From the NCBI GenBank assembly GCA_029210175.1, contig JARGPL010000002.1, positions 1 to 62,761 on the forward strand: 62,761 nucleotides of DNA. Direction: 5' to 3'. The translations under genes were made by a program, and so were the position numbers. The notes below the pieces were generated by a model that saw nothing but the letters and a program-made list of their open reading frames with translations, did not search any database and had not been told where the DNA came from. Each line of letters starts with the position of its first letter. Within the stretch, counting starts at the first letter, position 1. This stretch comes from Minwuia sp. (GTDB lineage Bacteria > Pseudomonadota > Alphaproteobacteria > Minwuiales > Minwuiaceae). Below are positions 1 to 62,761 of the stretch, piece after piece.

Positions 1-439
1 CGAACTCGTCTCCAGCCAGCCGGAAACGACCCGCGATTCCGGTTTTGGCCGAGACCTGCGCGAAGCCCAATCCCGCCGCCGTCAATGGCTGATCGCCGAA
101 GGTCTGGCGCGTGAAGACCAGGGTAACACAGTTTATCGCGCCAACATGCTGGACACCCTGCGTCGGCGCGAACTCACCCGTGTCTCAAGGCAACTCTCAA
201 AACAACTCGGTCTTGCCTATGTCGAGACCCGCCACGGCGAACCCGTCGAAGGCACGCTCCGCCGCGCGGTCGAACTCGCCAGCGGCAAATACGCCGTCAT
301 CGAAAAATCCCGCGAGTTCACCCTTGTTCCCTGGCGCCCCGTCCTCGACCGCCACATCGGCCAGCACGTCTCAGGCGTCATGCGCGGCGACAGCATCTCC
401 TGGACCATCGGACGACAACGCGGGCTGGGGATTTCATGA
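1..439 (+). CDS. Relaxase/mobilization nuclease, DUF3363 family, C-terminal part
   Basis: The frame is open from the window edge and ends at TGA 437-439, leaving about 145 residues. The end of the protein (EFTLVPWRPVLDRHIGQHV, then MRGDSISWTIGRQRG) is typical of DUF3363 proteins, the VirD2-like relaxases that usually sit beside traG and trb genes in alphaproteobacterial conjugative elements. The relaxase nicks oriT and leads the strand into the secretion channel. The catalytic N-terminal half lies outside the window, so activity cannot be judged. Its place just upstream of the nuclease module and traG fits an element running leftwards out of view. Family call good; exact subfamily not determinable. 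Confidence 0.8.
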   Translation, partial: ELVSSQPETTRDSGFGRDLREAQSRRRQWLIAEGLAREDQGNTVYRANMLDTLRRRELTRVSRQLSKQLGLAYVETRHGEPVEGTLRRAVELASGKYAVIEKSREFTLVPWRPVLDRHIGQHVSGVMRGDSISWTIGRQRGLGIS

Positions 440-541
440 GTGCGTTTCGAAATATGCACGCGACGGTAAATAGAATTCTGGAATTTTCGTGTCGGTTCCT
501 GTATTCGTATTATCAAAATCATTTTTATACTGGAGGGGGTT

Positions 542-1819
542 ATCGCCGCATATCGCTTCATCCATTCGGCGGATGTGCATCTCGATTCGCCGTTGCGCTC
601 ACTCGCCTTACGTGACCCCGAGTTGGCCTCGCTGATCGGCAACGCCACGCGGCGCGCTTTTGTGCGCATCATTGATCTGTGCCTTGAAGAGCGGGTGGAC
701 GCCCTTCTGCTGGCAGGCGATCTCTATGACGGCGATCAGACGTCCATGAAGACGGCACGTTTTCTGGCCGAGCAACTCCGGCGGCTTTCCGAGGCAGGCA
801 TCCAGGTATTCATCATCCGTGGCAATCACGATGCCTCGTCCCGCATTACTAAAGAACTGGTTTTCCCTGATTCCGTGAAAGTCTTCGGCGGCCGGGCTGA
901 GGCTGTATCCGTGGAGCGGGAAGCCGGGACCTTCCCTGTTGTGATCCATGGCCTGAGCTTTACCCAACCGCATGCTCCCGAAAGCCTGGTTGGTAAATAC
1001 AAACCGGCGGTCGGTGATGCGGTGAACATCGGCATCATGCACACCAGTTTGGCAGGCGCATCAGGACACGACCCATATGCCCCATGCAGCCTCGCCGATC
1101 TGAAAGGAACGGGCTTTCACTATTGGGCGCTCGGCCATGTACACAAGCGGACGGTCGAAGAAGGTCCGTGTACGGTTGTCATGCCGGGCATACCGCAGGG
1201 GCGGGATATGGGCGAGTCCGGGGGCAAATCCGTAACACTGGTGACCATTCAGGATGATCGGACGCTTCAGATCGAAGAACGGTTCACCAGCTTGGCGCAG
1301 TTCGAACGCGCCGATGTCGATGCAACAGGGGTTGAAGATTGGGGAAAACTTGCCGCTCTCATTGGCCGCTCTTTGGAACAAGCCCGGCACGGGATTGCTT
1401 CCGAGCATTTGGTGGCGCGGCTGCATTTCACGGGCGAAACGCCGCTTGCTTGGCGTATCCGACGGGACATTGACCTTCTCACAGCGGAGGCTCAGGACCG
1501 GGCTTCGGTCATCGGCGGCTGCTGGGTTGAGAAGCTGGAGACATCCTGCCAGACGCCAAGCGCCGCCAATGAAGGATCGTCTGATCCTCTCCTGGAACTG
1601 CGGGGGCTGATTACAGACAGTGTCATTGGCTCGGATGCGTTCCGAGCGGAACTGGTCACCATGGCCGATGAATTACGGAGGAAACTGCCGGGGGAATGCC
1701 GCGACATATTCGGCTCTGACGAAGAATCGTTCAAAGACAGCTTGGCGCTTCTGGCGCAGGAGGGCATGGAGGATGTGCTCGCCCGCCTTCACGCAGGCGA
1801 GAAAGGTGATCAAACCTGA
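542..1819 (+). CDS. YhaO/SbcD-like DNA repair exonuclease (metallophosphoesterase)
   Basis: Calcineurin-like phosphoesterase with the motifs of the Mre11/SbcD/YhaO nucleases in order: D-V-H (DVHLD), GDLYD, RGNHD, an HTSLAG histidine and GHVH. It probably processes DNA ends together with the ATPase encoded next, whose ATG overlaps this stop (TGATG). The start is odd. The first canonical start in frame is GTG 575, but the motif I aspartate is codon 572-574 and the homologous stretch YRFIHSADVHLD begins around 551. There is no ATG, GTG or TTG between the upstream in-frame stop (467) and 575. A GGAGG at 532-536 sits 5 nt before ATC 542, which is used here as a provisional non-canonical start (CTG 530 is an alternative). 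A lost start codon is also possible. Confidence 0.82.
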   Translation: MAAYRFIHSADVHLDSPLRSLALRDPELASLIGNATRRAFVRIIDLCLEERVDALLLAGDLYDGDQTSMKTARFLAEQLRRLSEAGIQVFIIRGNHDASSRITKELVFPDSVKVFGGRAEAVSVEREAGTFPVVIHGLSFTQPHAPESLVGKYKPAVGDAVNIGIMHTSLAGASGHDPYAPCSLADLKGTGFHYWALGHVHKRTVEEGPCTVVMPGIPQGRDMGESGGKSVTLVTIQDDRTLQIEERFTSLAQFERADVDATGVEDWGKLAALIGRSLEQARHGIASEHLVARLHFTGETPLAWRIRRDIDLLTAEAQDRASVIGGCWVEKLETSCQTPSAANEGSSDPLLELRGLITDSVIGSDAFRAELVTMADELRRKLPGECRDIFGSDEESFKDSLALLAQEGMEDVLARLHAGEKGDQT

Positions 1820-4800
1820 TGCGATTGAGCCGCCTTGACCTGACCCGCTATGGCATATTCACGGACCATAGCGTCGATTTCGGCGAGCGCGTGGGCGGAA
1901 CACCTGATTTACACATCATCTACGGCCCCAATGAAGCTGGCAAATCCACCTTGTTCGCGGCCTGGCTGGATCTTCTTTATGGGATCGAGATGCGAAGCCC
2001 GTATGGCTTCCTGCATCCCTACCCGACGATGCGGATTAGTGGCGCGCTGGAGTTCTCCGATAGTGTGCGTGAATTCGTGCGCATCAAGAAACCGCAAAAT
2101 AGCCTTCTCGATGTGCATGAGCAGCCTATTGCTGAAAGCGCAATCCTTGGCGAGTTTGGCGGCATCGACCGCGAAGCCTATCGCACCATGTTCTCGCTCG
2201 ATGATGACACGCTGAAGCAAGGTGGCGAAAGCATCCTGAAAGCCAAAGGAGAACTCGGGCAACTCCTGTTCTCTGGAAGCAGCGGTCTCGCTGACCTCAG
2301 CCGCAAGATCGAAGAGTTTCATTCGGAAGCCGATGGGTTTTACAAGTTCCACGCGCGTAGCGGGCAACTGCACGACTTAAAGAATGAGTTGGACCAGTTG
2401 AAACAGGAAAAAGACCAATTCGATACGCAGGCATCGAAACATGCCGAACTGGCGGAGACAGTCAAGCGCACAAAAGCCCTGTATGACGAAACGAGTAGGA
2501 GCCGCAGCAAACTTCAGGTGCGCAAGGATGAAATTCAGCGTCTGCTGAACGCGCGTCCCCGCCTTGCAAAATTACGTTCCCTTCGAGAGCAGATATCGCC
2601 GCTCGAAGCAATTCCCGATGCGCCGATGGGCTGGGCCGAAGAACTGCCTGCTTTGCACGAACAAGAGATTAAGCTTGTGACGCAAACCCAGTCGAATGCG
2701 GACGAGGTCAAGCGTCTGGAAACTGCTCTGGAGGCCATCACCGTTGATGACGCAGCATTGCGTCTGACGGATAAGTTGGAAGATATCGCGCCGCTCAGGG
2801 CGCGGCATATGACGGCCGAAAAGGATCTGCCTGATCGTCGCCAAAAATTGCGGGATCTCGATACCACCATCTCCCTTCACCTGCATCAGGTTGAACAGGG
2901 GGGAGAGACAAATCCGGCGCGCCTTATCCTGCCGGCATCGACAGTGGCACGCCTGCGTGAACTGATCGAGTCCCATTCAGGCATTGATGCGAAGTTGAGC
3001 ACGGCGCGCGAAGAATTGTTCGAGGCGAAGGAGCGCTTGAATGAGGCCACAGCCAAGTTAGGCGATGGCGCTCAAACAGGGAATACGGGGAACGAAACGT
3101 ACGTCACGACGCTCAAAGAGGCGCTTGCTGCGTTGCGGGCGAGTGATCATGCCGCCAGGCAACGTCTTGCGGAACGTGCGAGCCAAGATGCTCAGGCGAA
3201 GCTTGATGACTGTCTGGCCACCCTGACACCCTGGCGAGGGGAAGCTGACCAACTGGTTGCCATGTCCGTTCCTGGCGCGGACGCTCTCCAGCGGTGGAAG
3301 ACGACTGGGCAAGCCATTGAGAAGCGGATTGATCAGCGATCCGGAGAAATTGAGCGGCTGAGGACTGAAGAAGCGCGCCTGACAACGGAGCAGGACGCCG
3401 TGAGCAGCGTGACCGGGATTGTCACCGACCAGGACGCGGCGCAGATCAGGGCGGAACGTGATCACGCATGGGCGGAACATCGAAACCGCCTCGATGCCAG
3501 TTCCGCCGAACGATTTGAGGATGCGTTGCATCGTGATGATGGGATTGTGGCCCGGCGCTTCGGCCATGTGAAGGAACTGGCCCAGCTTCATGAAACTGCC
3601 AAGGCGCTCAAGCTTGTACAGTCTGACCTCGCCCGTGCCGAGGAACTACATGCCAAGGCGCTAGCAGATGCCCAAGAGTTAATGGGCCAAATTGCGGAAG
3701 CGATCAGTGCCCTTTCGCCTGACTTGCCGTCCGATTGGACTTTGCAGCATCTTGAGGCTTGGCTGATCTGTCGGGAAAAGGCGCTGGAGGCAAGGGGAGA
3801 GCTACGAACGGCGACACGGGATTTACAGGCAGCGCAGAATGATGCCGATGCCATCAGGGAGCGTCTCACTGCTGCGTTCACCGCCCTGAAGTTGCCCTTT
3901 GCGACTGACGCCGAGGAAGCGACACTGGCCGCAACGGCCCAGACTGCGCTCGATCATGAGGCGGAATTGAAACGCCTGCGCTCAGCGTGGGAAGAGCGCG
4001 GGCGCGATGTCAGCACCCGCGAACGCGCGTTTGAGCGAGCCGAATCTGAAAAACTTGCGTGGGATGCCGACTGGAAACAAATCTGCGCGGGCTGTTGGCT
4101 GGGCGAGCGTGGTGCGGCACCGATGATTGCCGAAGTGCGAGCCATTCTCACGATGATCTCCGAATTGGAATCCGCCCTGAAAGAAAAGGCGACACTTGCT
4201 GATCGGATCGCCAAAATGAAGGAAGATCAGGCCGCGTTTCGGGATGCAGTGACTTCACTGGCGAGTGAATTGGCTATTGCTTCGCCGGAGTCCGCAGCCG
4301 TCATGGACTTGGTCCGGGAAATTGATGAGCGCATTCGCAAGGCCGAAGCCGACCGTACCGAGAAGGCCAAGGAGACGCCGCGCCTTGAAACAGCTCAGGC
4401 CACAGCGCGGAAGTTGACGGCTGACAAGCTAGCCCTTGATCGCCGTAAGCAGGAAATGACCGAGTATTTCGGGGTGTCTACGCTTGCCGAGGTATCTGCA
4501 ACACTCGATCGGATCGCCATTAGAGAGGATTTGAGCGGGCAAGCTGCGGAGGAGATGCAAGAGATCCTCGATGCGTTGCGGCTTACCAGTTTTAAGGCAG
4601 CGGAATCTGCCCTCGATCGTCTGGATCAAACCGCGATGGAAACAGAACTCGCTGAGATTACGACGCAGGCCGGGGTCAAAGAGGAGGAGTGGCGCGATTC
4701 TTACGCTGCCTACAGAGATGCTGAAAAGCAGATCGAGGCCATTGGCGGTGACGCCAAAGTCGCCGAAATCGAGGAACAGCGGCGCACGGTCCTGCTGGAA

Positions 4801-5397
4801 ATAGAGGAAGGCGTGCGGCGTTACATGCGACTGCGCACCGGTACCATTGCGACCGAACAGGCGTTGCGCCTCTACCGAGAGCAGCACCGCAGCTCCATGA
4901 TGGCGCGTGCTTCCGAGGCCCTACGTACGATCAGCCGGGGCCGCTATATCAGCCTGACGACACAGCCGGATAAGGACAGCGAGGTTCTGGTCGCCATCGG
5001 CTCAGACAAGAGTTCAAAACTGGCGACGGAAATGTCTAGGGGAACGCGCTTTCAGCTCTATCTCGCCCTGCGTGTCGCAGGTTATTTCGAGTTCGCCAAA
5101 ACCAGAAACGCCGTTCCTTTTATCGCCGACGACATCATGGAAACCTTCGATGATTTCCGTGCCGAAGAAGCCTTCCGCCTATTCGCGGAAATGGCGGCAA
5201 CGGGACAGGTCATCTATCTCACGCACCACCAGCATCTTTGCGAAATCGCACGCCAAGTTTGCCCGACTGTAAAGGTTCACAATCTTCCAGAAGAAGCAGT
5301 CCATGAACGCCAGATCAAAGGACATGTTGATGGCGTAGAATTAGGCGGCAAACATCATGGGAGATTTTTAGAGATGGACCTAAACCGAACCCACTAA
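1819..5397 (+). CDS. YhaN-like AAA ATPase with long coiled coil
   Basis: A 1,192-residue SMC/Rad50-type protein. The N-terminal P-loop YGPNEAGKSTL (about residues 37-47) and the FGERVGGTPDL context match the YhaN AAA domain. Long Glu/Lys/Ala-rich coiled-coil segments fill residues about 190-1040. The C-terminal ATPase half contains MSRGTRFQLYLALR as the ABC-type signature, VPFIADDIMETFDD as Walker B and a switch histidine in YLTHHQH. No CxxC hook is evident in the coiled coil, unlike the ATPase encoded at 5620. YhaN partners with YhaO in Firmicutes, so the pair here (1-nt overlap) should form an SbcCD-like end-processing complex. Start ATG 1819 is fixed by the TGATG overlap. Confidence 0.85.
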   Translation: MRLSRLDLTRYGIFTDHSVDFGERVGGTPDLHIIYGPNEAGKSTLFAAWLDLLYGIEMRSPYGFLHPYPTMRISGALEFSDSVREFVRIKKPQNSLLDVHEQPIAESAILGEFGGIDREAYRTMFSLDDDTLKQGGESILKAKGELGQLLFSGSSGLADLSRKIEEFHSEADGFYKFHARSGQLHDLKNELDQLKQEKDQFDTQASKHAELAETVKRTKALYDETSRSRSKLQVRKDEIQRLLNARPRLAKLRSLREQISPLEAIPDAPMGWAEELPALHEQEIKLVTQTQSNADEVKRLETALEAITVDDAALRLTDKLEDIAPLRARHMTAEKDLPDRRQKLRDLDTTISLHLHQVEQGGETNPARLILPASTVARLRELIESHSGIDAKLSTAREELFEAKERLNEATAKLGDGAQTGNTGNETYVTTLKEALAALRASDHAARQRLAERASQDAQAKLDDCLATLTPWRGEADQLVAMSVPGADALQRWKTTGQAIEKRIDQRSGEIERLRTEEARLTTEQDAVSSVTGIVTDQDAAQIRAERDHAWAEHRNRLDASSAERFEDALHRDDGIVARRFGHVKELAQLHETAKALKLVQSDLARAEELHAKALADAQELMGQIAEAISALSPDLPSDWTLQHLEAWLICREKALEARGELRTATRDLQAAQNDADAIRERLTAAFTALKLPFATDAEEATLAATAQTALDHEAELKRLRSAWEERGRDVSTRERAFERAESEKLAWDADWKQICAGCWLGERGAAPMIAEVRAILTMISELESALKEKATLADRIAKMKEDQAAFRDAVTSLASELAIASPESAAVMDLVREIDERIRKAEADRTEKAKETPRLETAQATARKLTADKLALDRRKQEMTEYFGVSTLAEVSATLDRIAIREDLSGQAAEEMQEILDALRLTSFKAAESALDRLDQTAMETELAEITTQAGVKEEEWRDSYAAYRDAEKQIEAIGGDAKVAEIEEQRRTVLLEIEEGVRRYMRLRTGTIATEQALRLYREQHRSSMMARASEALRTISRGRYISLTTQPDKDSEVLVAIGSDKSSKLATEMSRGTRFQLYLALRVAGYFEFAKTRNAVPFIADDIMETFDDFRAEEAFRLFAEMAATGQVIYLTHHQHLCEIARQVCPTVKVHNLPEEAVHERQIKGHVDGVELGGKHHGRFLEMDLNRTH

Positions 5398-5413
5398 TAC
5401 CGGAGGTGTGGAA

Positions 5414-5623
5414 ATGGAAACATCGTCAACACAAACTGATGCGGAAGAATGCGGCGCGCAAGTAGCCACCGTGTCGGAAAGTATCTTGATGCAGTTTTTT
5501 GATGAACTGGCGAAGGACGAGTCGCTTAGCGAGATCGCGCCAAACCTCCGAAAAACTGTTCTGGACGACGGCGTGTTCGCCGAACCTGCGATACGCGCGG
5601 CCATATTCCCCGATGCACCATGA
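5414..5623 (+). CDS. Unknown small acidic protein within the nuclease/SMC module
   Basis: A 69-residue protein starting at ATG 5414 behind GGAGG (5402-5406); a GTG two codons upstream (5408) is less likely. It ends in a 4-nt overlap (ATGA) with the downstream ATPase gene, so the two are translationally coupled. The chain is acidic with an amphipathic middle (ILMQFFDELAKDESLSEIA), no membrane segment and no known motif. I do not recognise a family. Its location between two SMC-like ATPase genes suggests an adaptor or regulator of the complex, but that is inference only. Confidence 0.6.
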   Translation: METSSTQTDAEECGAQVATVSESILMQFFDELAKDESLSEIAPNLRKTVLDDGVFAEPAIRAAIFPDAP

Positions 5624-6717
5624 TTCGTATCGAGAATATCTATATCCACGAGTTCCGCGGTATCCGTGAACTGAAGCTCGACCTAAGGGGCCACAACTTC
5701 GCCGCCTGCGGGCCGAATGGGACGGGTAAGAGTGGCATCGTCGATGCACTCGAATTCGCTCTGACGGGCAACATCTCACGCCTCTCTGGTAGCGGCACAG
5801 GAGGCCTGTCAGTCAAGGTTCATGGCCCTCACGTTGATAGCCGAGACAAACCAGAGGCAGCATTCGTCACGCTGGACGTCAGCATCCCGGGACTCGGTGG
5901 CAAGAAGGCGACCATCCATCGCACAGTGAAGACGGCCGGAAGTCCGAAGATCACACCGCCAGACGCCGATGTCGTCGCCGCCTTTAACAGCGTCAACTTA
6001 CACCCAGAATTCGTCCTCTCACGACGGGAACTGATTCGCTACGTTCTCTCCGAGCCCGGCCAGCGCGCGAAGGAGGTTCAGGCTCTGCTTCGCCTCGACG
6101 ATATCGAGAAGCTGCGCGTAGTGCTGCAGAAAATTGCAAACGCTTGCAGCAAGGAATTGCCTGGCTTCGAGCGCGCCGAAGCCGATGCCAACAAGAATCT
6201 GCTGACTGCGCTGGACGCGCCACAGTTGACGAAGATGGCCGTTCTCGATGCGGTGAACCCTCGGCGTAAGACGCTCGGGCTTGCCCCTCTGACTGACCTT
6301 GAAGCCACGACTTCCCTGAAAGACGGATTGGCGACGACTGCCGCAGTAGGCGTCCCAGGGCGTGTTCCCAAGGTTCAGGCTGGTGCCGATCTATCGACAC
6401 TGAAGGAAGCGTTGGAGAAGCTTGGATCGGAAGCATTCCAAAAGGTATGTGAGAAAGCAGAGGATTCCGCAGCCGGGCTTGAGAAAGACGCTGATAGCCT
6501 GGACGGCTTGTCACGGGAAGCACTGCTCAAATCGGCCATCGAACTCTACGACGGAACCGCCTGCCCGGTCTGTGACACTCCCTTCGAACCTCGTATTTTC
6601 GAGGAGCATCTGGCGGCCAAGCTCAGCCATCTCGATGCCGTCACCAAGAAGCGGGCTGCCTTGGAATCGGAGATTAAGCCGACCCTCGACACGCTGCACG
6701 CGGCAGGGACGGCCCTA

Positions 6718-7767
6718 GAGCAGATTCACTTTAATCGGCGTCATATCCGGCGTGTGCAAAGAGGTTTTGGAATTCTTCGGGCTCGAAGATGTCGAGGGCG
6801 CGTGCAACGGCATTCCAGAGGTCAGGAATCGAGCGGGCTGCGAGCTTTCTGAGGAAGGCTTTGATCTTGGCGAAGGCCATCTCGATCGGATTAAAATCCG
6901 GCGAATAGGGCGGAAGATAGCGCAGCGTCGCGCCGGTCTCTTCGATCGCCTCCCGGACACCGGCGACTTTATGGGCTGGAAGATTATCCATCACCACGAT
7001 GTCGCCGGCCGACAGTGTCGGCGCAAGAACCTTGCGGAGGTAGGTGAGGAATGCGTCGCCATCCATTGCACCGTCCAGCAGCCACGGCGCGACGATCCCG
7101 TCGAGGCGCAGACCGGCGGTGAATGTGGTGGATTTCCAGTGGCCGTGCGGAACGGCGGCCCGGCAGCGCTCGCAGCGTTTGGATCGGCCTCGCAGCCGTG
7201 CCATCCTGGTGTTGAGCCCGCTCTCGTCGATGAAGATCAAGCGGCGTGGATCGAGGTCGAGTTGTCCCTCGAACCACGCCTGGCGTTCGGCCAGGACGTC
7301 TTCGCGCTGTTGCTCCGAAGCGTGGGCGGTCTTTTTTTCCATGTGATCCCGCGCTTCTTGAAGAACCTGTGGATCAGCGACGGGCAAGCACTCACGCCCT
7401 TTTCGGCCTTCAGGCGGTCGGCGATCTCGGCCAGGCTGATGTCTTTGTCGTCCGTTTCGATCAGCGCCAGAATGAAGGCTTCGTGCGCATCGAGCTTGGA
7501 GCCCTCGGGTTGGCCTTGGCGAGCCGGCTCGAACGTTCCTTTCGCGCGCCAGTCGCGATGCCAGGATCCCGCCGTCGACTCACCGATCGCGAACCGGCGA
7601 GCCGCTGCCCGCGTCGAAATTCCCGCTTCAATCGCCTCGATCACCCGCTTGCGCAGGTCAATGCCGTAAGCTCGAGCCATCCCTTCGCCCTCCTGATTCG
7701 GGCAAACAGGGAATCATTCGCCGACCAAAAACGCAAACCGACGACTCCGAATTCGATCAATCTGCTC
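6718..7767 (-). mobile_element. IS630-family insertion sequence, complete (1,050 bp)
   Basis: Both ends begin GAGCAGATT reading inward; the terminal inverted repeats are about 25 bp with roughly 17 matches, including CGG and GTC blocks further in. A TA target duplication flanks it (6716-6717 and 7768-7769), as expected for IS630/Tc1/mariner transposases. It carries a single transposase in two overlapping frames on the minus strand. The insertion splits the hook-bearing ATPase gene at 5620-9131. Because the ends, duplication and host frame are all clean, the insertion looks recent. Confidence 0.93.
6731..7680 (-). CDS. IS630-family transposase (two overlapping frames)
   Basis: The first frame (7680 to 7237) encodes the helix-turn-helix region: [20 protein letters not shown], then [20 protein letters not shown]. 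The second frame (open 7387 to 6731) encodes the DDE domain with [16 protein letters not shown] and [13 protein letters not shown], giving the DDE catalytic triad. The frames overlap between 7237 and 7387. Within that overlap the coding strand carries seven adenines (TTTTTTT at 7332-7338 on +) and the second frame is -1 relative to the first. Production of the whole transposase by -1 frameshifting or slippage on this run is typical of several IS630 members. It could instead be an inactivating indel, but both halves look intact. Confidence 0.88.
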
Positions 7768-9181
7768 TAGCGACCATGATCGGCTACGCTTCGCAGTTGT
7801 CACCGCAGGTCGATGCGACTGCGCTCAGCGATTTCAAGGCTGTCCTGATCGGTCGCTACCAACAGCTTCAGAAGCTCCTTCCGCTTGACGATACGCGCGC
7901 TGTGCTGACAAAGGCGCATGTCGTCCCCGAATTGGCGCCGACACTGGATGCACTCGCAGCCGCTATCAACGCTATCCCGGAGCCAACGAGACAGGATGCC
8001 GCGCGTGAATTTCTCGTCCTTGCCCAAGAGCGGCTTGAACAGTGCAGAGCGGCAAAACTTAAGGTCGCAGCGGCCAAGGTGCGGTCGGAACGCGCTACGA
8101 AGATTTTCACCACCTTTGGCCAGGTGACGACGGCAGCCCTTGAGAAGATCTACAAGGACGTCGAGACCGCCTTCTCAGGTTGCTACCGCAAGATCAACGA
8201 GGACGACGAAAGCGCCTTCACTGCCAAGTTGATGCCGTCGATGGGGAAGCTCGGCTTCGACGTTGACTTTTACGGCCGTGGACATTTCCCGCCGGGCGCC
8301 TATCACAGTGAAGGTCACCAGGATGGGATGGGGCTCTGCCTCTATCTGGCCCTCATGAGCCACCTGCTCGGGAAGAACTTTACCTTCGCTGTGCTGGACG
8401 ACGTGTTGATGTCAGTCGATGCCGGCCACCGGCGTCAAGTCTGCACACTCCTCAAAGAGAGTTTTCCGGATACGCAGTTCATTTTCACGACACATGACGA
8501 GATCTGGCTACGGCATATGAAGTCTGAAGGCCTGATCAAAGGGCGGAACTTTGCCCACTTCCGCACTTGGACGGTTGATCTCGGCCCCACCGAATGGGAT
8601 GACCGTGATGTATGGACCGAAATCGACGCCTACCTTGCCAAGGGCGATGTCAGGGGCGCGGCCGCGCTTCTGCGCCATTATCTGGAGCATTTTGCGAAGG
8701 AGGCTTGTGACCGTCTGAGAGCGAGCGTGGAATTCCGTGGCGACGCTCAATTCATGCTCGGCGATCTATTGCCAAACGCGACCAGTGCCCTTGGCGAGTT
8801 GCTGAAAAAGGCCAAGGCGGCAGCGAACTCTTGGAACCAGAAGGATATCATCGAGAAGATCGAAGTCACCGAAGCCACCTTCGGGGAGGCGAAGGTCAAG
8901 ACCAACCACCAGCAATGGCAGGTGAACACCGCCGTTCATTTCAACGCTTGGGCCGACCTCAAGAAGGAAGATTTCACGCCCGTCGTGGCCGCCTTCAAGG
9001 CGTTCACTGGCTCGTTCGGTTGCGCGACGTGTGGCGAAATGTATTTCGTGACACCTGATCGCGGTAGGAAAGAGGCCCTTCGCTGTGGATGCGGCGGGCT
9101 GAATCTCAACCTTCTGCAGAAGGGATCATAGCGACGCGTTGGTATCACACCGATATTTTTGGCATTCCGAGGGTATTCCAG

Positions 9182-9200
9182 CGTACATAAAGGCCATAAG
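9182..9200 (+). promoter_or_regulatory. Shared upstream motif CGTACATAAAGG-N2-ATAAG (copy 1, before traG)
   Basis: A 19-bp motif 63 nt before the traG start. The same motif, differing at two adjacent positions, is found at 11317-11335 before the ribbon-helix-helix gene. Both copies lie in the only long non-coding gaps of the transfer cluster, so they are likely operators or promoter elements of element-encoded control. Which regulator binds is unknown; the RHH protein at 11395 is a candidate. Confidence 0.55.
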
Positions 9201-9262
9201 CGTTTTCGGCGTCTCGCGCGATACTCGCTCCGTTTGTCTTGTTGAAGAACGGAGCCACCGCC

Positions 9263-11287
9263 ATGACCCCCACCAAACTCCTGATCGGCCAGATCACTGT
9301 TGTGTTCGCCATCGTCATCCTGGGCGTGTGGGCGGCGACGCAGTGGTGTGCGGATATGCTGGGCTATCAAGCGCAGTTGGGCAACCCGTGGTTCGTGCTG
9401 TTCGGCTGGCCGGTTTATGAGCCGTGGAAGCTGTTCCAATGGTGGTATTTTTACGAAGCCTATGCGCCCGAGGTTTTCGATAAGGCCGGGATGCTGGCGG
9501 CGGGCAGCGGTTTCATGGGCTGCGCGGCGGCGGTGATCGGTTCGCTGTGGCGGGCGCGGCAGAGCCGGTTGGTGACGACATATGGTTCTTCGCGCTGGGC
9601 TTTGCCGCGCGAGGTGCGGAAGGCCGGGCTGTTTCGGTCCGCAGGCGTGTTTCTGGGGCAGTTTCAGGAAAAATACCTGCGTCATGACGGGCCGGAGCAT
9701 GTCATGGCCTTTGCGCCGACGCGCTCCGGCAAGGGTGTCGGGCTGGTGGTGCCGACGCTTTTGTCGTGGACCGGCTCGGCGGTGATCCACGACATCAAAG
9801 GCGAGAACTGGCAATTGACAGCCGGCTGGCGCGCGAAGTTTTCGCATTGCCTGCTGTTCAACCCGACCGACCTACATTCCGCCCGTTACAATCCGTTGCT
9901 CGAAGTGCGCAAGGGAGCGAACGAGGTGCGCGACGTCCAGAATATTGCCGACATCCTCGTCGATCCCGAAGGCGCGCTCGAACGCCGGAACCATTGGGAG
10001 AAGACCAGCCATGCGTTGCTGGTGGGTGCGATCCTGCATGTGCTTTATGCCGAGGAAGAAAAAACGCTGGCGCGTGTGGCGACTTTTCTTTCTGACCCGA
10101 CACGGTCTTTTCCAGCAACGCTGAGGCGGATGATGGAGACCAATCATCTGGGAACGGCGGAAAATCCGGAGGTGCATCCGGTGGTGGCGTCGGCGGCCCG
10201 CGAGGTGCTGAACAAATCCGAGAATGAGCGTTCAGGTGTCTTGTCCACTGCCATGTCGTTCCTTGGGCTGTATCGTGATCCCACTGTGGCGGCGGCGACA
10301 TCGGCCTGTGACTGGCGCATCGCCGGTCTGATGGACGCCAAACATCCCGTCTCGCTTTATCTGGTCGTGCCGCCGTCGGATATCTCGCGCACCAAACCAC
10401 TGGTGCGGTTGATCCTTAATCAGATCGGGCGGCGGTTGACCGAGCGGCTGGAGGGCGACCCGAAGAAGTCGCGCAAGCACCAGCTTTTGATGATGCTGGA
10501 TGAGTTCCCCGCTTTGGGACGGCTGGATTTCTTCGAGACGGCACTGGCCTTCATGGCTGGTTACGGTATTCGCGCTTATCTCATCGCGCAGAGCCTCAAT
10601 CAGATTTCCAAAGCCTATGGCGAGAATAACGCCATCCTCGATAACTGCCATGTGCGAATTGCTTTCAGCAGCAATGACGAGCGTACCGCCAAGCGGATTT
10701 CCGATGCGCTGGGCACGGCCACCGAACTGCGCGCCATGCGCAATTATGCCGGCCACCGGCTGGCGCCGTGGTTGTCACACGTCATGGTATCGCGGCAGGA
10801 AACGGCGCGGCCCTTGCTCACGCCTGGTGAGGTCATGCAGCTTCCGCCGACGGATGAGTTGGTGCTGATCTCCGGCCTCGCGCCGATCCGCGCCCAAAAG
10901 CTGCGCTATTACGAGGATGGGAATTTCACCGAACGTGTGCTGCCCGTGCCCGCATTGGCGACAAGCGACTATGCCGACAAGCCTGAAGCGCGGCCCGATG
11001 ATTGGGGCAAGCAAGTGCGCAAGGCTGACACGCGGCTTGCCGCCCAAGATGATGCAAAATCGACCTCCACTGACGAAGGCGGGATGCAGCAACAGCGCCA
11101 TCCGGGGCTGGGCGAGGAAATTGTTAAAACCGCCGAACCCGAGCAGGGCGAATTGCCGAACCTCTTGGATGACGATCCTGACAGCACTGCCGATAAGAAG
11201 ATGATAGAGCGCGCCGCGACACCCGCGCGCGCCTATGGCGTGAATGAAGGCATGGGGCCGGACAGGGATCTGCTGGACGGGTTTTGA
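9263..11287 (+). CDS. traG: Type IV coupling protein TraG (VirD4 family)
   Basis: A 674-residue inner-membrane ATPase that links the relaxosome to the mating channel. The N-terminus has two membrane segments (residues about 8-27 and 75-92). Walker A is APTRSGKGVGLV (about residue 153) and Walker B is LLMMLDEFPALGRLD. The acidic, low-complexity C-terminus (after about residue 570) is typical of TraG. ATG 9263 is preferred over the in-frame TTG 9239 because AACGGAGCC lies at a suitable distance and MTPTKLLIGQ is the usual family start. It precedes the RHH regulator and trb operon in the standard order for this class of integrative element. Confidence 0.93.
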   Translation: MTPTKLLIGQITVVFAIVILGVWAATQWCADMLGYQAQLGNPWFVLFGWPVYEPWKLFQWWYFYEAYAPEVFDKAGMLAAGSGFMGCAAAVIGSLWRARQSRLVTTYGSSRWALPREVRKAGLFRSAGVFLGQFQEKYLRHDGPEHVMAFAPTRSGKGVGLVVPTLLSWTGSAVIHDIKGENWQLTAGWRAKFSHCLLFNPTDLHSARYNPLLEVRKGANEVRDVQNIADILVDPEGALERRNHWEKTSHALLVGAILHVLYAEEEKTLARVATFLSDPTRSFPATLRRMMETNHLGTAENPEVHPVVASAAREVLNKSENERSGVLSTAMSFLGLYRDPTVAAATSACDWRIAGLMDAKHPVSLYLVVPPSDISRTKPLVRLILNQIGRRLTERLEGDPKKSRKHQLLMMLDEFPALGRLDFFETALAFMAGYGIRAYLIAQSLNQISKAYGENNAILDNCHVRIAFSSNDERTAKRISDALGTATELRAMRNYAGHRLAPWLSHVMVSRQETARPLLTPGEVMQLPPTDELVLISGLAPIRAQKLRYYEDGNFTERVLPVPALATSDYADKPEARPDDWGKQVRKADTRLAAQDDAKSTSTDEGGMQQQRHPGLGEEIVKTAEPEQGELPNLLDDDPDSTADKKMIERAATPARAYGVNEGMGPDRDLLDGF

Positions 11288-11316
11288 GTAAGATCCCGCA
11301 AGTGATCGTGCGTCGT

Positions 11317-11335
11317 CGTACATAAAGGATATAAG
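11317..11335 (+). promoter_or_regulatory. Shared upstream motif CGTACATAAAGG-N2-ATAAG (copy 2, before the RHH gene)
   Basis: Second copy of the 19-bp motif also found before traG; the two copies differ only at the two bases between AAAGG and ATAAG. It lies 60 nt before ATG 11395, near the same distance as copy 1 from its gene (63 nt). The conserved position points to a common control site for traG and for the RHH-trb operon. Confidence 0.55.
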
Positions 11336-11394
11336 AGATTTCAGCGGCTTAGACGATCTTTGTTCTGACTTTCTATTTGTCAGGACAAGAATAC

Positions 11395-11871
11395 ATGAAG
11401 CCGCGCCACAATATTTACATCGACGAAGAGACCAGCGCCGAATTGGAGGCGCTGGCGGCAAAGCCTGGCGCATCGAAGTCGGCTATCGTCTCGGATGCCA
11501 TCCGTCATTACATCCGCCATCGCGGCGCGCATCAGATCGACGAGGCGCTGAAAATCCGTCTCGATCGGGTGACGCGCGACATGGGTCTCATTCGCCGCGA
11601 CCTCGATGTGCTGACCGAGAGCCTCGCCTTTTTCGTCAAGCTTTACCTCACCTTCAACGCGCATACCCCCGTGCCCGATCAAGCGGCGCAGGCGGTGGCG
11701 CGCGACCGTTTCCAGAAATTTGTCACACAGGTTGGCCGCCAGATCGCGGGCGGCAAACGCTCGCTTGGCGCCAAGGAGGGTGAGGAGCGGTCCGGCGATA
11801 GCCGGATCGAAACGTCCGGTGGACGTTTCGAAGGAACGAACGCCCGGAGCCACGCGGAGGGCCAAGAATGA
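11395..11871 (+). CDS. CopG-family ribbon-helix-helix regulator
   Basis: A 158-residue protein. Its N-terminus (KPRHNIYIDEETSAELEAL, then SKSAIVSDAIRHYI) is a ribbon-helix-helix DNA-binding fold. The middle part (LDRVTRDMGLIRRDLDVLTE) is the helical region seen in the CopG proteins that head trb operons. The last 33 residues (from about 127) are made by an inserted palindromic repeat, also found in trbE. ATG 11395 is chosen over upstream codons; the stop overlaps the trbB start (ATGA). It is the likely element-encoded repressor of the trb operon and perhaps of traG; the regulatory target is inferred from position. Confidence 0.82.
   Translation: MKPRHNIYIDEETSAELEALAAKPGASKSAIVSDAIRHYIRHRGAHQIDEALKIRLDRVTRDMGLIRRDLDVLTESLAFFVKLYLTFNAHTPVPDQAAQAVARDRFQKFVTQVGRQIAGGKRSLGAKEGEERSGDSRIETSGGRFEGTNARSHAEGQE
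11774..11862 (+). repeat. Protein-coding palindromic repeat, copy 1 (3' end of RHH gene)
   Basis: About 89 bp, nearly identical to 13883-13976. It holds a perfect 10-bp inverted repeat CGAAACGTCC-GGT-GGACGTTTCG (11808-11830) and a smaller stem TCCGGC-GATA-GCCGGA (11791-11806). The second copy has the stem TCCGCC-GCCA-GGCGGA, so two bases changed together and pairing is kept. It is translated in the same frame in both hosts (ERS..RIETSGGRFE.TNARS..EG). This resembles the palindromic elements inserted within genes of Rickettsia and other alphaproteobacteria. Confidence 0.85.
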
Positions 11872-12830
11872 GCGACACATCCGAAGAGCGCCGCCGCGCC
11901 ATGCTGAAAACCGCCATGGGGCCGGTGATTGCGCAGGCTTTGGGCGACCCTGCTGTGATCGAGGTGATGGTCAATCCCGATGGCAAGCTCTGGATCGACC
12001 GGCTCGGCGAAGGCCGCATCAATATCGGCGTGCGCATCCATCCGTCCGAGACCGAACGGATCATCCGCCTGGTGGCAAGCCATGTGCGCGCCGAGGTGAA
12101 TGCGGACAATCCCATCGTCAGTGCGGAACTGCCGTCTGGCGAGCGCTTCGAGGGGCTGCTGCCGCCGGTGGCGACGGGGCCGTGTTTTGCCATCCGCAAA
12201 CCGGCGACGAAGATACTGAGCATCACTGATTATGTCCGTGACCGGATCATGGTGCCGATCCAAGCCGAGGCTTTGCGCAAGGCCGTTCGGGAGCGGAAGA
12301 ACATTCTGGTTGCCGGTGGCACGTCTAGCGGCAAGACGACGCTGACCAACGCGCTCTTGGCCGAAATCGCCGATTGCGACGAGCGGGTGATCCTGATCGA
12401 GGATACGCGCGAGCTGCAATGCGCGGCCAAGGATTGCGTGGCGCTCAGAACCCGTGCAGGCGCAGTGTCGATGGGTGACCTGGTGCGCTCCACGCTGCGG
12501 CTCAGGCCAGACCGCATCATCGTCGGGGAAGTGCGCGGCGCGGAAGCGCTTGACATGCTCAAAGCCTGGAACACCGGCCATCCCGGCGGCATCGCCACTG
12601 TTCATGCAAATTCCGCCCGTTCGGCGCTCTATCGCATCGAACAGCTCGTGCAGGAAAGCGTCACCATCGTTCCGCGTCGCTTGATCGCTGATGCCATCGA
12701 CATGGTGGTGTTCATCGCCGGGCGCGGCAGTGATCGCCGCATCGATACCATCGCCGAAGTGACGGGTCTCGATGAGCATGGCGATTACGCCGTCACAATC
12801 CTTTCCCTCCCTCAGCTTCAGCAACTCTGA
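11868..12830 (+). CDS. trbB: Conjugal transfer ATPase TrbB (VirB11 family)
   Basis: A 320-residue cytoplasmic hexameric ATPase of the mating-pair-formation system. Walker A is AGGTSSGKTTLTN (about residue 145), followed by the Asp box (ILIEDTREL), Walker B RIIVGEVRG and the His box GIATVHANS. Length is normal for TrbB. The start overlaps the stop of the RHH gene (ATGA), so the operon is translationally coupled from the regulator onwards. Confidence 0.95.
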   Translation: MSDTSEERRRAMLKTAMGPVIAQALGDPAVIEVMVNPDGKLWIDRLGEGRINIGVRIHPSETERIIRLVASHVRAEVNADNPIVSAELPSGERFEGLLPPVATGPCFAIRKPATKILSITDYVRDRIMVPIQAEALRKAVRERKNILVAGGTSSGKTTLTNALLAEIADCDERVILIEDTRELQCAAKDCVALRTRAGAVSMGDLVRSTLRLRPDRIIVGEVRGAEALDMLKAWNTGHPGGIATVHANSARSALYRIEQLVQESVTIVPRRLIADAIDMVVFIAGRGSDRRIDTIAEVTGLDEHGDYAVTILSLPQLQQL

Positions 12831-12842
12831 AAAGGACACACC

Positions 12843-13151
12843 ATGCGCAAGAAGCTTCGATTTCTTCTTTCTTCCGCCCTCGCGTTTGCGTTTACGGCCC
12901 CGGCCTATGCGGCCGGTTCCGGCATGCCGTGGGAAGAGCCGCTGCAACGGATATTGGAATCGGTGCAAGGCCCGGTCGCCAAGATCGTCGCGGTGATCAT
13001 CATCATTCTCACCGGCCTGACACTGGCCTTTGGCGAAAGCTCGGGCGGTTTCCGGCGGCTGATCCAGATCGTCTTTGGCCTCTCCATCGCCTTCGCCGCC
13101 AGTTCGTTCTTCCTCTCCTTCTTCTCCTTTGGCGGCGGGGCACTCCTCTGA
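12843..13151 (+). CDS. trbC: Conjugal pilin TrbC (VirB2 family)
   Basis: A 102-residue pilin precursor with a long signal peptide (MRKKLRFLLSSALAFAFTAP, cut near AYAAG) and two hydrophobic segments (VAVIIIILTGLTLAF and VFGLSIAFAASSFFLSF) separated by a short charged loop, the TrbC/VirB2 pattern. It is the structural subunit of the conjugative pilus. The start lies 12 nt after trbB and the stop overlaps trbD (TGATG). Confidence 0.92.
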   Translation: MRKKLRFLLSSALAFAFTAPAYAAGSGMPWEEPLQRILESVQGPVAKIVAVIIIILTGLTLAFGESSGGFRRLIQIVFGLSIAFAASSFFLSFFSFGGGALL

Positions 13152-13411
13152 TGGCCGCTATTCAAGGATTTGAAGTCCCCGTCCATCGCGCGCTAACCGA
13201 GCCGATCTTGCTCGGCGGCGCGCCGCGTGCGGTCGCCATCTTGAATGGCACGCTCGCAGCCGCCATCGGCCTCGGCCTCCAGCAATGGATCGCCGGGGTC
13301 GTGATCTTCGTTGCCGGGCATACGCTCGCCGTGTTCGCCGCCAAGCGCGATCCGGATTTCATGGCCGTGCTCGCCCGCCACCTGCGTCAACGGGGGTGGT
13401 GGCGATGCTGA
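13151..13411 (+). CDS. trbD: Conjugal transfer protein TrbD (VirB3 family)
   Basis: An 86-residue inner-membrane protein beginning MAAIQGFEVPVHRALTEPIL, the usual TrbD opening, with a hydrophobic hairpin (VAILNGTLAAAIGLGL and GVVIFVAGHTLAVF). VirB3-type proteins work with the VirB4/TrbE ATPase encoded next. ATG 13151 overlaps the trbC stop; the 3' end overlaps the trbE start by 7 nt. Confidence 0.92.
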   Translation: MAAIQGFEVPVHRALTEPILLGGAPRAVAILNGTLAAAIGLGLQQWIAGVVIFVAGHTLAVFAAKRDPDFMAVLARHLRQRGWWRC

Positions 13412-15984
13412 ACATTGGTGAATACCGTAACAAGGCCGATCGGCTTGCCGATCTTCTGCCCTGGGCGGCATTGATCGCTCCGGGTGTTGTCCTCAACAAG
13501 GACGGCAGTTTCCAGCGTAGCCTCCGCTTTCGCGGTCCTGACTTGGAAAGCGCCACAGAGGCCGAACTTGTCGGTCTCTGCGCCCGCGCCAATAATGCGC
13601 TGAAGCGTCTCGGCTCCGGCTGGGCGCTGTTTTTCGACGCAGAGCGTCTTGAGGCGCAGCATTATCCGTCATCGGAATTTCCTGACGCCGCCTCATGGCT
13701 GGTCGATGAAGAACGCAGGGCGGCTTTTGAAGGTGAGCCGGATCAGCAATCGCTCCAGTGGAGCGATTGCCCGGCGAACGCACGAGGCCAGCATTTCGAG
13801 AGCCGCTATCACCTGACGCTTCTTTATATGCCGCCGCCCGACGCGCAGGCGCGTACCGAAAATGCGCTGCTGGATCGAGGCCGGGAGGGGGGTGAGGAGC
13901 GGTCCGCCGCCAGGCGGATCGAAACGTCCGGTGGACGTTTCGAAGCGACGAACGCCCGGAGCGCAAGCGAAGGGCTGGCTGGCATTCGGAACTGGCGGCA
14001 GGAAATGGCCCGGTTCCGGGATGAGACCGAGCGGGTACTGGACCTTTTGTCCGGCTTCCTGCCCGAGATCCGCGCGCTCGATGACGCCGAGACCCTGACC
14101 TTCCTGCATGGGACGATTTCGACAAAGCGTCACCTGGTCGCTGTGCCGGAAACGCCGATGTATCTCGACGGTGTGCTGGTCGACACGCCGCTGACCGGCG
14201 GGCTGGAGCCGATGCTGGGTGAAAAGCATATCCGCACTCTGACCATCCTTGGTTTTCCCAACACGACCCGCCCCGGCGTTCTTGATGCGCTCAACCATCA
14301 GGATTTTTCCTATCGCTGGGTGACGCGGTTTATCCCGCTCGACAAGACCGCGGCGACCAAGGTTCTGACGCGCCTGCGTCGGCAGTGGTTCGCCAAGCGC
14401 AAGTCGATCACCGCAGTTTTACGTGAGGTGCTGACCAATGAGGCGGCGCCCCTGGTCGATAGCGACGCCGACAACAAGGCGCTCGACGCCGACGCTGCCT
14501 TGCAGGCGCTCGGCGGCGACCATGTCGGTTTCGGCTCTCTCACAACGACGATCACCGTGTTCGATAAGGACCGACAGGCCGCAGAGGAAAAAGCCCGCGC
14601 TATTGAGCGGATCGTCAACGGATTGGGTTTCACCTGCATCCGGGAAAGCGTCAATGCGGTCGAAGCTTGGCTCGGCTCGTTGCCCGGTCACGTCTATGCC
14701 AATGTCCGCCAGCCGCTGGTCCACACGCTGAACCTCGCCCATCTGATGCCGCTTTCGGCGGTCTGGGCCGGACCGGCGCGCAATACCCATATCGATGCAC
14801 CGCCGCTTCTCTATGCCGAAACCAGTGGCGCGACACCGTTCCGCCTTTCCACCCATGTCGGCGACGTTGGGCACATGCTGATCGTCGGCCCGACCGGCGC
14901 CGGCAAGTCGGTGCTGCTGTCGCTGATCGCCATGCAGTTCCGCCGCTATGCTGGCGCGCAGGTTTACATCTTCGACAAGGGAAATTCCGCTCGCGCAGCC
15001 GTGCTGACCATGGGCGGCGAGCATCATGCGCTCGGCGCTGATGGGTCACTTGCCTTTCAGCCTCTGAGAAATATCGACGATCCCGCCACCCGAAGCTGGG
15101 CGGCGGAATGGATCGGCGCGTTGCTGACGCATGAGAAACTCACTGTCACGCCAGAGGTGAAGGAGGCCATCTGGTCGGCGCTTACAAACCTTGCCAGCGC
15201 GCCAGCGGCGGAACGCACGCTCACCGGGCTCACGGTGCTGCTGCAATCCAACCCGATCAAGGCGGCACTGCAACCCTATACGCTTGACGGTCCCTTCGGT
15301 CGGTTACTCGATGCCGCGGATGACCGGCTGGCGCTGTCGGATGTCCAGTGCTTCGAGACCGAGGAACTGATGCACCAGGCAGGTGTCGTGCTGCCCGTGC
15401 TGACCTATCTGTTCCATCGCCTCGAAGAACGGTTTGACGGGCGGCCGACGCTGCTGATTCTCGATGAAGCCTGGGTGTTTCTCGATAATCCGCTTTTCGC
15501 CGCCCGCATCCGCGAATGGCTCAAAGTGCTGCGCAAGAAGAATGTCTCGGTGATCTTCGCCACGCAGTCGCTGGCGGACATCGCGGATTCCTCGATTGCG
15601 CCGGCCATCATTGAGAGCTGCCCGCAGCGCATCTTTCTGCCCAATGACCGGGCGGTCGAGCCACAGGCGCGGGCGGCCTATGAGCGTTTCGGATTGAACG
15701 AACGCCAGATTGAGCTGATTGCCCGCGCCACGCCCAAGCGCCATTACTACCTGCAATCACGGCGCGGCAACCGGTTGTTCGAACTCGGCCTCGGCCCCAT
15801 CGCCTTGGCGCTTTGCGGCGCATCCGATCCCGCAGCGCAAACTCTCATCGACGCCATCCTGGCCGAACACGGCCTTGCCGAACATGGGCCGGAGGATTTC
15901 GCCGCCCGGTTCCTCAAAGCACGCGGCCTCGATTGGGTCGCCGATCTTATCAGTCAATTCCCTCAACACGGAGAACCATCATGA
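13405..15984 (+). CDS. trbE: Conjugal transfer ATPase TrbE (VirB4 family) with an inserted repeat
   Basis: An 859-residue VirB4-type ATPase energising pilus assembly and transfer. It starts MLNIGEYRNKADRLADLLPW and has Walker A GPTGAGKSVLLSL (about residue 497) and Walker B LLILDEAWVFLDNP (about residue 684). It is longer than usual because a palindromic repeat (13883-13976) adds about 31 residues near positions 160-190. The repeat keeps the frame, so the protein is probably still made. ATG 13405 is chosen by homology although an upstream GTG exists within trbD. The stop overlaps trbJ (ATGA). Confidence 0.94.
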   Translation: MLNIGEYRNKADRLADLLPWAALIAPGVVLNKDGSFQRSLRFRGPDLESATEAELVGLCARANNALKRLGSGWALFFDAERLEAQHYPSSEFPDAASWLVDEERRAAFEGEPDQQSLQWSDCPANARGQHFESRYHLTLLYMPPPDAQARTENALLDRGREGGEERSAARRIETSGGRFEATNARSASEGLAGIRNWRQEMARFRDETERVLDLLSGFLPEIRALDDAETLTFLHGTISTKRHLVAVPETPMYLDGVLVDTPLTGGLEPMLGEKHIRTLTILGFPNTTRPGVLDALNHQDFSYRWVTRFIPLDKTAATKVLTRLRRQWFAKRKSITAVLREVLTNEAAPLVDSDADNKALDADAALQALGGDHVGFGSLTTTITVFDKDRQAAEEKARAIERIVNGLGFTCIRESVNAVEAWLGSLPGHVYANVRQPLVHTLNLAHLMPLSAVWAGPARNTHIDAPPLLYAETSGATPFRLSTHVGDVGHMLIVGPTGAGKSVLLSLIAMQFRRYAGAQVYIFDKGNSARAAVLTMGGEHHALGADGSLAFQPLRNIDDPATRSWAAEWIGALLTHEKLTVTPEVKEAIWSALTNLASAPAAERTLTGLTVLLQSNPIKAALQPYTLDGPFGRLLDAADDRLALSDVQCFETEELMHQAGVVLPVLTYLFHRLEERFDGRPTLLILDEAWVFLDNPLFAARIREWLKVLRKKNVSVIFATQSLADIADSSIAPAIIESCPQRIFLPNDRAVEPQARAAYERFGLNERQIELIARATPKRHYYLQSRRGNRLFELGLGPIALALCGASDPAAQTLIDAILAEHGLAEHGPEDFAARFLKARGLDWVADLISQFPQHGEPS
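13883..13976 (+). repeat. Protein-coding palindromic repeat, copy 2 (inside trbE)
   Basis: About 94 bp, matching the copy at 11774-11862. The core palindrome CGAAACGTCC-GGT-GGACGTTTCG is at 13920-13942 and is identical in both copies. The upstream stem TCCGCC-GCCA-GGCGGA is at 13903-13918. The stem of copy 1 differs by a compensating base-pair change. It encodes ERSAARRIETSGGRFEATNA in the trbE frame, within the N-terminal non-ATPase domain. Confidence 0.88.
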
Positions 15985-16709
15985 AACGCGCATCCCTTGC
16001 GGCGCTCGTCGCCGCTTCACTTTCTATTCCCTTGGCCGTCCCCTTGGCCATCACCATGCCGCAGACGGCTCATGCCGCCTGGCCGGTCTTCGATGCCACG
16101 AACTATGGCCAAAATGTTCTTCAGGCCGCCCGCGCCCTGGAACAGATCAACAACCAGATTCAACAGCTCCAGAACCAGGCGACCATGTTGCAGAACATGG
16201 CGAAGAACCTTCAGCGGTTGGATTTTTCTTCGCTCGGTCAGATGCAGGGCGCGCTCAATCGCATCGATGGGCTGATGATGCAGGCGGAAGGGCTGAGCTT
16301 CGACCTGACGCAACTCGAAGGCCAGTGGCGGCAGCAATATCCCGATAGCTACGACGCTTCCATCACCGTCAGCGATATGGCGACGGCGGCGCGCGAGCGC
16401 TGGCAGAACAGCATGAACGCCTACCGCCAGACCATGCGCGTGCAATCGCAGATCGTCGAGAATGTGCAGGCCGATCAGGGGCTGCTCACCAATCTCGTCA
16501 ATCAGAGCCAGGGCGCGGCGGGCGCATTGCAGGCGCAGCAGGCCGCGAACCAACTCCTCGCGCTGTCGACAAAGCAGCAGATGCAGATCCAGACGCTGAT
16601 GGCCACGCATTACCGCTCGCAAGCCGAGGAAGCCGCACGCAAAGCGCAATCCGAAGAGGCCGCGCGCGAGACAACCAAGCGCTTCCTTGGTTCCGGCAAA
16701 GCCTATTGA
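15981..16709 (+). CDS. trbJ: Conjugal transfer protein TrbJ (VirB5-like)
   Basis: A 242-residue secreted protein. Its signal peptide spans about residues 1-33 (ending TAHAAW), followed by a helical Gln/Asn-rich region (ALEQINNQIQQLQNQATMLQ) typical of TrbJ/VirB5 minor pilus components. ATG 15981 overlaps the trbE stop (ATGA) behind GGAG. No separate trbK is found between this gene and trbL, as in other element-type trb clusters. Confidence 0.93.
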   Translation: MKRASLAALVAASLSIPLAVPLAITMPQTAHAAWPVFDATNYGQNVLQAARALEQINNQIQQLQNQATMLQNMAKNLQRLDFSSLGQMQGALNRIDGLMMQAEGLSFDLTQLEGQWRQQYPDSYDASITVSDMATAARERWQNSMNAYRQTMRVQSQIVENVQADQGLLTNLVNQSQGAAGALQAQQAANQLLALSTKQQMQIQTLMATHYRSQAEEAARKAQSEEAARETTKRFLGSGKAY

Positions 16710-16727
16710 TCCGGGGAAGGCGGCGTC

Positions 16728-18083
16728 ATGAATAATTTGGGCATCATCGACACTTTCATGGAAACCTTCAGCCAGTATATCGATTCTGGCTTCGGGCTGC
16801 TGTCGGGCGATGTCGCCTTTCTCACCTCGATCCTGATTGGCATCGATATCACGCTGGCGGGCCTGTTCTGGGCTTTGGGCGGCGAAGACAACGTTTTAGG
16901 CCGCCTTATCAAAAAGGTGCTCTATGTCGGCGTCTTCGCCTACATTCTGAACAACTTTCAGAACCTCGCCGACATTATCTACCGCTCATTCTCCGGCCTT
17001 GGCATCCAGGCCGCGCCCGGCGGCATGACCGCCGATGATCTTTTGAAGCCCGGCAAGATCGCCGCCATCGGATACGAGGCGGCCTATCCACTGCTCGAAC
17101 AGGTGAGCAATCTCGTCGGCTTCCCGGAAATTTTTGGCAATGCGCTGACCGTCTTCGTGCTGCTGGTGGCGTGGTTCCTCGTCCTGATCGCCTTTTTCAT
17201 TCTGGCGATCCAGCTTTTCATCACCGTGCTGGAATTCAAGCTAACGACGCTGGCCGGTTTCGTACTGGTGCCCTTCGCGCTGTGGAACAAGACGTCGTTC
17301 CTGGCCGAACGGGTGCTCGGCAATGTGATTTCCTCGGGCATCAAGGTGATGGTGCTGGCCGTCATTGCGGGCATTGGCTCGACGCTGTTTTCCACCTTTA
17401 CGACCGGCCTTCAGGGGCAGGAACCGGACCTTGCCGCCGCCATGTCGCAGGTATTGGGTGCGCTGGCTTTGCTCGGTCTTGGTATTTTCGGCCCCGGCAT
17501 TGCCTCGGGGCTTGTGTCCGGCGCACCGCAACTCGGGGCGGGCGCAGCGCTTGGCACAGCGGGTGCTGCCGCAGGGGCGGCGATGCTTGCCGGTGGCGCG
17601 GCCATGGCTGGTGCGCGCATAGCCGCTGGCGGCGGTCTTTCCGCGATCCGCGCCGGAACCGCCATGGGATCGGCGGCTTCCACCTCTTTCCAAATGGGCC
17701 AGGCCACCTCCGGCGCTTCGGGCATGGCTGGTGCCGCTGCCGGAATGTCTGGCGTTGCCCGTGCCGCTGGTGGGGCCGCTATGCAATCCGCACGTTCCGT
17801 CGCAGGTCGCGCGGGATCATCATTGAAACAAAGTGCTGACGCTGGCCGTCGAGGCGCATGGACATCCACTGGTGGCACGCCGACCGCCTCCATGACTGAG
17901 GTCGCCGCATCCGTCAGCCCGCAGAGCAATGCCCTGCCCGCCAACGCGCCACCTGACTGGGCCAAGCGCATCCGCTCCGAGCAGACCGCCCGCGCCAGCC
18001 GCCATGCGGTCAGCCAAGCCATCAAAGACGGCGACCGTCCCGGCAGCGGTGCCAATCCCTCCATTCATCAAAAGGACGATTGA
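16728..18083 (+). CDS. trbL: Conjugal transfer protein TrbL (VirB6 family)
   Basis: A 451-residue polytopic inner-membrane protein with about six hydrophobic segments between residues 30 and 260, then an Ala/Gly/Met-rich tail to residue 370 and a polar C-terminus (SEQTARASRHAVSQAIKDGD), the normal TrbL layout. It forms part of the channel through which the DNA passes. The start is 18 nt after trbJ with GGGGAAGGCGG upstream. Confidence 0.93.
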   Translation: MNNLGIIDTFMETFSQYIDSGFGLLSGDVAFLTSILIGIDITLAGLFWALGGEDNVLGRLIKKVLYVGVFAYILNNFQNLADIIYRSFSGLGIQAAPGGMTADDLLKPGKIAAIGYEAAYPLLEQVSNLVGFPEIFGNALTVFVLLVAWFLVLIAFFILAIQLFITVLEFKLTTLAGFVLVPFALWNKTSFLAERVLGNVISSGIKVMVLAVIAGIGSTLFSTFTTGLQGQEPDLAAAMSQVLGALALLGLGIFGPGIASGLVSGAPQLGAGAALGTAGAAAGAAMLAGGAAMAGARIAAGGGLSAIRAGTAMGSAASTSFQMGQATSGASGMAGAAAGMSGVARAAGGAAMQSARSVAGRAGSSLKQSADAGRRGAWTSTGGTPTASMTEVAASVSPQSNALPANAPPDWAKRIRSEQTARASRHAVSQAIKDGDRPGSGANPSIHQKDD

Positions 18084-18086
18084 TCC

Positions 18087-18794
18087 ATGTTCCGACGACC
18101 CCTCCAACGCTACGGGCAAACGCCCGAACCCGTCACCCCCTATCAGAAGGCCGAGCAGCTCTGGGACGAGCGTATCGGCGCAATCCGTGTGCAGGCCAAA
18201 AACTGGCGGCTCATGGCCTTCGGTTGTTTTGCTACCTCAGTAGCGCTCTCCGGCGCGCTGGTCTGGCAGTCGATGCAGAGCCGCGTTGTGCCCTATGTCA
18301 TCGAGGTGGACAAGTTCGGCGAGGCGCGCGCTGTGGCGCCCGCCATCCAGAATTATCAGCCTGCCGATGCCCAGATCGCCTGGCATCTGGCCCGCTTCGT
18401 CACCCATGTCCGCGGCGCTTCCACCGATCCGGTGGTGGTGCGCCAGAACTGGCTGGCGGCTTACGACTTTGCCACCGACCGCGCCGCACTGTTCCTGAAT
18501 GAATACGCCAAGAGGAACGACCCCTTCGGCCAGATCGGCACCCGCAGCGTCTCGGTGCAGGTGACCAGCGTGGTGCGAGCCTCCGACACCTCGTTTCAGG
18601 TCAAATGGACCGAGCAGGTGTTCGAGCGCGGCAGCCTTGCCAAGACTGAACGCTGGACCGCGATCCTGACGACCATCATCCAGCCGCCGCGCTCCGCCGA
18701 GCAATTGCGCAAAAACCCGCTCGGCCTGTTCGTGAGTGCCATCGACTGGTCGCGCGAACTCGACACTGCCAATCCAAAGGAACCCGCACAATGA
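18087..18794 (+). CDS. trbF: Conjugal transfer protein TrbF (VirB8 family)
   Basis: A 235-residue bitopic inner-membrane protein: short cytoplasmic N-terminus with NPYQKAxxLWDERIG-like family text (PYQKAEQLWDERIG), one membrane segment (about residues 45-65) and a periplasmic VirB8 domain (VVPYVIEVDKFGEA...VKWTEQVFERG). It nucleates the assembly of the channel. The stop overlaps trbG (ATGA). Confidence 0.93.
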   Translation: MFRRPLQRYGQTPEPVTPYQKAEQLWDERIGAIRVQAKNWRLMAFGCFATSVALSGALVWQSMQSRVVPYVIEVDKFGEARAVAPAIQNYQPADAQIAWHLARFVTHVRGASTDPVVVRQNWLAAYDFATDRAALFLNEYAKRNDPFGQIGTRSVSVQVTSVVRASDTSFQVKWTEQVFERGSLAKTERWTAILTTIIQPPRSAEQLRKNPLGLFVSAIDWSRELDTANPKEPAQ

Positions 18795-19810
18795 AACACC
18801 TTCTTGTCATATCCGTATCAGCATTGGCCCTATCGGCCTGTGCCACACGGCAATTACCGCCGACGATTTCCTATGACACCGACGATTTCAAACCGGCGGC
18901 AATCGAGAAAGCACCATTGAAGCCGGTGCAGATCGTCGAGGTGCCGAAAGTGCTGCCGTTGCCTGGCCAACTCATGCCGGAACCGGGCAAGGTCGAGGAA
19001 GACATTGTTGAAAAAGACGGGCGCCCGCCGACCGAGCGTGTCGAGGACGCCAACAAGGCGGCGACGCAGGAGCCGACAAAGCACGGCTATATTAACGCCA
19101 TCCAGATCTATCCCTATGCCGAAGGCGCGCTCTACCGTCTCTATGCCGCGCCGGAACGGGTCAGCGATATCGCCTTGCAACCGGGCGAAAAACTGACCTC
19201 GGTTTCGGCGGGCGACACGGTGCGCTGGGTGATCGGCGATACGCTGAGCGGCACTGGCGACAATCAGCGCACCCATGTGCTGGTCAAACCCTTCGCGCCG
19301 GGGCTGACGACCAATCTCGTCATCACTACGGATCGTCGCAGCTATCATCTGCAATTGGACAGCACCGAGAAGACCGCCATGGCGGCGATCTCCTGGACCT
19401 ATGCGTCCGATCAACTGACCACGCTGCGTCGCCAGAACGCGGTGGCCGAGGCGGCGTTGCCGGTTGCCTCCAACGTGGCGCTGGAAAACATCCGCTTCCG
19501 CTACGCTATTACCGGCGACAATCCGCCCTGGAAGCCGGTGCGCGTCTTCGACGACGGCCACAAGGTCTATGTCGAATTCCCGCGCCGTATCGATCAAGGC
19601 GAGGCTCCGCCGCTGTTTGTGGTGGGTACGGACGGCGGCAGCGAACTCGTCAACTACCGCATGCGCGGCAATTACTACATCGTTGACCGCCTGTTCGCCG
19701 CCGCAGAACTCCGGCTCGGCACCAAGCCACAACAGGTCGTGCGCATCACGCGCACGGATGGAACACCTCGGAGAACCAGCATCTTTGGTGGCACAGGGGA
19801 CAAAAAATGA
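18791..19810 (+). CDS. trbG: Conjugal transfer protein TrbG (VirB9 family)
   Basis: A 339-residue outer-membrane core-complex protein. The N-terminus (MKHLLVISVSALALSACATR) is a lipoprotein signal with lipobox LSAC, so acylation at Cys17 is likely. The C-terminal VirB9 domain has NIRFRYAITGDNPPWKPVRV and VNYRMRGNYYIVDRLF. It overlaps trbF and trbI by 4 nt each. Confidence 0.93.
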   Translation: MKHLLVISVSALALSACATRQLPPTISYDTDDFKPAAIEKAPLKPVQIVEVPKVLPLPGQLMPEPGKVEEDIVEKDGRPPTERVEDANKAATQEPTKHGYINAIQIYPYAEGALYRLYAAPERVSDIALQPGEKLTSVSAGDTVRWVIGDTLSGTGDNQRTHVLVKPFAPGLTTNLVITTDRRSYHLQLDSTEKTAMAAISWTYASDQLTTLRRQNAVAEAALPVASNVALENIRFRYAITGDNPPWKPVRVFDDGHKVYVEFPRRIDQGEAPPLFVVGTDGGSELVNYRMRGNYYIVDRLFAAAELRLGTKPQQVVRITRTDGTPRRTSIFGGTGDKK

Positions 19811-20988
19811 CAGAAAAACAGGACGAGAAGCTCGATCTCCGTGCCGCGCCGGGTCGCAAACTGGTGCGCTTTAAGAAAGGCGTGGTGATCGGCGGGGTTG
19901 CCATCGCATCCACCGGACTTCTGGGCGTCACCATGCTGGCGCTACAAGCACCGAACTTGCGCACCGGGCAGTCCAGCGAAGAGTTGTACAACACCGATAG
20001 GAAACCGACGCCCGACGGTCTTGCTGCGCTGCCGGGGGATTATTCGCAGATCCAGCCCAAAGCACCTGAACTGGGCCCGCCGCTGCCCGGCGATCTCGGG
20101 CGGCCGATCCTTGAACGACAGCGTCAGCTTGGCATTGCGCCGGGAGGACAGGAATTATCCGCCGCTGAACAACGCCTTGCAAGCCAAGCCATTCAGGCCA
20201 AGGAATCCGTCGTGTTTTTCCGCATCGAAAACCGGCCGCAGAAAAATGTACCAGTGGCGACCGGGCAGCCGATGCAAATGGCGGCGGCAACCGTTTCACC
20301 GGACGCCGACCGCCTGACGCTCGATCCCGAACGCGACCAGAATAACCAGCAGCGCAAGCTCGATTTCCTGAACCAGCAGGACACCGGCGGCATCTACAAT
20401 CCGCATGCCCTGCAAACCCCGGCCTCGCCGCATCAGGTCATGGCGGGCAGCGTGATTGCCGCCAGCCTGATCACCGGGATCAATTCCGACCTGCCGGGCC
20501 TTGTCGTGGCGCAGGTCACCGAAAATCTCTACGACACCGTGACGGGCCAGACATTGCTCATCCCGCAGGGCGCGCGGCTGATCGGCACTTACGACAGCGT
20601 CGTCGCCTTCGGTCAATCCCGCGCGCTGCTCGTCTGGCAGAGGATCATCCTGCCGGACGGCTCCTCCATCCAGATCGACAATCTCCCCGCTACCGATGCC
20701 GCCGGTTATGCCGGGCTGGAGGATGAAGTCGATTACCACACCTGGCGGCTCCTGAAGGGCATTGCCATGGCAACGCTCCTGGGCGTTGGCACGGAACTCA
20801 GTTTCGGCAGCAATGAGAGCGATCTCGTCAGCGCCATCCGTGAATCGACTCAGCAGAACACTGCTCAGGCCGGCCAGCGCCTCACCGAAAAGAACCTCAA
20901 TATCCAGCCGACCATCACCATCCGCCCCGGCTGGCCGCTGCGCGTCATTGTCCAAAAGGACATTGTATTGCGGCCCTATAGGGGCTGA
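19807..20988 (+). CDS. trbI: Conjugal transfer protein TrbI (VirB10 family)
   Basis: A 393-residue protein with a cytoplasmic start, a single membrane helix (VVIGGVAIASTGLLGVTMLA, about residues 22-41), a periplasmic linker rich in Pro and Gln, and the VirB10 beta-barrel domain (GSVIAASLITGINSDLPG, IPQGARLIGTYDS, INLPATDAAGYAGL-like). It bridges the inner and outer membranes. Last gene of the coupled trb run. Confidence 0.94.
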   Translation: MTEKQDEKLDLRAAPGRKLVRFKKGVVIGGVAIASTGLLGVTMLALQAPNLRTGQSSEELYNTDRKPTPDGLAALPGDYSQIQPKAPELGPPLPGDLGRPILERQRQLGIAPGGQELSAAEQRLASQAIQAKESVVFFRIENRPQKNVPVATGQPMQMAAATVSPDADRLTLDPERDQNNQQRKLDFLNQQDTGGIYNPHALQTPASPHQVMAGSVIAASLITGINSDLPGLVVAQVTENLYDTVTGQTLLIPQGARLIGTYDSVVAFGQSRALLVWQRIILPDGSSIQIDNLPATDAAGYAGLEDEVDYHTWRLLKGIAMATLLGVGTELSFGSNESDLVSAIRESTQQNTAQAGQRLTEKNLNIQPTITIRPGWPLRVIVQKDIVLRPYRG

Positions 20989-20999
20989 AAGGATCGATC

Positions 21000-21305
21000 A
21001 TGACCAATCTGAAACTCGCCAAACTCCCCGACCGCACGCCGACCAGGATCACCATCACGGTGAGCGCGGATCTCAATCAGGCGCTCTGCGACTATCAGAA
21101 GCTTTATGCCGCCACCTACGGCGCGGCAGAAAAAATCGCCGACCTGATCCCCTTCATGCTCGAAGCCTTCCTCGACAGCGACCGTGCCTTCGTTAAGGCG
21201 CGGAAGGAGGGCTTACCTGAGGTGGATGCCGAAAAGCGCGCCAGTCGCACTCGCTCACCCCGCATGAGTGAGGCAGAACCGGCGTCACAGTCGTCAGAAG
21301 AATGA
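21000..21305 (+). CDS. DUF2274 protein of the trb cluster
   Basis: A 101-residue protein (LKLAKLPDRTPTRITITVSA...LIPFMLEAFLDSDRAFVKAR) that matches the DUF2274 proteins regularly encoded right after trbI in conjugative elements. Its function is unknown. It begins 11 nt after trbI with GAAAGGATC upstream, and belongs to the same operon. It has no membrane segment. Confidence 0.85.
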   Translation: MTNLKLAKLPDRTPTRITITVSADLNQALCDYQKLYAATYGAAEKIADLIPFMLEAFLDSDRAFVKARKEGLPEVDAEKRASRTRSPRMSEAEPASQSSEE

Positions 21306-21314
21306 AAGGAGGGA

Positions 21315-21734
21315 TCAGACAGCTACCCAATCCTCGAACCGCAGCCCCTGCACACGCGCGAATTCGCGCGTGTTGTTCGTCACCAGAACGCATTCAGCGG
21401 CCAGCGCATGACCCGCAATCATGATGTCATTGCCGCCGATGGGCGTTCCCTTTGCTGCCAGATCCTGCTTGATGCGAGTGGCCTTTTCCGCAGCCGCCGC
21501 TTCCCATGGCAGGATGGTGGAGAGACGGGTGACGAAAGCATCCACCAGCCGCGCATGACGGGGCGAGGCATTGCGGCCGACCGTGCCCAGCAGCATTTCG
21601 TAATAGGTGATGACCGAGATGACGATCTGGTGCTGGCTTTCTGCCACCTCTTGCAAACGCTCAAGCACGGAGGCCGGGCGCTCACGCATGATGAACGAAC
21701 AGATATTGGTGTCGAGCATATAGATGGCCGGCAT
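21315..21734 (-). CDS. vapC: VapC-like PIN-domain toxin
   Basis: A 139-residue PIN-domain ribonuclease. The acidic residues are visible: Asp in YMLDTNICSF, Glu in ITYYEMLLG, and Asp in GGNDIMIAGHA. VapC toxins cut tRNA or rRNA and are held in check by the cognate VapB. ATG overlaps the antitoxin stop by one base (TGATG). Located at the end of the transfer cluster on the opposite strand, it is probably an addiction module stabilising the element. Confidence 0.92.
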   Translation of the reverse strand: MPAIYMLDTNICSFIMRERPASVLERLQEVAESQHQIVISVITYYEMLLGTVGRNASPRHARLVDAFVTRLSTILPWEAAAAEKATRIKQDLAAKGTPIGGNDIMIAGHALAAECVLVTNNTREFARVQGLRFEDWVAV

Positions 21735-21979
21735 CAGTGCTTCTCATCATCAAGAGAGAACCGTCCCTCTTCGATCAGGTCGGGGCGTTCGCCCAGGAAA
21801 TCCGCATCCGCAGACGGTTCTTCCATGAGCGATAGCCAGTCCGGCCGGACTGGACGCAGCAGGATCGTATCGCCCTGCCGCTCGATGGTCAGTTCGGTCA
21901 CCCCCTGGAACTCAAAGTCCTTGGGCAGGCGGATCGCCTGGTTGCGGTTGTTGCGAAAGATGGACACGGTGCGGGTCAT
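21734..21979 (-). CDS. vapB: VapB-like antitoxin
   Basis: An 81-residue protein starting MTRTVSIFRNNRNQAIRLPK, the AbrB/SpoVT-type DNA-binding fold of VapB, with an acidic C-terminus (EERPDLIEEGRF-like) that should bind the toxin. ATG 21979 is preferred over a longer in-frame start because it fits the family and leaves room for the promoter at 22005-22032. VapB usually represses its own operon. Confidence 0.92.
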   Translation of the reverse strand: MTRTVSIFRNNRNQAIRLPKDFEFQGVTELTIERQGDTILLRPVRPDWLSLMEEPSADADFLGERPDLIEEGRFSLDDEKH

Positions 21980-22004
21980 GGGGCGCCTCCATAGTGAGGG
22001 AAAT

Positions 22005-22032
22005 ATGATAGCATATGCCTTGCATATGTCAA
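22005..22032 (-). promoter_or_regulatory. Predicted vapBC promoter with overlapping CATATG repeats
   Basis: On the minus strand TTGACA (22027-22032) and TATCAT (22005-22010) are separated by 16 bp, a near-consensus sigma-70 promoter 25 nt before the vapB start. Two GCATATG direct repeats (22011-22017, 22022-22028; 11-bp period, each a CATATG palindrome) fill the spacer. That is a good place for VapBC autoregulation. Confidence 0.65.
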
Positions 22033-22041
22033 TTCCCACCT

Positions 22042-22239
22042 CTACGCCGCAGCACGCTCAAGCGCCTCTGCATCCTCCATGAGCACCTTCATTTCCGCCG
22101 GGGGCGCGACGCACAAAGTTCTAAATGCTTCCAGGAACCCCAGCCAACTTTCAGCTCTGCCGAACCTGATCCAGGCAGCATGCGGGCAGGCACTGCGTCC
22201 TGGCCGGAAATCTTCGTACCCTGCCTTGCGCTGGATCAA
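22042..22239 (-). pseudogene. Unrecognised C-terminal gene fragment at the element edge
   Basis: An open frame of about 65 residues with only a TTG start (22239) and a stop (TGA) three codons further upstream. The text (GYEDFRPGRSACPHAAWIRF, then SWLGFLEAFRTLCVAPPAEM) is not random-looking and reads like the end of a conserved protein, but I do not recognise the family. It could be a remnant left at the right border of the conjugative element. A tiny intact gene is an alternative. Confidence 0.35.
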
Positions 22240-22309
22240 GGGAAGGCGTCACGCGCCGTGACATGCTGCCAAGAGCAAATGCGGTTCCAGGGCAATCAGG
22301 AGAGAATCA

Positions 22310-22528
22310 ATGGCTTCCATTTCATCCATCGTGCGCAAGCACATCGACGCTGCCGTGGCAGAAGCGGCAGAGACCGGCTATTCCCGCGAGGAAGTTGCCC
22401 GATCCATGCTTTCCTTCGTCACGAACATCTACAAGGAAACCCGCAGCGTGGAGGAAATTGCCGCCGAACTGCACCATGAGATCGACAATCTCGACCCGGA
22501 CGCCGAACACGCATTCATGCGTCCCTGA
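22310..22528 (+). CDS. Hypothetical small helical protein
   Basis: A 72-residue protein starting at ATG 22310 behind CAGGAGAGAATCA, a good ribosome-binding site. It is predicted to be mostly helical and acidic (VRKHIDAAVAEAAETGYSRE, EEIAAELHHEIDNLDPDAEH) with no membrane segment or known motif. It is the first gene on the chromosome side of the conjugative element. Function unknown. Confidence 0.6.
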   Translation: MASISSIVRKHIDAAVAEAAETGYSREEVARSMLSFVTNIYKETRSVEEIAAELHHEIDNLDPDAEHAFMRP

Positions 22529-22579
22529 CAGGCTCGGGATCGTTTCATACCTGATGATCTGGTCCTGAGTGCTGACAGG

Positions 22580-23119
22580 TCAGGCAGCGTTTTCGGAATC
22601 TTCCGGCACGTCTTCATCATCTTCGGCCCGGCGTCTTGGCGATCCCTCCGGAGGGACCTTGCGGCGACGCCTGTCCGGCCCGAAATAGTCCTTGGTGCGC
22701 ACGAATGGCCGGGAGTTCTCGATCACCGCAGTCAGCCGCTGCCCCAGCACGGCCACGGACAGGGGCTTTGCCAGATATTCCGTGACGCCGGCGTCACGGG
22801 CCGTTGTCACGTTCTCATGGTCGCCATAGCCTGACACCATGACGATGGGCAGATAGGGGTGAGGGCTCTTTTCGTCATGGCGGATGTAGTGCACCAGTTC
22901 GGTGCCGCTCATCCCGTCCATGCGATTGTCCAGCAGCATGATGTCGGGAATGGCATGTTTGATCCGTTTCAGCGCTTCGTTGGCTGTCTCGGCTTCCTGC
23001 ACCATGCCTACGTGCAGGGCTTCCAGGATACGGACGATCAGCGCGCGCATCTGCTTGTTGTCATCGACGACCAGGATCGAGATGCTGCTGAGGTCGAGGA
23101 TGTCCATTTCCAGACTCAT
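22580..23119 (-). CDS. Stand-alone response regulator receiver protein (1 of 2)
   Basis: A 179-residue CheY-like protein: acidic pocket VVDDN, phosphorylatable Asp in IMLLDNRMDGM, Thr/Ser in VMVSGYG and Lys in EYLAKPLS. A basic tail follows, beginning FVRTKDYFGPDRRRR, and has no known DNA-binding or enzymatic domain. It overlaps the similar gene upstream (ATGA), suggesting an ancient tandem duplication. The partner kinase is not evident, but regB-regA lies upstream on the same strand. Confidence 0.85.
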   Translation of the reverse strand: MSLEMDILDLSSISILVVDDNKQMRALIVRILEALHVGMVQEAETANEALKRIKHAIPDIMLLDNRMDGMSGTELVHYIRHDEKSPHPYLPIVMVSGYGDHENVTTARDAGVTEYLAKPLSVAVLGQRLTAVIENSRPFVRTKDYFGPDRRRRKVPPEGSPRRRAEDDEDVPEDSENAA

Positions 23120-23706
23120 GCCTCCGCCTCCGCATCCCAGGCATCGGGCTGGTCGGGCAATGCAGCGAGTGCATCCAGGATCGGGGTCGCATCCAGGTTT
23201 CGTCGGCGATCACCGGAATCCAGACCCTGGCCATCCCGCCGATCCGGCCCGAAGTAGGTCTTGGTCCGCACGAAGTTGCGCGGGTTCAGGATGACCTCCG
23301 ACAGGCGCGTGGCGATCAGCGCGGCAGACAGCGGTTTGACGATGATGTCGTGCACCCCGGCATTGCGGGCATCAATGATGGTGCGCTTGTCGGCGTAACC
23401 CGTGACCATCAGGATCGGGACATAGGGGTTGGGACTTTCCTGACTGCGACGGACCAGCCGGGTGAAGTCCGTGCCGGAGATCGGTTCCATCCGATTGTCG
23501 ATGATGACGATGTCGATGGGCTGGGCGCACAGGATCTGGAACGCATGCACCCCGTCCTCTGCCACTTGCAGGCTGCGCACACCCAGCGCCCGCAGGATCT
23601 GCACGATGATGTCGCGGATATGGCGGTTATCGTCCGCCACCATCACGTTCACCATGCTGAGATCGAGATACTTCAAGGCTTCACCCGCGCGCAGGAAACA
23701 TCGCAT
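23116..23706 (-). CDS. Stand-alone response regulator receiver protein (2 of 2)
   Basis: A 196-residue receiver protein with VADDN, Asp in IVIIDNRMEPI, TGYAD and VKPLS. Its tail again has FVRTKTYFGPDRR, matching its neighbour downstream, so the tail is a conserved feature and not a random extension. The start is uncertain: 23706 is the longest, while a Met at 23655 lies closer to the receiver fold. A TTAACCA half-site at 23758-23764 lies 52 nt upstream. Confidence 0.82.
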   Translation of the reverse strand: MRCFLRAGEALKYLDLSMVNVMVADDNRHIRDIIVQILRALGVRSLQVAEDGVHAFQILCAQPIDIVIIDNRMEPISGTDFTRLVRRSQESPNPYVPILMVTGYADKRTIIDARNAGVHDIIVKPLSAALIATRLSEVILNPRNFVRTKTYFGPDRRDGQGLDSGDRRRNLDATPILDALAALPDQPDAWDAEAEA

Positions 23707-23757
23707 CCGCGATCATTCGCGCATACGTGTCCAACCCTATCGGGGAAGACTTTCGCT

Positions 23758-23764
23758 TTGGTTA
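23758..23764 (-). promoter_or_regulatory. CtrA half-site TTAACCA upstream of the receiver gene pair
   Basis: On the minus strand the sequence is TTAACCAAAGCGAAA, with a consensus first half (TTAACCA) but a poor second half. It lies 52 nt before the start at 23706. Weak on its own; listed because stronger sites occur before three other signalling genes in the window. Confidence 0.3.
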
Positions 23765-23834
23765 ATCGTCGTCCTGGGCATGGGGGGCACCATGCGGAAG
23801 CGGCCTGGACTGGTTCACTCCCGTCCGGACCGGC

Positions 23835-24404
23835 TCAGCGCGGGCTGCGCTTGGCCAGTATGCGCTGCAGCGTCCGACGGTGCATGTTCAGCCGCCGGGC
23901 GGTTTCCGAGACGTTGCGTCCGCAGAGCTCATAGACCCGCTGAATGTGTTCCCAGCGCACCCGGTCGGCGGACATGGGATTTTCCGGCGGCGCAGGTTTC
24001 TCACCATCAACCGCCAGCAGGGCATTGGCCACGTCGTCGGCATCCGCTGGCTTGGCCAGATAGTCGATGGCGCCGGCCTTCACTGCCGCAACAGCGGTGG
24101 CGATGTTGCCATACCCGGTCAGCATGACCGCCCGCGCTTCCGGCCGGACCTCTTGCAGCACACTGACGATATCCAGGCCGTTGCCGTCTTCCAGACGCAG
24201 GTCAACCACGGCGAAGGCTGGCCGCATGCCGCGGACCATCGAGATGGCTTCCTCGACCGTTTCGGCGGCTTCCACATCAAAGCCCCGTTTCTCCATGGCC
24301 CGGGCCAGCCTGAGGCGGAATGCCTTGTCGTCGTCGATGATCAGCAGGGAACGGTCTTCGAGATCGTTGATGTCGAGCATCTCCACGTCGCCGTCTTTCA
24401 TCAT
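23835..24404 (-). CDS. regA: Redox response regulator RegA/ActR/PrrA type
   Basis: A 189-residue regulator: receiver domain (LLIIDDDKAFRLRLARAM, phosphorylatable Asp in AVVDLRLEDG, Lys in DYLAKPA) linked to a FIS-type helix-turn-helix (NVSETARRLNMHRRTLQRIL) that is almost invariant in RegA/ActR/PrrA. Start ATG 24404 (with a second ATG 24401) has AGGAAAG upstream; a longer frame would overlap regB and is unlikely. With RegB it controls respiration and other redox-dependent genes. Confidence 0.92.
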   Translation of the reverse strand: MMKDGDVEMLDINDLEDRSLLIIDDDKAFRLRLARAMEKRGFDVEAAETVEEAISMVRGMRPAFAVVDLRLEDGNGLDIVSVLQEVRPEARAVMLTGYGNIATAVAAVKAGAIDYLAKPADADDVANALLAVDGEKPAPPENPMSADRVRWEHIQRVYELCGRNVSETARRLNMHRRTLQRILAKRSPR

Positions 24405-24456
24405 GCGCCTGCTTTCCTTCCTCGGAATTGAGGGATCGCGTTGTCCAGCCTGTCGT

Positions 24457-25776
24457 TCAGCTGTGCTGTCCCTGATCAATAATGCCACTTGGCCAGTGAA
24501 TGGCAACGCGTGCGCCACACATGCGGTCATCTTCTATCCTGTTGCTGAAGTGCACGCGCGCACCGCTGTGACCCAGCAGGGTCGTGGCGATGAACACTCC
24601 CAACCCCATGCCGCCGCGTTCCCGACGGGTCGTTGTATAGGGTTCGCCCAGGGTTTTCAGCACTTCCACCGGGAACCCCGGGCCGTCATCGTCCAGCATG
24701 ATGGTGATCTCCGGTGCGTCCCAGTAAATGCTCAGCTTGACCTCGTTGACCGCATAGTCGGCAGCGTTCTCGGTCAGGTTGGCGAGCCCGTGAAGGACTT
24801 CCGGACTGCGCGGCACCTCTGGCGGGTGGCCGGTCTGCGGGATGACCTTGATCCGGACCGGTCCCACGTCATAGGGCTCCACCGCAGCTTCGACCAGGCC
24901 AACGATGGTCGTCTTGCGGAACTGGTCGTCGCCATCGCCGGGCCGTCGCGAAAGCTCTGCCAGAATGTCCCGGCACCGCTCTGTCTGGCTGACCAGCAGT
25001 TCCATGTCCTCCGTCAGCGGGCTGCCAGGCTCGATCTCGCGGCTGAGTTCCTTGGCCACCAGATGAATGGTCCCGAGCGGGGTCCCGAGCTCATGCGCTG
25101 CAGCGGCCGCAATGCCGCCAACCGCGCTCAGTTGCTGTTCACGCGACAGCGCGAGTTGCGTCGCACTCAATGCTTCCGACATGCGCTTGGTCTCGAACGC
25201 CAGCCGCCCGGCGTAGGCGGACATGAAGACGATGCCAAGCGCCAGCGCCATCCAGATCGCGCCGACGTAGAGCGCCGGAAAGTCGAGACCTGTCGATGTC
25301 CAGGGCAGGGGCAGGTACCAGAATGCCAGCAGGCTGGTGAAGATCAGAGCCAGCAGGCCCAGGGCCGCCGTGCTCAGGACAGACAGGATGGTGGCAGAGA
25401 TCGTGACCGGAACCAGGATCAGGATGACGAACGGATTGGTCAGGCCGCCGGTCATGTAGAGCAGGGCCGCCAGCTGCAGCAGGTCATAGGCAAGAAACAG
25501 CGCCGCCCCCCGGTCCGACAGGCGGGCGGTGACCGGATATTGCACCGCCAGCACGACGTTCAGGATCGCGGATGCAAGGATGGTCAGCAGGCAGGGCAGG
25601 AACGGGAACTCGAAGTCCAGCCCGAAACGGATCAGCAGGACCGAGAAGCTCTGGCCGATGACCGCAATCCATCGGATCAGGACCAGTGTCTGCAGACGCA
25701 CCCGACCGGAGCCGCTGGTCCCCGGGTGGGTGCCTGCGACGAACAGGTCCTGTATCGCCGTATGTCGGTCATTCAT
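24457..25776 (-). CDS. regB: Redox sensor histidine kinase RegB/ActS/PrrB type
   Basis: A 439-residue membrane kinase with six hydrophobic segments (about residues 30-205). The GGLTNPF sequence matches the quinone-sensing GGxxNPF heptapeptide of RegB. The H-box is AAAAHELGTPLGTIHLVAKE; the nearby Cys in TERCRDIL corresponds to the proposed redox cysteine of the family. The N box (NLTENAADYA) and G boxes (DDDGPGF, GGMGLGVFIA) are intact. It lies directly upstream of regA on the same strand, the usual order reversed only in orientation. Confidence 0.92.
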   Translation of the reverse strand: MNDRHTAIQDLFVAGTHPGTSGSGRVRLQTLVLIRWIAVIGQSFSVLLIRFGLDFEFPFLPCLLTILASAILNVVLAVQYPVTARLSDRGAALFLAYDLLQLAALLYMTGGLTNPFVILILVPVTISATILSVLSTAALGLLALIFTSLLAFWYLPLPWTSTGLDFPALYVGAIWMALALGIVFMSAYAGRLAFETKRMSEALSATQLALSREQQLSAVGGIAAAAAHELGTPLGTIHLVAKELSREIEPGSPLTEDMELLVSQTERCRDILAELSRRPGDGDDQFRKTTIVGLVEAAVEPYDVGPVRIKVIPQTGHPPEVPRSPEVLHGLANLTENAADYAVNEVKLSIYWDAPEITIMLDDDGPGFPVEVLKTLGEPYTTTRRERGGMGLGVFIATTLLGHSGARVHFSNRIEDDRMCGARVAIHWPSGIIDQGQHS

Positions 25777-25840
25777 CAGGCTTTTCCGGTGCCATGCCCG
25801 TTGCTTGGCCGGAAGATACCCGGTTTCGGCGCGCCCGCAA

Positions 25841-27370
25841 TCAGCCTTTCATGAAACTGCCATGCAGGCCGAGTGGCAGGGCATAGGGCAGGGTCGCCAC
25901 AGCCACGGGGCCTGAGGCGAGATCGCTGGCATCGAAGATCTTCAGGCGTGTTCTCGAAACGCCGAAATCAAGCACGGTCTGCAGCACCCAGCCGGTGCCG
26001 TCGTTCCCGGCTGTGGCCGGGACGAAAACCGCTTCCTCCGCAATCTCCCGCGCGTCATGCACGAAGGCATCGACCCGCCCGCTGTCCTGATTGACCATCG
26101 CGGTCGTGGTGAAATACGGATGCGCGGCACCGGCGTCCGGGTCTGCCAGCAGCATCACGGCATGATCCGTCCGCTGCCCCATCCGCGCCGGATGGACGCG
26201 GGGAAATTCCACGGCGGGGCCATCGATCAGCGCAGCGCCGCTGAAGGTGCCGGCCACTGTATCGATCCTGGCCTGGTCATAGCTGGCGCTGCTGCCCGTC
26301 GGTGCCTCTCCGTTCATGACCTGTCTGAAGCCTTCCGTCGTGGCGGATGGATCGACATAGCGGCAGTAATCGAAACGTATGACGCCTGACCCGTCCTCCC
26401 AGGCATTTCCGAAGTGGAAGGTCCAGAAGGGGGGCAGATCGACAGTCTGCTGACGTGCCAGGTCGTTCTTGTCGATGATCAGCGCCTGGCCGCCCTTCTC
26501 CGGTTGCCATCTGTGGTGTTCCAGAAAGGTGCCGGATACGCTGCGGTCATAGCGCCAGGGTGTCAGGATGAAGACGATATGACGGTCGGTGATCATGAAA
26601 TCGTGCAGCATGGGCGTGTCAGGCGCATCGATCAGATGAGCGGTATGCAGGCGCCCGTCCGGCCTGATCCGATAGAGCAGGATCTTGCCGAGGTAACCGG
26701 CGTAACCGAAACTCCATAGGGAGCCGTCGCTGTCGAGGCGCGGGTGGGCGCTGAACGGCAGACCGCTCGTCTTCGGCGACAGGGCAAGGAACGATCGGAA
26801 TCCCAGGGTCACCGGGTCGAGTTCGATGGCGGAGCCACCTTCCCAGAGTGCAAGCAGCCTGCCCGCGTGGCGAATGATGTTGATGTTGCCGGTATTCATT
26901 GCATCCGGCTTTTGCTGGATGCCGGACCCATCGACATCCGTATCGAAGGCGTCGAACAGCGGTTTCACCGCTGCCTGCTCCGCGCGCCATTTCGGCGTGT
27001 CGATGATGCGCCCGTCATGGCGTACTTCGCCGTCCTTCAGCCGAAACCTGTGAACCAGTCCGTCGCCATCGAACCAGTGGCGGTAGCGATGGCCGAAAAC
27101 CACGTGGCCGCCGGGGCCGTTGCGCATGAAATCGCCGTCCAGGCTTGCCGGAATGCGGCCCTCGACCTGAATCTCGTCCGGTCCGGCGGCACAGGTCGGG
27201 GCATCCATCGCATCCCAGCCAAGCAGCCATGGCCTTTCCCTGAGGCCGATCTTGAAATTCAGCGACCGGCGCCGCATCGCATTGGCATCGGCCAGCGCGG
27301 CTGCTGATGTGCCTGCCAGGCCAAGACCGGCAATGGCGAGTGATGTCATGAAGGTTCGGCGGTCAATCAT
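25841..27370 (-). CDS. Carotenoid oxygenase family protein, Tat-exported
   Basis: A 509-residue member of the carotenoid cleavage (RPE65/CCD) family. The iron ligands are four histidines spaced along the chain: FSAHPRLD, MLHDFMIT, FHFGNAWED and the C-terminal GLHGSF. The N-terminus MIDRRTFMTSLAIAGLGLAG is a twin-arginine signal. ATG 27370 is preferred over TTG 27385. It starts 12 nt after the DUF2141 gene, so they form an operon. Substrate (apocarotenoid or lignostilbene-type) cannot be deduced. Confidence 0.88.
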   Translation of the reverse strand: MIDRRTFMTSLAIAGLGLAGTSAAALADANAMRRRSLNFKIGLRERPWLLGWDAMDAPTCAAGPDEIQVEGRIPASLDGDFMRNGPGGHVVFGHRYRHWFDGDGLVHRFRLKDGEVRHDGRIIDTPKWRAEQAAVKPLFDAFDTDVDGSGIQQKPDAMNTGNINIIRHAGRLLALWEGGSAIELDPVTLGFRSFLALSPKTSGLPFSAHPRLDSDGSLWSFGYAGYLGKILLYRIRPDGRLHTAHLIDAPDTPMLHDFMITDRHIVFILTPWRYDRSVSGTFLEHHRWQPEKGGQALIIDKNDLARQQTVDLPPFWTFHFGNAWEDGSGVIRFDYCRYVDPSATTEGFRQVMNGEAPTGSSASYDQARIDTVAGTFSGAALIDGPAVEFPRVHPARMGQRTDHAVMLLADPDAGAAHPYFTTTAMVNQDSGRVDAFVHDAREIAEEAVFVPATAGNDGTGWVLQTVLDFGVSRTRLKIFDASDLASGPVAVATLPYALPLGLHGSFMKG

Positions 27371-27381
27371 GCTGCGGTGCC

Positions 27382-27852
27382 TCAATAGGAAAGTCGGGCC
27401 TGGGTGCGTGCCTGCCCCTCTGTCGGGACCATGATCGCGGCATCATCGAATGACGGCGCACTGAAGGTGGCGGTTGCGCCTTCACTGAATGCAATCCCTT
27501 CCAGCGGGATGCCCAGCAGGTTCGTATCCAGTTCACCGTTTGCATTCTGGTCATGGTAGATGGCCACGGCGTAGCGGCCGCCAGGCAAGCCACCAAAGAT
27601 GAAGGTCAGATCACCCGGCCCGGCCTTCCGGAACATGGCGGCATGCTCCTCACCGGCCTTCAGGAATGTCGATGCCTCGTGATACAGCGCAATGCGGATC
27701 GCACCCGCGTCATCGCGGACACCGGTGACGGAGACCTGCAGGTCACCTGCGGTCGCGGTCTGGCCGACTGCCATGGTCAATACCGTGCAGGCAAGCGTGA
27801 AGGTCATGCGTCTTGGCGTGTGGCGTGCCTTGCCGGAAAATCGGTTGATCAT
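27382..27852 (-). CDS. Secreted DUF2141 protein
   Basis: A 156-residue protein with a signal peptide (about residues 1-36, ending ATAGD) and a DUF2141 core (VRDDAGAIRIALYHEASTFL, YAVAIYHDQNANGELDTN). DUF2141 proteins are periplasmic or extracellular beta-rich proteins often encoded beside carotenoid cleavage genes. ATG 27852 has GAGGA at a good distance; a longer in-frame start at 27900 is less likely. First gene of an operon with the carotenoid oxygenase. Confidence 0.8.
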   Translation of the reverse strand: MINRFSGKARHTPRRMTFTLACTVLTMAVGQTATAGDLQVSVTGVRDDAGAIRIALYHEASTFLKAGEEHAAMFRKAGPGDLTFIFGGLPGGRYAVAIYHDQNANGELDTNLLGIPLEGIAFSEGATATFSAPSFDDAAIMVPTEGQARTQARLSY

Positions 27853-27972
27853 GGGCTGGTGTCCTCGTTGCGTTGGCTGTACGTCTTTGGTCCTGTTCAT
27901 CTCACCCGGTGCCGTTCAGAAGGGAAGCCAGACCTTCGGCAATTGCGCCCGGGCTTCGTGAAGTAGGGCATT

Positions 27973-28779
27973 GTGCATTTCGCGCTGCGTGAAAACAGCC
28001 GTGTGATCGGCCTGCTGCTGGAGACCGCTGCCGTTGGCAGTGTCTGGCTGGTGGCTGTCACGGTCGGTCCGTACGGCACCTTCGATCAACTGACGACGGT
28101 TGAACGGATGCAGTACTGGGGCATGAGCATCGTGCTCAACTGGATCCAGATCCGGCTCGTCCACATGGCGCTCGACCGGGCGTTTGCCTGCACCCGGTTC
28201 TGGGTGCCGGTATTGCTGGCCTGCTGTCTGGCGTCCGTCCCTGGAACTTTCGAGGTGATGTGGCTGGAAGACCGGTTCCGACCGGAACTGAAACACGACC
28301 TGACTTTCGCGACGCTTTATCCGCAGGTGCTGCTGCTGTCGCTCGCCGTCACTGTGCCCATGGTCCATTACTTCACTGGTCGGCGAAAGGTGATCGACCT
28401 GAAAGAAGCCGCGGTACAGCAGGATTCGGAGAGTTCGGCAGCAACGGCTGCGCCTGGCGCACTGACCGGTCCGCCATTCCTGCAGCGCATTCCCATCCGC
28501 CTGGGGCGTGATCTGCTTTGCCTTCAGGCCGAAGACCACTATGTGCGGGTTCACACGGCCTTGGGGGATGACCTGATCCTGCATCGCTTCTCTGATTGCG
28601 TGCAGGAACTGGATGGTATCGAGGGCTTGCGCGTGCATCGGTCGTGGTGGATCGCGCGTGCCGCCGTTGCAGATGTTGCGCGACGGGATCGAAAGACCTG
28701 GTTGCTTCTGACCAATGGGTTGGAAGTGCCGGTCAGCCGCACCTACATGGCGGCAGTGAAGGAGGCGGGCTGGTCGTGA
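27973..28779 (+). CDS. Membrane-anchored LytTR transcriptional regulator
   Basis: A 268-residue protein with four hydrophobic stretches in residues 10-135, a linker, and a C-terminal LytTR DNA-binding domain (LLCLQAEDHYVRVHT, LQELDGIEGLRVHRSWWIAR, VPVSRTYMAAVKEAGW). There is no receiver or kinase domain, so it may sense a membrane signal directly. It starts at GTG 27973, divergent from the DUF2141/carotenoid oxygenase operon, with a shared 120-nt intergenic region. The stop overlaps the next gene (GTGA). Confidence 0.82.
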   Translation: MHFALRENSRVIGLLLETAAVGSVWLVAVTVGPYGTFDQLTTVERMQYWGMSIVLNWIQIRLVHMALDRAFACTRFWVPVLLACCLASVPGTFEVMWLEDRFRPELKHDLTFATLYPQVLLLSLAVTVPMVHYFTGRRKVIDLKEAAVQQDSESSAATAAPGALTGPPFLQRIPIRLGRDLLCLQAEDHYVRVHTALGDDLILHRFSDCVQELDGIEGLRVHRSWWIARAAVADVARRDRKTWLLLTNGLEVPVSRTYMAAVKEAGWS

Positions 28780-29234
28780 CAATCGACAACGATGCGGCGG
28801 ACAGGCCGTTCTGGGAAACCACGCGTCTGGAGGACATGACGCCGAAGCAGTGGGAATCCCTGTGCGATGGCTGTGGCAAGTGCTGCCTCTACAAGCTGGA
28901 AGACATCGATACCGGCGACATTGTGTTCACGGACGTGGCCTGTCGGCTGCTGGATTCGGAAACCTGCAAGTGCAGCGACTACGCGAACCGCTCGACAGTC
29001 GTGCCCGATTGCCTCACGCTGGACACCGACAACATCGGCAAGCTGCGCTGGATGCCATCAACCTGCGCCTACCGGCTGTTGTACGAGGGCAAGCCGCTGG
29101 AAGACTGGCACCCCCTGGTCAGTGGCACGCCGGAGAGCGTGCACTGGGCAGGTATTTCAATCCGGGGGCGCAGCATCTCGGAAGATGATGCTGATGAGGA
29201 CCTGGAGAACCACGCGCTGGAGGGGGAACCCTGA
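28776..29234 (+). CDS. YcgN/UPF0260-family cysteine cluster protein
   Basis: A 152-residue protein containing LCDGCGKCCLYKLED, CRLLD, CKCSDY and VPDCLTL, the conserved cysteines of the YcgN (UPF0260) family, with WMPSTCAYRLLYEGKPL downstream. The cysteines suggest metal or Fe-S binding; the function is unknown. GTG 28776 overlaps the LytTR stop and has GGAGGCGGG upstream. Its own stop overlaps the ATG of the next gene. Confidence 0.85.
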   Translation: MTIDNDAADRPFWETTRLEDMTPKQWESLCDGCGKCCLYKLEDIDTGDIVFTDVACRLLDSETCKCSDYANRSTVVPDCLTLDTDNIGKLRWMPSTCAYRLLYEGKPLEDWHPLVSGTPESVHWAGISIRGRSISEDDADEDLENHALEGEP

Positions 29235-30145
29235 TGCAGTCACTGGCGGTTTCGGGTGTCTGGGCAGCGGCGGTCACGCCGTTCAATTCGGACATGAGTG
29301 TCGATCTGGGCGCCCTGCATGCGCATGTCGACTGGTTGCTCGCCAATGGTTGCGACGGGGTCGCGCTGTTGGGCACCACGGGTGAGGCCGCGTCCATCGG
29401 CATCAACGAACGGCTGGCACTGATCGAGGATGTGGCCGGTCACTGGCCGTCGGAGCGGGTGCTGGTCGGCGTCGGATCAACGGCAATCCCCGATACGGTC
29501 ACCATGATCCGTGCGGCGCAGGACCACGAAATGTCGAACGTGCTGATGCTGCCACCGTTCTATTTCAAGGGCGTCAGCGACGAAGGGCTCTATCGGGTCT
29601 GGTCCGAGGTTCTTCGGCGTGTCGGGCAGGGGCCGTTGCACATTCACGTTTACGATTTTCCGGCTTTCGTCGGGTTCCCGCTTTCGGCCGAGTTGCAGGC
29701 CCGCCTGCACCGGGATTTCCCCGATCGCATCGTCGGCATGAAGGATTCGTCAGGCAACTTCGACAAGATGGTGGAGGTCATCGAGGCGGCGCCCGGGTTC
29801 CGTGTCTATGCAGGCACCGAGGCGTTGCTGCTGGATATCCTGAAAGCGGGTGGTGCCGGCTGCATCTCCGCAACGGCCAATGTCACGGCCCCTGCTGCGG
29901 CTGAGGTCTGGCGGTGCTGGCAGGCGGACGATATTGCCGGGGCGGAGAAGGCACAGGAACGCCTGACGGCGCTGCGCACTGCCTTGCAGGCTTTCGGCAT
30001 GGTGCCGGGCATGAAGGCGCTGCTGCATCGTGCGTTCCCGGAACGGGTGGGTCCGGCGATCCGGCCACCGTTGCTGGCGTTGTCGGCCGAGGAACGGGAC
30101 CGTCTGTTCGCGACGATGGATGCCGCGGGTCTGAATCTGGGCTGA
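29234..30145 (+). CDS. Dihydrodipicolinate synthase/N-acetylneuraminate lyase family protein
   Basis: A 303-residue class I aldolase. The GTTGE loop (ALLGTTGEAAS), a Tyr in HVYDFPAF and the Schiff-base Lys in IVGMKDSSGNF are present. Such proteins condense or cleave pyruvate with an aldehyde. It probably is not the housekeeping DapA: the YDFP replaces the usual YNVP/YNIP and the gene sits with YcgN and LytTR genes, not lysine genes. Substrate open. Confidence 0.85.
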   Translation: MQSLAVSGVWAAAVTPFNSDMSVDLGALHAHVDWLLANGCDGVALLGTTGEAASIGINERLALIEDVAGHWPSERVLVGVGSTAIPDTVTMIRAAQDHEMSNVLMLPPFYFKGVSDEGLYRVWSEVLRRVGQGPLHIHVYDFPAFVGFPLSAELQARLHRDFPDRIVGMKDSSGNFDKMVEVIEAAPGFRVYAGTEALLLDILKAGGAGCISATANVTAPAAAEVWRCWQADDIAGAEKAQERLTALRTALQAFGMVPGMKALLHRAFPERVGPAIRPPLLALSAEERDRLFATMDAAGLNLG

Positions 30146-30162
30146 CGCTGGATCGATGCGGG

Positions 30163-31383
30163 TCAGGCGACCTTGCGGTTGGCGTTCGCTTCGGAAAGCC
30201 GCTGGTCGACAAGACGACCCTGGAACAGCGACAGGCCGACAGAGCGACCGAATTCGAAGGCGTCTTCCGAATCGCAACGGCAAAGGATGACGCGGGACGT
30301 TCCCGTTCGCCGGATCGCGTCGACCAGTTCCTTGCGCCGATCCGGGCCGCCATCTTCCAGCGCATCCGCCGACCAGATCAGTTTCTGCATGTCCAGGCCC
30401 AGCTTCTGCTTGTCGATCAGCGGGAATGTCAGGTGGGTCAGCCCGTCGACACACATGCGATAGCCACGGTTGCGCACGAAATCGCGGGCAAACATGAAAC
30501 TGCCGACGTCGGCAAACAGGTCGCTTGGCTGCACTTCCAGAACGATGGTCTTTCGGGTCAGGGCACGCAGCCGCTGATCGAATTCCAGGAACTCGGGTGA
30601 CAGGATCGTGCCGATGTTGATGTTGATCGACGTCGACAACGGGACCGCGCTCTCGATTTCCGGCAGAGCCTTCAGGATGCGCAGGTCCAGATACTGGGTC
30701 AGGTACGAGAACAGGTAGGTATTGGCCGTCAGATTGACTTCCGGCATGACCATGCGGTTCAGGTCACCAATGGATACGAACAGTTCATTGAACACGGGCC
30801 GCAGGGTGCCGTCCGGTGCCATGGCGCAGATCGGCTGGCGACGCATCAGGGACGAGATATCCATCGACGCGATCTGTTCGACAAGGCGACCCAGATGTTG
30901 GGGGCGCATGGGTGTCTTGGGGGTTGCGCTGGCCTTGCGCGCCTTGCGCAGTTCGCTCTGGCGTTCCCGATTGATCTCTGCCTGCTGCTTCATGGACCCG
31001 GCGAGTGCGAGGAATGCGTCATATTCCTCGTCCAGGTCGTACCAGGTGCAGAAACGACCCGTATCCTGGGTGTCGTCGTGGGTCAGCGGGTCTTCGTTGA
31101 AGAGGTAGCGCAGCCGCGACACGACCTCGTCGATCTCCGACGGTGTGGCGCCACGTGCGATGAAGACAAGATCGTTGTTCGACATCATGAACAACTGCCC
31201 GTCGAAGCGCTTGGCCAGCAGTTCGAAACTGTTCATGGCGATGCGCATGTGGTGCGCGCGCCGGTAATGCGCGCCCAACCGCGAAAGGTGGATATGCACG
31301 GCTATCCGGTCCTCGGTATGGCGGGCAAGCCGCTCCGCGAAGTCCAGAAGCCTGATTTCCTGATCAGTCCGCGCCTTCATCAA
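30163..31383 (-). CDS. Degenerate EAL-domain protein
   Basis: A 406-residue cytoplasmic protein. The C-terminal part (about residues 170-400) has the EAL-domain fold text (SININIGTILSPEFLEFDQRL, VLEVQPSDLFADVG, VDGLTHLTFPLID) but lacks the EAL signature and the acidic metal ligands, so c-di-GMP hydrolysis is not expected. The N-terminal part resembles a worn GGDEF-like or regulatory domain (LFMMSNNDLVFIARGATPSE). It could be a c-di-GMP-binding or protein-protein regulator. A CtrA-type box lies 66 nt upstream. Confidence 0.78.
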   Translation of the reverse strand: MMKARTDQEIRLLDFAERLARHTEDRIAVHIHLSRLGAHYRRAHHMRIAMNSFELLAKRFDGQLFMMSNNDLVFIARGATPSEIDEVVSRLRYLFNEDPLTHDDTQDTGRFCTWYDLDEEYDAFLALAGSMKQQAEINRERQSELRKARKASATPKTPMRPQHLGRLVEQIASMDISSLMRRQPICAMAPDGTLRPVFNELFVSIGDLNRMVMPEVNLTANTYLFSYLTQYLDLRILKALPEIESAVPLSTSININIGTILSPEFLEFDQRLRALTRKTIVLEVQPSDLFADVGSFMFARDFVRNRGYRMCVDGLTHLTFPLIDKQKLGLDMQKLIWSADALEDGGPDRRKELVDAIRRTGTSRVILCRCDSEDAFEFGRSVGLSLFQGRLVDQRLSEANANRKVA

Positions 31384-31448
31384 CCCTCTTTCCGCCTGGT
31401 GGGTATTTTCCCCTGAGGTTCAGCAAACCGCAGACTGTCATGGCAGGC

Positions 31449-31463
31449 TTTAAAACTGGTTAA
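31449..31463 (-). promoter_or_regulatory. Predicted CtrA box before the EAL gene
   Basis: The minus strand reads TTAACCAGTTTTAAA, i.e. TTAA-N7-TAAA with the TTAACCA half of the CtrA consensus. It lies 66 nt upstream of the EAL-protein start (31383), facing it, and 92 nt before the divergent glycosyltransferase gene. Confidence 0.55.
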
Positions 31464-31554
31464 CCGACACGCCTGGCCATGAGAGGGGATTGACCTGCGG
31501 CGCGGCTTGGCTGATGCCTGTAGATCAAATCAGATTTCGGAGGCATGTGGCCTG

Positions 31555-32823
31555 ATGCGAGTCCTGTTCCTGCACAACAATTTTCCGGCCCAGTATCGCC
31601 ATGTCGCGACCAGCCTGGCGCAGGAAGGCGGCCATCAGCTGGTTTTCGGCACCCAGGCCAAGAACGGCGAGATTCCCGGTGTGACCAAGGCTTTCTACAA
31701 GCCAGCCAGGGAGGTGAAGGCCGAAACCCACCACTACGTCCGCAATCTGGAAAGCGCCGTGCTGAACGGCCAGTCTGTCTACCGCATGTGCATGGATCTG
31801 AAACGGCAGGGGTTTCAGCCGGACCTGGTCTGCGGCCATTCAGGCTGGGGACCGACGCTTTATGTGAAGGACGCTTTCCCGAACACGCGCGTCCTGAGCT
31901 ATTTCGAGTGGTTCTATCACGCACATGGATCGGACGCGGACTATCTGCCCGAAAGCGAGATCTCGGCGGATGACGAATGCCGTATCCGGACCCGCAACGC
32001 CGCCATCCTGCTGGATCTGGCCAATTGTGACTGGGGCCTTTGCCCGACGCTGTTTCAGCGTGACCAGTTCCCGAAGATTTTCCACAACAAGCTGACGGCG
32101 CTGCACGACGGCGTGGATACCGATTTCTTCAAGCCGGACCCTGAAGCCAGAATGAAGGTCGGTGACCTGGATCTGAGCGGCGCCAAGGAGATCGTGACCT
32201 ACGCGACCCGGGGAATGGAGCCGTACCGCGGGTTCCCTCAGTTCGTGGAAGCGGTGGCCCGCCTGCAGAAGGAACGGCCCGACATGCATGCCGTCATCGT
32301 CGGGCAGGACCGGGTGGCCTATGGCCGAAAGCTGCCGGACGGCCGGACGTTCAAGCAGAAGATGCTGGAGGAGCTTGAACTGGACATGAGCCGGGTGCAT
32401 TTCACCGGCCTCCTGCCCTATGGCGATTATCTGAAGGTGCTGCAGGCCAGCCACGCGCATGTCTACATGACCGTGCCTTTCGTGCTTTCATGGTCCCTGA
32501 TCGAAAGCATGGCTGCCGGTTGCCTGATCATCTCCTCCGACACCGAGCCGGTGCGGGAGGTCATTCGCGATGGCAAGCAGGGGCTGCTGGTCGATTTCTT
32601 TGACGTGGAAGGACTGGCGAACCGCGTGGCAGAGGCTCTGGACAACCGCGAGAAGCTGAAACCGCTGCAGGTCGCTGCGCGTGAAGTCGTGCTGAAGAAC
32701 TATGCCCTGAAAGACACGCTGCCGAAGCACGTACGGCTGCTGAAGGCCGTGGCAGAGGGCAATCTGCCCCCGGTGCTTGTGCCGCCGAAACCGGTTGCGC
32801 GCCCCGGTCGCCGCCGCCGCTGA
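31555..32823 (+). CDS. GT4-type glycosyltransferase
   Basis: A 422-residue GT-B enzyme: N-terminal MRVLFLHNNFPAQYRHVA, then GHSGWGPTLYVKDAFP, and a C-terminal donor-binding domain with FVLSWSLIESMAAGCLIISS and the E-x7-E-type motif. It transfers a sugar from a nucleotide donor, probably to a cell-surface or protein acceptor. ATG 31555 has GGAGG at 31539-31543. It heads an operon with an HprK-like protein and a PqqD-like protein (2-nt gap, then overlap), an unusual grouping described in the findings. Confidence 0.85.
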   Translation: MRVLFLHNNFPAQYRHVATSLAQEGGHQLVFGTQAKNGEIPGVTKAFYKPAREVKAETHHYVRNLESAVLNGQSVYRMCMDLKRQGFQPDLVCGHSGWGPTLYVKDAFPNTRVLSYFEWFYHAHGSDADYLPESEISADDECRIRTRNAAILLDLANCDWGLCPTLFQRDQFPKIFHNKLTALHDGVDTDFFKPDPEARMKVGDLDLSGAKEIVTYATRGMEPYRGFPQFVEAVARLQKERPDMHAVIVGQDRVAYGRKLPDGRTFKQKMLEELELDMSRVHFTGLLPYGDYLKVLQASHAHVYMTVPFVLSWSLIESMAAGCLIISSDTEPVREVIRDGKQGLLVDFFDVEGLANRVAEALDNREKLKPLQVAAREVVLKNYALKDTLPKHVRLLKAVAEGNLPPVLVPPKPVARPGRRRR

Positions 32824-32825
32824 CC

Positions 32826-33674
32826 ATGTCTCGACGACGGAGTCCCAATTTTGCGAGTCCGACAGGTGCCGTGCTGGTCGATGCGCCGGCGGACCTGCTG
32901 GATCTGACCCGCGCCCAGGCACCCGACTGGCCGGATGGTGATGCGGCTGTGGCGGGCACGACTGTCCTTGCCAAGGTCGAACCGGACGGCTCCGCACGGT
33001 TCAGCGCCAGCACCTATGACGCACCGGATGTTGTCCTGCCCCCTGGCCTGCTGGCCGCGAACGGGCTGATCGGCACGATCATCGGGGCCTTTGTCGCGGC
33101 TGACCCGGACTGGATCTGCCTGCATGCGGCGGCGGTTCACCTGTCCGATGGCGGGCTGACAGTTCTTTTGGGTGACACGATGGCGGGGAAGAGCACGCTG
33201 GCGACAGCGCTTGCTGCGCTGGGGCAGCGGCTCTGGTGTGATGATCGCCTGCCGCTTGCCGCAACGGGTGATGGTCTGGCCCTGGGGCTGCGCCCGAAGC
33301 TGCGGCTGCCATTGCCCGGCAGCGCGCCGCAGGCGGTGCGTGATCTTGTGGCGAACCGCGGCACGGCGCAGGAAGGCGACATGGTCTACCTTGATCTTTC
33401 GGCCAATGGTCAGGCGGCATTCGGTGCGCGGCTGCCGGTCACCCGGCTGATCGTGCTGGATCGGGCTTTGGCACATGGGGCGCCGGACCTGGCCACCGTT
33501 CCTGTCGCAACCATGGTGAAGCATCTCGTGCCGGTGACATTTGCCCCGCATCTGGATCCCATGGCCCGTCTGATGCGTCTGCGGGCCTTGGCCGAGGCCT
33601 GCAGTTGCGAAACCTTGAGCTATGGCGACAGCTTTGCAGCGGCCACGTTCCTGCAGGAAAGTACCGCGCCATGA
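32826..33674 (+). CDS. HPr kinase/phosphorylase-like protein
   Basis: A 282-residue protein with the P-loop LLGDTMAGKSTLATAL (about residue 117) and a following WCDDRLPLA that aligns with the metal-binding loop of HPr-kinase C-terminal domains. No full HPrK N-terminal domain is present. HprK-like proteins occur beside PqqD-like carriers in peptide-modification and polysaccharide clusters. It overlaps the PqqD gene (ATGA), so the two products are probably made in step. Confidence 0.78.
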   Translation: MSRRRSPNFASPTGAVLVDAPADLLDLTRAQAPDWPDGDAAVAGTTVLAKVEPDGSARFSASTYDAPDVVLPPGLLAANGLIGTIIGAFVAADPDWICLHAAAVHLSDGGLTVLLGDTMAGKSTLATALAALGQRLWCDDRLPLAATGDGLALGLRPKLRLPLPGSAPQAVRDLVANRGTAQEGDMVYLDLSANGQAAFGARLPVTRLIVLDRALAHGAPDLATVPVATMVKHLVPVTFAPHLDPMARLMRLRALAEACSCETLSYGDSFAAATFLQESTAP

Positions 33675-33952
33675 CCACATTCAGGCGTGCTGACGGGGTG
33701 TCGGAAAACCCGATGGACGACGACCTTTTTCTGGTCGCGCCGGGCAGTGGGGAGATCGTGCATCTCGATCAGATGGCGGCAGCCGTCTGGCGGCTGCTCG
33801 AAACACCCTGCAGCCAGACGGAGATGATCGCCGTGTTTGTCGAGGCTTTCCCGGAAATGCCGGCAGATACCGTGTCAGCCGACTTGCAGACCGCCCTCCA
33901 GACGCTGATCGCCGCCGAACTCGTGCAGGAGTGCGACGGCGAACCAGGCTGA
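33671..33952 (+). CDS. PqqD-like protein
   Basis: A 93-residue protein with the PqqD pattern: VSENPMDDDLFLVAPGSGEI, then IVHLDQMAAAVWRLLE and a winged-helix end (DLQTALQTLIAAELVQE). PqqD domains present precursor peptides to radical-SAM or other maturases. No precursor peptide or radical-SAM gene is visible nearby. ATG 33671 overlaps the HprK-like stop. The gene converges on ctrA with 13 nt between stops and no terminator seen. Confidence 0.8.
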   Translation: MTTFRRADGVSENPMDDDLFLVAPGSGEIVHLDQMAAAVWRLLETPCSQTEMIAVFVEAFPEMPADTVSADLQTALQTLIAAELVQECDGEPG

Positions 33953-33965
33953 ATTGTCGTGCAGG

Positions 33966-34661
33966 TCAGGCGGCGGCTTCGGCCTCTTCCGGGTCGCGCA
34001 AGACATAGCCGCGGCCCCAGACGGTTTCGATGTAATGGTCGCCACCGGTCGCTGCGGCCAGTTTCTTGCGCAGCTTGCAGATGAAGACATCGATGATCTT
34101 CAGTTCCGGCTCGTCCATCCCGCCGTAGAGATGATTGAGGAACATTTCCTTCGTCAGCGTCGTGCCCTTGCGCAACGAAAGCAGTTCCAGCATCGCGTAT
34201 TCCTTGCCGGTCAGATGGATGCGCTGAGCATCCACCTCAACGGACTTGGTGTCCAGATTGACCACCAGCTTGCCGGTGCGGATGATCGACTGGGCATGGC
34301 CCTTGGACCGGCGAACGATGGCATGCACGCGGGCCACCAGTTCCTCACGCTTGAACGGCTTGGTCAGGTAGTCATCGGCACCGAAGCCCAGACCCTTAAC
34401 GATATCGCCCACGTCCATCATGCTGGACAGGATCAGGACCGGGGTTGAAACCTTGGAAAGGCGCAGCTTCTTCAGCACGTCATAGCCGTGCATGTCGGGC
34501 AGGTTCAGATCCAGCAGGATGATGTCGTAATCATACAGCTTGCCCAGATCCAGGCCCTCTTCGCCGAGGTCGGTGGAATAGACATTGAAGCCATCGGACG
34601 AGAGCATGGTTTCGATTCCGCGCGACATGGCCATGTCATCTTCGATCAACAGTACTCTCAT
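33966..34661 (-). CDS. ctrA: Cell-cycle response regulator CtrA
   Basis: A 231-residue OmpR-type regulator: [20 protein letters not shown], phosphorylated Asp in [25 protein letters not shown] and a winged helix with [31 protein letters not shown] and [12 protein letters not shown]-type text. These are nearly invariant in CtrA. CtrA controls DNA replication, division, motility and pilus genes. ATG 34661 has AAGGAA upstream; the longer frame to 34706 is unlikely. The tail EEAEAAA differs from the Caulobacter protease tag (..AA) only in detail, consistent with CpdR/ClpXP-type turnover. Confidence 0.96.
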
Positions 34662-34998
34662 CTCGCTGGTTCCTTCTCGTGCCCGCATTAACGCGCTTTG
34701 AAGCATAATGATCCGTTAATGCTAACGAATGGTTAACGGCGTTAATACTTATTGCTGTCCTGATTTGTGACTCGTGCCTCGATTGAGTTCCCGCCTTCGC
34801 AAGTCGCGTTCCAGTTTCCTGCAAGACTTCGTTCACGATCCATCTGCCAGGCTGAGGGACGCTGGCTACCCCCGTGCATCATTTTTTGTCATTCAAGGGA
34901 TGACAGAAGGAAATCGCGGGCGCAGAATTTGAATCGACAGGGCCGGGCGCTCCTTTGTCGCCTGGTCCTACCTAACCGCAAACGGAAGGGAGAACCTC
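34662..34998. other. Intergenic region between ctrA and the DUF465 gene (337 nt)
   Basis: A longer non-coding stretch. Besides the CtrA box it contains GANTC sites at 34769-34773 (GACTC) and 34931-34935 (GAATC), the CcrM methylation target that modulates ctrA transcription in Caulobacter. An inverted repeat TGTCAT...ATGACA lies near 34888-34906. It also carries the leader of the DUF465 gene. No open frame with a plausible start was found in it. Confidence 0.6.
34722..34736 (-). promoter_or_regulatory. Predicted CtrA autoregulatory box
   Basis: The minus strand reads TTAACCATTCGTTAG, i.e. TTAA-N7-TTAG with the full TTAACCAT half-site. It lies 61-75 nt before the ctrA start. Further TTAA half-sites at 34716-34719 and 34742-34745 flank it. 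CtrA autoregulation is established in Caulobacter. Confidence 0.65.
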
Positions 34999-35166
34999 AT
35001 GACATCCAAACCAACTCTTGATCAGCTGAAGCGTCGCCATGCGGACCTGGAGGCAAAGATTGCCGCCGAAGAGTCCCGTCCTGCACCTGATGAAGCCCGT
35101 GTTGCCAAGTGGAAGAAAGAGAAGCTCTCGCTGAAGGATTCGATGCTGGTCAGCTACGCAGCCTGA
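34999..35166 (+). CDS. DUF465 (YdcH-like) small protein
   Basis: A 55-residue protein (LKRRHADLEAKIAAEESRPA, then WKKEKLSLKDSML), the short helical hairpin of the DUF465 family found widely in alphaproteobacteria. ATG 34999 follows GGAAGGGAGAACCTC, a strong ribosome-binding site. The gene ends at TGA 35164-35166 and is followed by a good terminator. Function unknown. Confidence 0.85.
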   Translation: MTSKPTLDQLKRRHADLEAKIAAEESRPAPDEARVAKWKKEKLSLKDSMLVSYAA

Positions 35167-35207
35167 CCTGCAGGATTCCTGAACATCAACGAAACCCCTG
35201 ACGATAG

Positions 35208-35244
35208 AGGGCCCTGCCATGCGCGGCGGGGTCCTTTTGTTTTT
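35208..35244 (+). terminator. Rho-independent terminator after the DUF465 gene
   Basis: An 11-bp stem (AGGGCCCTGCC with GGCGGGGTCCT; two G-T wobbles) and a 6-base loop, followed by TTTTGTTTTT-type sequence. Facing rightwards, it ends the DUF465 transcript. Confidence 0.75.
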
Positions 35245-35290
35245 CCGGGCACCCCGGCAGACCGGGTGTGCTGTCCGACAGCGCCATGAA

Positions 35291-35668
35291 TCATTCAGGT
35301 TTGTCGTCCGGTGGCGCGCGCATCGCGCTCATTACCGCGCTGATCAGTTCCGGCGGCACATCCTGCGGCAAGGGAGCGTCGTCCGTCTCGAACAGGCGTT
35401 TGCCAAGCTGGATGCTGCGTTCATAGGACCGGTAGGACCCGCGGCACAGACCGCACATGCTCAGATGCCTCTCGAAACGCCGCCGGTTCGCTTCCGGCAG
35501 ATTGCCTTCGTGATAGTCCATGAGAAAACTCTCGAAGGTGCCGCAGTCGATCAGGCCCGGATAGGTGCGGTATACCCAACCCGCAAAGTGATGTCGCCAG
35601 CCGTCGCGGTCAGCCATGTGACCGCGCATGATGCGCATCAGAACCAGCAATATCGGATCCCGGCTCAT
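35291..35668 (-). CDS. Anti-sigma factor with zinc-finger (zf-HC2) domain
   Basis: A 125-residue soluble protein: FESFLMDYHEGNLPEANRRR then FERHLSMCGLCRGSYRSYE, giving the H-x3-C-x2-C anti-sigma zinc-binding pattern. No membrane helix is evident, so it probably acts in the cytoplasm. The ATG overlaps the sigma-factor stop (ATGA). It should bind and hold the sigma factor encoded next. Confidence 0.85.
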   Translation of the reverse strand: MSRDPILLVLMRIMRGHMADRDGWRHHFAGWVYRTYPGLIDCGTFESFLMDYHEGNLPEANRRRFERHLSMCGLCRGSYRSYERSIQLGKRLFETDDAPLPQDVPPELISAVMSAMRAPPDDKPE

Positions 35669-36315
35669 ATCTGACCTGCCGCCATCAGGGGGGCCAGATG
35701 CTTGCGCAGGGCAGAGCGGGCGCGGTGAATGCGAACCTTGGCGGTATTCTGGGTAACGTCCAGGCGATCCGCCACCTCGCCGATGCTCATCTCCTCAATG
35801 TCGCGCAGCAGAAGGACGGTTCGGTGGCTGTCGGGCAGGGCGGCAATGGCCGATGTCACCGCCGCGCGGGCGTCGGCACGCTGCAGCATGATCTCCGCAC
35901 TGTCATCACTGACCACGAACCGATCATTCAGAAATCCGGCATCATCGAAGTCCGGCAACAGGTCGTCGATCGAAACCTCGTTGCGGCTGCCCCGGCGGCG
36001 GAGGTGTTCCAGCGCGCAATTGACCGCGATCCTGTGCAGCCATGTGGTGACATTGGACCGGCCCTCGAAGGTGTCAAAGGCATTGACGGCCTTGATCATG
36101 GCCTCCTGCGCACAATCCATGGCCTCGTCCTGACTACCGACATAGTGCATGGCGACACCGGTCAGGCGTGTCATGGCGATACGGGCGACCCGTTCCTGAT
36201 CCGCTTCCGATACCGCACCCAGTGCCGCAGCAAGCCCGTTGATGCGGCGGGTCGTACCCATGGGGTCTTCTGCCTGCGCCAGGCAATGCCTCCATGGGGA
36301 TCCGGTCCAGCGCAT
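35665..36315 (-). CDS. RNA polymerase sigma factor, ECF type
   Basis: A 216-residue ECF sigma factor. Region 2 is LTGVAMHYVGSQDEAMDCAQ with AFDTFEGRSNVTTWLHRIAV; region 4 is LPDSHRTVLLLRDIEEMSIG with VTQNTAKVRIHRARSALRK. ATG 36315 has GAAAGG six bases upstream; an ATG 18 codons on (36261) is the alternative and would fit the shorter family form. With the co-encoded zinc anti-sigma factor it probably answers envelope or oxidative stress; targets unknown. The divergent DoxX-NDH-2 gene is a candidate. Confidence 0.9.
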   Translation of the reverse strand: MRWTGSPWRHCLAQAEDPMGTTRRINGLAAALGAVSEADQERVARIAMTRLTGVAMHYVGSQDEAMDCAQEAMIKAVNAFDTFEGRSNVTTWLHRIAVNCALEHLRRRGSRNEVSIDDLLPDFDDAGFLNDRFVVSDDSAEIMLQRADARAAVTSAIAALPDSHRTVLLLRDIEEMSIGEVADRLDVTQNTAKVRIHRARSALRKHLAPLMAAGQI

Positions 36316-36518
36316 GGCGTGCCTTTCGGGCGGTGAAGTGTGGGCAGGCTAACTTCGGGCGAGCGACATTTTCCCCAAGCAGCATCTTGCCTGTGCGCAA
36401 CCGTGTCAAATTCTGACATTGCTGTCTGTGCATGACGGCTTTGTGATCGCAGGCGGGGTAACCGGATGTGTCGCCGATGCGTCACATGGGCTGCACAGGG
36501 ACACAAAGGGGTTGCGCG

Positions 36519-38714
36519 ATGTCGGATCTGGAATTCATACCGGTGGCCAAGGCCCCGCGCTGGCTGGCACCGCTCTATCGCCAGCTTGTGACCTTGCGGG
36601 ACACGATCACGGGTGTCGGCTGGCCTGTGCTCGACCTCGTCCTGCGGATCTGGATCGGCCAGACGTTCCTGCTGTCGGGCCTGCTGAAGGTCGCGGACTG
36701 GGACAATGCGCTGTTTCTGGCGACCAACGAATATCCGGTCAGCTGGCTCGCGCCCGGTATCGCCGCCTTCCTCGGGGCTGCCATCGAGATCGTGGGTGGA
36801 GCTGCGTTGATCGCTGGACTGGGCACGCGACTGGTGGCCTTGCCGATGGCAGTCCTGAGTCTGGTTATTCAGACGGTCTACCTGGAGCTCAATGTCCACA
36901 TCTTCTGGGCCCTGGTGCTGGGCTGGTATGTGGTTGCGGGGGCCGGTCCGATTGCGCTGGATCGCCTGCTGGGGCGCGGGTTCGCAACCCTGCCGCTGCC
37001 GCTGGTGGCAACGCTGTCGCGGCTCTGGCAGTGGTCAGACCAGTATCTTGCGCCGGCCTGGCTGCTGCTGTTGCGGGGCTGGATCGCATGGATATTCTTT
37101 GCCTCCGGTCTGACCAAGATCGATGATTTCGAGAACACGGTACTGCTGTTCCAGTACGAATATGCGGTGCCGGTGATTTCCCCGGTGCTGGCCGCCTACC
37201 TTGCCGCGTTCTTTGAACTGGCGGCGCCGGTGGCGCTCTTCATCGGCTTTCTTGCCCGGCTGTCGACGCTGCCGCTGATTGTCATGACGCTGGTCATACA
37301 GCTGACCTATCTGGACCATGCCGATCATTTCTGGTGGATGGCGATCCTTGGCCTGGTTGCACTGCGCGGCCCTGGTCCGCTGTCACTGGATGCCGTGCTG
37401 GAACGGTTGCTGGTGGCGCGATATCCGGCAGCGCTGCAGCCTGCGCGCTGGGATGATGAGGGCCTGCCGCACATCGTCGTTGTCGGGGCCGGCTTTGGTG
37501 GCGTGGCCGCGGTGCAGGGATTGAAGCACACGCCCTGCCGCATCACCCTGATCGACCGGCGCAACTACCACCTGTTCCAGCCGTTGCTGTACCAGGTTGC
37601 CACTGCCGGGCTTTCGCCGGCTGACATTGCCAGCCCGATCCGGGAGATTTTTCGCGATCAGCCCAATGTACGGGTGCTGATGGGCCGGGTCAGCGGTGTC
37701 GACCGGACCGGACGGCAGGTGATCCTTGGTACCAGCCGGATTGCCTATGACCAGCTCGTCCTCGCCACGGGTGCGCGTCACGCCTACTTCGGCAAGGATG
37801 AATGGGAGGAGTTTGCCCCCGGCCTGAAGAAGATCCCCGACGCGACGGAGATTCGTGCCCGAATCCTGAGCGCGTTTGAATCGGCTGAGGAGTGCGATGA
37901 TCCGGTGGAGCGCGCGGCCTGGATGACGTTCGTCATCGTCGGCGGTGGCCCGACGGGGGTTGAACTTGCCGGGGCGATTGCCGAACTGGCGCATCACGGC
38001 ATGCGGGGGGAGTTCCGCAGCGCCGACCCGGCCAATGCGCGGGTCATCCTGGTGCAGAGTGCAGACCGGCTGTTGCCGCCGTTCCCGCCAGAACTGTCGC
38101 AGAAGACCATGGAATCACTTGAGAGGCTGGGTGTCGAAGTTCGTCTGAAATCCCGCGTTACCGGTATCGACGCGGATGGCGTGACGGTTGGCGACGAACG
38201 TCTGGCGGCGAAGACAGCGCTCTGGGCAGCGGGGGTCATGGCGTCGCCGGCCGCCAAGTGGCTGGATGTGGCGCACGACCGGGCCGGTCGTGCGATCGTT
38301 GATGACCACCTGAGCGTACCCGGCCATCCCGAACTGTTCGTCGTCGGCGACACGGCAGCCAGCAATGGCTGGGATGGCAATCCGGTTCCCGGGCTGGCCC
38401 CGGCAGCCAAGCAGGGTGGTGCACATGTGGCCAAGGTCATTCATTCCCGCCTGACCCGTGCCAGAAAGCCCGCCGAGTTCCGCTATCGCCATGCGGGCAA
38501 CCTTGCCACCATTGGCCGCGCGTCCGCCGTTGCCGACCTGGGCAAGCTGAAGATTTCCGGGCCGATTGCCTGGTGGTTCTGGGGCGTGGTGCACGTGATG
38601 TTCCTCAGCTCCAAGCGTGACCAGCTTTCCGTGGCGCTGGAATGGGGCTGGGCTTACCTGACGTTCCGTCGCTCCACCCGCCTGATCGACGACCGGACCG
38701 GGCCGGAGGGTTGA
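36519..38714 (+). CDS. DoxX-DoxX-type-II NADH dehydrogenase fusion
   Basis: A 731-residue protein with two DoxX-like membrane domains (about residues 30-165 and 175-300; RIWIGQTFLLSGLLKVADWD and RGWIAWIFFASGLTKIDDFE open them) joined to a flavoprotein domain. The flavin part starts near residue 317 with VVVGAGFGGVAA and has FVIVGGGPTGVELAG for NAD(P)H near 471 and FVVGDTA near the C-terminus, as in NDH-2. It would feed electrons from NADH to quinone, possibly with a sulfur or thiol function as DoxX suggests. ATG 36519 has AAAGGGG upstream. Divergent from the ECF genes. Confidence 0.85.
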   Translation: MSDLEFIPVAKAPRWLAPLYRQLVTLRDTITGVGWPVLDLVLRIWIGQTFLLSGLLKVADWDNALFLATNEYPVSWLAPGIAAFLGAAIEIVGGAALIAGLGTRLVALPMAVLSLVIQTVYLELNVHIFWALVLGWYVVAGAGPIALDRLLGRGFATLPLPLVATLSRLWQWSDQYLAPAWLLLLRGWIAWIFFASGLTKIDDFENTVLLFQYEYAVPVISPVLAAYLAAFFELAAPVALFIGFLARLSTLPLIVMTLVIQLTYLDHADHFWWMAILGLVALRGPGPLSLDAVLERLLVARYPAALQPARWDDEGLPHIVVVGAGFGGVAAVQGLKHTPCRITLIDRRNYHLFQPLLYQVATAGLSPADIASPIREIFRDQPNVRVLMGRVSGVDRTGRQVILGTSRIAYDQLVLATGARHAYFGKDEWEEFAPGLKKIPDATEIRARILSAFESAEECDDPVERAAWMTFVIVGGGPTGVELAGAIAELAHHGMRGEFRSADPANARVILVQSADRLLPPFPPELSQKTMESLERLGVEVRLKSRVTGIDADGVTVGDERLAAKTALWAAGVMASPAAKWLDVAHDRAGRAIVDDHLSVPGHPELFVVGDTAASNGWDGNPVPGLAPAAKQGGAHVAKVIHSRLTRARKPAEFRYRHAGNLATIGRASAVADLGKLKISGPIAWWFWGVVHVMFLSSKRDQLSVALEWGWAYLTFRRSTRLIDDRTGPEG

Positions 38715-38786
38715 GGGCTGTTTCCCGGTTGATCGATCGTCATCACCCGCTGACAATGCCGAGGCATGGCAAGGGGAGGCGACGAG

Positions 38787-39311
38787 ATGGCTGACGAGAC
38801 CGGGACAGAGGCAATGCCCGATACATTGACCCAGCGCATTGGTGTGCTGGCACGGCGGGAAACCGAAGCGCGGGTGGTCGCGCCTGTGGTGGAAGCGCTG
38901 GCAGAAGCCTTCGGGCGCGAAGAGGTGCTGTCCATCGTTCGCGACACGATCGTGAAGATTGCGCAGGAACAGGGCGGTGAGCTGGCCGAGGCGATGGGTG
39001 GCAACGACTCGGAAACATTCATGGACTCCATGAAGTACTGGCGCCAGGACGGCGCGCTCGAGATCGATGTGCTGGAACAGAACGATGCGACACTCAGCTT
39101 CAACGTCACCCGCTGTCGCTATGCGGAGATGTATCGCGCGCTGGGCATTCCGGAACTTGGTGCCATCCTGTCATGCAATCGCGACTACGCGCTGATGGAA
39201 GGCTTCAACCCGGATGCGGAACTGACCCGGACCCAGACCATCCTGTCCGGTGCCGGTCATTGTGACTTCCGCTTCCGCTTCCGCTTCGGCCCGGAAAACG
39301 GTGACGACTGA
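38787..39311 (+). CDS. L-2-amino-thiazoline-4-carboxylic acid (ATC) hydrolase-like protein
   Basis: A 174-residue protein resembling the ATC hydrolase family ([60 protein letters not shown], with the conserved Cys-Arg-Tyr and the final [16 protein letters not shown]). Family members convert 2-amino-thiazoline-carboxylate to cysteine derivatives, but many have other unknown roles. ATG 38787 follows AGGGGAGG; the upstream ATG 38766 is less likely. No cysteine-synthesis neighbours. Confidence 0.75.
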
Positions 39312-39577
39312 CTGGTATCGGTGAATTCTCGCGCAGCCGCGACTGCAGGATGATGGGTGGCCCGAATGCATTTGCCAGATCCATGGCGGCTTCGTCGGTC
39401 GGGTTGATGCGCAGTTGCGGCAGGTTCGTGCGATGCGCGGCGGCCATGGATGCCCAGCACGGGCAGGGTGACGGGCGTGTGGTTGGAGAGCAGGCTGAAG
39501 GGCAGATCGACAGTCCGGCGCGTGCCGGACTCGATGCTTTCCTTCCCGAGAAGGAACGGTGCGCGCCGGACAGCCAT
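39312..39577 (-). pseudogene. Decayed succinylglutamate desuccinylase/aspartoacylase-like gene
   Basis: Two fragments in different frames match an AstE-like peptidase that normally follows rimK. The first, from ATG 39577, reads SGTRRTVDLPFSLLSNHTPV and stops resembling the family after VLGIHG. The second, in another frame down to about 39315, reads RTNLPQLRINPTDEAAMDLA then PPIILQSRLRENSP. A large middle part (including the zinc ligands) and the C-terminal end are missing. The start overlaps the rimK remnant stop (TGATG), so the original operon order is preserved. Confidence 0.65.
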
Positions 39578-39825
39578 CAGTGGCGTTTACCCTTGGTATG
39601 TGTTCGACCGGGTCGGGCGTTCTTCTCGATGAATTCGATGATCTTGCCGGCCACGTCAACGCCTGTCGCCTTCTCTACCCCTTCCAGCCTGGGTGAGGAA
39701 TCGACTTCCATGACCACGGGACCATCGTTCGAGCGCAGCAGATCGGCGGGATCGGATGTCCGATGGGCAAACACCGTTGTCGGCAGGCCAATGCCCTCGC
39801 GCGACCGCAACTGCGTGCTGCTATT
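39577..39825 (-). pseudogene. rimK: Decayed rimK (ribosomal S6 glutamate ligase-like ATP-grasp) gene
   Basis: The frame reads [20 protein letters not shown] then [12 protein letters not shown], a RimK inner segment, and jumps straight to [20 protein letters not shown] with the usual end [13 protein letters not shown]. The central ATP-grasp part of roughly 130 residues and the whole N-terminus are gone, including most of the ATP-binding residues, so the product cannot be active. The frame runs upstream into the 3' end of the neighbouring gene, showing a second deletion point near 39,825. Confidence 0.72.
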
Positions 39826-40174
39826 CAGCGGCTTCATCAAGCTCATCATTGTCGGCACCCCCTTCGGGAAATGCCAGGGGGCCGGCGACCGCAACAAGGC
39901 TGGCTTCATTGACGCGCCGATAGCTTGAAAAGGTGCGCTGGCTGACGACGACCCAGAAGCCTTCCATGTCATGCAGGACATAGCCAAGATCGTAGAGTTC
40001 GCGACGGATCGCCTCTATCTGGTCGGGCCAGACCCGCTTTTGCTGCAGCATGCGCCGCACCAGCTTGATCGGAATGCGAAACCGGCCATGTGACTTGCCA
40101 CCAAACGGCCTCTCGTACAGCTCAGCCAGTTGCACTGCGACGGTTCGGGGCGAGATAAGGCTGCATTCATTCAT
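39821..40174 (-). CDS. Conserved hypothetical protein
   Basis: A 117-residue basic protein ([57 protein letters not shown]) with no membrane segment. The text looks like a conserved alphaproteobacterial protein of unknown role. It lies directly upstream of the rimK remnant, with its stop at the deletion point, so its C-terminus could have been changed by the deletion. Start ATG 40174. Confidence 0.6.
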
Positions 40175-40443
40175 CGGGGGCGGCTGTCCTGCTCAAATTG
40201 AAGAGCAAACATGTCATAAAAACATGCCTATAGGGAGTAAACCGTTCTCTATGTCCAATTTTTATGACTTATTGTGCTGGAAATTGCATGTTCAAAGATC
40301 CTGGGTGACGTGAGGTCGTCCGGGGCGTGTCTGACGCAGAAGTTCATTGCGTAGCCGCCAGCCGATCAGCCGTGCGCGCCCGTGCTGCTGCCACCCGGAC
40401 AGGGTCCACAGGCAGGATGGGTCCACAGGCAGGATGGGGGTGC
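40175..40443. other. Intergenic region (269 nt), AT-rich stretch
   Basis: An AT-rich segment (about 40,195-40,300) sits between two GC-rich flanks. It contains a short repeated CATGTCATAAAAACATG-type sequence and a direct repeat GGTCCACAGGCAGGAT (40,398 and 40,414). No convincing gene. It may hold the promoter of the minus-strand gene ending at 39,821. Confidence 0.4.
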
Positions 40444-42744
40444 CTAGGTTCCGAAGCCGGACCAGTCGTGCCGTGACACGGGCAGTTCGCGGATGCGCTG
40501 GCCGGTCAGGGCGAACAGGGCGCTGGTAACCGCCGGGGCGATGGGTGGCGTACCTGGTTCCCCCGCGCCACCTGGTGCTTCGGTCGACGCAATGATCCGG
40601 GTCTCGATCACTGGCATGTTGGCCAGCGTGATGACTTCGTAGTCCGGGAAGTTGGACTGCTGCGGCTCACCGTTTTCGAACGTGATCTCACCGAACAGTG
40701 CTGCCGACAGGCCATAGACGATGCCGCTTTCCATCTGCGCGACAATGGTGTCGGGATTGATGACGATCCCGGCATCGATGGCGCACCAGACCTTGTGAAC
40801 CCTGGGCTGGCCGCCCTGCAGGCTGACCTCGACGACCTGGGCCACGATGGCGCCAAAGCTTTCGTGCAGGGCGATGCCACGGGCGCGACCTTCGGGTGCG
40901 CCGGTTTCCCAGTCAGCCATGCGCGCGGCGGTCTGCAACACGTTGGCGTAGCGCGGGTTATCCGCCAGCAGGCCCATGCGGTAGACATAGGGGTCCTTGC
41001 CTGCGGCGTGGGCCAGTTCGTCGATCACGGCCTCCGAGTAGAATGCGTTCTGCGAATGACCGACGGAGCGCCAGAAACCGACGCGCACCGGCACCCGCGA
41101 GAGGATGTGCTCCACCCGCATGTCGGGGATGGCGTAGGGCAGCCACGCGGCGCCATCGACGCTGGTGCGGTCGGGGCCAGAGTCCGTCGCCATGGAGATG
41201 TAGCGCATTGTGGCCTGGCCGGACACGGAGGGTCCGACGAGCTTGTTGGCCCAGGCCGTTGGCTGGCCCGCATCGTCGGTGCTGATGCGGAAATGGGCCA
41301 GGGTGGCGGGGCGATAGGTGTCCTGCCGCATGTCCTCTTCGCGCGACCAGACAACCTGAACACCGCGCCCCGGCACAGCCATGGCGCAGGCAACGGCCTG
41401 ACGGATGAAATCCGGTTCTGCGCGTCGGCCGAAACCGCCACCGAGATAGGTGACGTTGACGGTCACGTTTTCCGTATCCAGGTCTGCCTCTCCTGCGGCA
41501 ATCCACTGGCTGACCATAGGCCCCTGTGTCGGGGCCCAGAGTTCCAGCTTGTTGCCGTCCAGCCGGGCCGTGCAGTTGATCGGCTCCATGGTCGCGTGGG
41601 CCAGGAACGGCGCGCGATAGGTCAGCTCGATGACGTTCGATCCGGCGGTTTCCAGCGTCGCCTCAGCGTCGCCGTCGTCCTGATAGCCGAAACCGCTCTC
41701 GGCCAGCGCGGCTTCATAGGTCTGGAAAAGGCCCTCTGACGAGAAATCCGGTGTTTCACCGGCATCATATGTGACGTCCAGTGCCTCGACGGCTTTCTTT
41801 GCGCGCCAGGTGCTGTCGGCAATCACGGCCACGCCGCCGGGCACCGCAATGGTCTTCACCACGCCCGGCATGCGCTGGACCTGTGCGGGATCGAACTGCT
41901 TGACGGTCGCGCCAACCACGGGCGGATGTTTCACGGCGGCGAACAGCATGTCGGGCAGGCGGACATCGATGCCGAATATCGCTGTGCCGTCGACCTTGGC
42001 GGGAATGTCCAGGCGCTGTTGTGGTTGGCCGATGATGCGGAATTCCGACGGGTCCCGCAGGGCCGGGATGGCATTCAGCTTGATCCCGGCGGCGGCCGCC
42101 GCCAGCACACCGTAACCGATACGCCTGCCAGACACGGGATCCACCACTTCGCCGGCTTCTGTCTTCAGGCTGGCGGGGCTGACACCAAGCTGGCTCGCAG
42201 CGGCCTGTTTCAGCATCTCCCGCGCCATGGCGCCGGCTTCCCGCATGGGCTGCCAACCGGCGCGCACACTCGTCGATCCGCCGGTGGCCTGTACACCGAT
42301 CAGTCTGGAGAGCCAGCGCCCCATCTCACGTCCCTGGCGGGCCATGAAGCCGTCGTCGTGCGGCCCGAACGGAAAACCTTCCGGAACCATGATGTCGTTG
42401 ACGTAGACCTTGTCGATCTCGGCATTGATCACGCGGATCTTCCCGAAATCCGCATCCAGTTCCTCGGCCAGGATCATCGGCAGGGCGGTATGGATGCCCT
42501 GGCCCATTTCGCTGCGTGGCACCGCCACAGTGACGGTGCCATCGGCGGCGATCTTCACCCAGGCGTTCAGCGCGGCTTCGTCTGCACCGGGCTTCATCAG
42601 CGCGACCGGGTCGGCGGGGCCATCGCCACCCAGCAGTTGCCAGCCGACAAACAGCCCGCCAGCGGCAACGGTCCCACCGATCAGGAAACGGCGCCGTGCG
42701 CGGCTTTTCGGCTTGCCTTCGGTCTTGTCCTTCTTGCGTGCCAT
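40444..42744 (-). CDS. Molybdopterin-binding hydroxylase large subunit (IorB/CoxL-like)
   Basis: A 766-residue xanthine-dehydrogenase-family subunit. The N-terminus RRRFLIGGTVAAGGLFVGW is a twin-arginine-type anchor. Molybdopterin-binding text includes EMGQGIHTALPMILAEELD, GGFGRRAEPDFIRQA and a C-terminal GGAGEPGTPPIAPAV with the active-site Glu in the GEPG loop. This matches isoquinoline 1-oxidoreductase-type (IorB) periplasmic enzymes; the true substrate (aldehyde or N-heterocycle) is unknown. It pairs with the 2Fe-2S gene 14 nt upstream. Confidence 0.9.
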   Translation of the reverse strand: MARKKDKTEGKPKSRARRRFLIGGTVAAGGLFVGWQLLGGDGPADPVALMKPGADEAALNAWVKIAADGTVTVAVPRSEMGQGIHTALPMILAEELDADFGKIRVINAEIDKVYVNDIMVPEGFPFGPHDDGFMARQGREMGRWLSRLIGVQATGGSTSVRAGWQPMREAGAMAREMLKQAAASQLGVSPASLKTEAGEVVDPVSGRRIGYGVLAAAAAGIKLNAIPALRDPSEFRIIGQPQQRLDIPAKVDGTAIFGIDVRLPDMLFAAVKHPPVVGATVKQFDPAQVQRMPGVVKTIAVPGGVAVIADSTWRAKKAVEALDVTYDAGETPDFSSEGLFQTYEAALAESGFGYQDDGDAEATLETAGSNVIELTYRAPFLAHATMEPINCTARLDGNKLELWAPTQGPMVSQWIAAGEADLDTENVTVNVTYLGGGFGRRAEPDFIRQAVACAMAVPGRGVQVVWSREEDMRQDTYRPATLAHFRISTDDAGQPTAWANKLVGPSVSGQATMRYISMATDSGPDRTSVDGAAWLPYAIPDMRVEHILSRVPVRVGFWRSVGHSQNAFYSEAVIDELAHAAGKDPYVYRMGLLADNPRYANVLQTAARMADWETGAPEGRARGIALHESFGAIVAQVVEVSLQGGQPRVHKVWCAIDAGIVINPDTIVAQMESGIVYGLSAALFGEITFENGEPQQSNFPDYEVITLANMPVIETRIIASTEAPGGAGEPGTPPIAPAVTSALFALTGQRIRELPVSRHDWSGFGT

Positions 42745-42758
42745 GATGTGCTTTCCCC

Positions 42759-43208
42759 TCAGGCGCGCGCGGCGCGATGGATCGCGCTGCGGATGCGGCT
42801 GTAGGTGCCACAGCGGCAGATGTTGGTGATGGCGTCATCGATGTCCGCGTCAGTTGGCGACGGATTCTCGTTCAGCAGGGCAGTGACCGCCATGATCATG
42901 CCGGACTGGCAATAGCCGCATTGCGGCACCTGTTCGTCGATCCAGGCCTGTTGCACCCGGTGGCGCGTTGCATCGTCCGCAATGCCTTCGATGGTGGTGA
43001 TTTCCGATCCGGCAACAGCCTCCACCGGCAGGACGCAGGTGCGGGTCGCAAAGCCATCGACATGGACGGTGCATGCGCCGCAGGCCGCAACGCCGCAACC
43101 GAACTTGGTCCCGGTCAGGCCCAGGGTGTCACGAATGACCCACAGAAGCGGTGTATCAGGTTCCACGTCCGTGGAAACGGCTTCACCATTCAGTACGAAG
43201 TCGACCAT
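42759..43208 (-). CDS. 2Fe-2S subunit of the molybdenum hydroxylase (IorA-like)
   Basis: A 149-residue protein with the plant-type cluster [15 protein letters not shown]...TCVLPV in the N-terminal half and the second cluster [10 protein letters not shown]...[11 protein letters not shown] in the C-terminal half, the standard two-cluster subunit of molybdenum hydroxylases. It carries electrons away from the Mo site to a further acceptor (often a cytochrome, none seen here). First gene of the two-gene operon. Confidence 0.93.
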
Positions 43209-43276
43209 GGTCGTGCACTCCCATGCATCTGCCGGGGACTTTCCCCGTATTTCAGACGAATTTAAGTGACTGGCGG

Positions 43277-43954
43277 TCAGCTATCAAGGGCGCCCTGCAG
43301 GATCGCCACCAGTCCACCAGTCAGCGCATGCTCGAAATCCGGCCTCAGATTGCTGAACTCGGGTCGGTCGACCATGGCCCGGGCCGATCGCGCAGGTTCT
43401 GCCAGTTGCCAGAGCCCGACAATCAGGGCGTACACCTGCAACAGCAACGTAGGGCCTTCGCCTCGGACCACGCCGGAAATCCGATTCTCGACCAGTCCGC
43501 CAAGTTCGGCCAGACCGGAGGCTGTTACCTGCTTGAAGCCCAGCACGGCTTCTTCGGCGACCTGCCGTTCCAGGGTGCCATGACATTGTACGGCCAGACG
43601 CAACATCTTCCGCCTGCCGCCCAGATCCGCGACCATGGCGTTGGCCAGCGGGCGGGCGTCGTTTGTGGTATTCGCGTCATCGTTCAGCATGGCCGAGAAA
43701 CTCTCGAACCAGTCGCGGAGTTCGGCAGTCAGCAGCGCCAGGAACATTTCTTCCTTGGCCCCGAAGTAAAGGTACACGGTGCCCTTTGCCAAGCCTGCCC
43801 GCCGGGCCACCTGATCCACGGATGGCAACTCCCCGCCTGCTTCATCGAACAGATCACCTGCGGCCACCAGTATCGCCTGGCGCCGCGCGGCCTTGTCGGC
43901 GGCACCTCTGGCGCGTCGGGGAGGGGCGGATGATGCAACCGCAGTATCTGGCAT
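43277..43954 (-). CDS. TetR/AcrR-family regulator
   Basis: A 225-residue regulator with an N-terminal helix-turn-helix ([40 protein letters not shown]) and a ligand-binding C-terminal part. ATG 43954 is preferred; the frame continues upstream to 44047 but lacks a good ribosome-binding site. It lies directly upstream of the molybdenum hydroxylase genes on the same strand and may control them. Confidence 0.88.
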
Positions 43955-44224
43955 GTGTGTCCCGTCCGGTTTCCTGCCCCACCCGCAGGGCGAACAGTCT
44001 GGTGATGACCTACAGTCAGAAACGCCTGTCGCACTGTCAAGAGTCAAGGCCGCAGACAGGCGAGAGCTCCGGATTGCCGGGGATGCTGCCGCATGGCGGG
44101 GTTGTTCGTGTTGCCAATGGAATATCCACCAGCGCGGTCGTAGTGTCCGGGCATGAGCAACATAGCCGAGAGCGAAATCGCCGCTGAACGACTGTCGAAG
44201 CAGAACGGACCGTCGGGAGGCGGG

Positions 44225-45160
44225 ATGAGCGATGGCGCGTTGATCGGCATGGCCTGGCTGGGTCTGTCAGGCGTGATCTTCGCCATCTTCACAGGCATCA
44301 TCCGCTACGTATCAAGCGATCTTCACCCCGCCGAGACGGCCTTCATCCGCTATCTCTTCGGATTGTTGTTCATCCTGCCGCTGTTCATGGGCGCACGGCG
44401 GTCGGAGCTTCGGACCAAGCGTCCGGTCGCGCATCTGTCGCGCGGGCTGGTGCACGGCTGCGGCGTCATGCTCTGGTTCTATGCGATCTCGGAGATATCG
44501 CTGGCTGAAGTCACGGCGCTGGGCTTCACATCGCCGGTCTGGGCCACTTTGGGTGCGATTCTGATCCTGGGGGAGGTCGTGCGCCTGCGCCGGGTGATGG
44601 CGGTGGTGCTCGGTTTCGCCGGTGCGCTTGTGGTCCTGTTCGGCCTGCCCGGATCATTCGAGGAGTTCCAGTCGAGCTTCAGCGCGCTGGGATACGGGCA
44701 ACTGGCCATGCTGCTGGCGGCACCGCTTTTCGCGGCATCAAAGATCATCACAAAGACCCTGACCGAAACGGAAAGCACGACGGCGATCGTCGCCTGGTTG
44801 TCCATAGTCGTGACGGTCGTGCTGGCGATACCCGCTGCAATGGTCTGGCGCACACCAACGTGGGAGGAACTGCTGTCCCTCGCGGCGGTTGCCGGTCTCG
44901 CCACCCTGGCGCATATCTGCATGACCCGGGCCTGGCGCGCGGCGGACCTGTCCGTGACCCAGCCGATCGAGTTCCTGCAGCTTGTCTGGGCATCGCTGAT
45001 CGGCATCTACATGTTCGGCGAGGATCCGGCGCTGGGCACCTGGGTCGGCGGTGCGATCATCGTCGGTTCTGCCACCTATATCGCCCATCGGGAGGCATCG
45101 GCGCGGCGCCAGATGCGGCGGGCGGCGCAAGCTGAAAGTGACGCCCGACACCCGAATTGA
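44225..45160 (+). CDS. EamA/DMT-superfamily transporter
   Basis: A protein of 311 residues (335 if ATG 44153 is used) with ten hydrophobic segments arranged as two EamA repeats, e.g. GLSGVIFAIFTGIIRYVSSD and LAEVTALGFTSPVWATLGAI. ATG 44225 follows GGGAGG; 44153 has no visible ribosome-binding site, so the shorter form is preferred. Probable exporter of metabolites or amino acids. Confidence 0.85.
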   Translation: MSDGALIGMAWLGLSGVIFAIFTGIIRYVSSDLHPAETAFIRYLFGLLFILPLFMGARRSELRTKRPVAHLSRGLVHGCGVMLWFYAISEISLAEVTALGFTSPVWATLGAILILGEVVRLRRVMAVVLGFAGALVVLFGLPGSFEEFQSSFSALGYGQLAMLLAAPLFAASKIITKTLTETESTTAIVAWLSIVVTVVLAIPAAMVWRTPTWEELLSLAAVAGLATLAHICMTRAWRAADLSVTQPIEFLQLVWASLIGIYMFGEDPALGTWVGGAIIVGSATYIAHREASARRQMRRAAQAESDARHPN

Positions 45161-45241
45161 TTGCGCAAAAGCACCCTGCTCGGCTATTGCTTGCAGATAT
45201 TTCAACCGAGGCTGAGGCCTCATGATCCAGGGGATTCTCAA

Positions 45242-45529
45242 ATGGCCGACCAGAATCAGATCTTCGTCGATGGCGTCTTCAATGTCGGGATTCAGGACGG
45301 TGCCGTACGCATCGATTTCTTCACCCATTCCCCGACACAGCGCGATGCAGAGGGCAAGCCCGCCCGCCAGTTCGCCCAGCGTGTGATCACCAGTCCGCAG
45401 GGTTTCCTGCAGGTCTATTCCTCGCTGGACCGTCTGGTGAACCAGCTTGAGGAACGCGGGCTGGTGCAGCGTCGCGAAGGTGGGGCGCCGGAAACCACTT
45501 CCGAATCCCTGCCCAACACCGACGACTGA
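45242..45529 (+). CDS. Conserved hypothetical protein
   Basis: A 95-residue protein starting MADQNQIFVDGVFNVGIQDG, with an apparent beta-rich middle (VRIDFFTHSP, RQFAQRVITSPQGFLQVY) and a helix (LDRLVNQLEERGL). The family is not recognised. The start follows CCAGGGGATTCTCA. Followed by a bidirectional hairpin that also ends the OmpA-family gene from the other side. Confidence 0.65.
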   Translation: MADQNQIFVDGVFNVGIQDGAVRIDFFTHSPTQRDAEGKPARQFAQRVITSPQGFLQVYSSLDRLVNQLEERGLVQRREGGAPETTSESLPNTDD

Positions 45530-45579
45530 AGGCATCAGCCATTGATCCGACGGGGTTGAGCCTCGGCGCCCTGAAAAGA

Positions 45580-45613
45580 AAGGCCCGCACCGTGAATGCA
45601 CGATGCGGGCCTT
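45580..45613 (-). terminator. Rho-independent terminator between the hypothetical gene and OmpA-like gene 1
   Basis: A perfect 10-bp stem AAGGCCCGCA / TGCGGGCCTT with a 14-base loop. On the minus strand it is followed by TTTCTTTTC, so it best ends the OmpA-like gene at 45641; the plus side has only a weak T run. Confidence 0.75.
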
Positions 45614-45640
45614 GTCGTTCAGGTCACTGCGCCAGAAGGA

Positions 45641-46567
45641 TCAGCGATTGTCGATCACGATCTCGACGCGCCGGTTAAGGGCTTCTGCGACACCATCTGC
45701 AGTGGCGACCGCCGGGTCGCTTTCACCCTTCTGAATTTCGTAAACCCGGGCAAGATCGACACCGCGCAGATTCAGTGCCACTGCAACATTGGCCGCGCGC
45801 CTCTGCGACAGGGAGCGATTGTACTTTGCAGCGCCAGCGCGATCGGCGTGGCCGGTGACATGGACTGCGGCCCGCCGATAGGCTCTCGCCTCCCGCACGA
45901 TCTCACGCAGGGTGGCAAGCGAAGCGTCATTCAGCGCCACGCTGTCGGTTTCGGACAGCATGCGATGGTTGATCGGCAGTGCTGACAAGGGCCTGTCGTC
46001 AGTGACCGCCTTTGCATTCCGCGCTGCAACCCGTTCGTAATATGCGCGGACAGCAGGCTTTGCATCAGTGTCAGGACCGGAAATCCTGGCCATGGTCTCG
46101 ACAACCCGGTCAAAGCAGACCTTTGCCCGCCCCGGATTGGTGCCTTCCTCGGTATCGCTCATCCAGCAGTCGAAATTGACCTGTGCGTCTGCCATGTCAT
46201 TGGTCGCGGCATCCGGCGTGCCGGCAAGATAGGCATTCAGCAGATGTGCGTAGGTCTTGTGGGCAAACGCCGTGTTCTCAGGGGTCAGCTTGTAGTTCTG
46301 CGGGTCGTCAGGCAGGACCAGGAAGCCGTCACGTGCCGCGACCGCCTTGTTGCCGTACGCCCAGGCGTCCTGGCTGTCGTTCTCGGCGGCTTCCATGTCT
46401 GCCATGGCTGCATAGCGCTGCTGCAACGCAGCTTCATAGGCTTCGTAAGGCGACCTGATGGGGGCGCCGCCATAGCCAGCGGCACTTGCCCCCCCTGTGA
46501 TCGTCAGCAGACAAGCTGTCGCGACGCCACCGAGCAGCAGTTTTCGGATCCGTGTCGTGGTCATCAT
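45641..46567 (-). CDS. OmpA-family outer-membrane protein (tandem copy 1)
   Basis: A protein of about 308 residues with a signal peptide, a conserved helical N-terminal domain (YGGAPIRSPYEAYEAAL, LLNAYLAGTPDAATND, ADAQVNFDCWMSDTEEGTN) and a C-terminal OmpA domain (ALPINHRMLSETDS, VTGHADRAGAAKYNRSLSQR, ALNRRVEIVIDNR). It should bind peptidoglycan from the periplasm. The usual FxFDS-like motif is degenerate here (MLSETDSVALND). ATG 46567 is taken; 46564 is equally good. Last of three paralogues in the transcription direction. Confidence 0.85.
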   Translation of the reverse strand: MMTTTRIRKLLLGGVATACLLTITGGASAAGYGGAPIRSPYEAYEAALQQRYAAMADMEAAENDSQDAWAYGNKAVAARDGFLVLPDDPQNYKLTPENTAFAHKTYAHLLNAYLAGTPDAATNDMADAQVNFDCWMSDTEEGTNPGRAKVCFDRVVETMARISGPDTDAKPAVRAYYERVAARNAKAVTDDRPLSALPINHRMLSETDSVALNDASLATLREIVREARAYRRAAVHVTGHADRAGAAKYNRSLSQRRAANVAVALNLRGVDLARVYEIQKGESDPAVATADGVAEALNRRVEIVIDNR

Positions 46568-46585
46568 TGGTCCGCACACATGAAA

Positions 46586-46617
46586 CGACCCGCATCATGA
46601 GAACACGGTGCGGGTCG
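46586..46617 (-). terminator. Hairpin terminator between OmpA-like genes 2 and 1
   Basis: A 9-bp stem CGACCCGCA / TGCGGGTCG with a 14-base loop and a short TTTC on the minus strand. Its loop length and base of stem resemble the terminator after OmpA-like gene 1, suggesting both descend from the same duplicated unit. Confidence 0.6.
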
Positions 46618-46645
46618 CTTTGTTCCCGTCAGCTGTCTGGCGGGA

Positions 46646-47569
46646 TCATCGGTCGTCGATGATGATTTCCACGCGGCGGTTCTGCGGTTCGGCCACACCA
46701 TCCGCCGTGGCAACCGCCGGCGCGCTTTCCCCGGCCGGAATTTCATCTATCCGCGCCAGATTGATCCCGCGCAGACGCAGGGCTTCTGCGACGCGGGCCG
46801 CCCGTGCCTCCGCGAGACGCCTGTTGTAGGTCGCGTTGCCTGCACGGTCCGTATGCCCGATCACCTGAACATCCGCCTGCGGATAGGCAGACGTCTGGCG
46901 GGCGATCTCGTCCAGCGTGGCGCGGGCGGCATCATCCAGTTCGGCGCTGTCAAAGCCGAACATCAGCCGATGTGTCACGGGCAGGACAGGCAGTGCCTTG
47001 GCGACGGGCTGCGCGTCCCCTGCTATCGCCGCCACGCGCGTGTCGTTGATGGATGCCACGGGTACCGGCGTGCTGGTCCGGGCCAGCTTTGCCAGCGTCT
47101 CCGCGACCCGGGCGCGGCAGGTCTGGGCGCGGCGTTCGTTGGTCCCTTCCTCCGCATCATTCAGCCAGCAGTCGAAATTCACCTGCGCATCGGCCAGCAA
47201 GGCTGTGGCGCTGCCCGGCAGACCGGCGCGATAGGACGCGAGCAGGTGTCTGTAGGTGTCACGGGCGAACGCCATGTCAGCGGGCCCCAGATTGCGCGTC
47301 GCAGGATCGTCCGGCAGGACAAGGTAGCCATTGTCCGCATCGACGGCCTTGTTCCAGAACCGCCACTCATCGGCGCTGTCACCTTCGCGTGCTTCCATGT
47401 CGGCGAGTGCCGCGTAGCGGATCTGCAGCGCTGAATCGTAGTTGCCAAAGGGGGATGTGATCGGCGCGCCGCCATAGCTTGCGGCATTTGCGGTGGCACC
47501 GACGGCCAGCACGAGGGCGCTTGCCATGCCGCTCAACATCAAGGCCCGGATACGGTGGGTGGTCTTCAT
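46646..47569 (-). CDS. OmpA-family outer-membrane protein (tandem copy 2)
   Basis: A 307-residue protein of the same build: signal peptide (MKTTHRIRALMLSGMASALV, cut near ANAAS), N-terminal domain with YGGAPITSPFGNYDSAL and ADAQVNFDCWLNDAEEG, and an intact OmpA domain (RLMFGFDSAELDDAARAT, IGHTDRAGNATYNRRLAEAR, EPQNRRVEIIIDD). ATG 47569 follows GGAGACTGAAA. The best-preserved copy at its peptidoglycan-binding site. Confidence 0.88.
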   Translation of the reverse strand: MKTTHRIRALMLSGMASALVLAVGATANAASYGGAPITSPFGNYDSALQIRYAALADMEAREGDSADEWRFWNKAVDADNGYLVLPDDPATRNLGPADMAFARDTYRHLLASYRAGLPGSATALLADAQVNFDCWLNDAEEGTNERRAQTCRARVAETLAKLARTSTPVPVASINDTRVAAIAGDAQPVAKALPVLPVTHRLMFGFDSAELDDAARATLDEIARQTSAYPQADVQVIGHTDRAGNATYNRRLAEARAARVAEALRLRGINLARIDEIPAGESAPAVATADGVAEPQNRRVEIIIDDR

Positions 47570-47714
47570 TTTCAGTCTCCTGAAGTGCTGCAAGGACTGG
47601 CCCGGATGTGCTCCGCGCCAGTCCCTTGAAGCTGGATCATTGCGCATGACCCGTCAGTGTTGAGACTGTGACCGTGACGTGACCCTGCAGGGCCGACCGG
47701 TGACGGACGGCAGG

Positions 47715-48647
47715 TCAGTACCGCATGCCGATCTCGATCTCGACGCGGCGGTTGCGCGGTTCGGCAACATTGTCGCTGGTGGGGATTGCCGTGGCGGTTT
47801 CGCCAATGGCCACTTCATCCACTCGCAAGGTGTCGATGCCGCGCGCCCGCAGCGCCCGGGATACGGCGGCGGTCCGGCGCAGCGACAGATTGCGATTGTA
47901 GGCGTCGTCGCCTGTCCGGTCAGTGAAGCCTGCTACCCGGATATCAGCCTTCGGGAATGCCGCAGCATCCCGGGCAGCGGCGTCCAGAACCGCCAGCGAT
48001 TCCTTGCTCAGATCGGCACTGTTGTTGCGGAAGAACAACAGATGCCGCACAGGCAAGGCCGCCGTGGCCACAGGCTCAGGTGCATCAGTGGTGACTGGCC
48101 TGGCGGACGCATTCGGATAGATCGGTCCGGCAGGCCAGATCTGCGGATCGATGATCGCCATCGCGGCTTCCAGTTCCTGGCGGCACCCATCGGCCCTGGC
48201 CGGATTGTCACCCTCTTCGGTATCGTTCAGCCAGCAATCATAACTGGCCTGTGCGTCGGCGAGCTTTTCGGTTCGCGTGCCTGGCATGCCGGACTGATAT
48301 GCGCGCAGCAGTCGCCGGTATGCGGCGCTGGCGTAGGCCGCATCCGCCGCCGTCAGATTCCGGCGCGAAGGGTCTTCCGGCAGCACCAGATAACCGCCTT
48401 CGGCATCCTTCGACTTGTACCAGAAATGCCATTCATCGACGCTGTCACCGTCCTTTGATTCCATGTCGGAAAGCGCGGCGTAGCGTGTGGTGAGCGCGGC
48501 ATCATAGACAGCGTAGGGTGATGGAATTGGTGCGCCACCCCATGATTCGGCGGCACCCGGACCAGTCGCGGCAATGGACGATGTCAGAAGCGCGATTCCG
48601 CCGACCAGCAGCTTGCCAGCCGTTGCGGACATTGTTGAACTGTACAT
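47715..48647 (-). CDS. OmpA-family outer-membrane protein (tandem copy 3)
   Basis: A 310-residue paralogue: signal peptide (ending GAAESW), N-terminal domain with WGGAPIPSPYAVYDAAL and DCWLNDTEEGDNPARADGC, and an OmpA domain (LLFFRNNSADLSKESLAV, VAGFTDRTGDDAYNRNLSLR, EPRNRRVEIEIGM). The aspartate of the FDS-like motif is replaced (RNNSADL). First gene of the tandem set; ATG 48647, or Met 6 (48632). Divergent from the EstB-like gene. Confidence 0.86.
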   Translation of the reverse strand: MYSSTMSATAGKLLVGGIALLTSSIAATGPGAAESWGGAPIPSPYAVYDAALTTRYAALSDMESKDGDSVDEWHFWYKSKDAEGGYLVLPEDPSRRNLTAADAAYASAAYRRLLRAYQSGMPGTRTEKLADAQASYDCWLNDTEEGDNPARADGCRQELEAAMAIIDPQIWPAGPIYPNASARPVTTDAPEPVATAALPVRHLLFFRNNSADLSKESLAVLDAAARDAAAFPKADIRVAGFTDRTGDDAYNRNLSLRRTAAVSRALRARGIDTLRVDEVAIGETATAIPTSDNVAEPRNRRVEIEIGMRY

Positions 48648-48859
48648 TTTTCGACCCCCGAAAATGTCGATCCATCACCAGAGGCGTTGGATCCTTGCGA
48701 CAGGCAGGATGAACCCTTGTCCATGTCCGGTGCGTGGCAGGGCTGTGATCGCTCTGTGACCAGACCACGTTGCACGTGGAGGGGGAGCGGATAGACTGGT
48801 AACGGGAGTGGCCGTGCGACAGCATTTTCAGGAGTCGCCTGCCAGATGGGGGAGAACAG

Positions 48860-50083
48860 ATGACCGAGACGAAAATTCATGGGCAGGCAAGCGACCGCTT
48901 TGCCGGGGTGCGCGACGTGTTCGCACGCAATTTCGCTGAAAACGGGGAGGTGGGGGCCAGCGTCTGCGTCACCCTGAACGGTGAAACCGTCGTCGATCTC
49001 TGGGGCGGCGTGGCTGACCAGACAACCGGTGCAGCATGGGGGGAAGACACGGTTTCCGTCGTGTTTTCCTGCACCAAGGGCGCGACCGCGATCTGCGCCC
49101 ATACCCTGATCAGCCAGGGCAAGTTCGATCTGGCGACCCCGGTTGGCGATATCTGGCCGGAATTTGCGGCGGGCAACAAGGCTGAAGCCACTGTCCGCAT
49201 GATGCTGGATCATTCGGTCGGTGTGCCGGTGCTGCGGGAAAAGCTGAAGCACAACGGCACCTATGACTGGGATTACATGTGCGAACGGCTGGCAGCGGAG
49301 GAGCCTTTCTGGCGGCCCGGCGATCGCAATGGCTATCACGGTCTGACGTTCGGCTGGACGGTGGGTGAACTGGTGCGCCGCACGACAGGCAAGTCGCTCG
49401 GCACCTATTTCCAGGATGCGATCGCCGGGCCGCTGGGCATAGATTTCTGGATCGGCCTGCCGGAGGAGATCGAGCCTCGGGTGGCACCAATGATCTTCCG
49501 CCGCCACGAACCGGGCGATGCGCAGCCACCGTTCCTGAAGGTGGGACTGAACGAGCCAGGCTCGATCCCGCATCTGTTCCTGTTCAATTCGGGCGGGTTC
49601 CTGTCCAAGGGCTGCAACACTCGCGAAGGCCACATGGCAGAGCTGGGCGGTGCCAGCGGCATCACCAACGGACGTGGCCTGGCGGGCATGTATCGCCCCT
49701 TCGCGAACGGTGGATCATGGGACGGCGTGGACCTGGTGGATGCGGGAACACTGGCCGACATGGAAGCGATCTCGGTCGCGACAGGCCGCGATGCGACCCT
49801 GCAGATACCGACCCGCTTCGCGCCGGGTTTCATGAAATCCATGGACAATCGCGCGCTGGGGATCGAGGGCGCGATCATGGGACGTCGGGCGTTCGGGCAT
49901 GTGGGCGCCGGTGGATCGCTGGGCTTCGCGGACCCCGAAACCGGCCTCAGTTTCGGCTATTCGATGAACCGCATGGGTGAAGGGTTGCTGCTGAACGAGC
50001 GCGGTCAGGGTCTGGTCGATGCAGCGTATGATGCGCTGGGCGGCATGGAACAGGCCGGTGGTGCCTGGCGTCCGGCAGCATGA
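48860..50083 (+). CDS. Beta-lactamase-fold serine hydrolase (EstB-like esterase)
   Basis: A 407-residue cytoplasmic protein of the serine beta-lactamase/EstB family. The S-x-x-K nucleophile motif is SCTKG (about residues 70-74), with YHGLTFGWTVGEL as the Tyr motif and HVGAGGS near the C-terminus. It most likely hydrolyses an ester or amide. The stop overlaps the acyl-CoA synthetase start (ATGA), so a linked role in lipid or aromatic-acid metabolism is likely. Confidence 0.87.
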   Translation: MTETKIHGQASDRFAGVRDVFARNFAENGEVGASVCVTLNGETVVDLWGGVADQTTGAAWGEDTVSVVFSCTKGATAICAHTLISQGKFDLATPVGDIWPEFAAGNKAEATVRMMLDHSVGVPVLREKLKHNGTYDWDYMCERLAAEEPFWRPGDRNGYHGLTFGWTVGELVRRTTGKSLGTYFQDAIAGPLGIDFWIGLPEEIEPRVAPMIFRRHEPGDAQPPFLKVGLNEPGSIPHLFLFNSGGFLSKGCNTREGHMAELGGASGITNGRGLAGMYRPFANGGSWDGVDLVDAGTLADMEAISVATGRDATLQIPTRFAPGFMKSMDNRALGIEGAIMGRRAFGHVGAGGSLGFADPETGLSFGYSMNRMGEGLLLNERGQGLVDAAYDALGGMEQAGGAWRPAA

Positions 50084-51672
50084 GCAGCAGTCTTCTCGGC
50101 GTGCGTGAACGTCGTTACGCAGTATCGCCGGAAGCCTTCACGGCGGAGATGGCGGAAGGCTTCGGCCTGACCGGGGATTTCACCTTCACGGACATGGTGG
50201 CGCGTGCCGCCGCGCGCTATCCCGACACTGTCGCGATGGTGCACATGGGGCGCCAAGTCACCTACGCCGACATGATGCGCCGCATTCAGGCCGCCCGGGT
50301 GATGATGGTGGACCGCCATGGTGTGAAACCGGGCGACCGGGTGGAACTTCTGATCGACAATTCCGACCATTACGCGATCTGGTACTTCGCCATTCTGGCG
50401 GCTGGCGCGGTTGCCGTGCCGATCAATCCGAAGCTTGTCCCCCGTGAACTGGCCTTCATGGTGCAGGATTCGGCACCGGTGCTGTTCGTGCATGAAAGCC
50501 GCTTCGATGACCTGATCGACCAGTCCCTCGATCTGGCTGGCCTGCGACCGCCGCGTCTGGTGGTCGACCGGGATCCACCGCCGCCCGCCGCCGGGGATTG
50601 GGAACCCACGTCCGGTATCGATGTGCACGCGCCCTGCGCCGTCTATTACACATCCGGCACGACGGGGACGCCAAAGGGTGTGCTGCACAGTCATCACAGC
50701 CTGCTTGCCTGTGCCCTGCAGTCACCGGAAACCTGGGAATATCCCGGGCCCGAAATGCGTTTGCTGGCCTGCACGCCGATGTTTCATATTGCCAGCCACG
50801 TGTTCTTTCTGGTGACACTGACCCTGGGGGCGACCCTGGTCATCGACAGCTACCAGACAGAGCGGACGATGCGTCAGATCGCCGATCACGGGATTGAGGC
50901 CTTCTTCGCAGTGCCAAGTCAGCTTCTGATGATGGAGCAGCATCCGTTGAAGGACGACATGGATTTCAGTCACGTGAAATCCATCGGTTTCGGTGCCGCC
51001 CCCATGGCGATGGACCGGTTGCAGGCGGTGCAGGACATGTTTCCGAATGCCGGCCTCGTGCACTGCATGGGACAGACCGAAAGCTCCGGCCTGATCGTGG
51101 CGCTGTCGTCCGAGGAAGCGTTCGCGCATATCGGGTCGGTCGGGCTGGCGGTGCCGGGCTGCGAGTTGCGCGTCGTGGACAGCAACGATGCCGAGGTGCC
51201 GCACGGCACGGTGGGCGAACTGGTCAGCCGTGGCCCTCAGAACATGATCGGCTATCTCAATCGGGAAGAGGCGACTGCCGAAACCCTGCGCGGCGGCTGG
51301 TTGCATACCGGCGACCTGGGCTACCGCGACGACGATGGATACCTGTTCCTGGTCGACCGGGCCAAGGACATGATCATCCGGGGCGGCGAGAACATCTACT
51401 CGACCGAAGTCGAGGACGTGATCTACATGATGCCCGGCGTGTCGCTCTGCGCCGTCATCGGCGTGCCTGACAAGCTGTTTGGCGAAGAGGTCGCGGCCTT
51501 CATCCTGCCAAAGCCCGGCAAGACGCTCGGCATCGAAGAGGTTCAGGCCCATTGCCGCGCCAACATGGCGTCCTACAAGTCCCCAAGGCTTGTCACCTTC
51601 GTGGAGGACTTCGCGATGACCGCGACCGGCAAGATCCAGAAGGGCGAATTGCGCAAGCTGATGGTGGGCTGA
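50080..51672 (+). CDS. AMP-forming acyl-CoA synthetase
   Basis: A 530-residue adenylating enzyme with YYTSGTTGTPKGVLHSHHSL (P-loop-like motif), GQTESSGL, GWLHTGDLGYRDDDGYLFLV and a C-terminal Lys in TATGKIQKGELRK. It activates a fatty or aromatic acid as acyl-AMP and then CoA ester; the chain-length is not determinable. Coupled to the EstB-like gene. Confidence 0.92.
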   Translation: MSSSLLGVRERRYAVSPEAFTAEMAEGFGLTGDFTFTDMVARAAARYPDTVAMVHMGRQVTYADMMRRIQAARVMMVDRHGVKPGDRVELLIDNSDHYAIWYFAILAAGAVAVPINPKLVPRELAFMVQDSAPVLFVHESRFDDLIDQSLDLAGLRPPRLVVDRDPPPPAAGDWEPTSGIDVHAPCAVYYTSGTTGTPKGVLHSHHSLLACALQSPETWEYPGPEMRLLACTPMFHIASHVFFLVTLTLGATLVIDSYQTERTMRQIADHGIEAFFAVPSQLLMMEQHPLKDDMDFSHVKSIGFGAAPMAMDRLQAVQDMFPNAGLVHCMGQTESSGLIVALSSEEAFAHIGSVGLAVPGCELRVVDSNDAEVPHGTVGELVSRGPQNMIGYLNREEATAETLRGGWLHTGDLGYRDDDGYLFLVDRAKDMIIRGGENIYSTEVEDVIYMMPGVSLCAVIGVPDKLFGEEVAAFILPKPGKTLGIEEVQAHCRANMASYKSPRLVTFVEDFAMTATGKIQKGELRKLMVG

Positions 51673-51759
51673 TGCGGATCAGGCGGCGTACCCATTTGAC
51701 AACCGGCGTTCAGGCGACCACCTGACGTTTCAGGACAACACCAGCGGAGGCGAGTACCC

Positions 51760-52395
51760 ATGGCACTATTCGGCAGCAAGCGTGATGACGGCGCATTCGG
51801 TGTGGTGTCGACTGACTTCCCCGACGCCGCGATGGACGTCGCCGCGACGGAAGAGGAACAGATTGCCGTGCTGGCGGGTGGGTGCTTCTGGTGTGTGGAG
51901 GCGGTCTATCTGGAACTGAAGGGCGTGCATTCGGTCATATCCGGCTATGCAGGTGGCTCGGCGGAGACCGCCGACTATCGCAGCGTCTGCACCGGGCGCA
52001 CGGACCATGCGGAAGTCATCGAGGTACGATATGACTCCAGTCAGATCACCTATGGCGAACTGCTGAAGATCTTCTTCGCCATCGCCCACGATCCGACCCA
52101 GAAGGACCGGCAGGGCAACGACATCGGTCGCCAGTACCGATCTGCCATCTTCTATCTTGATGATGAACAGAAGCGTGTGGCCGAGGCCTATATTGCGCAG
52201 ATCAATGAAGCTCGGGTCTTCGAGCAGCCGATCGCGACGGTGCTGGAGTCGCTGGACGCGTTCTTCGATGGCGAGGACGAGCATCAGAACTACGCCGCCC
52301 GGAACCCGACGCAGCCCTACATCGCCTACCTCGCCGCGCCGAAGGTGCAGAAGCTTTATCAGCAGTACCGCGAGAAGACGAAGGCGGGCGGCTGA
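51760..52395 (+). CDS. msrA: Peptide-methionine (S)-S-oxide reductase
   Basis: A 211-residue repair enzyme: the GCFWCVEAVY active site (about residue 44), followed by GVHSVISGYAGGSAETADYR, HAEVIEVRYD and FAIAHDPTQKDRQGND. It reduces methionine-S-sulfoxide in proteins using thioredoxin. N-terminal 40 residues are an extra segment not needed for the fold. GGAGG precedes ATG 51760. Confidence 0.95.
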   Translation: MALFGSKRDDGAFGVVSTDFPDAAMDVAATEEEQIAVLAGGCFWCVEAVYLELKGVHSVISGYAGGSAETADYRSVCTGRTDHAEVIEVRYDSSQITYGELLKIFFAIAHDPTQKDRQGNDIGRQYRSAIFYLDDEQKRVAEAYIAQINEARVFEQPIATVLESLDAFFDGEDEHQNYAARNPTQPYIAYLAAPKVQKLYQQYREKTKAGG

Positions 52396-52643
52396 CAATA
52401 TCCGCTTGGGGCCGCTCAAATCCCTGCGCTCAGCCGGTCGCGCAGATACTCAATCGCGTGGATCCCGGATCGGCGCTGCGCTTGTCCGGGATGACAGCAG
52501 AGCCAGTGGGCTGCGCATGAACCCCAACCGTCACGCCGGGCAGAGACCCGGCGCCCACGTTTTGCCGCGCCGGCCAGCGTTGCAAAGTGTGGACGTCGGA
52601 CGGGCGCTCCGCCTGTCGGGCACAAAGGCAGAGGCGTTGAGCC
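52396..52643. repeat. Intergenic region with alphaproteobacterial palindromic repeats
   Basis: Between msrA and gatB (248 nt). It contains ATCCCGGA / TCCGGGAT (52462-52469, 52485-52492) and CGCCGGG / CCCGGCG (52534-52540, 52547-52553), typical of the GTGGATCCCGG...CCGGGATGAC-type short palindromic repeats scattered through alphaproteobacterial genomes. A further hairpin-like GTCGGACGGGC...CCTGTCGGGC follows. No gene. Confidence 0.6.
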
Positions 52644-54122
52644 TCAGCCGCCCAGGATCTTGTCGCGCAGGATCTTGTTGACGGCCTGCGGATTGGCCTT
52701 GCCGCCGGACAGCTTCATGACCTGACCGGTGAACCAGCCGAGCAGCTTTTCCTTGCCGCCCTGCACGTCGGCGACCTTGTCGGGGTTTTCCGCAATCACC
52801 TGATCCACGACGGCGGTGATCGCGCCTTCGTCGGTGACCTGCTTCAGGCCCTTCTCCGCGATGATCGCGTCCGGGTCCTGATGGGTTTCGCACATGACCT
52901 CGAACACGTCCTTGGCAATGCGCCCGGAAATGGTCTTGTCGACGATGCGGTCGATCAATTGCCCCAGCTGGCTTGCGGCAATGGGGCTTTCGGCGATCGC
53001 AATGCCGGTACGGTTCAGGAAACCGAACAGGTCCGACGTCACCCAGTTGGCGGACAGTTTCGCGTCCCGGCCTTTCGCCACGGCCTCGAAGTAGTCGGCT
53101 GACTCCCGGTCCGAAACCAGCGTCCGCGCGTCATATTCAGACAGGCCGTAGTCCGCCATGAAACGGGCCTTCTTGGCATCGGGCAGTTCCGGCAGGCTGT
53201 CGCGGATTGCCTGCACGTAGGCGGCTTCCATCTCCAGCGGCAGCAGGTCGGGGTCCGGGAAGTAGCGGTAATCGTGCGCTTCTTCCTTCGACCGCATGGA
53301 CCGGGTGACGCCCTTGTTGGGGTCGTAGAGCCGGGTTTCCTGAACGATCTTGCCGCCGTCTTCCAGAATCTCGATCTGGCGGCGGGCCTCATGCTCGATG
53401 GCCTGGCGGATGAACCGCATGGAATTGACGTTCTTGATCTCGCAGCGCGTGCCCAGCTCCGCACCGGGGCGGCGCACCGACACGTTCACGTCGGCGCGCA
53501 ACGAACCCTCGGCCATCACGCCGTCGCAGGTGCCGAGATAGCGCACGATCCGCTGCACCTTCTCGACATAGGCGGACGCTTCCTCGGCAGAGCGCATGTC
53601 CGGATCGGAGACGATTTCCATCAGCGCCACGCCGCAGCGGTTCAGATCGACATAGGTCATCGACGGGTGCTGGTCATGCACGCTCTTGCCCGCGTCCTGT
53701 TCCAGGTGCAGCCGTTCCACACCAATCACCTTCGACGTGCCATCGGACAGTTCGATGGTGACGTGCCCCGGACCGACGATGGGCTGCTTGAACTGGCTGA
53801 TCTGATAGCCCTGCGGCAGATCGGGGTAGAAGTAGTTCTTCCGGTCGAACACCGAATAGAGATTGATCTCCGAATTCAGGCCCATGCCGGTGCGGACCGC
53901 CTGCTCGATGCATTTCTCGTTGATGGTGGGCAGCATGCCTGGCAGACCGGCATCGACGAAGCTCACCTGACTGTTCGGATCGGCCCCGAACTCGGTCGAT
54001 GCACCGGAGAACAGCTTGGCGTCGGACGTCACCTGGGCGTGGATTTCAAGGCCCAGCACGATTTCCCAGTCGCCTGTCTCGCCCGCGATCAGATTGTCGG
54101 GGTTGGTCGGGATATCTCTCAT
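52644..54122 (-). CDS. gatB: Aspartyl/glutamyl-tRNA amidotransferase subunit B
   Basis: A 492-residue subunit with the GatB opening [36 protein letters not shown], and the YqeY-like tail domain ([20 protein letters not shown]). It activates Glu-tRNA(Gln) or Asp-tRNA(Asn) for amidation. ATG 54122 overlaps the gatA stop (ATGA); an in-frame ATG 54134 is also possible. Operon gatC-gatA-gatB. Confidence 0.96.
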
Positions 54123-55606
54123 GACAGCCACCATTTCTTCGGCCGTGCAGTGAACTCGGCAGCGCCTTCCAGCACGCCAGCAACACGGAACATGGTCATC
54201 TCATCGAACGCCGGCGCCAGGATCTGCAGGCCCAGCGGCATGCCCTCCGCCGACAATCCTGCCGGAACGGAGATGCCCGGCAGGCCCGCCATGGACGCGG
54301 GCACCGTGAACACGTCGTTCAGATACATGGCAATCGGATCGCCGGACTTCTCGCCTGCCGCGAAGGCTGCGGACGGTGCGGTGGGGGTCAGGATGGCATC
54401 AACCTGGCCGAACGCCTGTTCGAAGTCCTGTCCGATCAGGGTCCGCACCTTTTGCGCCTTCAGATAATAGGCATCGTAGTACCCGGCAGAAAGCACGTAA
54501 GTGCCGATCATGATGCGCCGCTGCACCTCGGCACCAAAGCCTGCCGCGCGGGTCTTTTCGTAGGTTTCGGTCAGGTCGCCGCCATCGACCCGCAGGCCGA
54601 ACCGCATGCCGTCATAGCGCGCGAGATTGGACGAAGCCTCTGCCGGGGCCACGATGTAATAGGCGGGCAGGGCGTACTTCGTATGCGGCAGGCTGATCGG
54701 CACGATCTCCGCGCCGGCATCCTTCAGCCAGGCCTCGCCCTGTTTCCACAGGGTCTCGATTTCTTCCGGCATGTCATCGATGCGATATTCGGCGGGAATG
54801 CCGATCCTCATGCCGCGGACGTCGCCGGTCAGGGCGCTTTCGAAATTCGGTACGGGCATGTCGACCGAGGTCGAGTCCATCGGGTCAAAGCCGACCATGG
54901 ACCCCAGCATGATCGCGGCATCGCGCACCGTGCGGGTCATCGGCCCGGCCTGATCCAGCGACGAGGCGAAGGCGACAACGCCGAAGCGCGAACAGCGGCC
55001 ATAGGTCGGCTTTGCGCCAACGATACCGGTGAAGGATGCGGGCTGGCGGATCGAGCCACCGGTATCCGTGCCTGTCGCGGCAATGACGATCTCGGCGGCG
55101 ACGGAACTGGCAGACCCGCCTGAAGACCCACCGGGCACATAGGTGCGGTTGTCGCCTTCGGGCCGCCAGGGGTTGGCCACCGGGCCGTAGTGGCTGGTCT
55201 CGTTGGATGAGCCCATTGCAAACTCGTCCATGTTCAGCTTGCCGAGCATGACCGCGCCCGCGTTCCAGAGATTGGTGGTCACGGTGGATTCATAGGGTGG
55301 CTGAAATCCGTCGAGGATGTGGCTGCTGGCAGTGCTCAGCACGTCCCTGGTGCAGAACAGGTCCTTGATGCCCAGCGGCAGCCCCTCCATCGCACCGACG
55401 GTCCCGGCGGCCCGGCGGGCGTCAGACGCCCTTGCCATGTCGATGGCCTGTTCGGGGGTCTCGGTGACGAAGGCGTTCAGCGACCGCGCGCTCTCGATGG
55501 CGGCCAGATAGGCCTCCGTCAGTTCGACGCTTGTCGTCTCGCCCCTGGCCAGCGCATCGCGTGCGTCCGCCAGGGTCAGGCTGGTCAGTTCACTTTTTAC
55601 CGTCAT
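54119..55606 (-). CDS. gatA: Aspartyl/glutamyl-tRNA amidotransferase subunit A
   Basis: A 495-residue amidase-signature protein: catalytic Lys in [17 protein letters not shown] and the nucleophile Ser in [16 protein letters not shown]. It releases ammonia from glutamine for GatB. The stop overlaps gatB and the start abuts gatC, typical of this operon. Confidence 0.96.
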
Positions 55607-55893
55607 TATTCGACCACCTTCGGCACCACAAAGAAATTCATGTCGGACGCGGGCGCGTTCGCCGTCACCTTGTCCGCCTGCCCGCCGCTCGTCACCTTGT
55701 CGGCACGCCAGCGCAGTTTCTGCTTCGCGACGGAGGTCATGGGTTCGACCGCAGAGGTATCCACCTCGTCCAGTTGTTCCACGAAACCGATGATCTGATT
55801 CAGCTCCTGACCCAGGGCTTCCAGCCGGTCTTCCGCAACCTCGATCCGCGCCAGCTTGGCGACGCGGCGCACGGTGTCCTTATCAAGTGACAT
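55606..55893 (-). CDS. gatC: Aspartyl/glutamyl-tRNA amidotransferase subunit C
   Basis: A 95-residue subunit ([38 protein letters not shown]) that stabilises GatA-GatB. ATG 55893 is chosen over 55914, since the family begins MSLDKxTV. First gene of the gatCAB operon. Confidence 0.95.
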
Positions 55894-56149
55894 GACTTCA
55901 ATCTTTCTGATCAAGAAAATCAGGGGTGCATCGGCGGGTTTCCGACGCGCGGCTTACCTATCACCCGGACTGAAACCCGGCAAGCCAAGGCTCACGTTTC
56001 AGAGCTATTGGATGACCAGTCCGAGGCGTCCGAAGCAGCGGATCATGCCAGCGGTTGTCCCGATGATGGTGCGAGGCATTACGTTTCACGCCCGCGCCGG
56101 AGCATGATATGAAAACGAATTCGCCGCTCACCAAGGGAACCCCGCGCCC

Positions 56150-58081
56150 ATGCGCCTGCGATTCAAGTCATACATGACCCTTGCCTGGGATGTGGCGGCG
56201 GCCCCGGTCGCCTTCATCGGTGCGCTGATCCTGCGCTATGGCCTTGGCGGATACGAGATCACGTCACACTTGTGGCTGGAGGCGACGCTGATCCTGGTGC
56301 CGGTTTCCGCCATCATGTTCCTGGCGTTCGGGCTGCATCGCGGTGTCTGGCGCTATGTTTCGATGCGCGATCTGGTGATGATCCTGCAGGCTTCGGCGCT
56401 GGTGGTGCTGTTTTCCTATCTCGCGCTGTTCGCCTACAACCGGCTGGAGACGATGCCGCGGACAGTGCCGTTCATCAATTACTTCCTGCTGGTGGCCTTG
56501 CTTGCCGGACCGCGCCTGTTGCTGCGGATTCGGGCGGAGGGAGGCCTCGGGTCCTTCAGCCGGACGCGCAAGCGACGGGGGGAAGCCATTCCGGTGCTGC
56601 TGGTCGGCGCCGGTGCGGGGACGGAGCTGTTCCTGCGGGAAGTTGACCGGGGCAATACCAACTATCAGCCCGTGGCGATTCTGGATGAGACGGGCAAGCG
56701 TGTTGGTCGATCCATTCGCGGTCTGCCGATCATGGGCGGGCTGGATGACATGGCGGCGATCGTCGCCAGTCTGGAGGCCAAGCACCGCAGACCCCAGCGT
56801 GCCATCGTCACCAAGCGCGAACTGAACCCCGAGTTGCTGCACGACCTGCTGGCCCGGACGGAGAAGATCGGCCTGCCGCTCAGCCGTGTCCCGGACATGG
56901 GTGCGCTTGAAACCAGCGTTGGCACCAATCGGGTCGAGGTGCGCCAGGTGCAGGTCGAAGATCTGCTTGGGCGGCCGCAGAAACGTCTGGATCGGGAGGC
57001 GATGCGGGGGCTGATCGCCGGTCGACGGGTCCTGGTTACCGGTGCCGGCGGGTCCATCGGCAGCGAACTGGTGCGGCAGGTGACGGATCTCGGGCCGTCG
57101 GAGATCGCTCTGGTCGATCTGTCTGAATTCGCGCTGTATACCATCGACATGGAAGTGTCGGAGCGCTGGCCGGACCTGCGTCGGCACATGATCCTGGCTG
57201 ATGTGCGTGATCCGGACCGCATGGGCGGCGTCATCGGCGGCTTTGCACCGGATATCGTGTTTCACGCTGCCGCGCTGAAACATGTGCCTCTGGTGGAGGG
57301 CAATATCGAGGAAGGCGTGCTGACAAACGTCATCGGCACACGCCATGTGGCCGACGCCTGCCGGGCGCACGGGGTCGGTGTCGTTGTCCTGATCTCGTCG
57401 GACAAGGCGGTGAATCCGGCAAATGTCATGGGGGCCACCAAGCGCCTGGCGGAGGCCTATGCCCAGGCGCTCGATATCGAATGTGCCCGGGGCGGAGCGG
57501 GACCCCGGTTCGTGACCGTGCGGTTCGGCAACGTGCTCGGCTCCACCGGGTCGGTCGTTCCCCTGTTTCAACGCCAGCTTGCCGCGGGCGGTCCCCTGAC
57601 GGTTACCCATCCTGAGATCACCCGCTATTTCATGACCATTCGCGAAGCTGTCGAGCTTGTGCTGGCGTCCGCGGCGCACCGGGGCGTCGGCAATGCAGAG
57701 ACAGGCCGCATCCACGTGCTCGACATGGGCGATCCCGTGCGCATCCAGGACCTGGCCCGCATGATGATCCGGCTTGCCGGACTGCGCCCGGACAGGGATG
57801 TAGAGATTGCGTTCACCGGCCTGCGTCCGGGTGAGAAGCTCTATGAGGAACTGCTGCACAATTCGGAAACCGATGATGCGACCGCTGTGGAGGGGGTCTT
57901 CCTGGCATCGCCACGCGCAGTCGATCTCGCCATCCTGCGCCGCGCCCTGGACGAATTGATGGCCCATGCCCGCGCCCGCCGTACCGACCGTACCCTGACC
58001 CTGCTCAAGGAACTGGTGCCAGAGTTCAAGGCGGAGGTGGAACGGACTGCGCAGGATGTTTCCGGCGGGTCACGCAAGTAG
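56150..58081 (+). CDS. Nucleoside-diphosphate sugar epimerase/dehydratase (CapD/PglF/WbpM type)
   Basis: A 643-residue membrane protein: four N-terminal helices (residues 10-120), a CoA-binding-like middle domain (VLLVGAGAGTELFLREV), and a short-chain dehydrogenase domain with Rossmann GAGGSIGSELVRQ (about residue 303) and the catalytic region FHAAALKHVPLVE with SSDKAVNPANVMGATKR. It makes 4-keto-6-deoxy UDP-sugars for surface glycans. A stand-alone gene here. ATG 56150 follows GGGAACCCCGCGCCC. Confidence 0.93.
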   Translation: MRLRFKSYMTLAWDVAAAPVAFIGALILRYGLGGYEITSHLWLEATLILVPVSAIMFLAFGLHRGVWRYVSMRDLVMILQASALVVLFSYLALFAYNRLETMPRTVPFINYFLLVALLAGPRLLLRIRAEGGLGSFSRTRKRRGEAIPVLLVGAGAGTELFLREVDRGNTNYQPVAILDETGKRVGRSIRGLPIMGGLDDMAAIVASLEAKHRRPQRAIVTKRELNPELLHDLLARTEKIGLPLSRVPDMGALETSVGTNRVEVRQVQVEDLLGRPQKRLDREAMRGLIAGRRVLVTGAGGSIGSELVRQVTDLGPSEIALVDLSEFALYTIDMEVSERWPDLRRHMILADVRDPDRMGGVIGGFAPDIVFHAAALKHVPLVEGNIEEGVLTNVIGTRHVADACRAHGVGVVVLISSDKAVNPANVMGATKRLAEAYAQALDIECARGGAGPRFVTVRFGNVLGSTGSVVPLFQRQLAAGGPLTVTHPEITRYFMTIREAVELVLASAAHRGVGNAETGRIHVLDMGDPVRIQDLARMMIRLAGLRPDRDVEIAFTGLRPGEKLYEELLHNSETDDATAVEGVFLASPRAVDLAILRRALDELMAHARARRTDRTLTLLKELVPEFKAEVERTAQDVSGGSRK

Positions 58082-58186
58082 GCCGGCGTCGTCCGCGAAA
58101 ACAAGACGCATCCGCCCGCGAGTGCCGACCGGTTCCTGTGCGTATTCCTGTGCGTATCGCGGCTGTCGCGGCGCCCGGCAGAGAGG

Positions 58187-58678
58187 CTATTCGCCGATGG
58201 CGGTCAGACTGCTTTGCAGACGTGTTCTGTTCAGGCTGTCGAGGGGCAGACTCGTGAAGATCGAGATGCGGTTGTTGAGCATCCTGTAGGTTTCCGCAAA
58301 GGCTTGGCGCTTTACGGCTTCCGTACCCCGGACGGCTGCCGGGTCGGGCAGGCCCCAATGGGCGCTGATCGGCTGCCCGGGCCAGATGGGGCAGACTTCA
58401 CGGGCCGCGTTGTCACAGACGGTGAAGACGAAATCGAGCTTCGGCGCACCGGGCAGTGCGAACTCATCCCAGTTCTTCGATCGCAGGCCGCTCACATCGT
58501 GATCGAGGTTTCTCAGAAGCTCGGATGCATAGGGGTGAACGCGGCCCGCGGGGCTGCTGCCCGCTGAATGGGCACTGAACAACCCCTTGCCTTCCCTCGC
58601 CAGTATCGCCTCCGCAATGATGCTGCGCGCGGAGTTGCCCGTGCACAGGAACAGGACATTGTAGACTTTGGCAGTCAT
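58187..58678 (-). CDS. Low-molecular-weight phosphatase/arsenate reductase ArsC-like
   Basis: A 163-residue protein with the thiol active site FLCTGNSARSIIAE and the DPAAVRG loop, matching the thioredoxin-dependent ArsC/LMW protein-tyrosine-phosphatase family. The second-cysteine text VFTVCDNAAREVCPIWPG is typical of ArsC enzymes. It either reduces arsenate or removes phosphate from tyrosine; no ars operon nearby, so the role is open. Confidence 0.85.
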   Translation of the reverse strand: MTAKVYNVLFLCTGNSARSIIAEAILAREGKGLFSAHSAGSSPAGRVHPYASELLRNLDHDVSGLRSKNWDEFALPGAPKLDFVFTVCDNAAREVCPIWPGQPISAHWGLPDPAAVRGTEAVKRQAFAETYRMLNNRISIFTSLPLDSLNRTRLQSSLTAIGE

Positions 58679-58788
58679 GCCGATGGCTCCGCACGTGAAT
58701 CAGACAGCGCGCAGTATTCGTTGCGATTGTTTCAGATTGAAGACAGGCGTGCTGCGGGCATCGCCGGGGCAGGCGGCTTGCCCGCGGG

Positions 58789-59538
58789 TCAGTAGGTCCT
58801 GATGCGCGGTTGCCCCGGGCGGAGACTGATATAGGGGGATTTGCGGATGCCCAGGGTGCGGGCCTGGGTCTTGAGTGCGCGCAGTCGCGGTCTGTTCTTG
58901 GCAGCCTGTCGCCTGGCGTCGCGCGCGGCGGCACGCGTCTCGCGGATCTGGTTGACTGCGTGCTGGCGTTCCCCGCTCCACGCCGCCATGACGCGTTTGC
59001 GATAGGCATTGGCGAGTTTCGGGGTGCGGCTGTGATAGAACGATATGGCCCGCGACCAGGACCTGGTTTCAGCGAAAAGCCGCTTGACGAAGGTCGCTGC
59101 GTATTCGGCGTTCGTGTCTGGGTCGAACGCGCTTTCCAGATTCTCGAATGCGTCGGGGTGATACCGCATGTTCACCTGCATGCAGCCGATATCAATGTTG
59201 CGCACGCCCTTTGATTTCAGGCCCTCGACTTCGGCGATGGCCGCTGCCTTGGTGTCGTGATACCTGCCGCGCCCTTCCGAATGGATGGTCCATGGCCAGG
59301 CAGAAATGTCCCGCCCGGCAGCAATTGCCCGGCCTGATTCGACCCGTGCCACGGCCGCCAGAAGGCCGCTCGGGATGTTGTGGCGGCGCTCCGCAGCCAG
59401 TGCCGCATTCCTGCAGGTGCTGGAAAGGTCAATGCTCTCAACAGGTTTGCCTGATGCTGATGCTGCGATGGCGACTGTGAAGATGCCGATGAGCAAACCG
59501 GGCAGGCAGCGGAAGGGGGTATGTATGCGTTGTTTCAT
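58789..59538 (-). CDS. Secreted lytic transglycosylase-like protein
   Basis: A 249-residue protein with a signal peptide (about residues 1-30), and a lysozyme-like domain (IPSGLLAAVARVESGRAIAA with the catalytic Glu in VESG; IDIGCMQVNMRYH; SRAISFYHSRTPKLANAYRK). It cleaves peptidoglycan glycan strands. The basic C-terminus (ARDARRQAAKNRPRLRALKT) is unusual. ATG 59538 is chosen since a signal peptide follows; the frame extends to 59685 without support. Confidence 0.82.
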   Translation of the reverse strand: MKQRIHTPFRCLPGLLIGIFTVAIAASASGKPVESIDLSSTCRNAALAAERRHNIPSGLLAAVARVESGRAIAAGRDISAWPWTIHSEGRGRYHDTKAAAIAEVEGLKSKGVRNIDIGCMQVNMRYHPDAFENLESAFDPDTNAEYAATFVKRLFAETRSWSRAISFYHSRTPKLANAYRKRVMAAWSGERQHAVNQIRETRAAARDARRQAAKNRPRLRALKTQARTLGIRKSPYISLRPGQPRIRTY

Positions 59539-59592
59539 GCCCTGTAGCTGCGCAAGCAATGGGCCAGTCAGACTGTTCACCTGAACGGAAAC

Positions 59593-59637
59593 TTCGCAGC
59601 TGCGAAAGTTTACCCTTGTTTCCTTTCGCAATTGCGA
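59593..59637. promoter_or_regulatory. Twin palindromes TTCGCAGCTGCGAA and TCGCAATTGCGA
   Basis: Two perfect palindromes, 59593-59606 and 59626-59637, share the TTCGCA / TGCGAA arms and have centres 32 bp apart, about three DNA turns. They lie upstream of the lytic transglycosylase gene (minus strand) and just before the candidate small RNA (plus strand), so either could be the target. Likely a dimeric-regulator operator pair. Confidence 0.5.
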
Positions 59638-59649
59638 GATATGCTCGCT

Positions 59650-59746
59650 CTGCGGCACGGGAGTCTGCTCTCTGCTGCGGCCCATGATTGGGCGTTTCCT
59701 CCCTAGACTTGGGCCGCTCCGGCAACGGGGCGGCCTATTTTTTTTG
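59650..59746 (+). ncRNA. Candidate trans-acting small RNA with CCUCCC motif
   Basis: No gene on the plus strand explains the strong terminator at 59712-59745. A possible promoter (TTGTTT near 59617, GATATGCT near 59637) would give an RNA of about 100 nt. It contains TTTCCTCCCTAG (59695-59706), an anti-Shine-Dalgarno-like CCUCCC run in single-stranded position before the terminator, as in several alphaproteobacterial small RNAs (alpha-r families). Start is inferred; family membership not proven. Confidence 0.4.
59712..59745 (+). terminator. Strong rho-independent terminator without an upstream gene
   Basis: A 9-bp GC-rich stem GGCCGCTCC / GGGGCGGCC (one wobble) with loop GGCAAC, followed by TATTTTTTTT. 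The T run follows on the plus strand only, so it ends a rightward transcript; both neighbouring genes are on the minus strand. Confidence 0.78.
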
Positions 59747-59759
59747 TCTCGGGCAGGTC

Positions 59760-60650
59760 TCAGACTGGCAAGGCGAGGCTGGCGATGACGCGGCGCACCA
59801 TTTCCGCCATGTCCTGACTGACCCGGGTCAGGGTCTGGCGACGGGTCACGCGGGCTTCATCCATGTAGAGCGCGCGATTGATCTCGATCTGCAGGGCATG
59901 CAACCCCATTCCCGGGCGACCATAGTGGGCCGTCGTGAACCCGCCGGCGTAGGGCGCGTTGCGGCCGACCCGATAGCCCCGGTCGGTCAGGGCGGCGTCT
60001 ACCTGGTCTGTCAGGGACCTGTCACAGGATGTGCCGAACCGGTCGCCCAGCACGATGTCGGGCCGGCCCCCCACGCCGCCACCTGCCCGCCGCGTCCCTG
60101 GTGGCAGGATCTGGGAAGGCATGGAATGGCAGTCGATCAGGATGCACTGGCCAAAGGTGCCAAGCGTGCCGTCCACCAGATCGGTCAGTGCTGCATGATA
60201 GGGGCGGTAATAGTGCCTGATCCGGCGCTCCGCCTCTGCATACTGCAGCTTGTCGCGATAGATCATCTCCCCACCGGCAACGACGCGCGCAATCGTCCCC
60301 AGTCCCCCGGCGACGCGCACGGAACTCGTGTTGGCATGTGGCGGCAGATCGTCATCGAACATGGTGGGATCAAGTTCGTATGGTTCCCGGTTCACATCGC
60401 AATAGGCTCGGGGAAATCTTGCCTTCAGCAAGGGCGCACCAAGGCGGCTCGCGGGCAGGAATATCTCGTCGACAAAACTGTCTTCCGACTTGCGCAGCGC
60501 CAGCGGCTCCAACCGCGAGGCGGCCTGGAACGGGGCAGGGTAGTGACGCCCGGAATGCGGCGACGTCAGGATGACGGGCACGGTCTGCGTGCCCGACCGG
60601 TGAATGGCAATGGGGGGGTCGATCAGGGCGAGTCTGGGATCAATCTGCAT
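59760..60650 (-). CDS. N-formylglutamate amidohydrolase family protein
   Basis: A 296-residue zinc hydrolase: VILTSPHSGRHYPAPF, FPRAYCDVNREPYELDPTMF, CILIDCHSMPSQ and LQIEINRALYMDE, the characteristic motifs of HutG-type N-formylglutamate amidohydrolases. It frees glutamate from N-formylglutamate, the end of a histidine pathway, but no hut genes are near. Confidence 0.93.
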   Translation of the reverse strand: MQIDPRLALIDPPIAIHRSGTQTVPVILTSPHSGRHYPAPFQAASRLEPLALRKSEDSFVDEIFLPASRLGAPLLKARFPRAYCDVNREPYELDPTMFDDDLPPHANTSSVRVAGGLGTIARVVAGGEMIYRDKLQYAEAERRIRHYYRPYHAALTDLVDGTLGTFGQCILIDCHSMPSQILPPGTRRAGGGVGGRPDIVLGDRFGTSCDRSLTDQVDAALTDRGYRVGRNAPYAGGFTTAHYGRPGMGLHALQIEINRALYMDEARVTRRQTLTRVSQDMAEMVRRVIASLALPV

Positions 60651-60824
60651 GGCATGCAGCTATCCGGCATATTGCCGAATTTGCAACGTTTTCTTCGTAA
60701 ATCGCTCCTATAGTCCTGAGGCAGGGATGATTGGTGGAAAAAGCGGACCGGCGGCGGAATGACTGTCGTCGCGATGCTGGTTCCATTGGTCAGGTTGGGT
60801 GAATTCGATACGGGACGGACTGGT

Positions 60825-61217
60825 ATGGCGCGTATTCTGCTGGCGGAAGATGACAATTCCCTCCGGCCCTATCTGGCGCGGGCACTGCGCCGTGACGGTC
60901 ATGAAGTGATTGCCGCCCGCGACGGGATCGAGGCATTGGTCCACCTGGGGCCGGACCGCTTTGACCTGCTGCTGGCCGATGTGGTGATGCCGGAGATCGA
61001 TGGAATCGAACTCGCGCGCCGGGCTGAGCGCGCCGACCCGAACATCCGTGTCATGTTCATCACCGGTTTCGCTGCTGTGGCCATGCAGTCGCATCGCCGC
61101 CATCGCACCCCGGCCAAGGTCCTCTCCAAGCCGTTTCACCTGAAGGACGTGGTCGCGGAAGTGCGCGAACTGCTCACCGAAGCGGGCATAGAGGATGGGA
61201 CCCGTCCCAGCGTCTGA
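60825..61217 (+). CDS. cpdR: CpdR-like single-domain response regulator
   Basis: A 130-residue receiver protein: MARILLAEDDNSLRPYLARA, phosphorylated Asp in LLLADVVMPEIDG, TGFAAVAMQ and KVLSKPFHLKDVV. The text matches CpdR, the adaptor which, unphosphorylated, directs ClpXP proteolysis of cell-cycle proteins. ATG 60825 is taken by homology; the frame extends to 60759. CtrA, its classical pathway partner, is also in this window. Confidence 0.85.
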   Translation: MARILLAEDDNSLRPYLARALRRDGHEVIAARDGIEALVHLGPDRFDLLLADVVMPEIDGIELARRAERADPNIRVMFITGFAAVAMQSHRRHRTPAKVLSKPFHLKDVVAEVRELLTEAGIEDGTRPSV

Positions 61218-61326
61218 TCAGGCCTCAGCACGTGTGCACCTGACCAATGTCACGCCACACGGTCACGGACCTGATATTTTGGGGTTGCCAGCCCCGCCGA
61301 ACTGGCTTAAATCCCCGACCTCGCGA

Positions 61327-61401
61327 GCGGGCGTAGCTCAGGGGTAGAGCATAACCTTGCCAAGGTTAGGGTCGTGAGTTCGAATCTCATCGCCCGCTCC
61401 A
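61327..61401 (+). tRNA. tRNA-Gly (GCC)
   Basis: Cloverleaf: acceptor GCGGGCG / CGCCCGC (61327-61333, 61391-61397), D-arm GCTCAGGGGTAGAGC, anticodon arm AACCTTGCCAAGGTT with anticodon GCC, T-arm GTGAGTTCGAATCTCAT and encoded CCA (61399-61401). The anticodon GCC reads glycine GGC/GGU codons. Confidence 0.97.
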
Positions 61402-61540
61402 GTTTTCCGGAACATCGACGTTCTTGCGGTGGATGGCCCCGTCCACCGGGAAGCCCAGTTATCTGGATTCTGTCGCTCAGATGGCAGAAGGCACTGGTCG
61501 CCATGCGGGACCGCGCCGATGAGGGCCGAAATGCGCGAAA

Positions 61541-61555
61541 TTAACCTGAGTTTAA
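61541..61555 (+). promoter_or_regulatory. Perfect CtrA box before the GGDEF gene
   Basis: TTAACCTGAGTTTAA: TTAA-N7-TTAA exactly, with the TTAACC half. It lies 62 nt before the TTG start of the REC-REC-GGDEF gene, at a distance similar to the boxes before ctrA and the EAL gene. Confidence 0.65.
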
Positions 61556-61616
61556 ATGTTGATGTCTAGGTGATCTCGAGCGACCAGACTCTCAACAACA
61601 ATCTAGGCTTGAGCCA

Positions 61617-62624
61617 TTGTACCATTCGAGTCCTTGTGCACCTACGTCACCCTCTAAAGGCTGCAACAAGATACTGATCGTGGAGGACTCAAAATTCTTT
61701 CGCAGCGTGTTGCAGCGGGCGGTTGAGGTAAGAACTGAACTGACAGCTGTCGTCGCAAGTTCAATGGCGGAAGCGCGACAGATCGTTGACCGTGAGCATG
61801 AGGGTTTTCTGCTCAGCCTGCTTGACCTCAACCTGCCGGACGCACCGCAAGGTGAAATCGTTGATTACATCCAATCCCGGCATATACCGGCGATCGTCTT
61901 TACGGGCAAATTTGACGAATCAGTGCGCGAAAGCATCCTTGCGAAGAATGTCATCGACTATGTCATCAAGGTGAACCAGAACAGCCTTGATCAGGTAGTG
62001 GGCTTGATTTCCCGCTTTCAGAAGAACAGAAGCGTGAAAGTCCTGGTGGTCGAGGATTCCCGCAGCGCCAACGAATATGTCACCCGACTTCTCCAGACAT
62101 ATGGCTATATCGTTCTTTCCGCGTTCGACGGGCAAGACGCACTAACGACCATGAAAAAAAATCCTGATATAGCTATTGTAATCACAGATTATAATATGCC
62201 CGGAATGGATGGATTCGAGTTGGTTTCTCGCTTGCGTGAAAGTCATTCAAAAGATGAACTGGCGATCATTGGGTTGTCAGGTGGTGGAAATCCAATACTT
62301 TCTGCCAAATTTCTCAAGATCGGCGCGAACGATTTTTTGAACAAGCCATTTCTGCGTGAAGAATTTTACTGCCGAGTGAATCAGAATATTGAAATTATTG
62401 AAACATTTCAGAATTTGAAGGAATTCGCTATGCGTGATTTCCTGACTGGACTGTATAATCGGCGCTTCATGATCCAATCCGGGACCAAGATGCTGGAACT
62501 TGCAAAACGCCAAGGGCATCAGGTCTGCGCAGCTCTCATGGATCTCGATTATTTCAAGAGCATCAACGATACCTATGGGCACGACGCGGGCGACCTCGTG
62601 ATCAGGAATACGGCAAAGCGCCTA
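61617..62624 (+). pseudogene. PleD-like diguanylate cyclase (REC-REC-GGDEF), truncated by an IS element
   Basis: The frame from TTG 61617 encodes two receiver domains (KILIVEDSKFFRSVLQRAVE with [30 protein letters not shown] with ITDYNMPGMDG and LNKPFLREE) and the start of a GGDEF domain (RDFLTGLYNRRFMIQSG, LMDLDYFKSINDTYGHDAGD). It ends at IS sequence before the GG(D/E)EF active loop, so it cannot make c-di-GMP. Base use is more AT-rich than the flanks. A better start was not found; the first codons are uncertain. Confidence 0.82.
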
Positions 62625-62761
62625 GAGCATTTTTCCTGAACGCGGACTCGGATTTGGGATTCACCTGAAGGCTCCTGGCTGATTCACTGTTTGCAGTGAT
62701 TCGCTGGGAGGTGAGGATGACCAGAAGCCTGAGTGTTGATCTGCGGTTGCGCGTGATTGAA
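62625..62761 (+). mobile_element. IS630-family insertion sequence, left end only
   Basis: Begins after a TA (62623-62624) with GAGCATTTTTCC, similar in its first bases to the end of the complete IS at 6718. The GGDEF gene stops at this point. The element continues beyond the window, so its right end and length are unseen. Confidence 0.75.
62717..62761 (+). CDS. IS630-family transposase, N-terminal fragment
   Basis: Starts at ATG 62717 behind GGGAGGTGAGG and reads MTRSLSVDLRLRVIE, the usual opening of an IS630 transposase helix-turn-helix. Only 15 residues are inside the window. It differs from the transposase at 6731-7680, so this is a second IS type. Confidence 0.75.
   Translation, partial: MTRSLSVDLRLRVIE

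Follow-up and report, generated by a model that had tools for sequence, protein, structure and literature searches.

The DNA analysed here, called the window, is a stretch of 62,761 nucleotides from Minwuia sp. It carries four coupled genes within positions 542–9131, situated between the end of the rlxS relaxase gene and traG (Table 1). Genes 1 and 2 overlap by 1 nt (at 1819), genes 2 and 3 are separated by 16 nt (5398–5413), and genes 3 and 4 overlap by 4 nt (5620–5623). An earlier note on this DNA described the four genes, their coupling, a CPVC hook in gene 4 and the relaxase-traG position, and all of this is confirmed; however, an IS630-type element interrupts gene 4, and gene 1 is without a standard start codon. 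The 3′ end of the tRNA-Gly gene (15–30 nt) has no further repeat within the window, and no attachment-site pair was found there.

Table 1. Features of the locus, in positions of the window
Feature	Position	Strand	Basis
Relaxase (RlxS/DUF3363), C-terminal end; left edge of the cargo slot	1..439	+	PF11843, E 3e-38
Relaxase, C-terminal end	146-436	+	NF041267 relax_RlxS, E 1.6e-42
Cargo slot between rlxS and traG	440..9238		junction lengths in relatives
Gene 1, YhaO-like Mre11/SbcD-type metallophosphoesterase	542..1819	+	Metallophos (PF00149), E 8e-14
Gene 2, YhaN-like AAA_27 coiled-coil ATPase, 1192 aa, partner of gene 1	1819..5397	+	AAA_27 (PF13514), E 6e-64
Gene 3, small acidic partner of gene 4, 69 aa, pI 4.05	5414..5623	+	ORF
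Gene 4, N-terminal part: Walker A, coiled coil, CPVC hook	5620..6717	+	AAA_23, E 4.6e-12
IS630-type insertion	6718..7767	-	inverted arms, DDE_3, HTH_Tnp_IS630
Gene 4, C-terminal part: remaining coiled coil, SEGHQD signature, LDD Walker B, helical domain, four-Cys knuckle	7770..9131	+	alignment with intact relatives, invariant columns
traG (type IV coupling protein), right edge of the cargo slot	9239..11287	+	ORF

Gene 1 matches Mre11 chains among PDB sequences (E = 8.7e-12), and a motif alignment of seven sequences shows its phosphodiesterase motifs intact. Genes 1–2 thus form a YhaO/YhaN pair, an intact-motif metallophosphoesterase together with an AAA_27 ATPase in overlapping genes, and share with SbcCD and Mre11-Rad50 the combination of metallophosphoesterase and coiled-coil ATPase. 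They differ from YhaO/YhaN in being a mobile copy, carried as cargo in a slot, whose first gene probably starts with ATC. Where the ribosome-binding site predicts the start of gene 1 there is no ATG, GTG or TTG; the frame has ATC at 542, which is the probable start codon judging from the sequence. This ATC stands after GGAGGGGGTT, an arrangement found identically at two other loci, L146 and L016. The first ATG, GTG or TTG is at 575, and a start there would delete the first motif. A CxxC motif in gene 2 was considered as a conserved feature and dropped, as it is missing in L010 and L055. Relatives of gene 1 are present in 252 plasmid records (tblastn). The literature search yielded no function for YhaO/YhaN, in defence or otherwise; prior mention is possible.

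The element in gene 4 is 1,050 bp long. It displays inverted arms of 28 nt that are 75% complementary, and is bordered by TA on both sides (6716–6717 and 7768–7769). Its transposase consists of two overlapping frames (7237–7680 and 6731–7387), and its open reading frames match DDE_3 (E = 5.2e-30) and HTH_Tnp_IS630 (E = 3.4e-07). Further matches to the element in the same genome are 69% and 74% identical. Since the element splits gene 4, genes 3–4, here also called cassette B, are probably dead and the cassette presumably inactive in this strain. Intact copies of both genes are present in other genomes, and the properties of the pair are described from these.

The best 80 of 244 genomic relatives of gene 4 were kept, with flanks of up to 9 kb (9 kb on both sides in 44 of the 80). 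A check for open frames covered these and a viral locus (L091), 81 in total, and found gene 4 intact in 78; stops are present in L025, L038 and L087. A small open reading frame lies directly upstream of gene 4 in 76 of the 78 intact loci and overlaps it by 4 nt in 66 of the 76. The upstream frames of 105 aa or less (n = 73) have a median pI of 4.6, and 60 show a pI below 5. Three loci need comment: the upstream frame of L068 has 40 aa and is unlike gene 3, gene 3 of L041 was missed by the ORF finder and found by tblastn, and L014 has an inverted gene 3 beside a gene 4 that is without its first 28 residues. Gene 3 shows no Pfam family in more than two of 43 members (best E = 0.0014) and no PADLOC model at E ≤ 1. 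There is no recurrent third gene beside the pair, the largest cluster of neighbours comprising five loci.

In a tree of gene 4 (74 rows) 16 phylum-level labels are intermixed, and Tessaracoccus, Kocuria and Gordonia carry near-identical copies, a sign of recent transfer. The C-terminal half of gene 4 has matches in 33 plasmid records (tblastn). In IMG/VR there is one full-length match (L091), together with 35 partial matches of the N-terminal ATPase type. The pair is also found in archaea: in Halorhabdus (L008) it is situated between pglX and pglZ of BREX-5. Thus genes 3–4 are a mobile two-gene cassette present in many phyla.

The codons of the CPVC hook of gene 4 lie at 6562–6573, R-x3-E at 8673–8687, N-x3-H at 8925–8939, and the four-Cys knuckle starts at 9021. 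The alignment of relatives (A4) has 74 rows and is without four intact ones (L014, L015, L022 and L028). Invariant in all 74 are Walker A, hook residues C315 and C318, S546, G548 and Q550 of the signature, D576-D577, D583, H608, R668, E672, W721, W749, N752, H756 and the four cysteines C784, C787, C805 and C807.

The predicted structure of full-length gene 4 has a pLDDT of 81 and a pTM of 0.58, and the head matches Rad50 (4ncj, Z = 26.4, rmsd 3.7 over 287). Modelled separately, the C-terminal domain shows a helical bundle with a beta knuckle (pLDDT 84) and helices at 18–30, 34–56 (with R42 and E46), 70–94, 98–117 and 139–154. Its top structural neighbour is 2hsb, titled HEPN (rmsd 3.3, 113 aligned), with Z = 5.8, which is low for a helical bundle. 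This is followed by 2q00 (Z = 5.7), which we take to be a HEPN protein, and by a designed bundle (Z = 5.0), which is tied. Foldseek against PDB and BFVD gives no match to the domain at E ≤ 0.001, and comparison with PDB sequences gives none below E = 1. For 52 gene 4 C-termini, neither HEPN nor AAA_13 is among the 25 families listed of 54. In the model the R and E are in helix 2 and the His is in a loop preceding the last long helix; this histidine loop has a pLDDT below 50 in both models. HEPN domains are up-down bundles of four helices, with an acidic residue in the second and Rx4-6H at the end of the third. According to passages of a source on HEPN families, these have an acidic residue and a motif at positions matching helix 2 and the His loop of gene 4 (PMC3710099). 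The canonical Rx4-6H of HEPN is missing in gene 4, which has an invariant W-x2-N-x3-H there without Arg at the motif position; some HEPN families have altered motifs, as stated in passages of the same source (PMC3710099). The C-terminal domain can be called HEPN-like only tentatively.

Among known systems, gene 4 has features of RloC/PrrC, RloC being an anticodon nuclease related to Rad50. Gene 4 is likewise an ABC ATPase with a zinc-hook coiled coil and a C-terminal R-x3-E...H domain, and an AAA_13 protein can be aligned with it at the Asp-Asp Walker B and the SEG signature. In the RloC literature used here (PMC2610378), the defining features of RloC are R-x3-E-x36-52-H and a hook insert like that of Rad50. 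The hook is present in gene 4, with C315-P-x-C318 invariant in all 74 rows and a Rad50-like head. The spacing is different: R-x3-E and the His are invariant in the same rows, but 83 residues lie between E672 and H756, as against 36–52. The window pieces of gene 4 give no AAA_13 (PF13166) match in Pfam, hhalign finds no significant similarity of the C-terminal profile to RloC-type C-termini (E = 0.027, probability 1.8), and in whole-protein comparison the signature-Walker B part alone aligns. RloC/PrrC is missing from the VIA list for the C-terminal domain, which carries no weight against kinship. Gene 4 also differs in its extra four-Cys knuckle and in its conserved small upstream partner. RloC, which the R-x3-E motif had suggested at first, was dropped as a family label after the profile tests and is retained as a model of mechanism.

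In Lamassu, a Rad50-like sensor turns on a separate effector. It is possible, though doubtful, that gene 4 is a Lamassu-type LmuB with an effector, RNase or other, fused at its C-terminus, gene 3 being a shrunken LmuC. LmuB is the top PADLOC match for four of five intact gene 4 proteins (E = 4e-20 to 1e-23); in the fifth, L083, it ranks second to mad3 (1.2e-24). The match reaches residue 593 of the 611-residue model. The scores are modest, however, with mad3 and PtuA next in line. The similarity covers the ATPase only, and the C-terminal domain of gene 4 extends past the LmuB model, so that the last ~200 residues are uncovered. Neither LmuA nor LmuC is recognisable, and both the failure of gene 3 to match any PADLOC model and the lack of a recurrent third gene speak against this assignment.

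Two further groups are comparable. The ABC-HEPN proteins (APECO1_4465 and ERFG_01251 groups), as presented in part of their source, carry a HEPN domain at the C-terminal end of an ABC ATPase and are found in mobile islands (PMC3710099); in gene 4 the HEPN assignment is tentative, Rx4-6H is missing, and the unit includes a small partner gene. The DndD/CxC ABC ATPase and DndE are likewise a hook-bearing ABC ATPase paired with a small protein, as far as the relevant part of that source goes (PMC10853773). But the hook of gene 4 is CPxC rather than CxC, there are no modification genes forming a recurrent unit, and gene 3 is an acidic protein of 58–87 aa without a Pfam match, in which an RHH is not apparent. 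PADLOC, Pfam and NCBIfam hold no dedicated model matching the window pieces of genes 3–4, and no PADLOC model matches the five intact gene 4 proteins along their full length. No paper naming the pair was found in the literature search; prior mention is possible. Because of the spacing of 83 residues, the lack of an AAA_13 match, the unlike profiles and an LmuB match over the ATPase only, gene 4 is filed with neither RloC nor Lamassu. At most, by analogy, it may work like one of them.

The earlier note took the four genes for a single module, with one nuclease working for two SMC-type ATPases. The distribution of the genes does not bear this out, since genes 1–2 and genes 3–4 also occur as independent pairs. 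In fetched flanks, genes 3–4 are found without a YhaO-like gene in 76 of the 80 genome loci. A YhaO-like gene is near gene 4 in the other four: in the same order in L016 only, some 6.5 kb upstream on the opposite strand in L013 and L015, and divergent in L055. Two further gene 4 loci show a YhaN-like piece only. A search for co-occurrence of the four families is therefore largely negative, with one intact same-order copy (L016). In annotated neighbourhoods, a comparison that left out L129 (no annotation), the gene 3–4 pair is without YhaO/YhaN in L002–L008, L127, L130 and L132; a divergent YhaO/YhaN adjoins it in plasmid L128, and the gene 4 relative of L131 is annotated in pieces. Conversely, genes 1–2 are found without genes 3–4 in L009 and L010, and in L146 the DNA downstream of genes 1–2 is different from that of the window. 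In a sample of 385 genomes of the class, gene 4 is present in 3 and gene 1 in 23, and both are present only in the genome of the window.

A related element, in genome G384, shows the exchange directly. It is 96% identical to the window over 1–5265 (rlxS-yhaO-yhaN) and 93% from 9182, with traG 98% identical. Between genes 1–2 and traG, on the opposite strand, it carries GajA (E = 3e-196) and GajB (E = 3e-175), i.e. Gabija, in the position that genes 3–4 occupy in the window. The switch point is in the last codons of gene 2, and the C-terminal tail of gene 2 differs. Gabija thus lies in the same slot, beside the same YhaO/YhaN, but its genes (OLD/TOPRIM and UvrD) are unrelated to genes 3–4 and are an alternative cargo.

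Genes 1–2 (cassette A) and genes 3–4 are two separate cassettes, and a shared four-gene module is rejected because the pairs are separable and the contents of the slot are exchanged. That all four genes form one complex, with the YhaO nuclease shared by or passed between the two ATPases, would fit the tight coupling in the window, the intact same-order copy in L016 and the presence of YhaO/YhaN near genes 3–4 in L013, L015, L055 and L128. It is nonetheless unlikely: order and strand vary at each meeting, the YhaO-like gene is mostly missing, G384 keeps genes 1–2 without genes 3–4, and YhaO/YhaN is found in L055 and lost in L056 beside nearly the same pair (gene 4 84% identical). Meetings of the two pairs are nevertheless commoner than expected from random placement, with at least three independent ones of different arrangement (L016, L013/L015, L055, L128); some functional synergy is therefore possible.

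The rlxS-traG junction was surveyed as a cargo slot. A search with traG matches 28 of the 385 class genomes. Besides the window and G384, 27 of 32 traG places were taken, five partial or contig-edge places being dropped; with L146 and L016 this gives 29 loci, of which 23 are readable (L179, L180, L186, L202, L203 and L204 are not). The junction is empty (37–212 nt) in 12 of the 23 and filled (0.6–10.5 kb) in 11. The cargo scan, which left out L188, L197 and L199, shows an N6-methylase in L182, a SMODS CD-NTase with an RTasSbcB-type exonuclease in L183, DUF3644 in L184, and an AAA_13 RloC/PrrC-like protein (E = 9.6e-117) with an HTH gene in L195. L185 gives no family, and L181 carries redox and transporter genes with no defence match. 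Since the latter are metabolic genes, the slot favours defence cargo but admits other cargo too.

The neighbours of genes 3–4 in other genomes also point to defence. For the 115 proteins closest to the pair, taken from 70 loci, matches at E ≤ 1e-25 fall into 92 PADLOC families; QatA, DruM, type I/II R-M, AbiEii and reverse transcriptase are among the 25 listed of the 92. For 114 control proteins, drawn from 19 chromosomal regions chosen arbitrarily in ten genomes of the class, the figure is 3. Both tallies count families and not proteins. All controls are chromosomal proteins of a single class, which makes the contrast larger than it would be against matched islands; part of it may be island versus core. 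Together with the known defence systems held by the slot elsewhere, this supports the guess of defence in the earlier note.

The gene 4 family carries the public annotation "AAA family ATPase, double-strand break repair", and with its Rad50-like head the pair could be read as serving DNA repair on its own, as Rad50/SMC-type proteins do, its C-terminal domain being structural and not catalytic. This reading has little to recommend it against a patchy, horizontally spread distribution in defence-rich islands and a C-terminal domain with enzyme-like R, E, N and H residues that do not vary in any row of the alignment. That genes 3–4 serve the conjugative element, in DNA processing, entry exclusion or its maintenance, would accord with the relaxase-traG position in the window and L016 and with conjugation genes nearby in L005, L006 and L132, but is very improbable, as the fetched flanks contain the relaxase in only 1 and traG in only 2 of the 80 loci (counts that also disfavour, for these genes, the "processing of transferred DNA" proposed earlier), the close relatives of the element are without genes 3–4 and the junction of its distant relatives is empty.

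The explanation to which we lean, at somewhat better than even chances, is that the stretch is defence cargo in a slot of a conjugative element and consists of two cassettes, genes 3–4 encoding a DNA-triggered ATPase with a fused HEPN-like RNase and a small regulator. Cassette A is a YhaO/YhaN pair, an Mre11/SbcD-like nuclease with its coiled-coil ATPase, a separate pair that shares the slot. For cassette B we infer DNA sensing, RNA cutting and regulation by gene 3, as follows. Gene 4 would dimerise via the hook, and its Rad50-like head would sense abnormal DNA such as ends, hairpins or replicating invader DNA. An ATP-driven rearrangement would then release the C-terminal domain, which until then would be held back by the head and by gene 3. 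The released domain, acting as a HEPN-like metal-independent RNase (R-x3-E and N-x3-H), would cut tRNA or other RNA, and this would halt cell growth before the invader replicates. Gene 3 would be an obligate acidic regulator, an inhibitor or assembly factor being likelier than a second enzyme.

With a confidence that falls a little short of even, genes 3–4 may be an undescribed defence system of bacteria and haloarchaea. It would combine a zinc-hooked Rad50-like sensor, a new type of HEPN-like RNase (R-x3-E, N-x3-H and a four-Cys knuckle) and an acidic partner as restraint, would travel in defence islands, and would be exchangeable with Gabija in one slot. If this is true, a family annotated for break repair becomes a defence system that joins DNA sensing to RNA cutting and has a built-in regulator gene. 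The rlxS-traG junction, where known and unknown defence cassettes are swapped, would be a marker for further systems.

Coordinates of the features discussed, by sequence
Feature	Sequence	Position
Ribosome-binding site and yhaO start	window	533-580
yhaO start	L146	3296-3310
yhaO start	L016	near 3918
tRNA-Gly (gcc) gene	window	61327-61401
Gene 3-4 cassette	L014	8597-9100
Gene 3-4 pair	L008	7548-10212
rlxS-traG slot genes	L195	3083-5362
Two slot genes	L185	11865-14691

The gene-4 protein of Gemmobacter caeruleus (L053) is identical to that of an IMG/VR viral contig (L091). This may mean that a prophage carries the gene 3-4 cassette; alternatively, the contig classed as viral may be of bacterial origin. 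In Vineibacter terrae (L014), gene 3 has the opposite orientation and the first 28 residues of gene 4 are missing, which looks like the result of a small inversion that cut through the cassette. A haloarchaeal gene 3-4 pair (L008) is found within a BREX-5 cluster, with pglX on one side and pglZ on the other.

The rlxS-traG slot also holds other genes. In another alphaproteobacterium (L195) it contains an AAA_13 RloC/PrrC-like protein and an HTH gene. The two slot genes of L185 gave no match in PADLOC, and the longer yielded no Pfam match either; they are candidates for an unknown cargo system. Close to the right end of the window is a tRNA-Gly gene, and a search of the window for a repeat of its 3′ end showed none.

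The yhaO-like gene of this element has a strong ribosome-binding site, and the codon that follows it in frame at the start position is ATC. This ATC is also present in the related element carrying Gabija (L146) and in the intact four-gene copy (L016), whose DNA around the start shares 77% identity. Elsewhere the start codon is GTG (L009 and L010, which carry genes 1-2 without genes 3-4) or ATG (L055, with divergent YhaO/YhaN). A kept non-standard start would result in low expression of yhaO.
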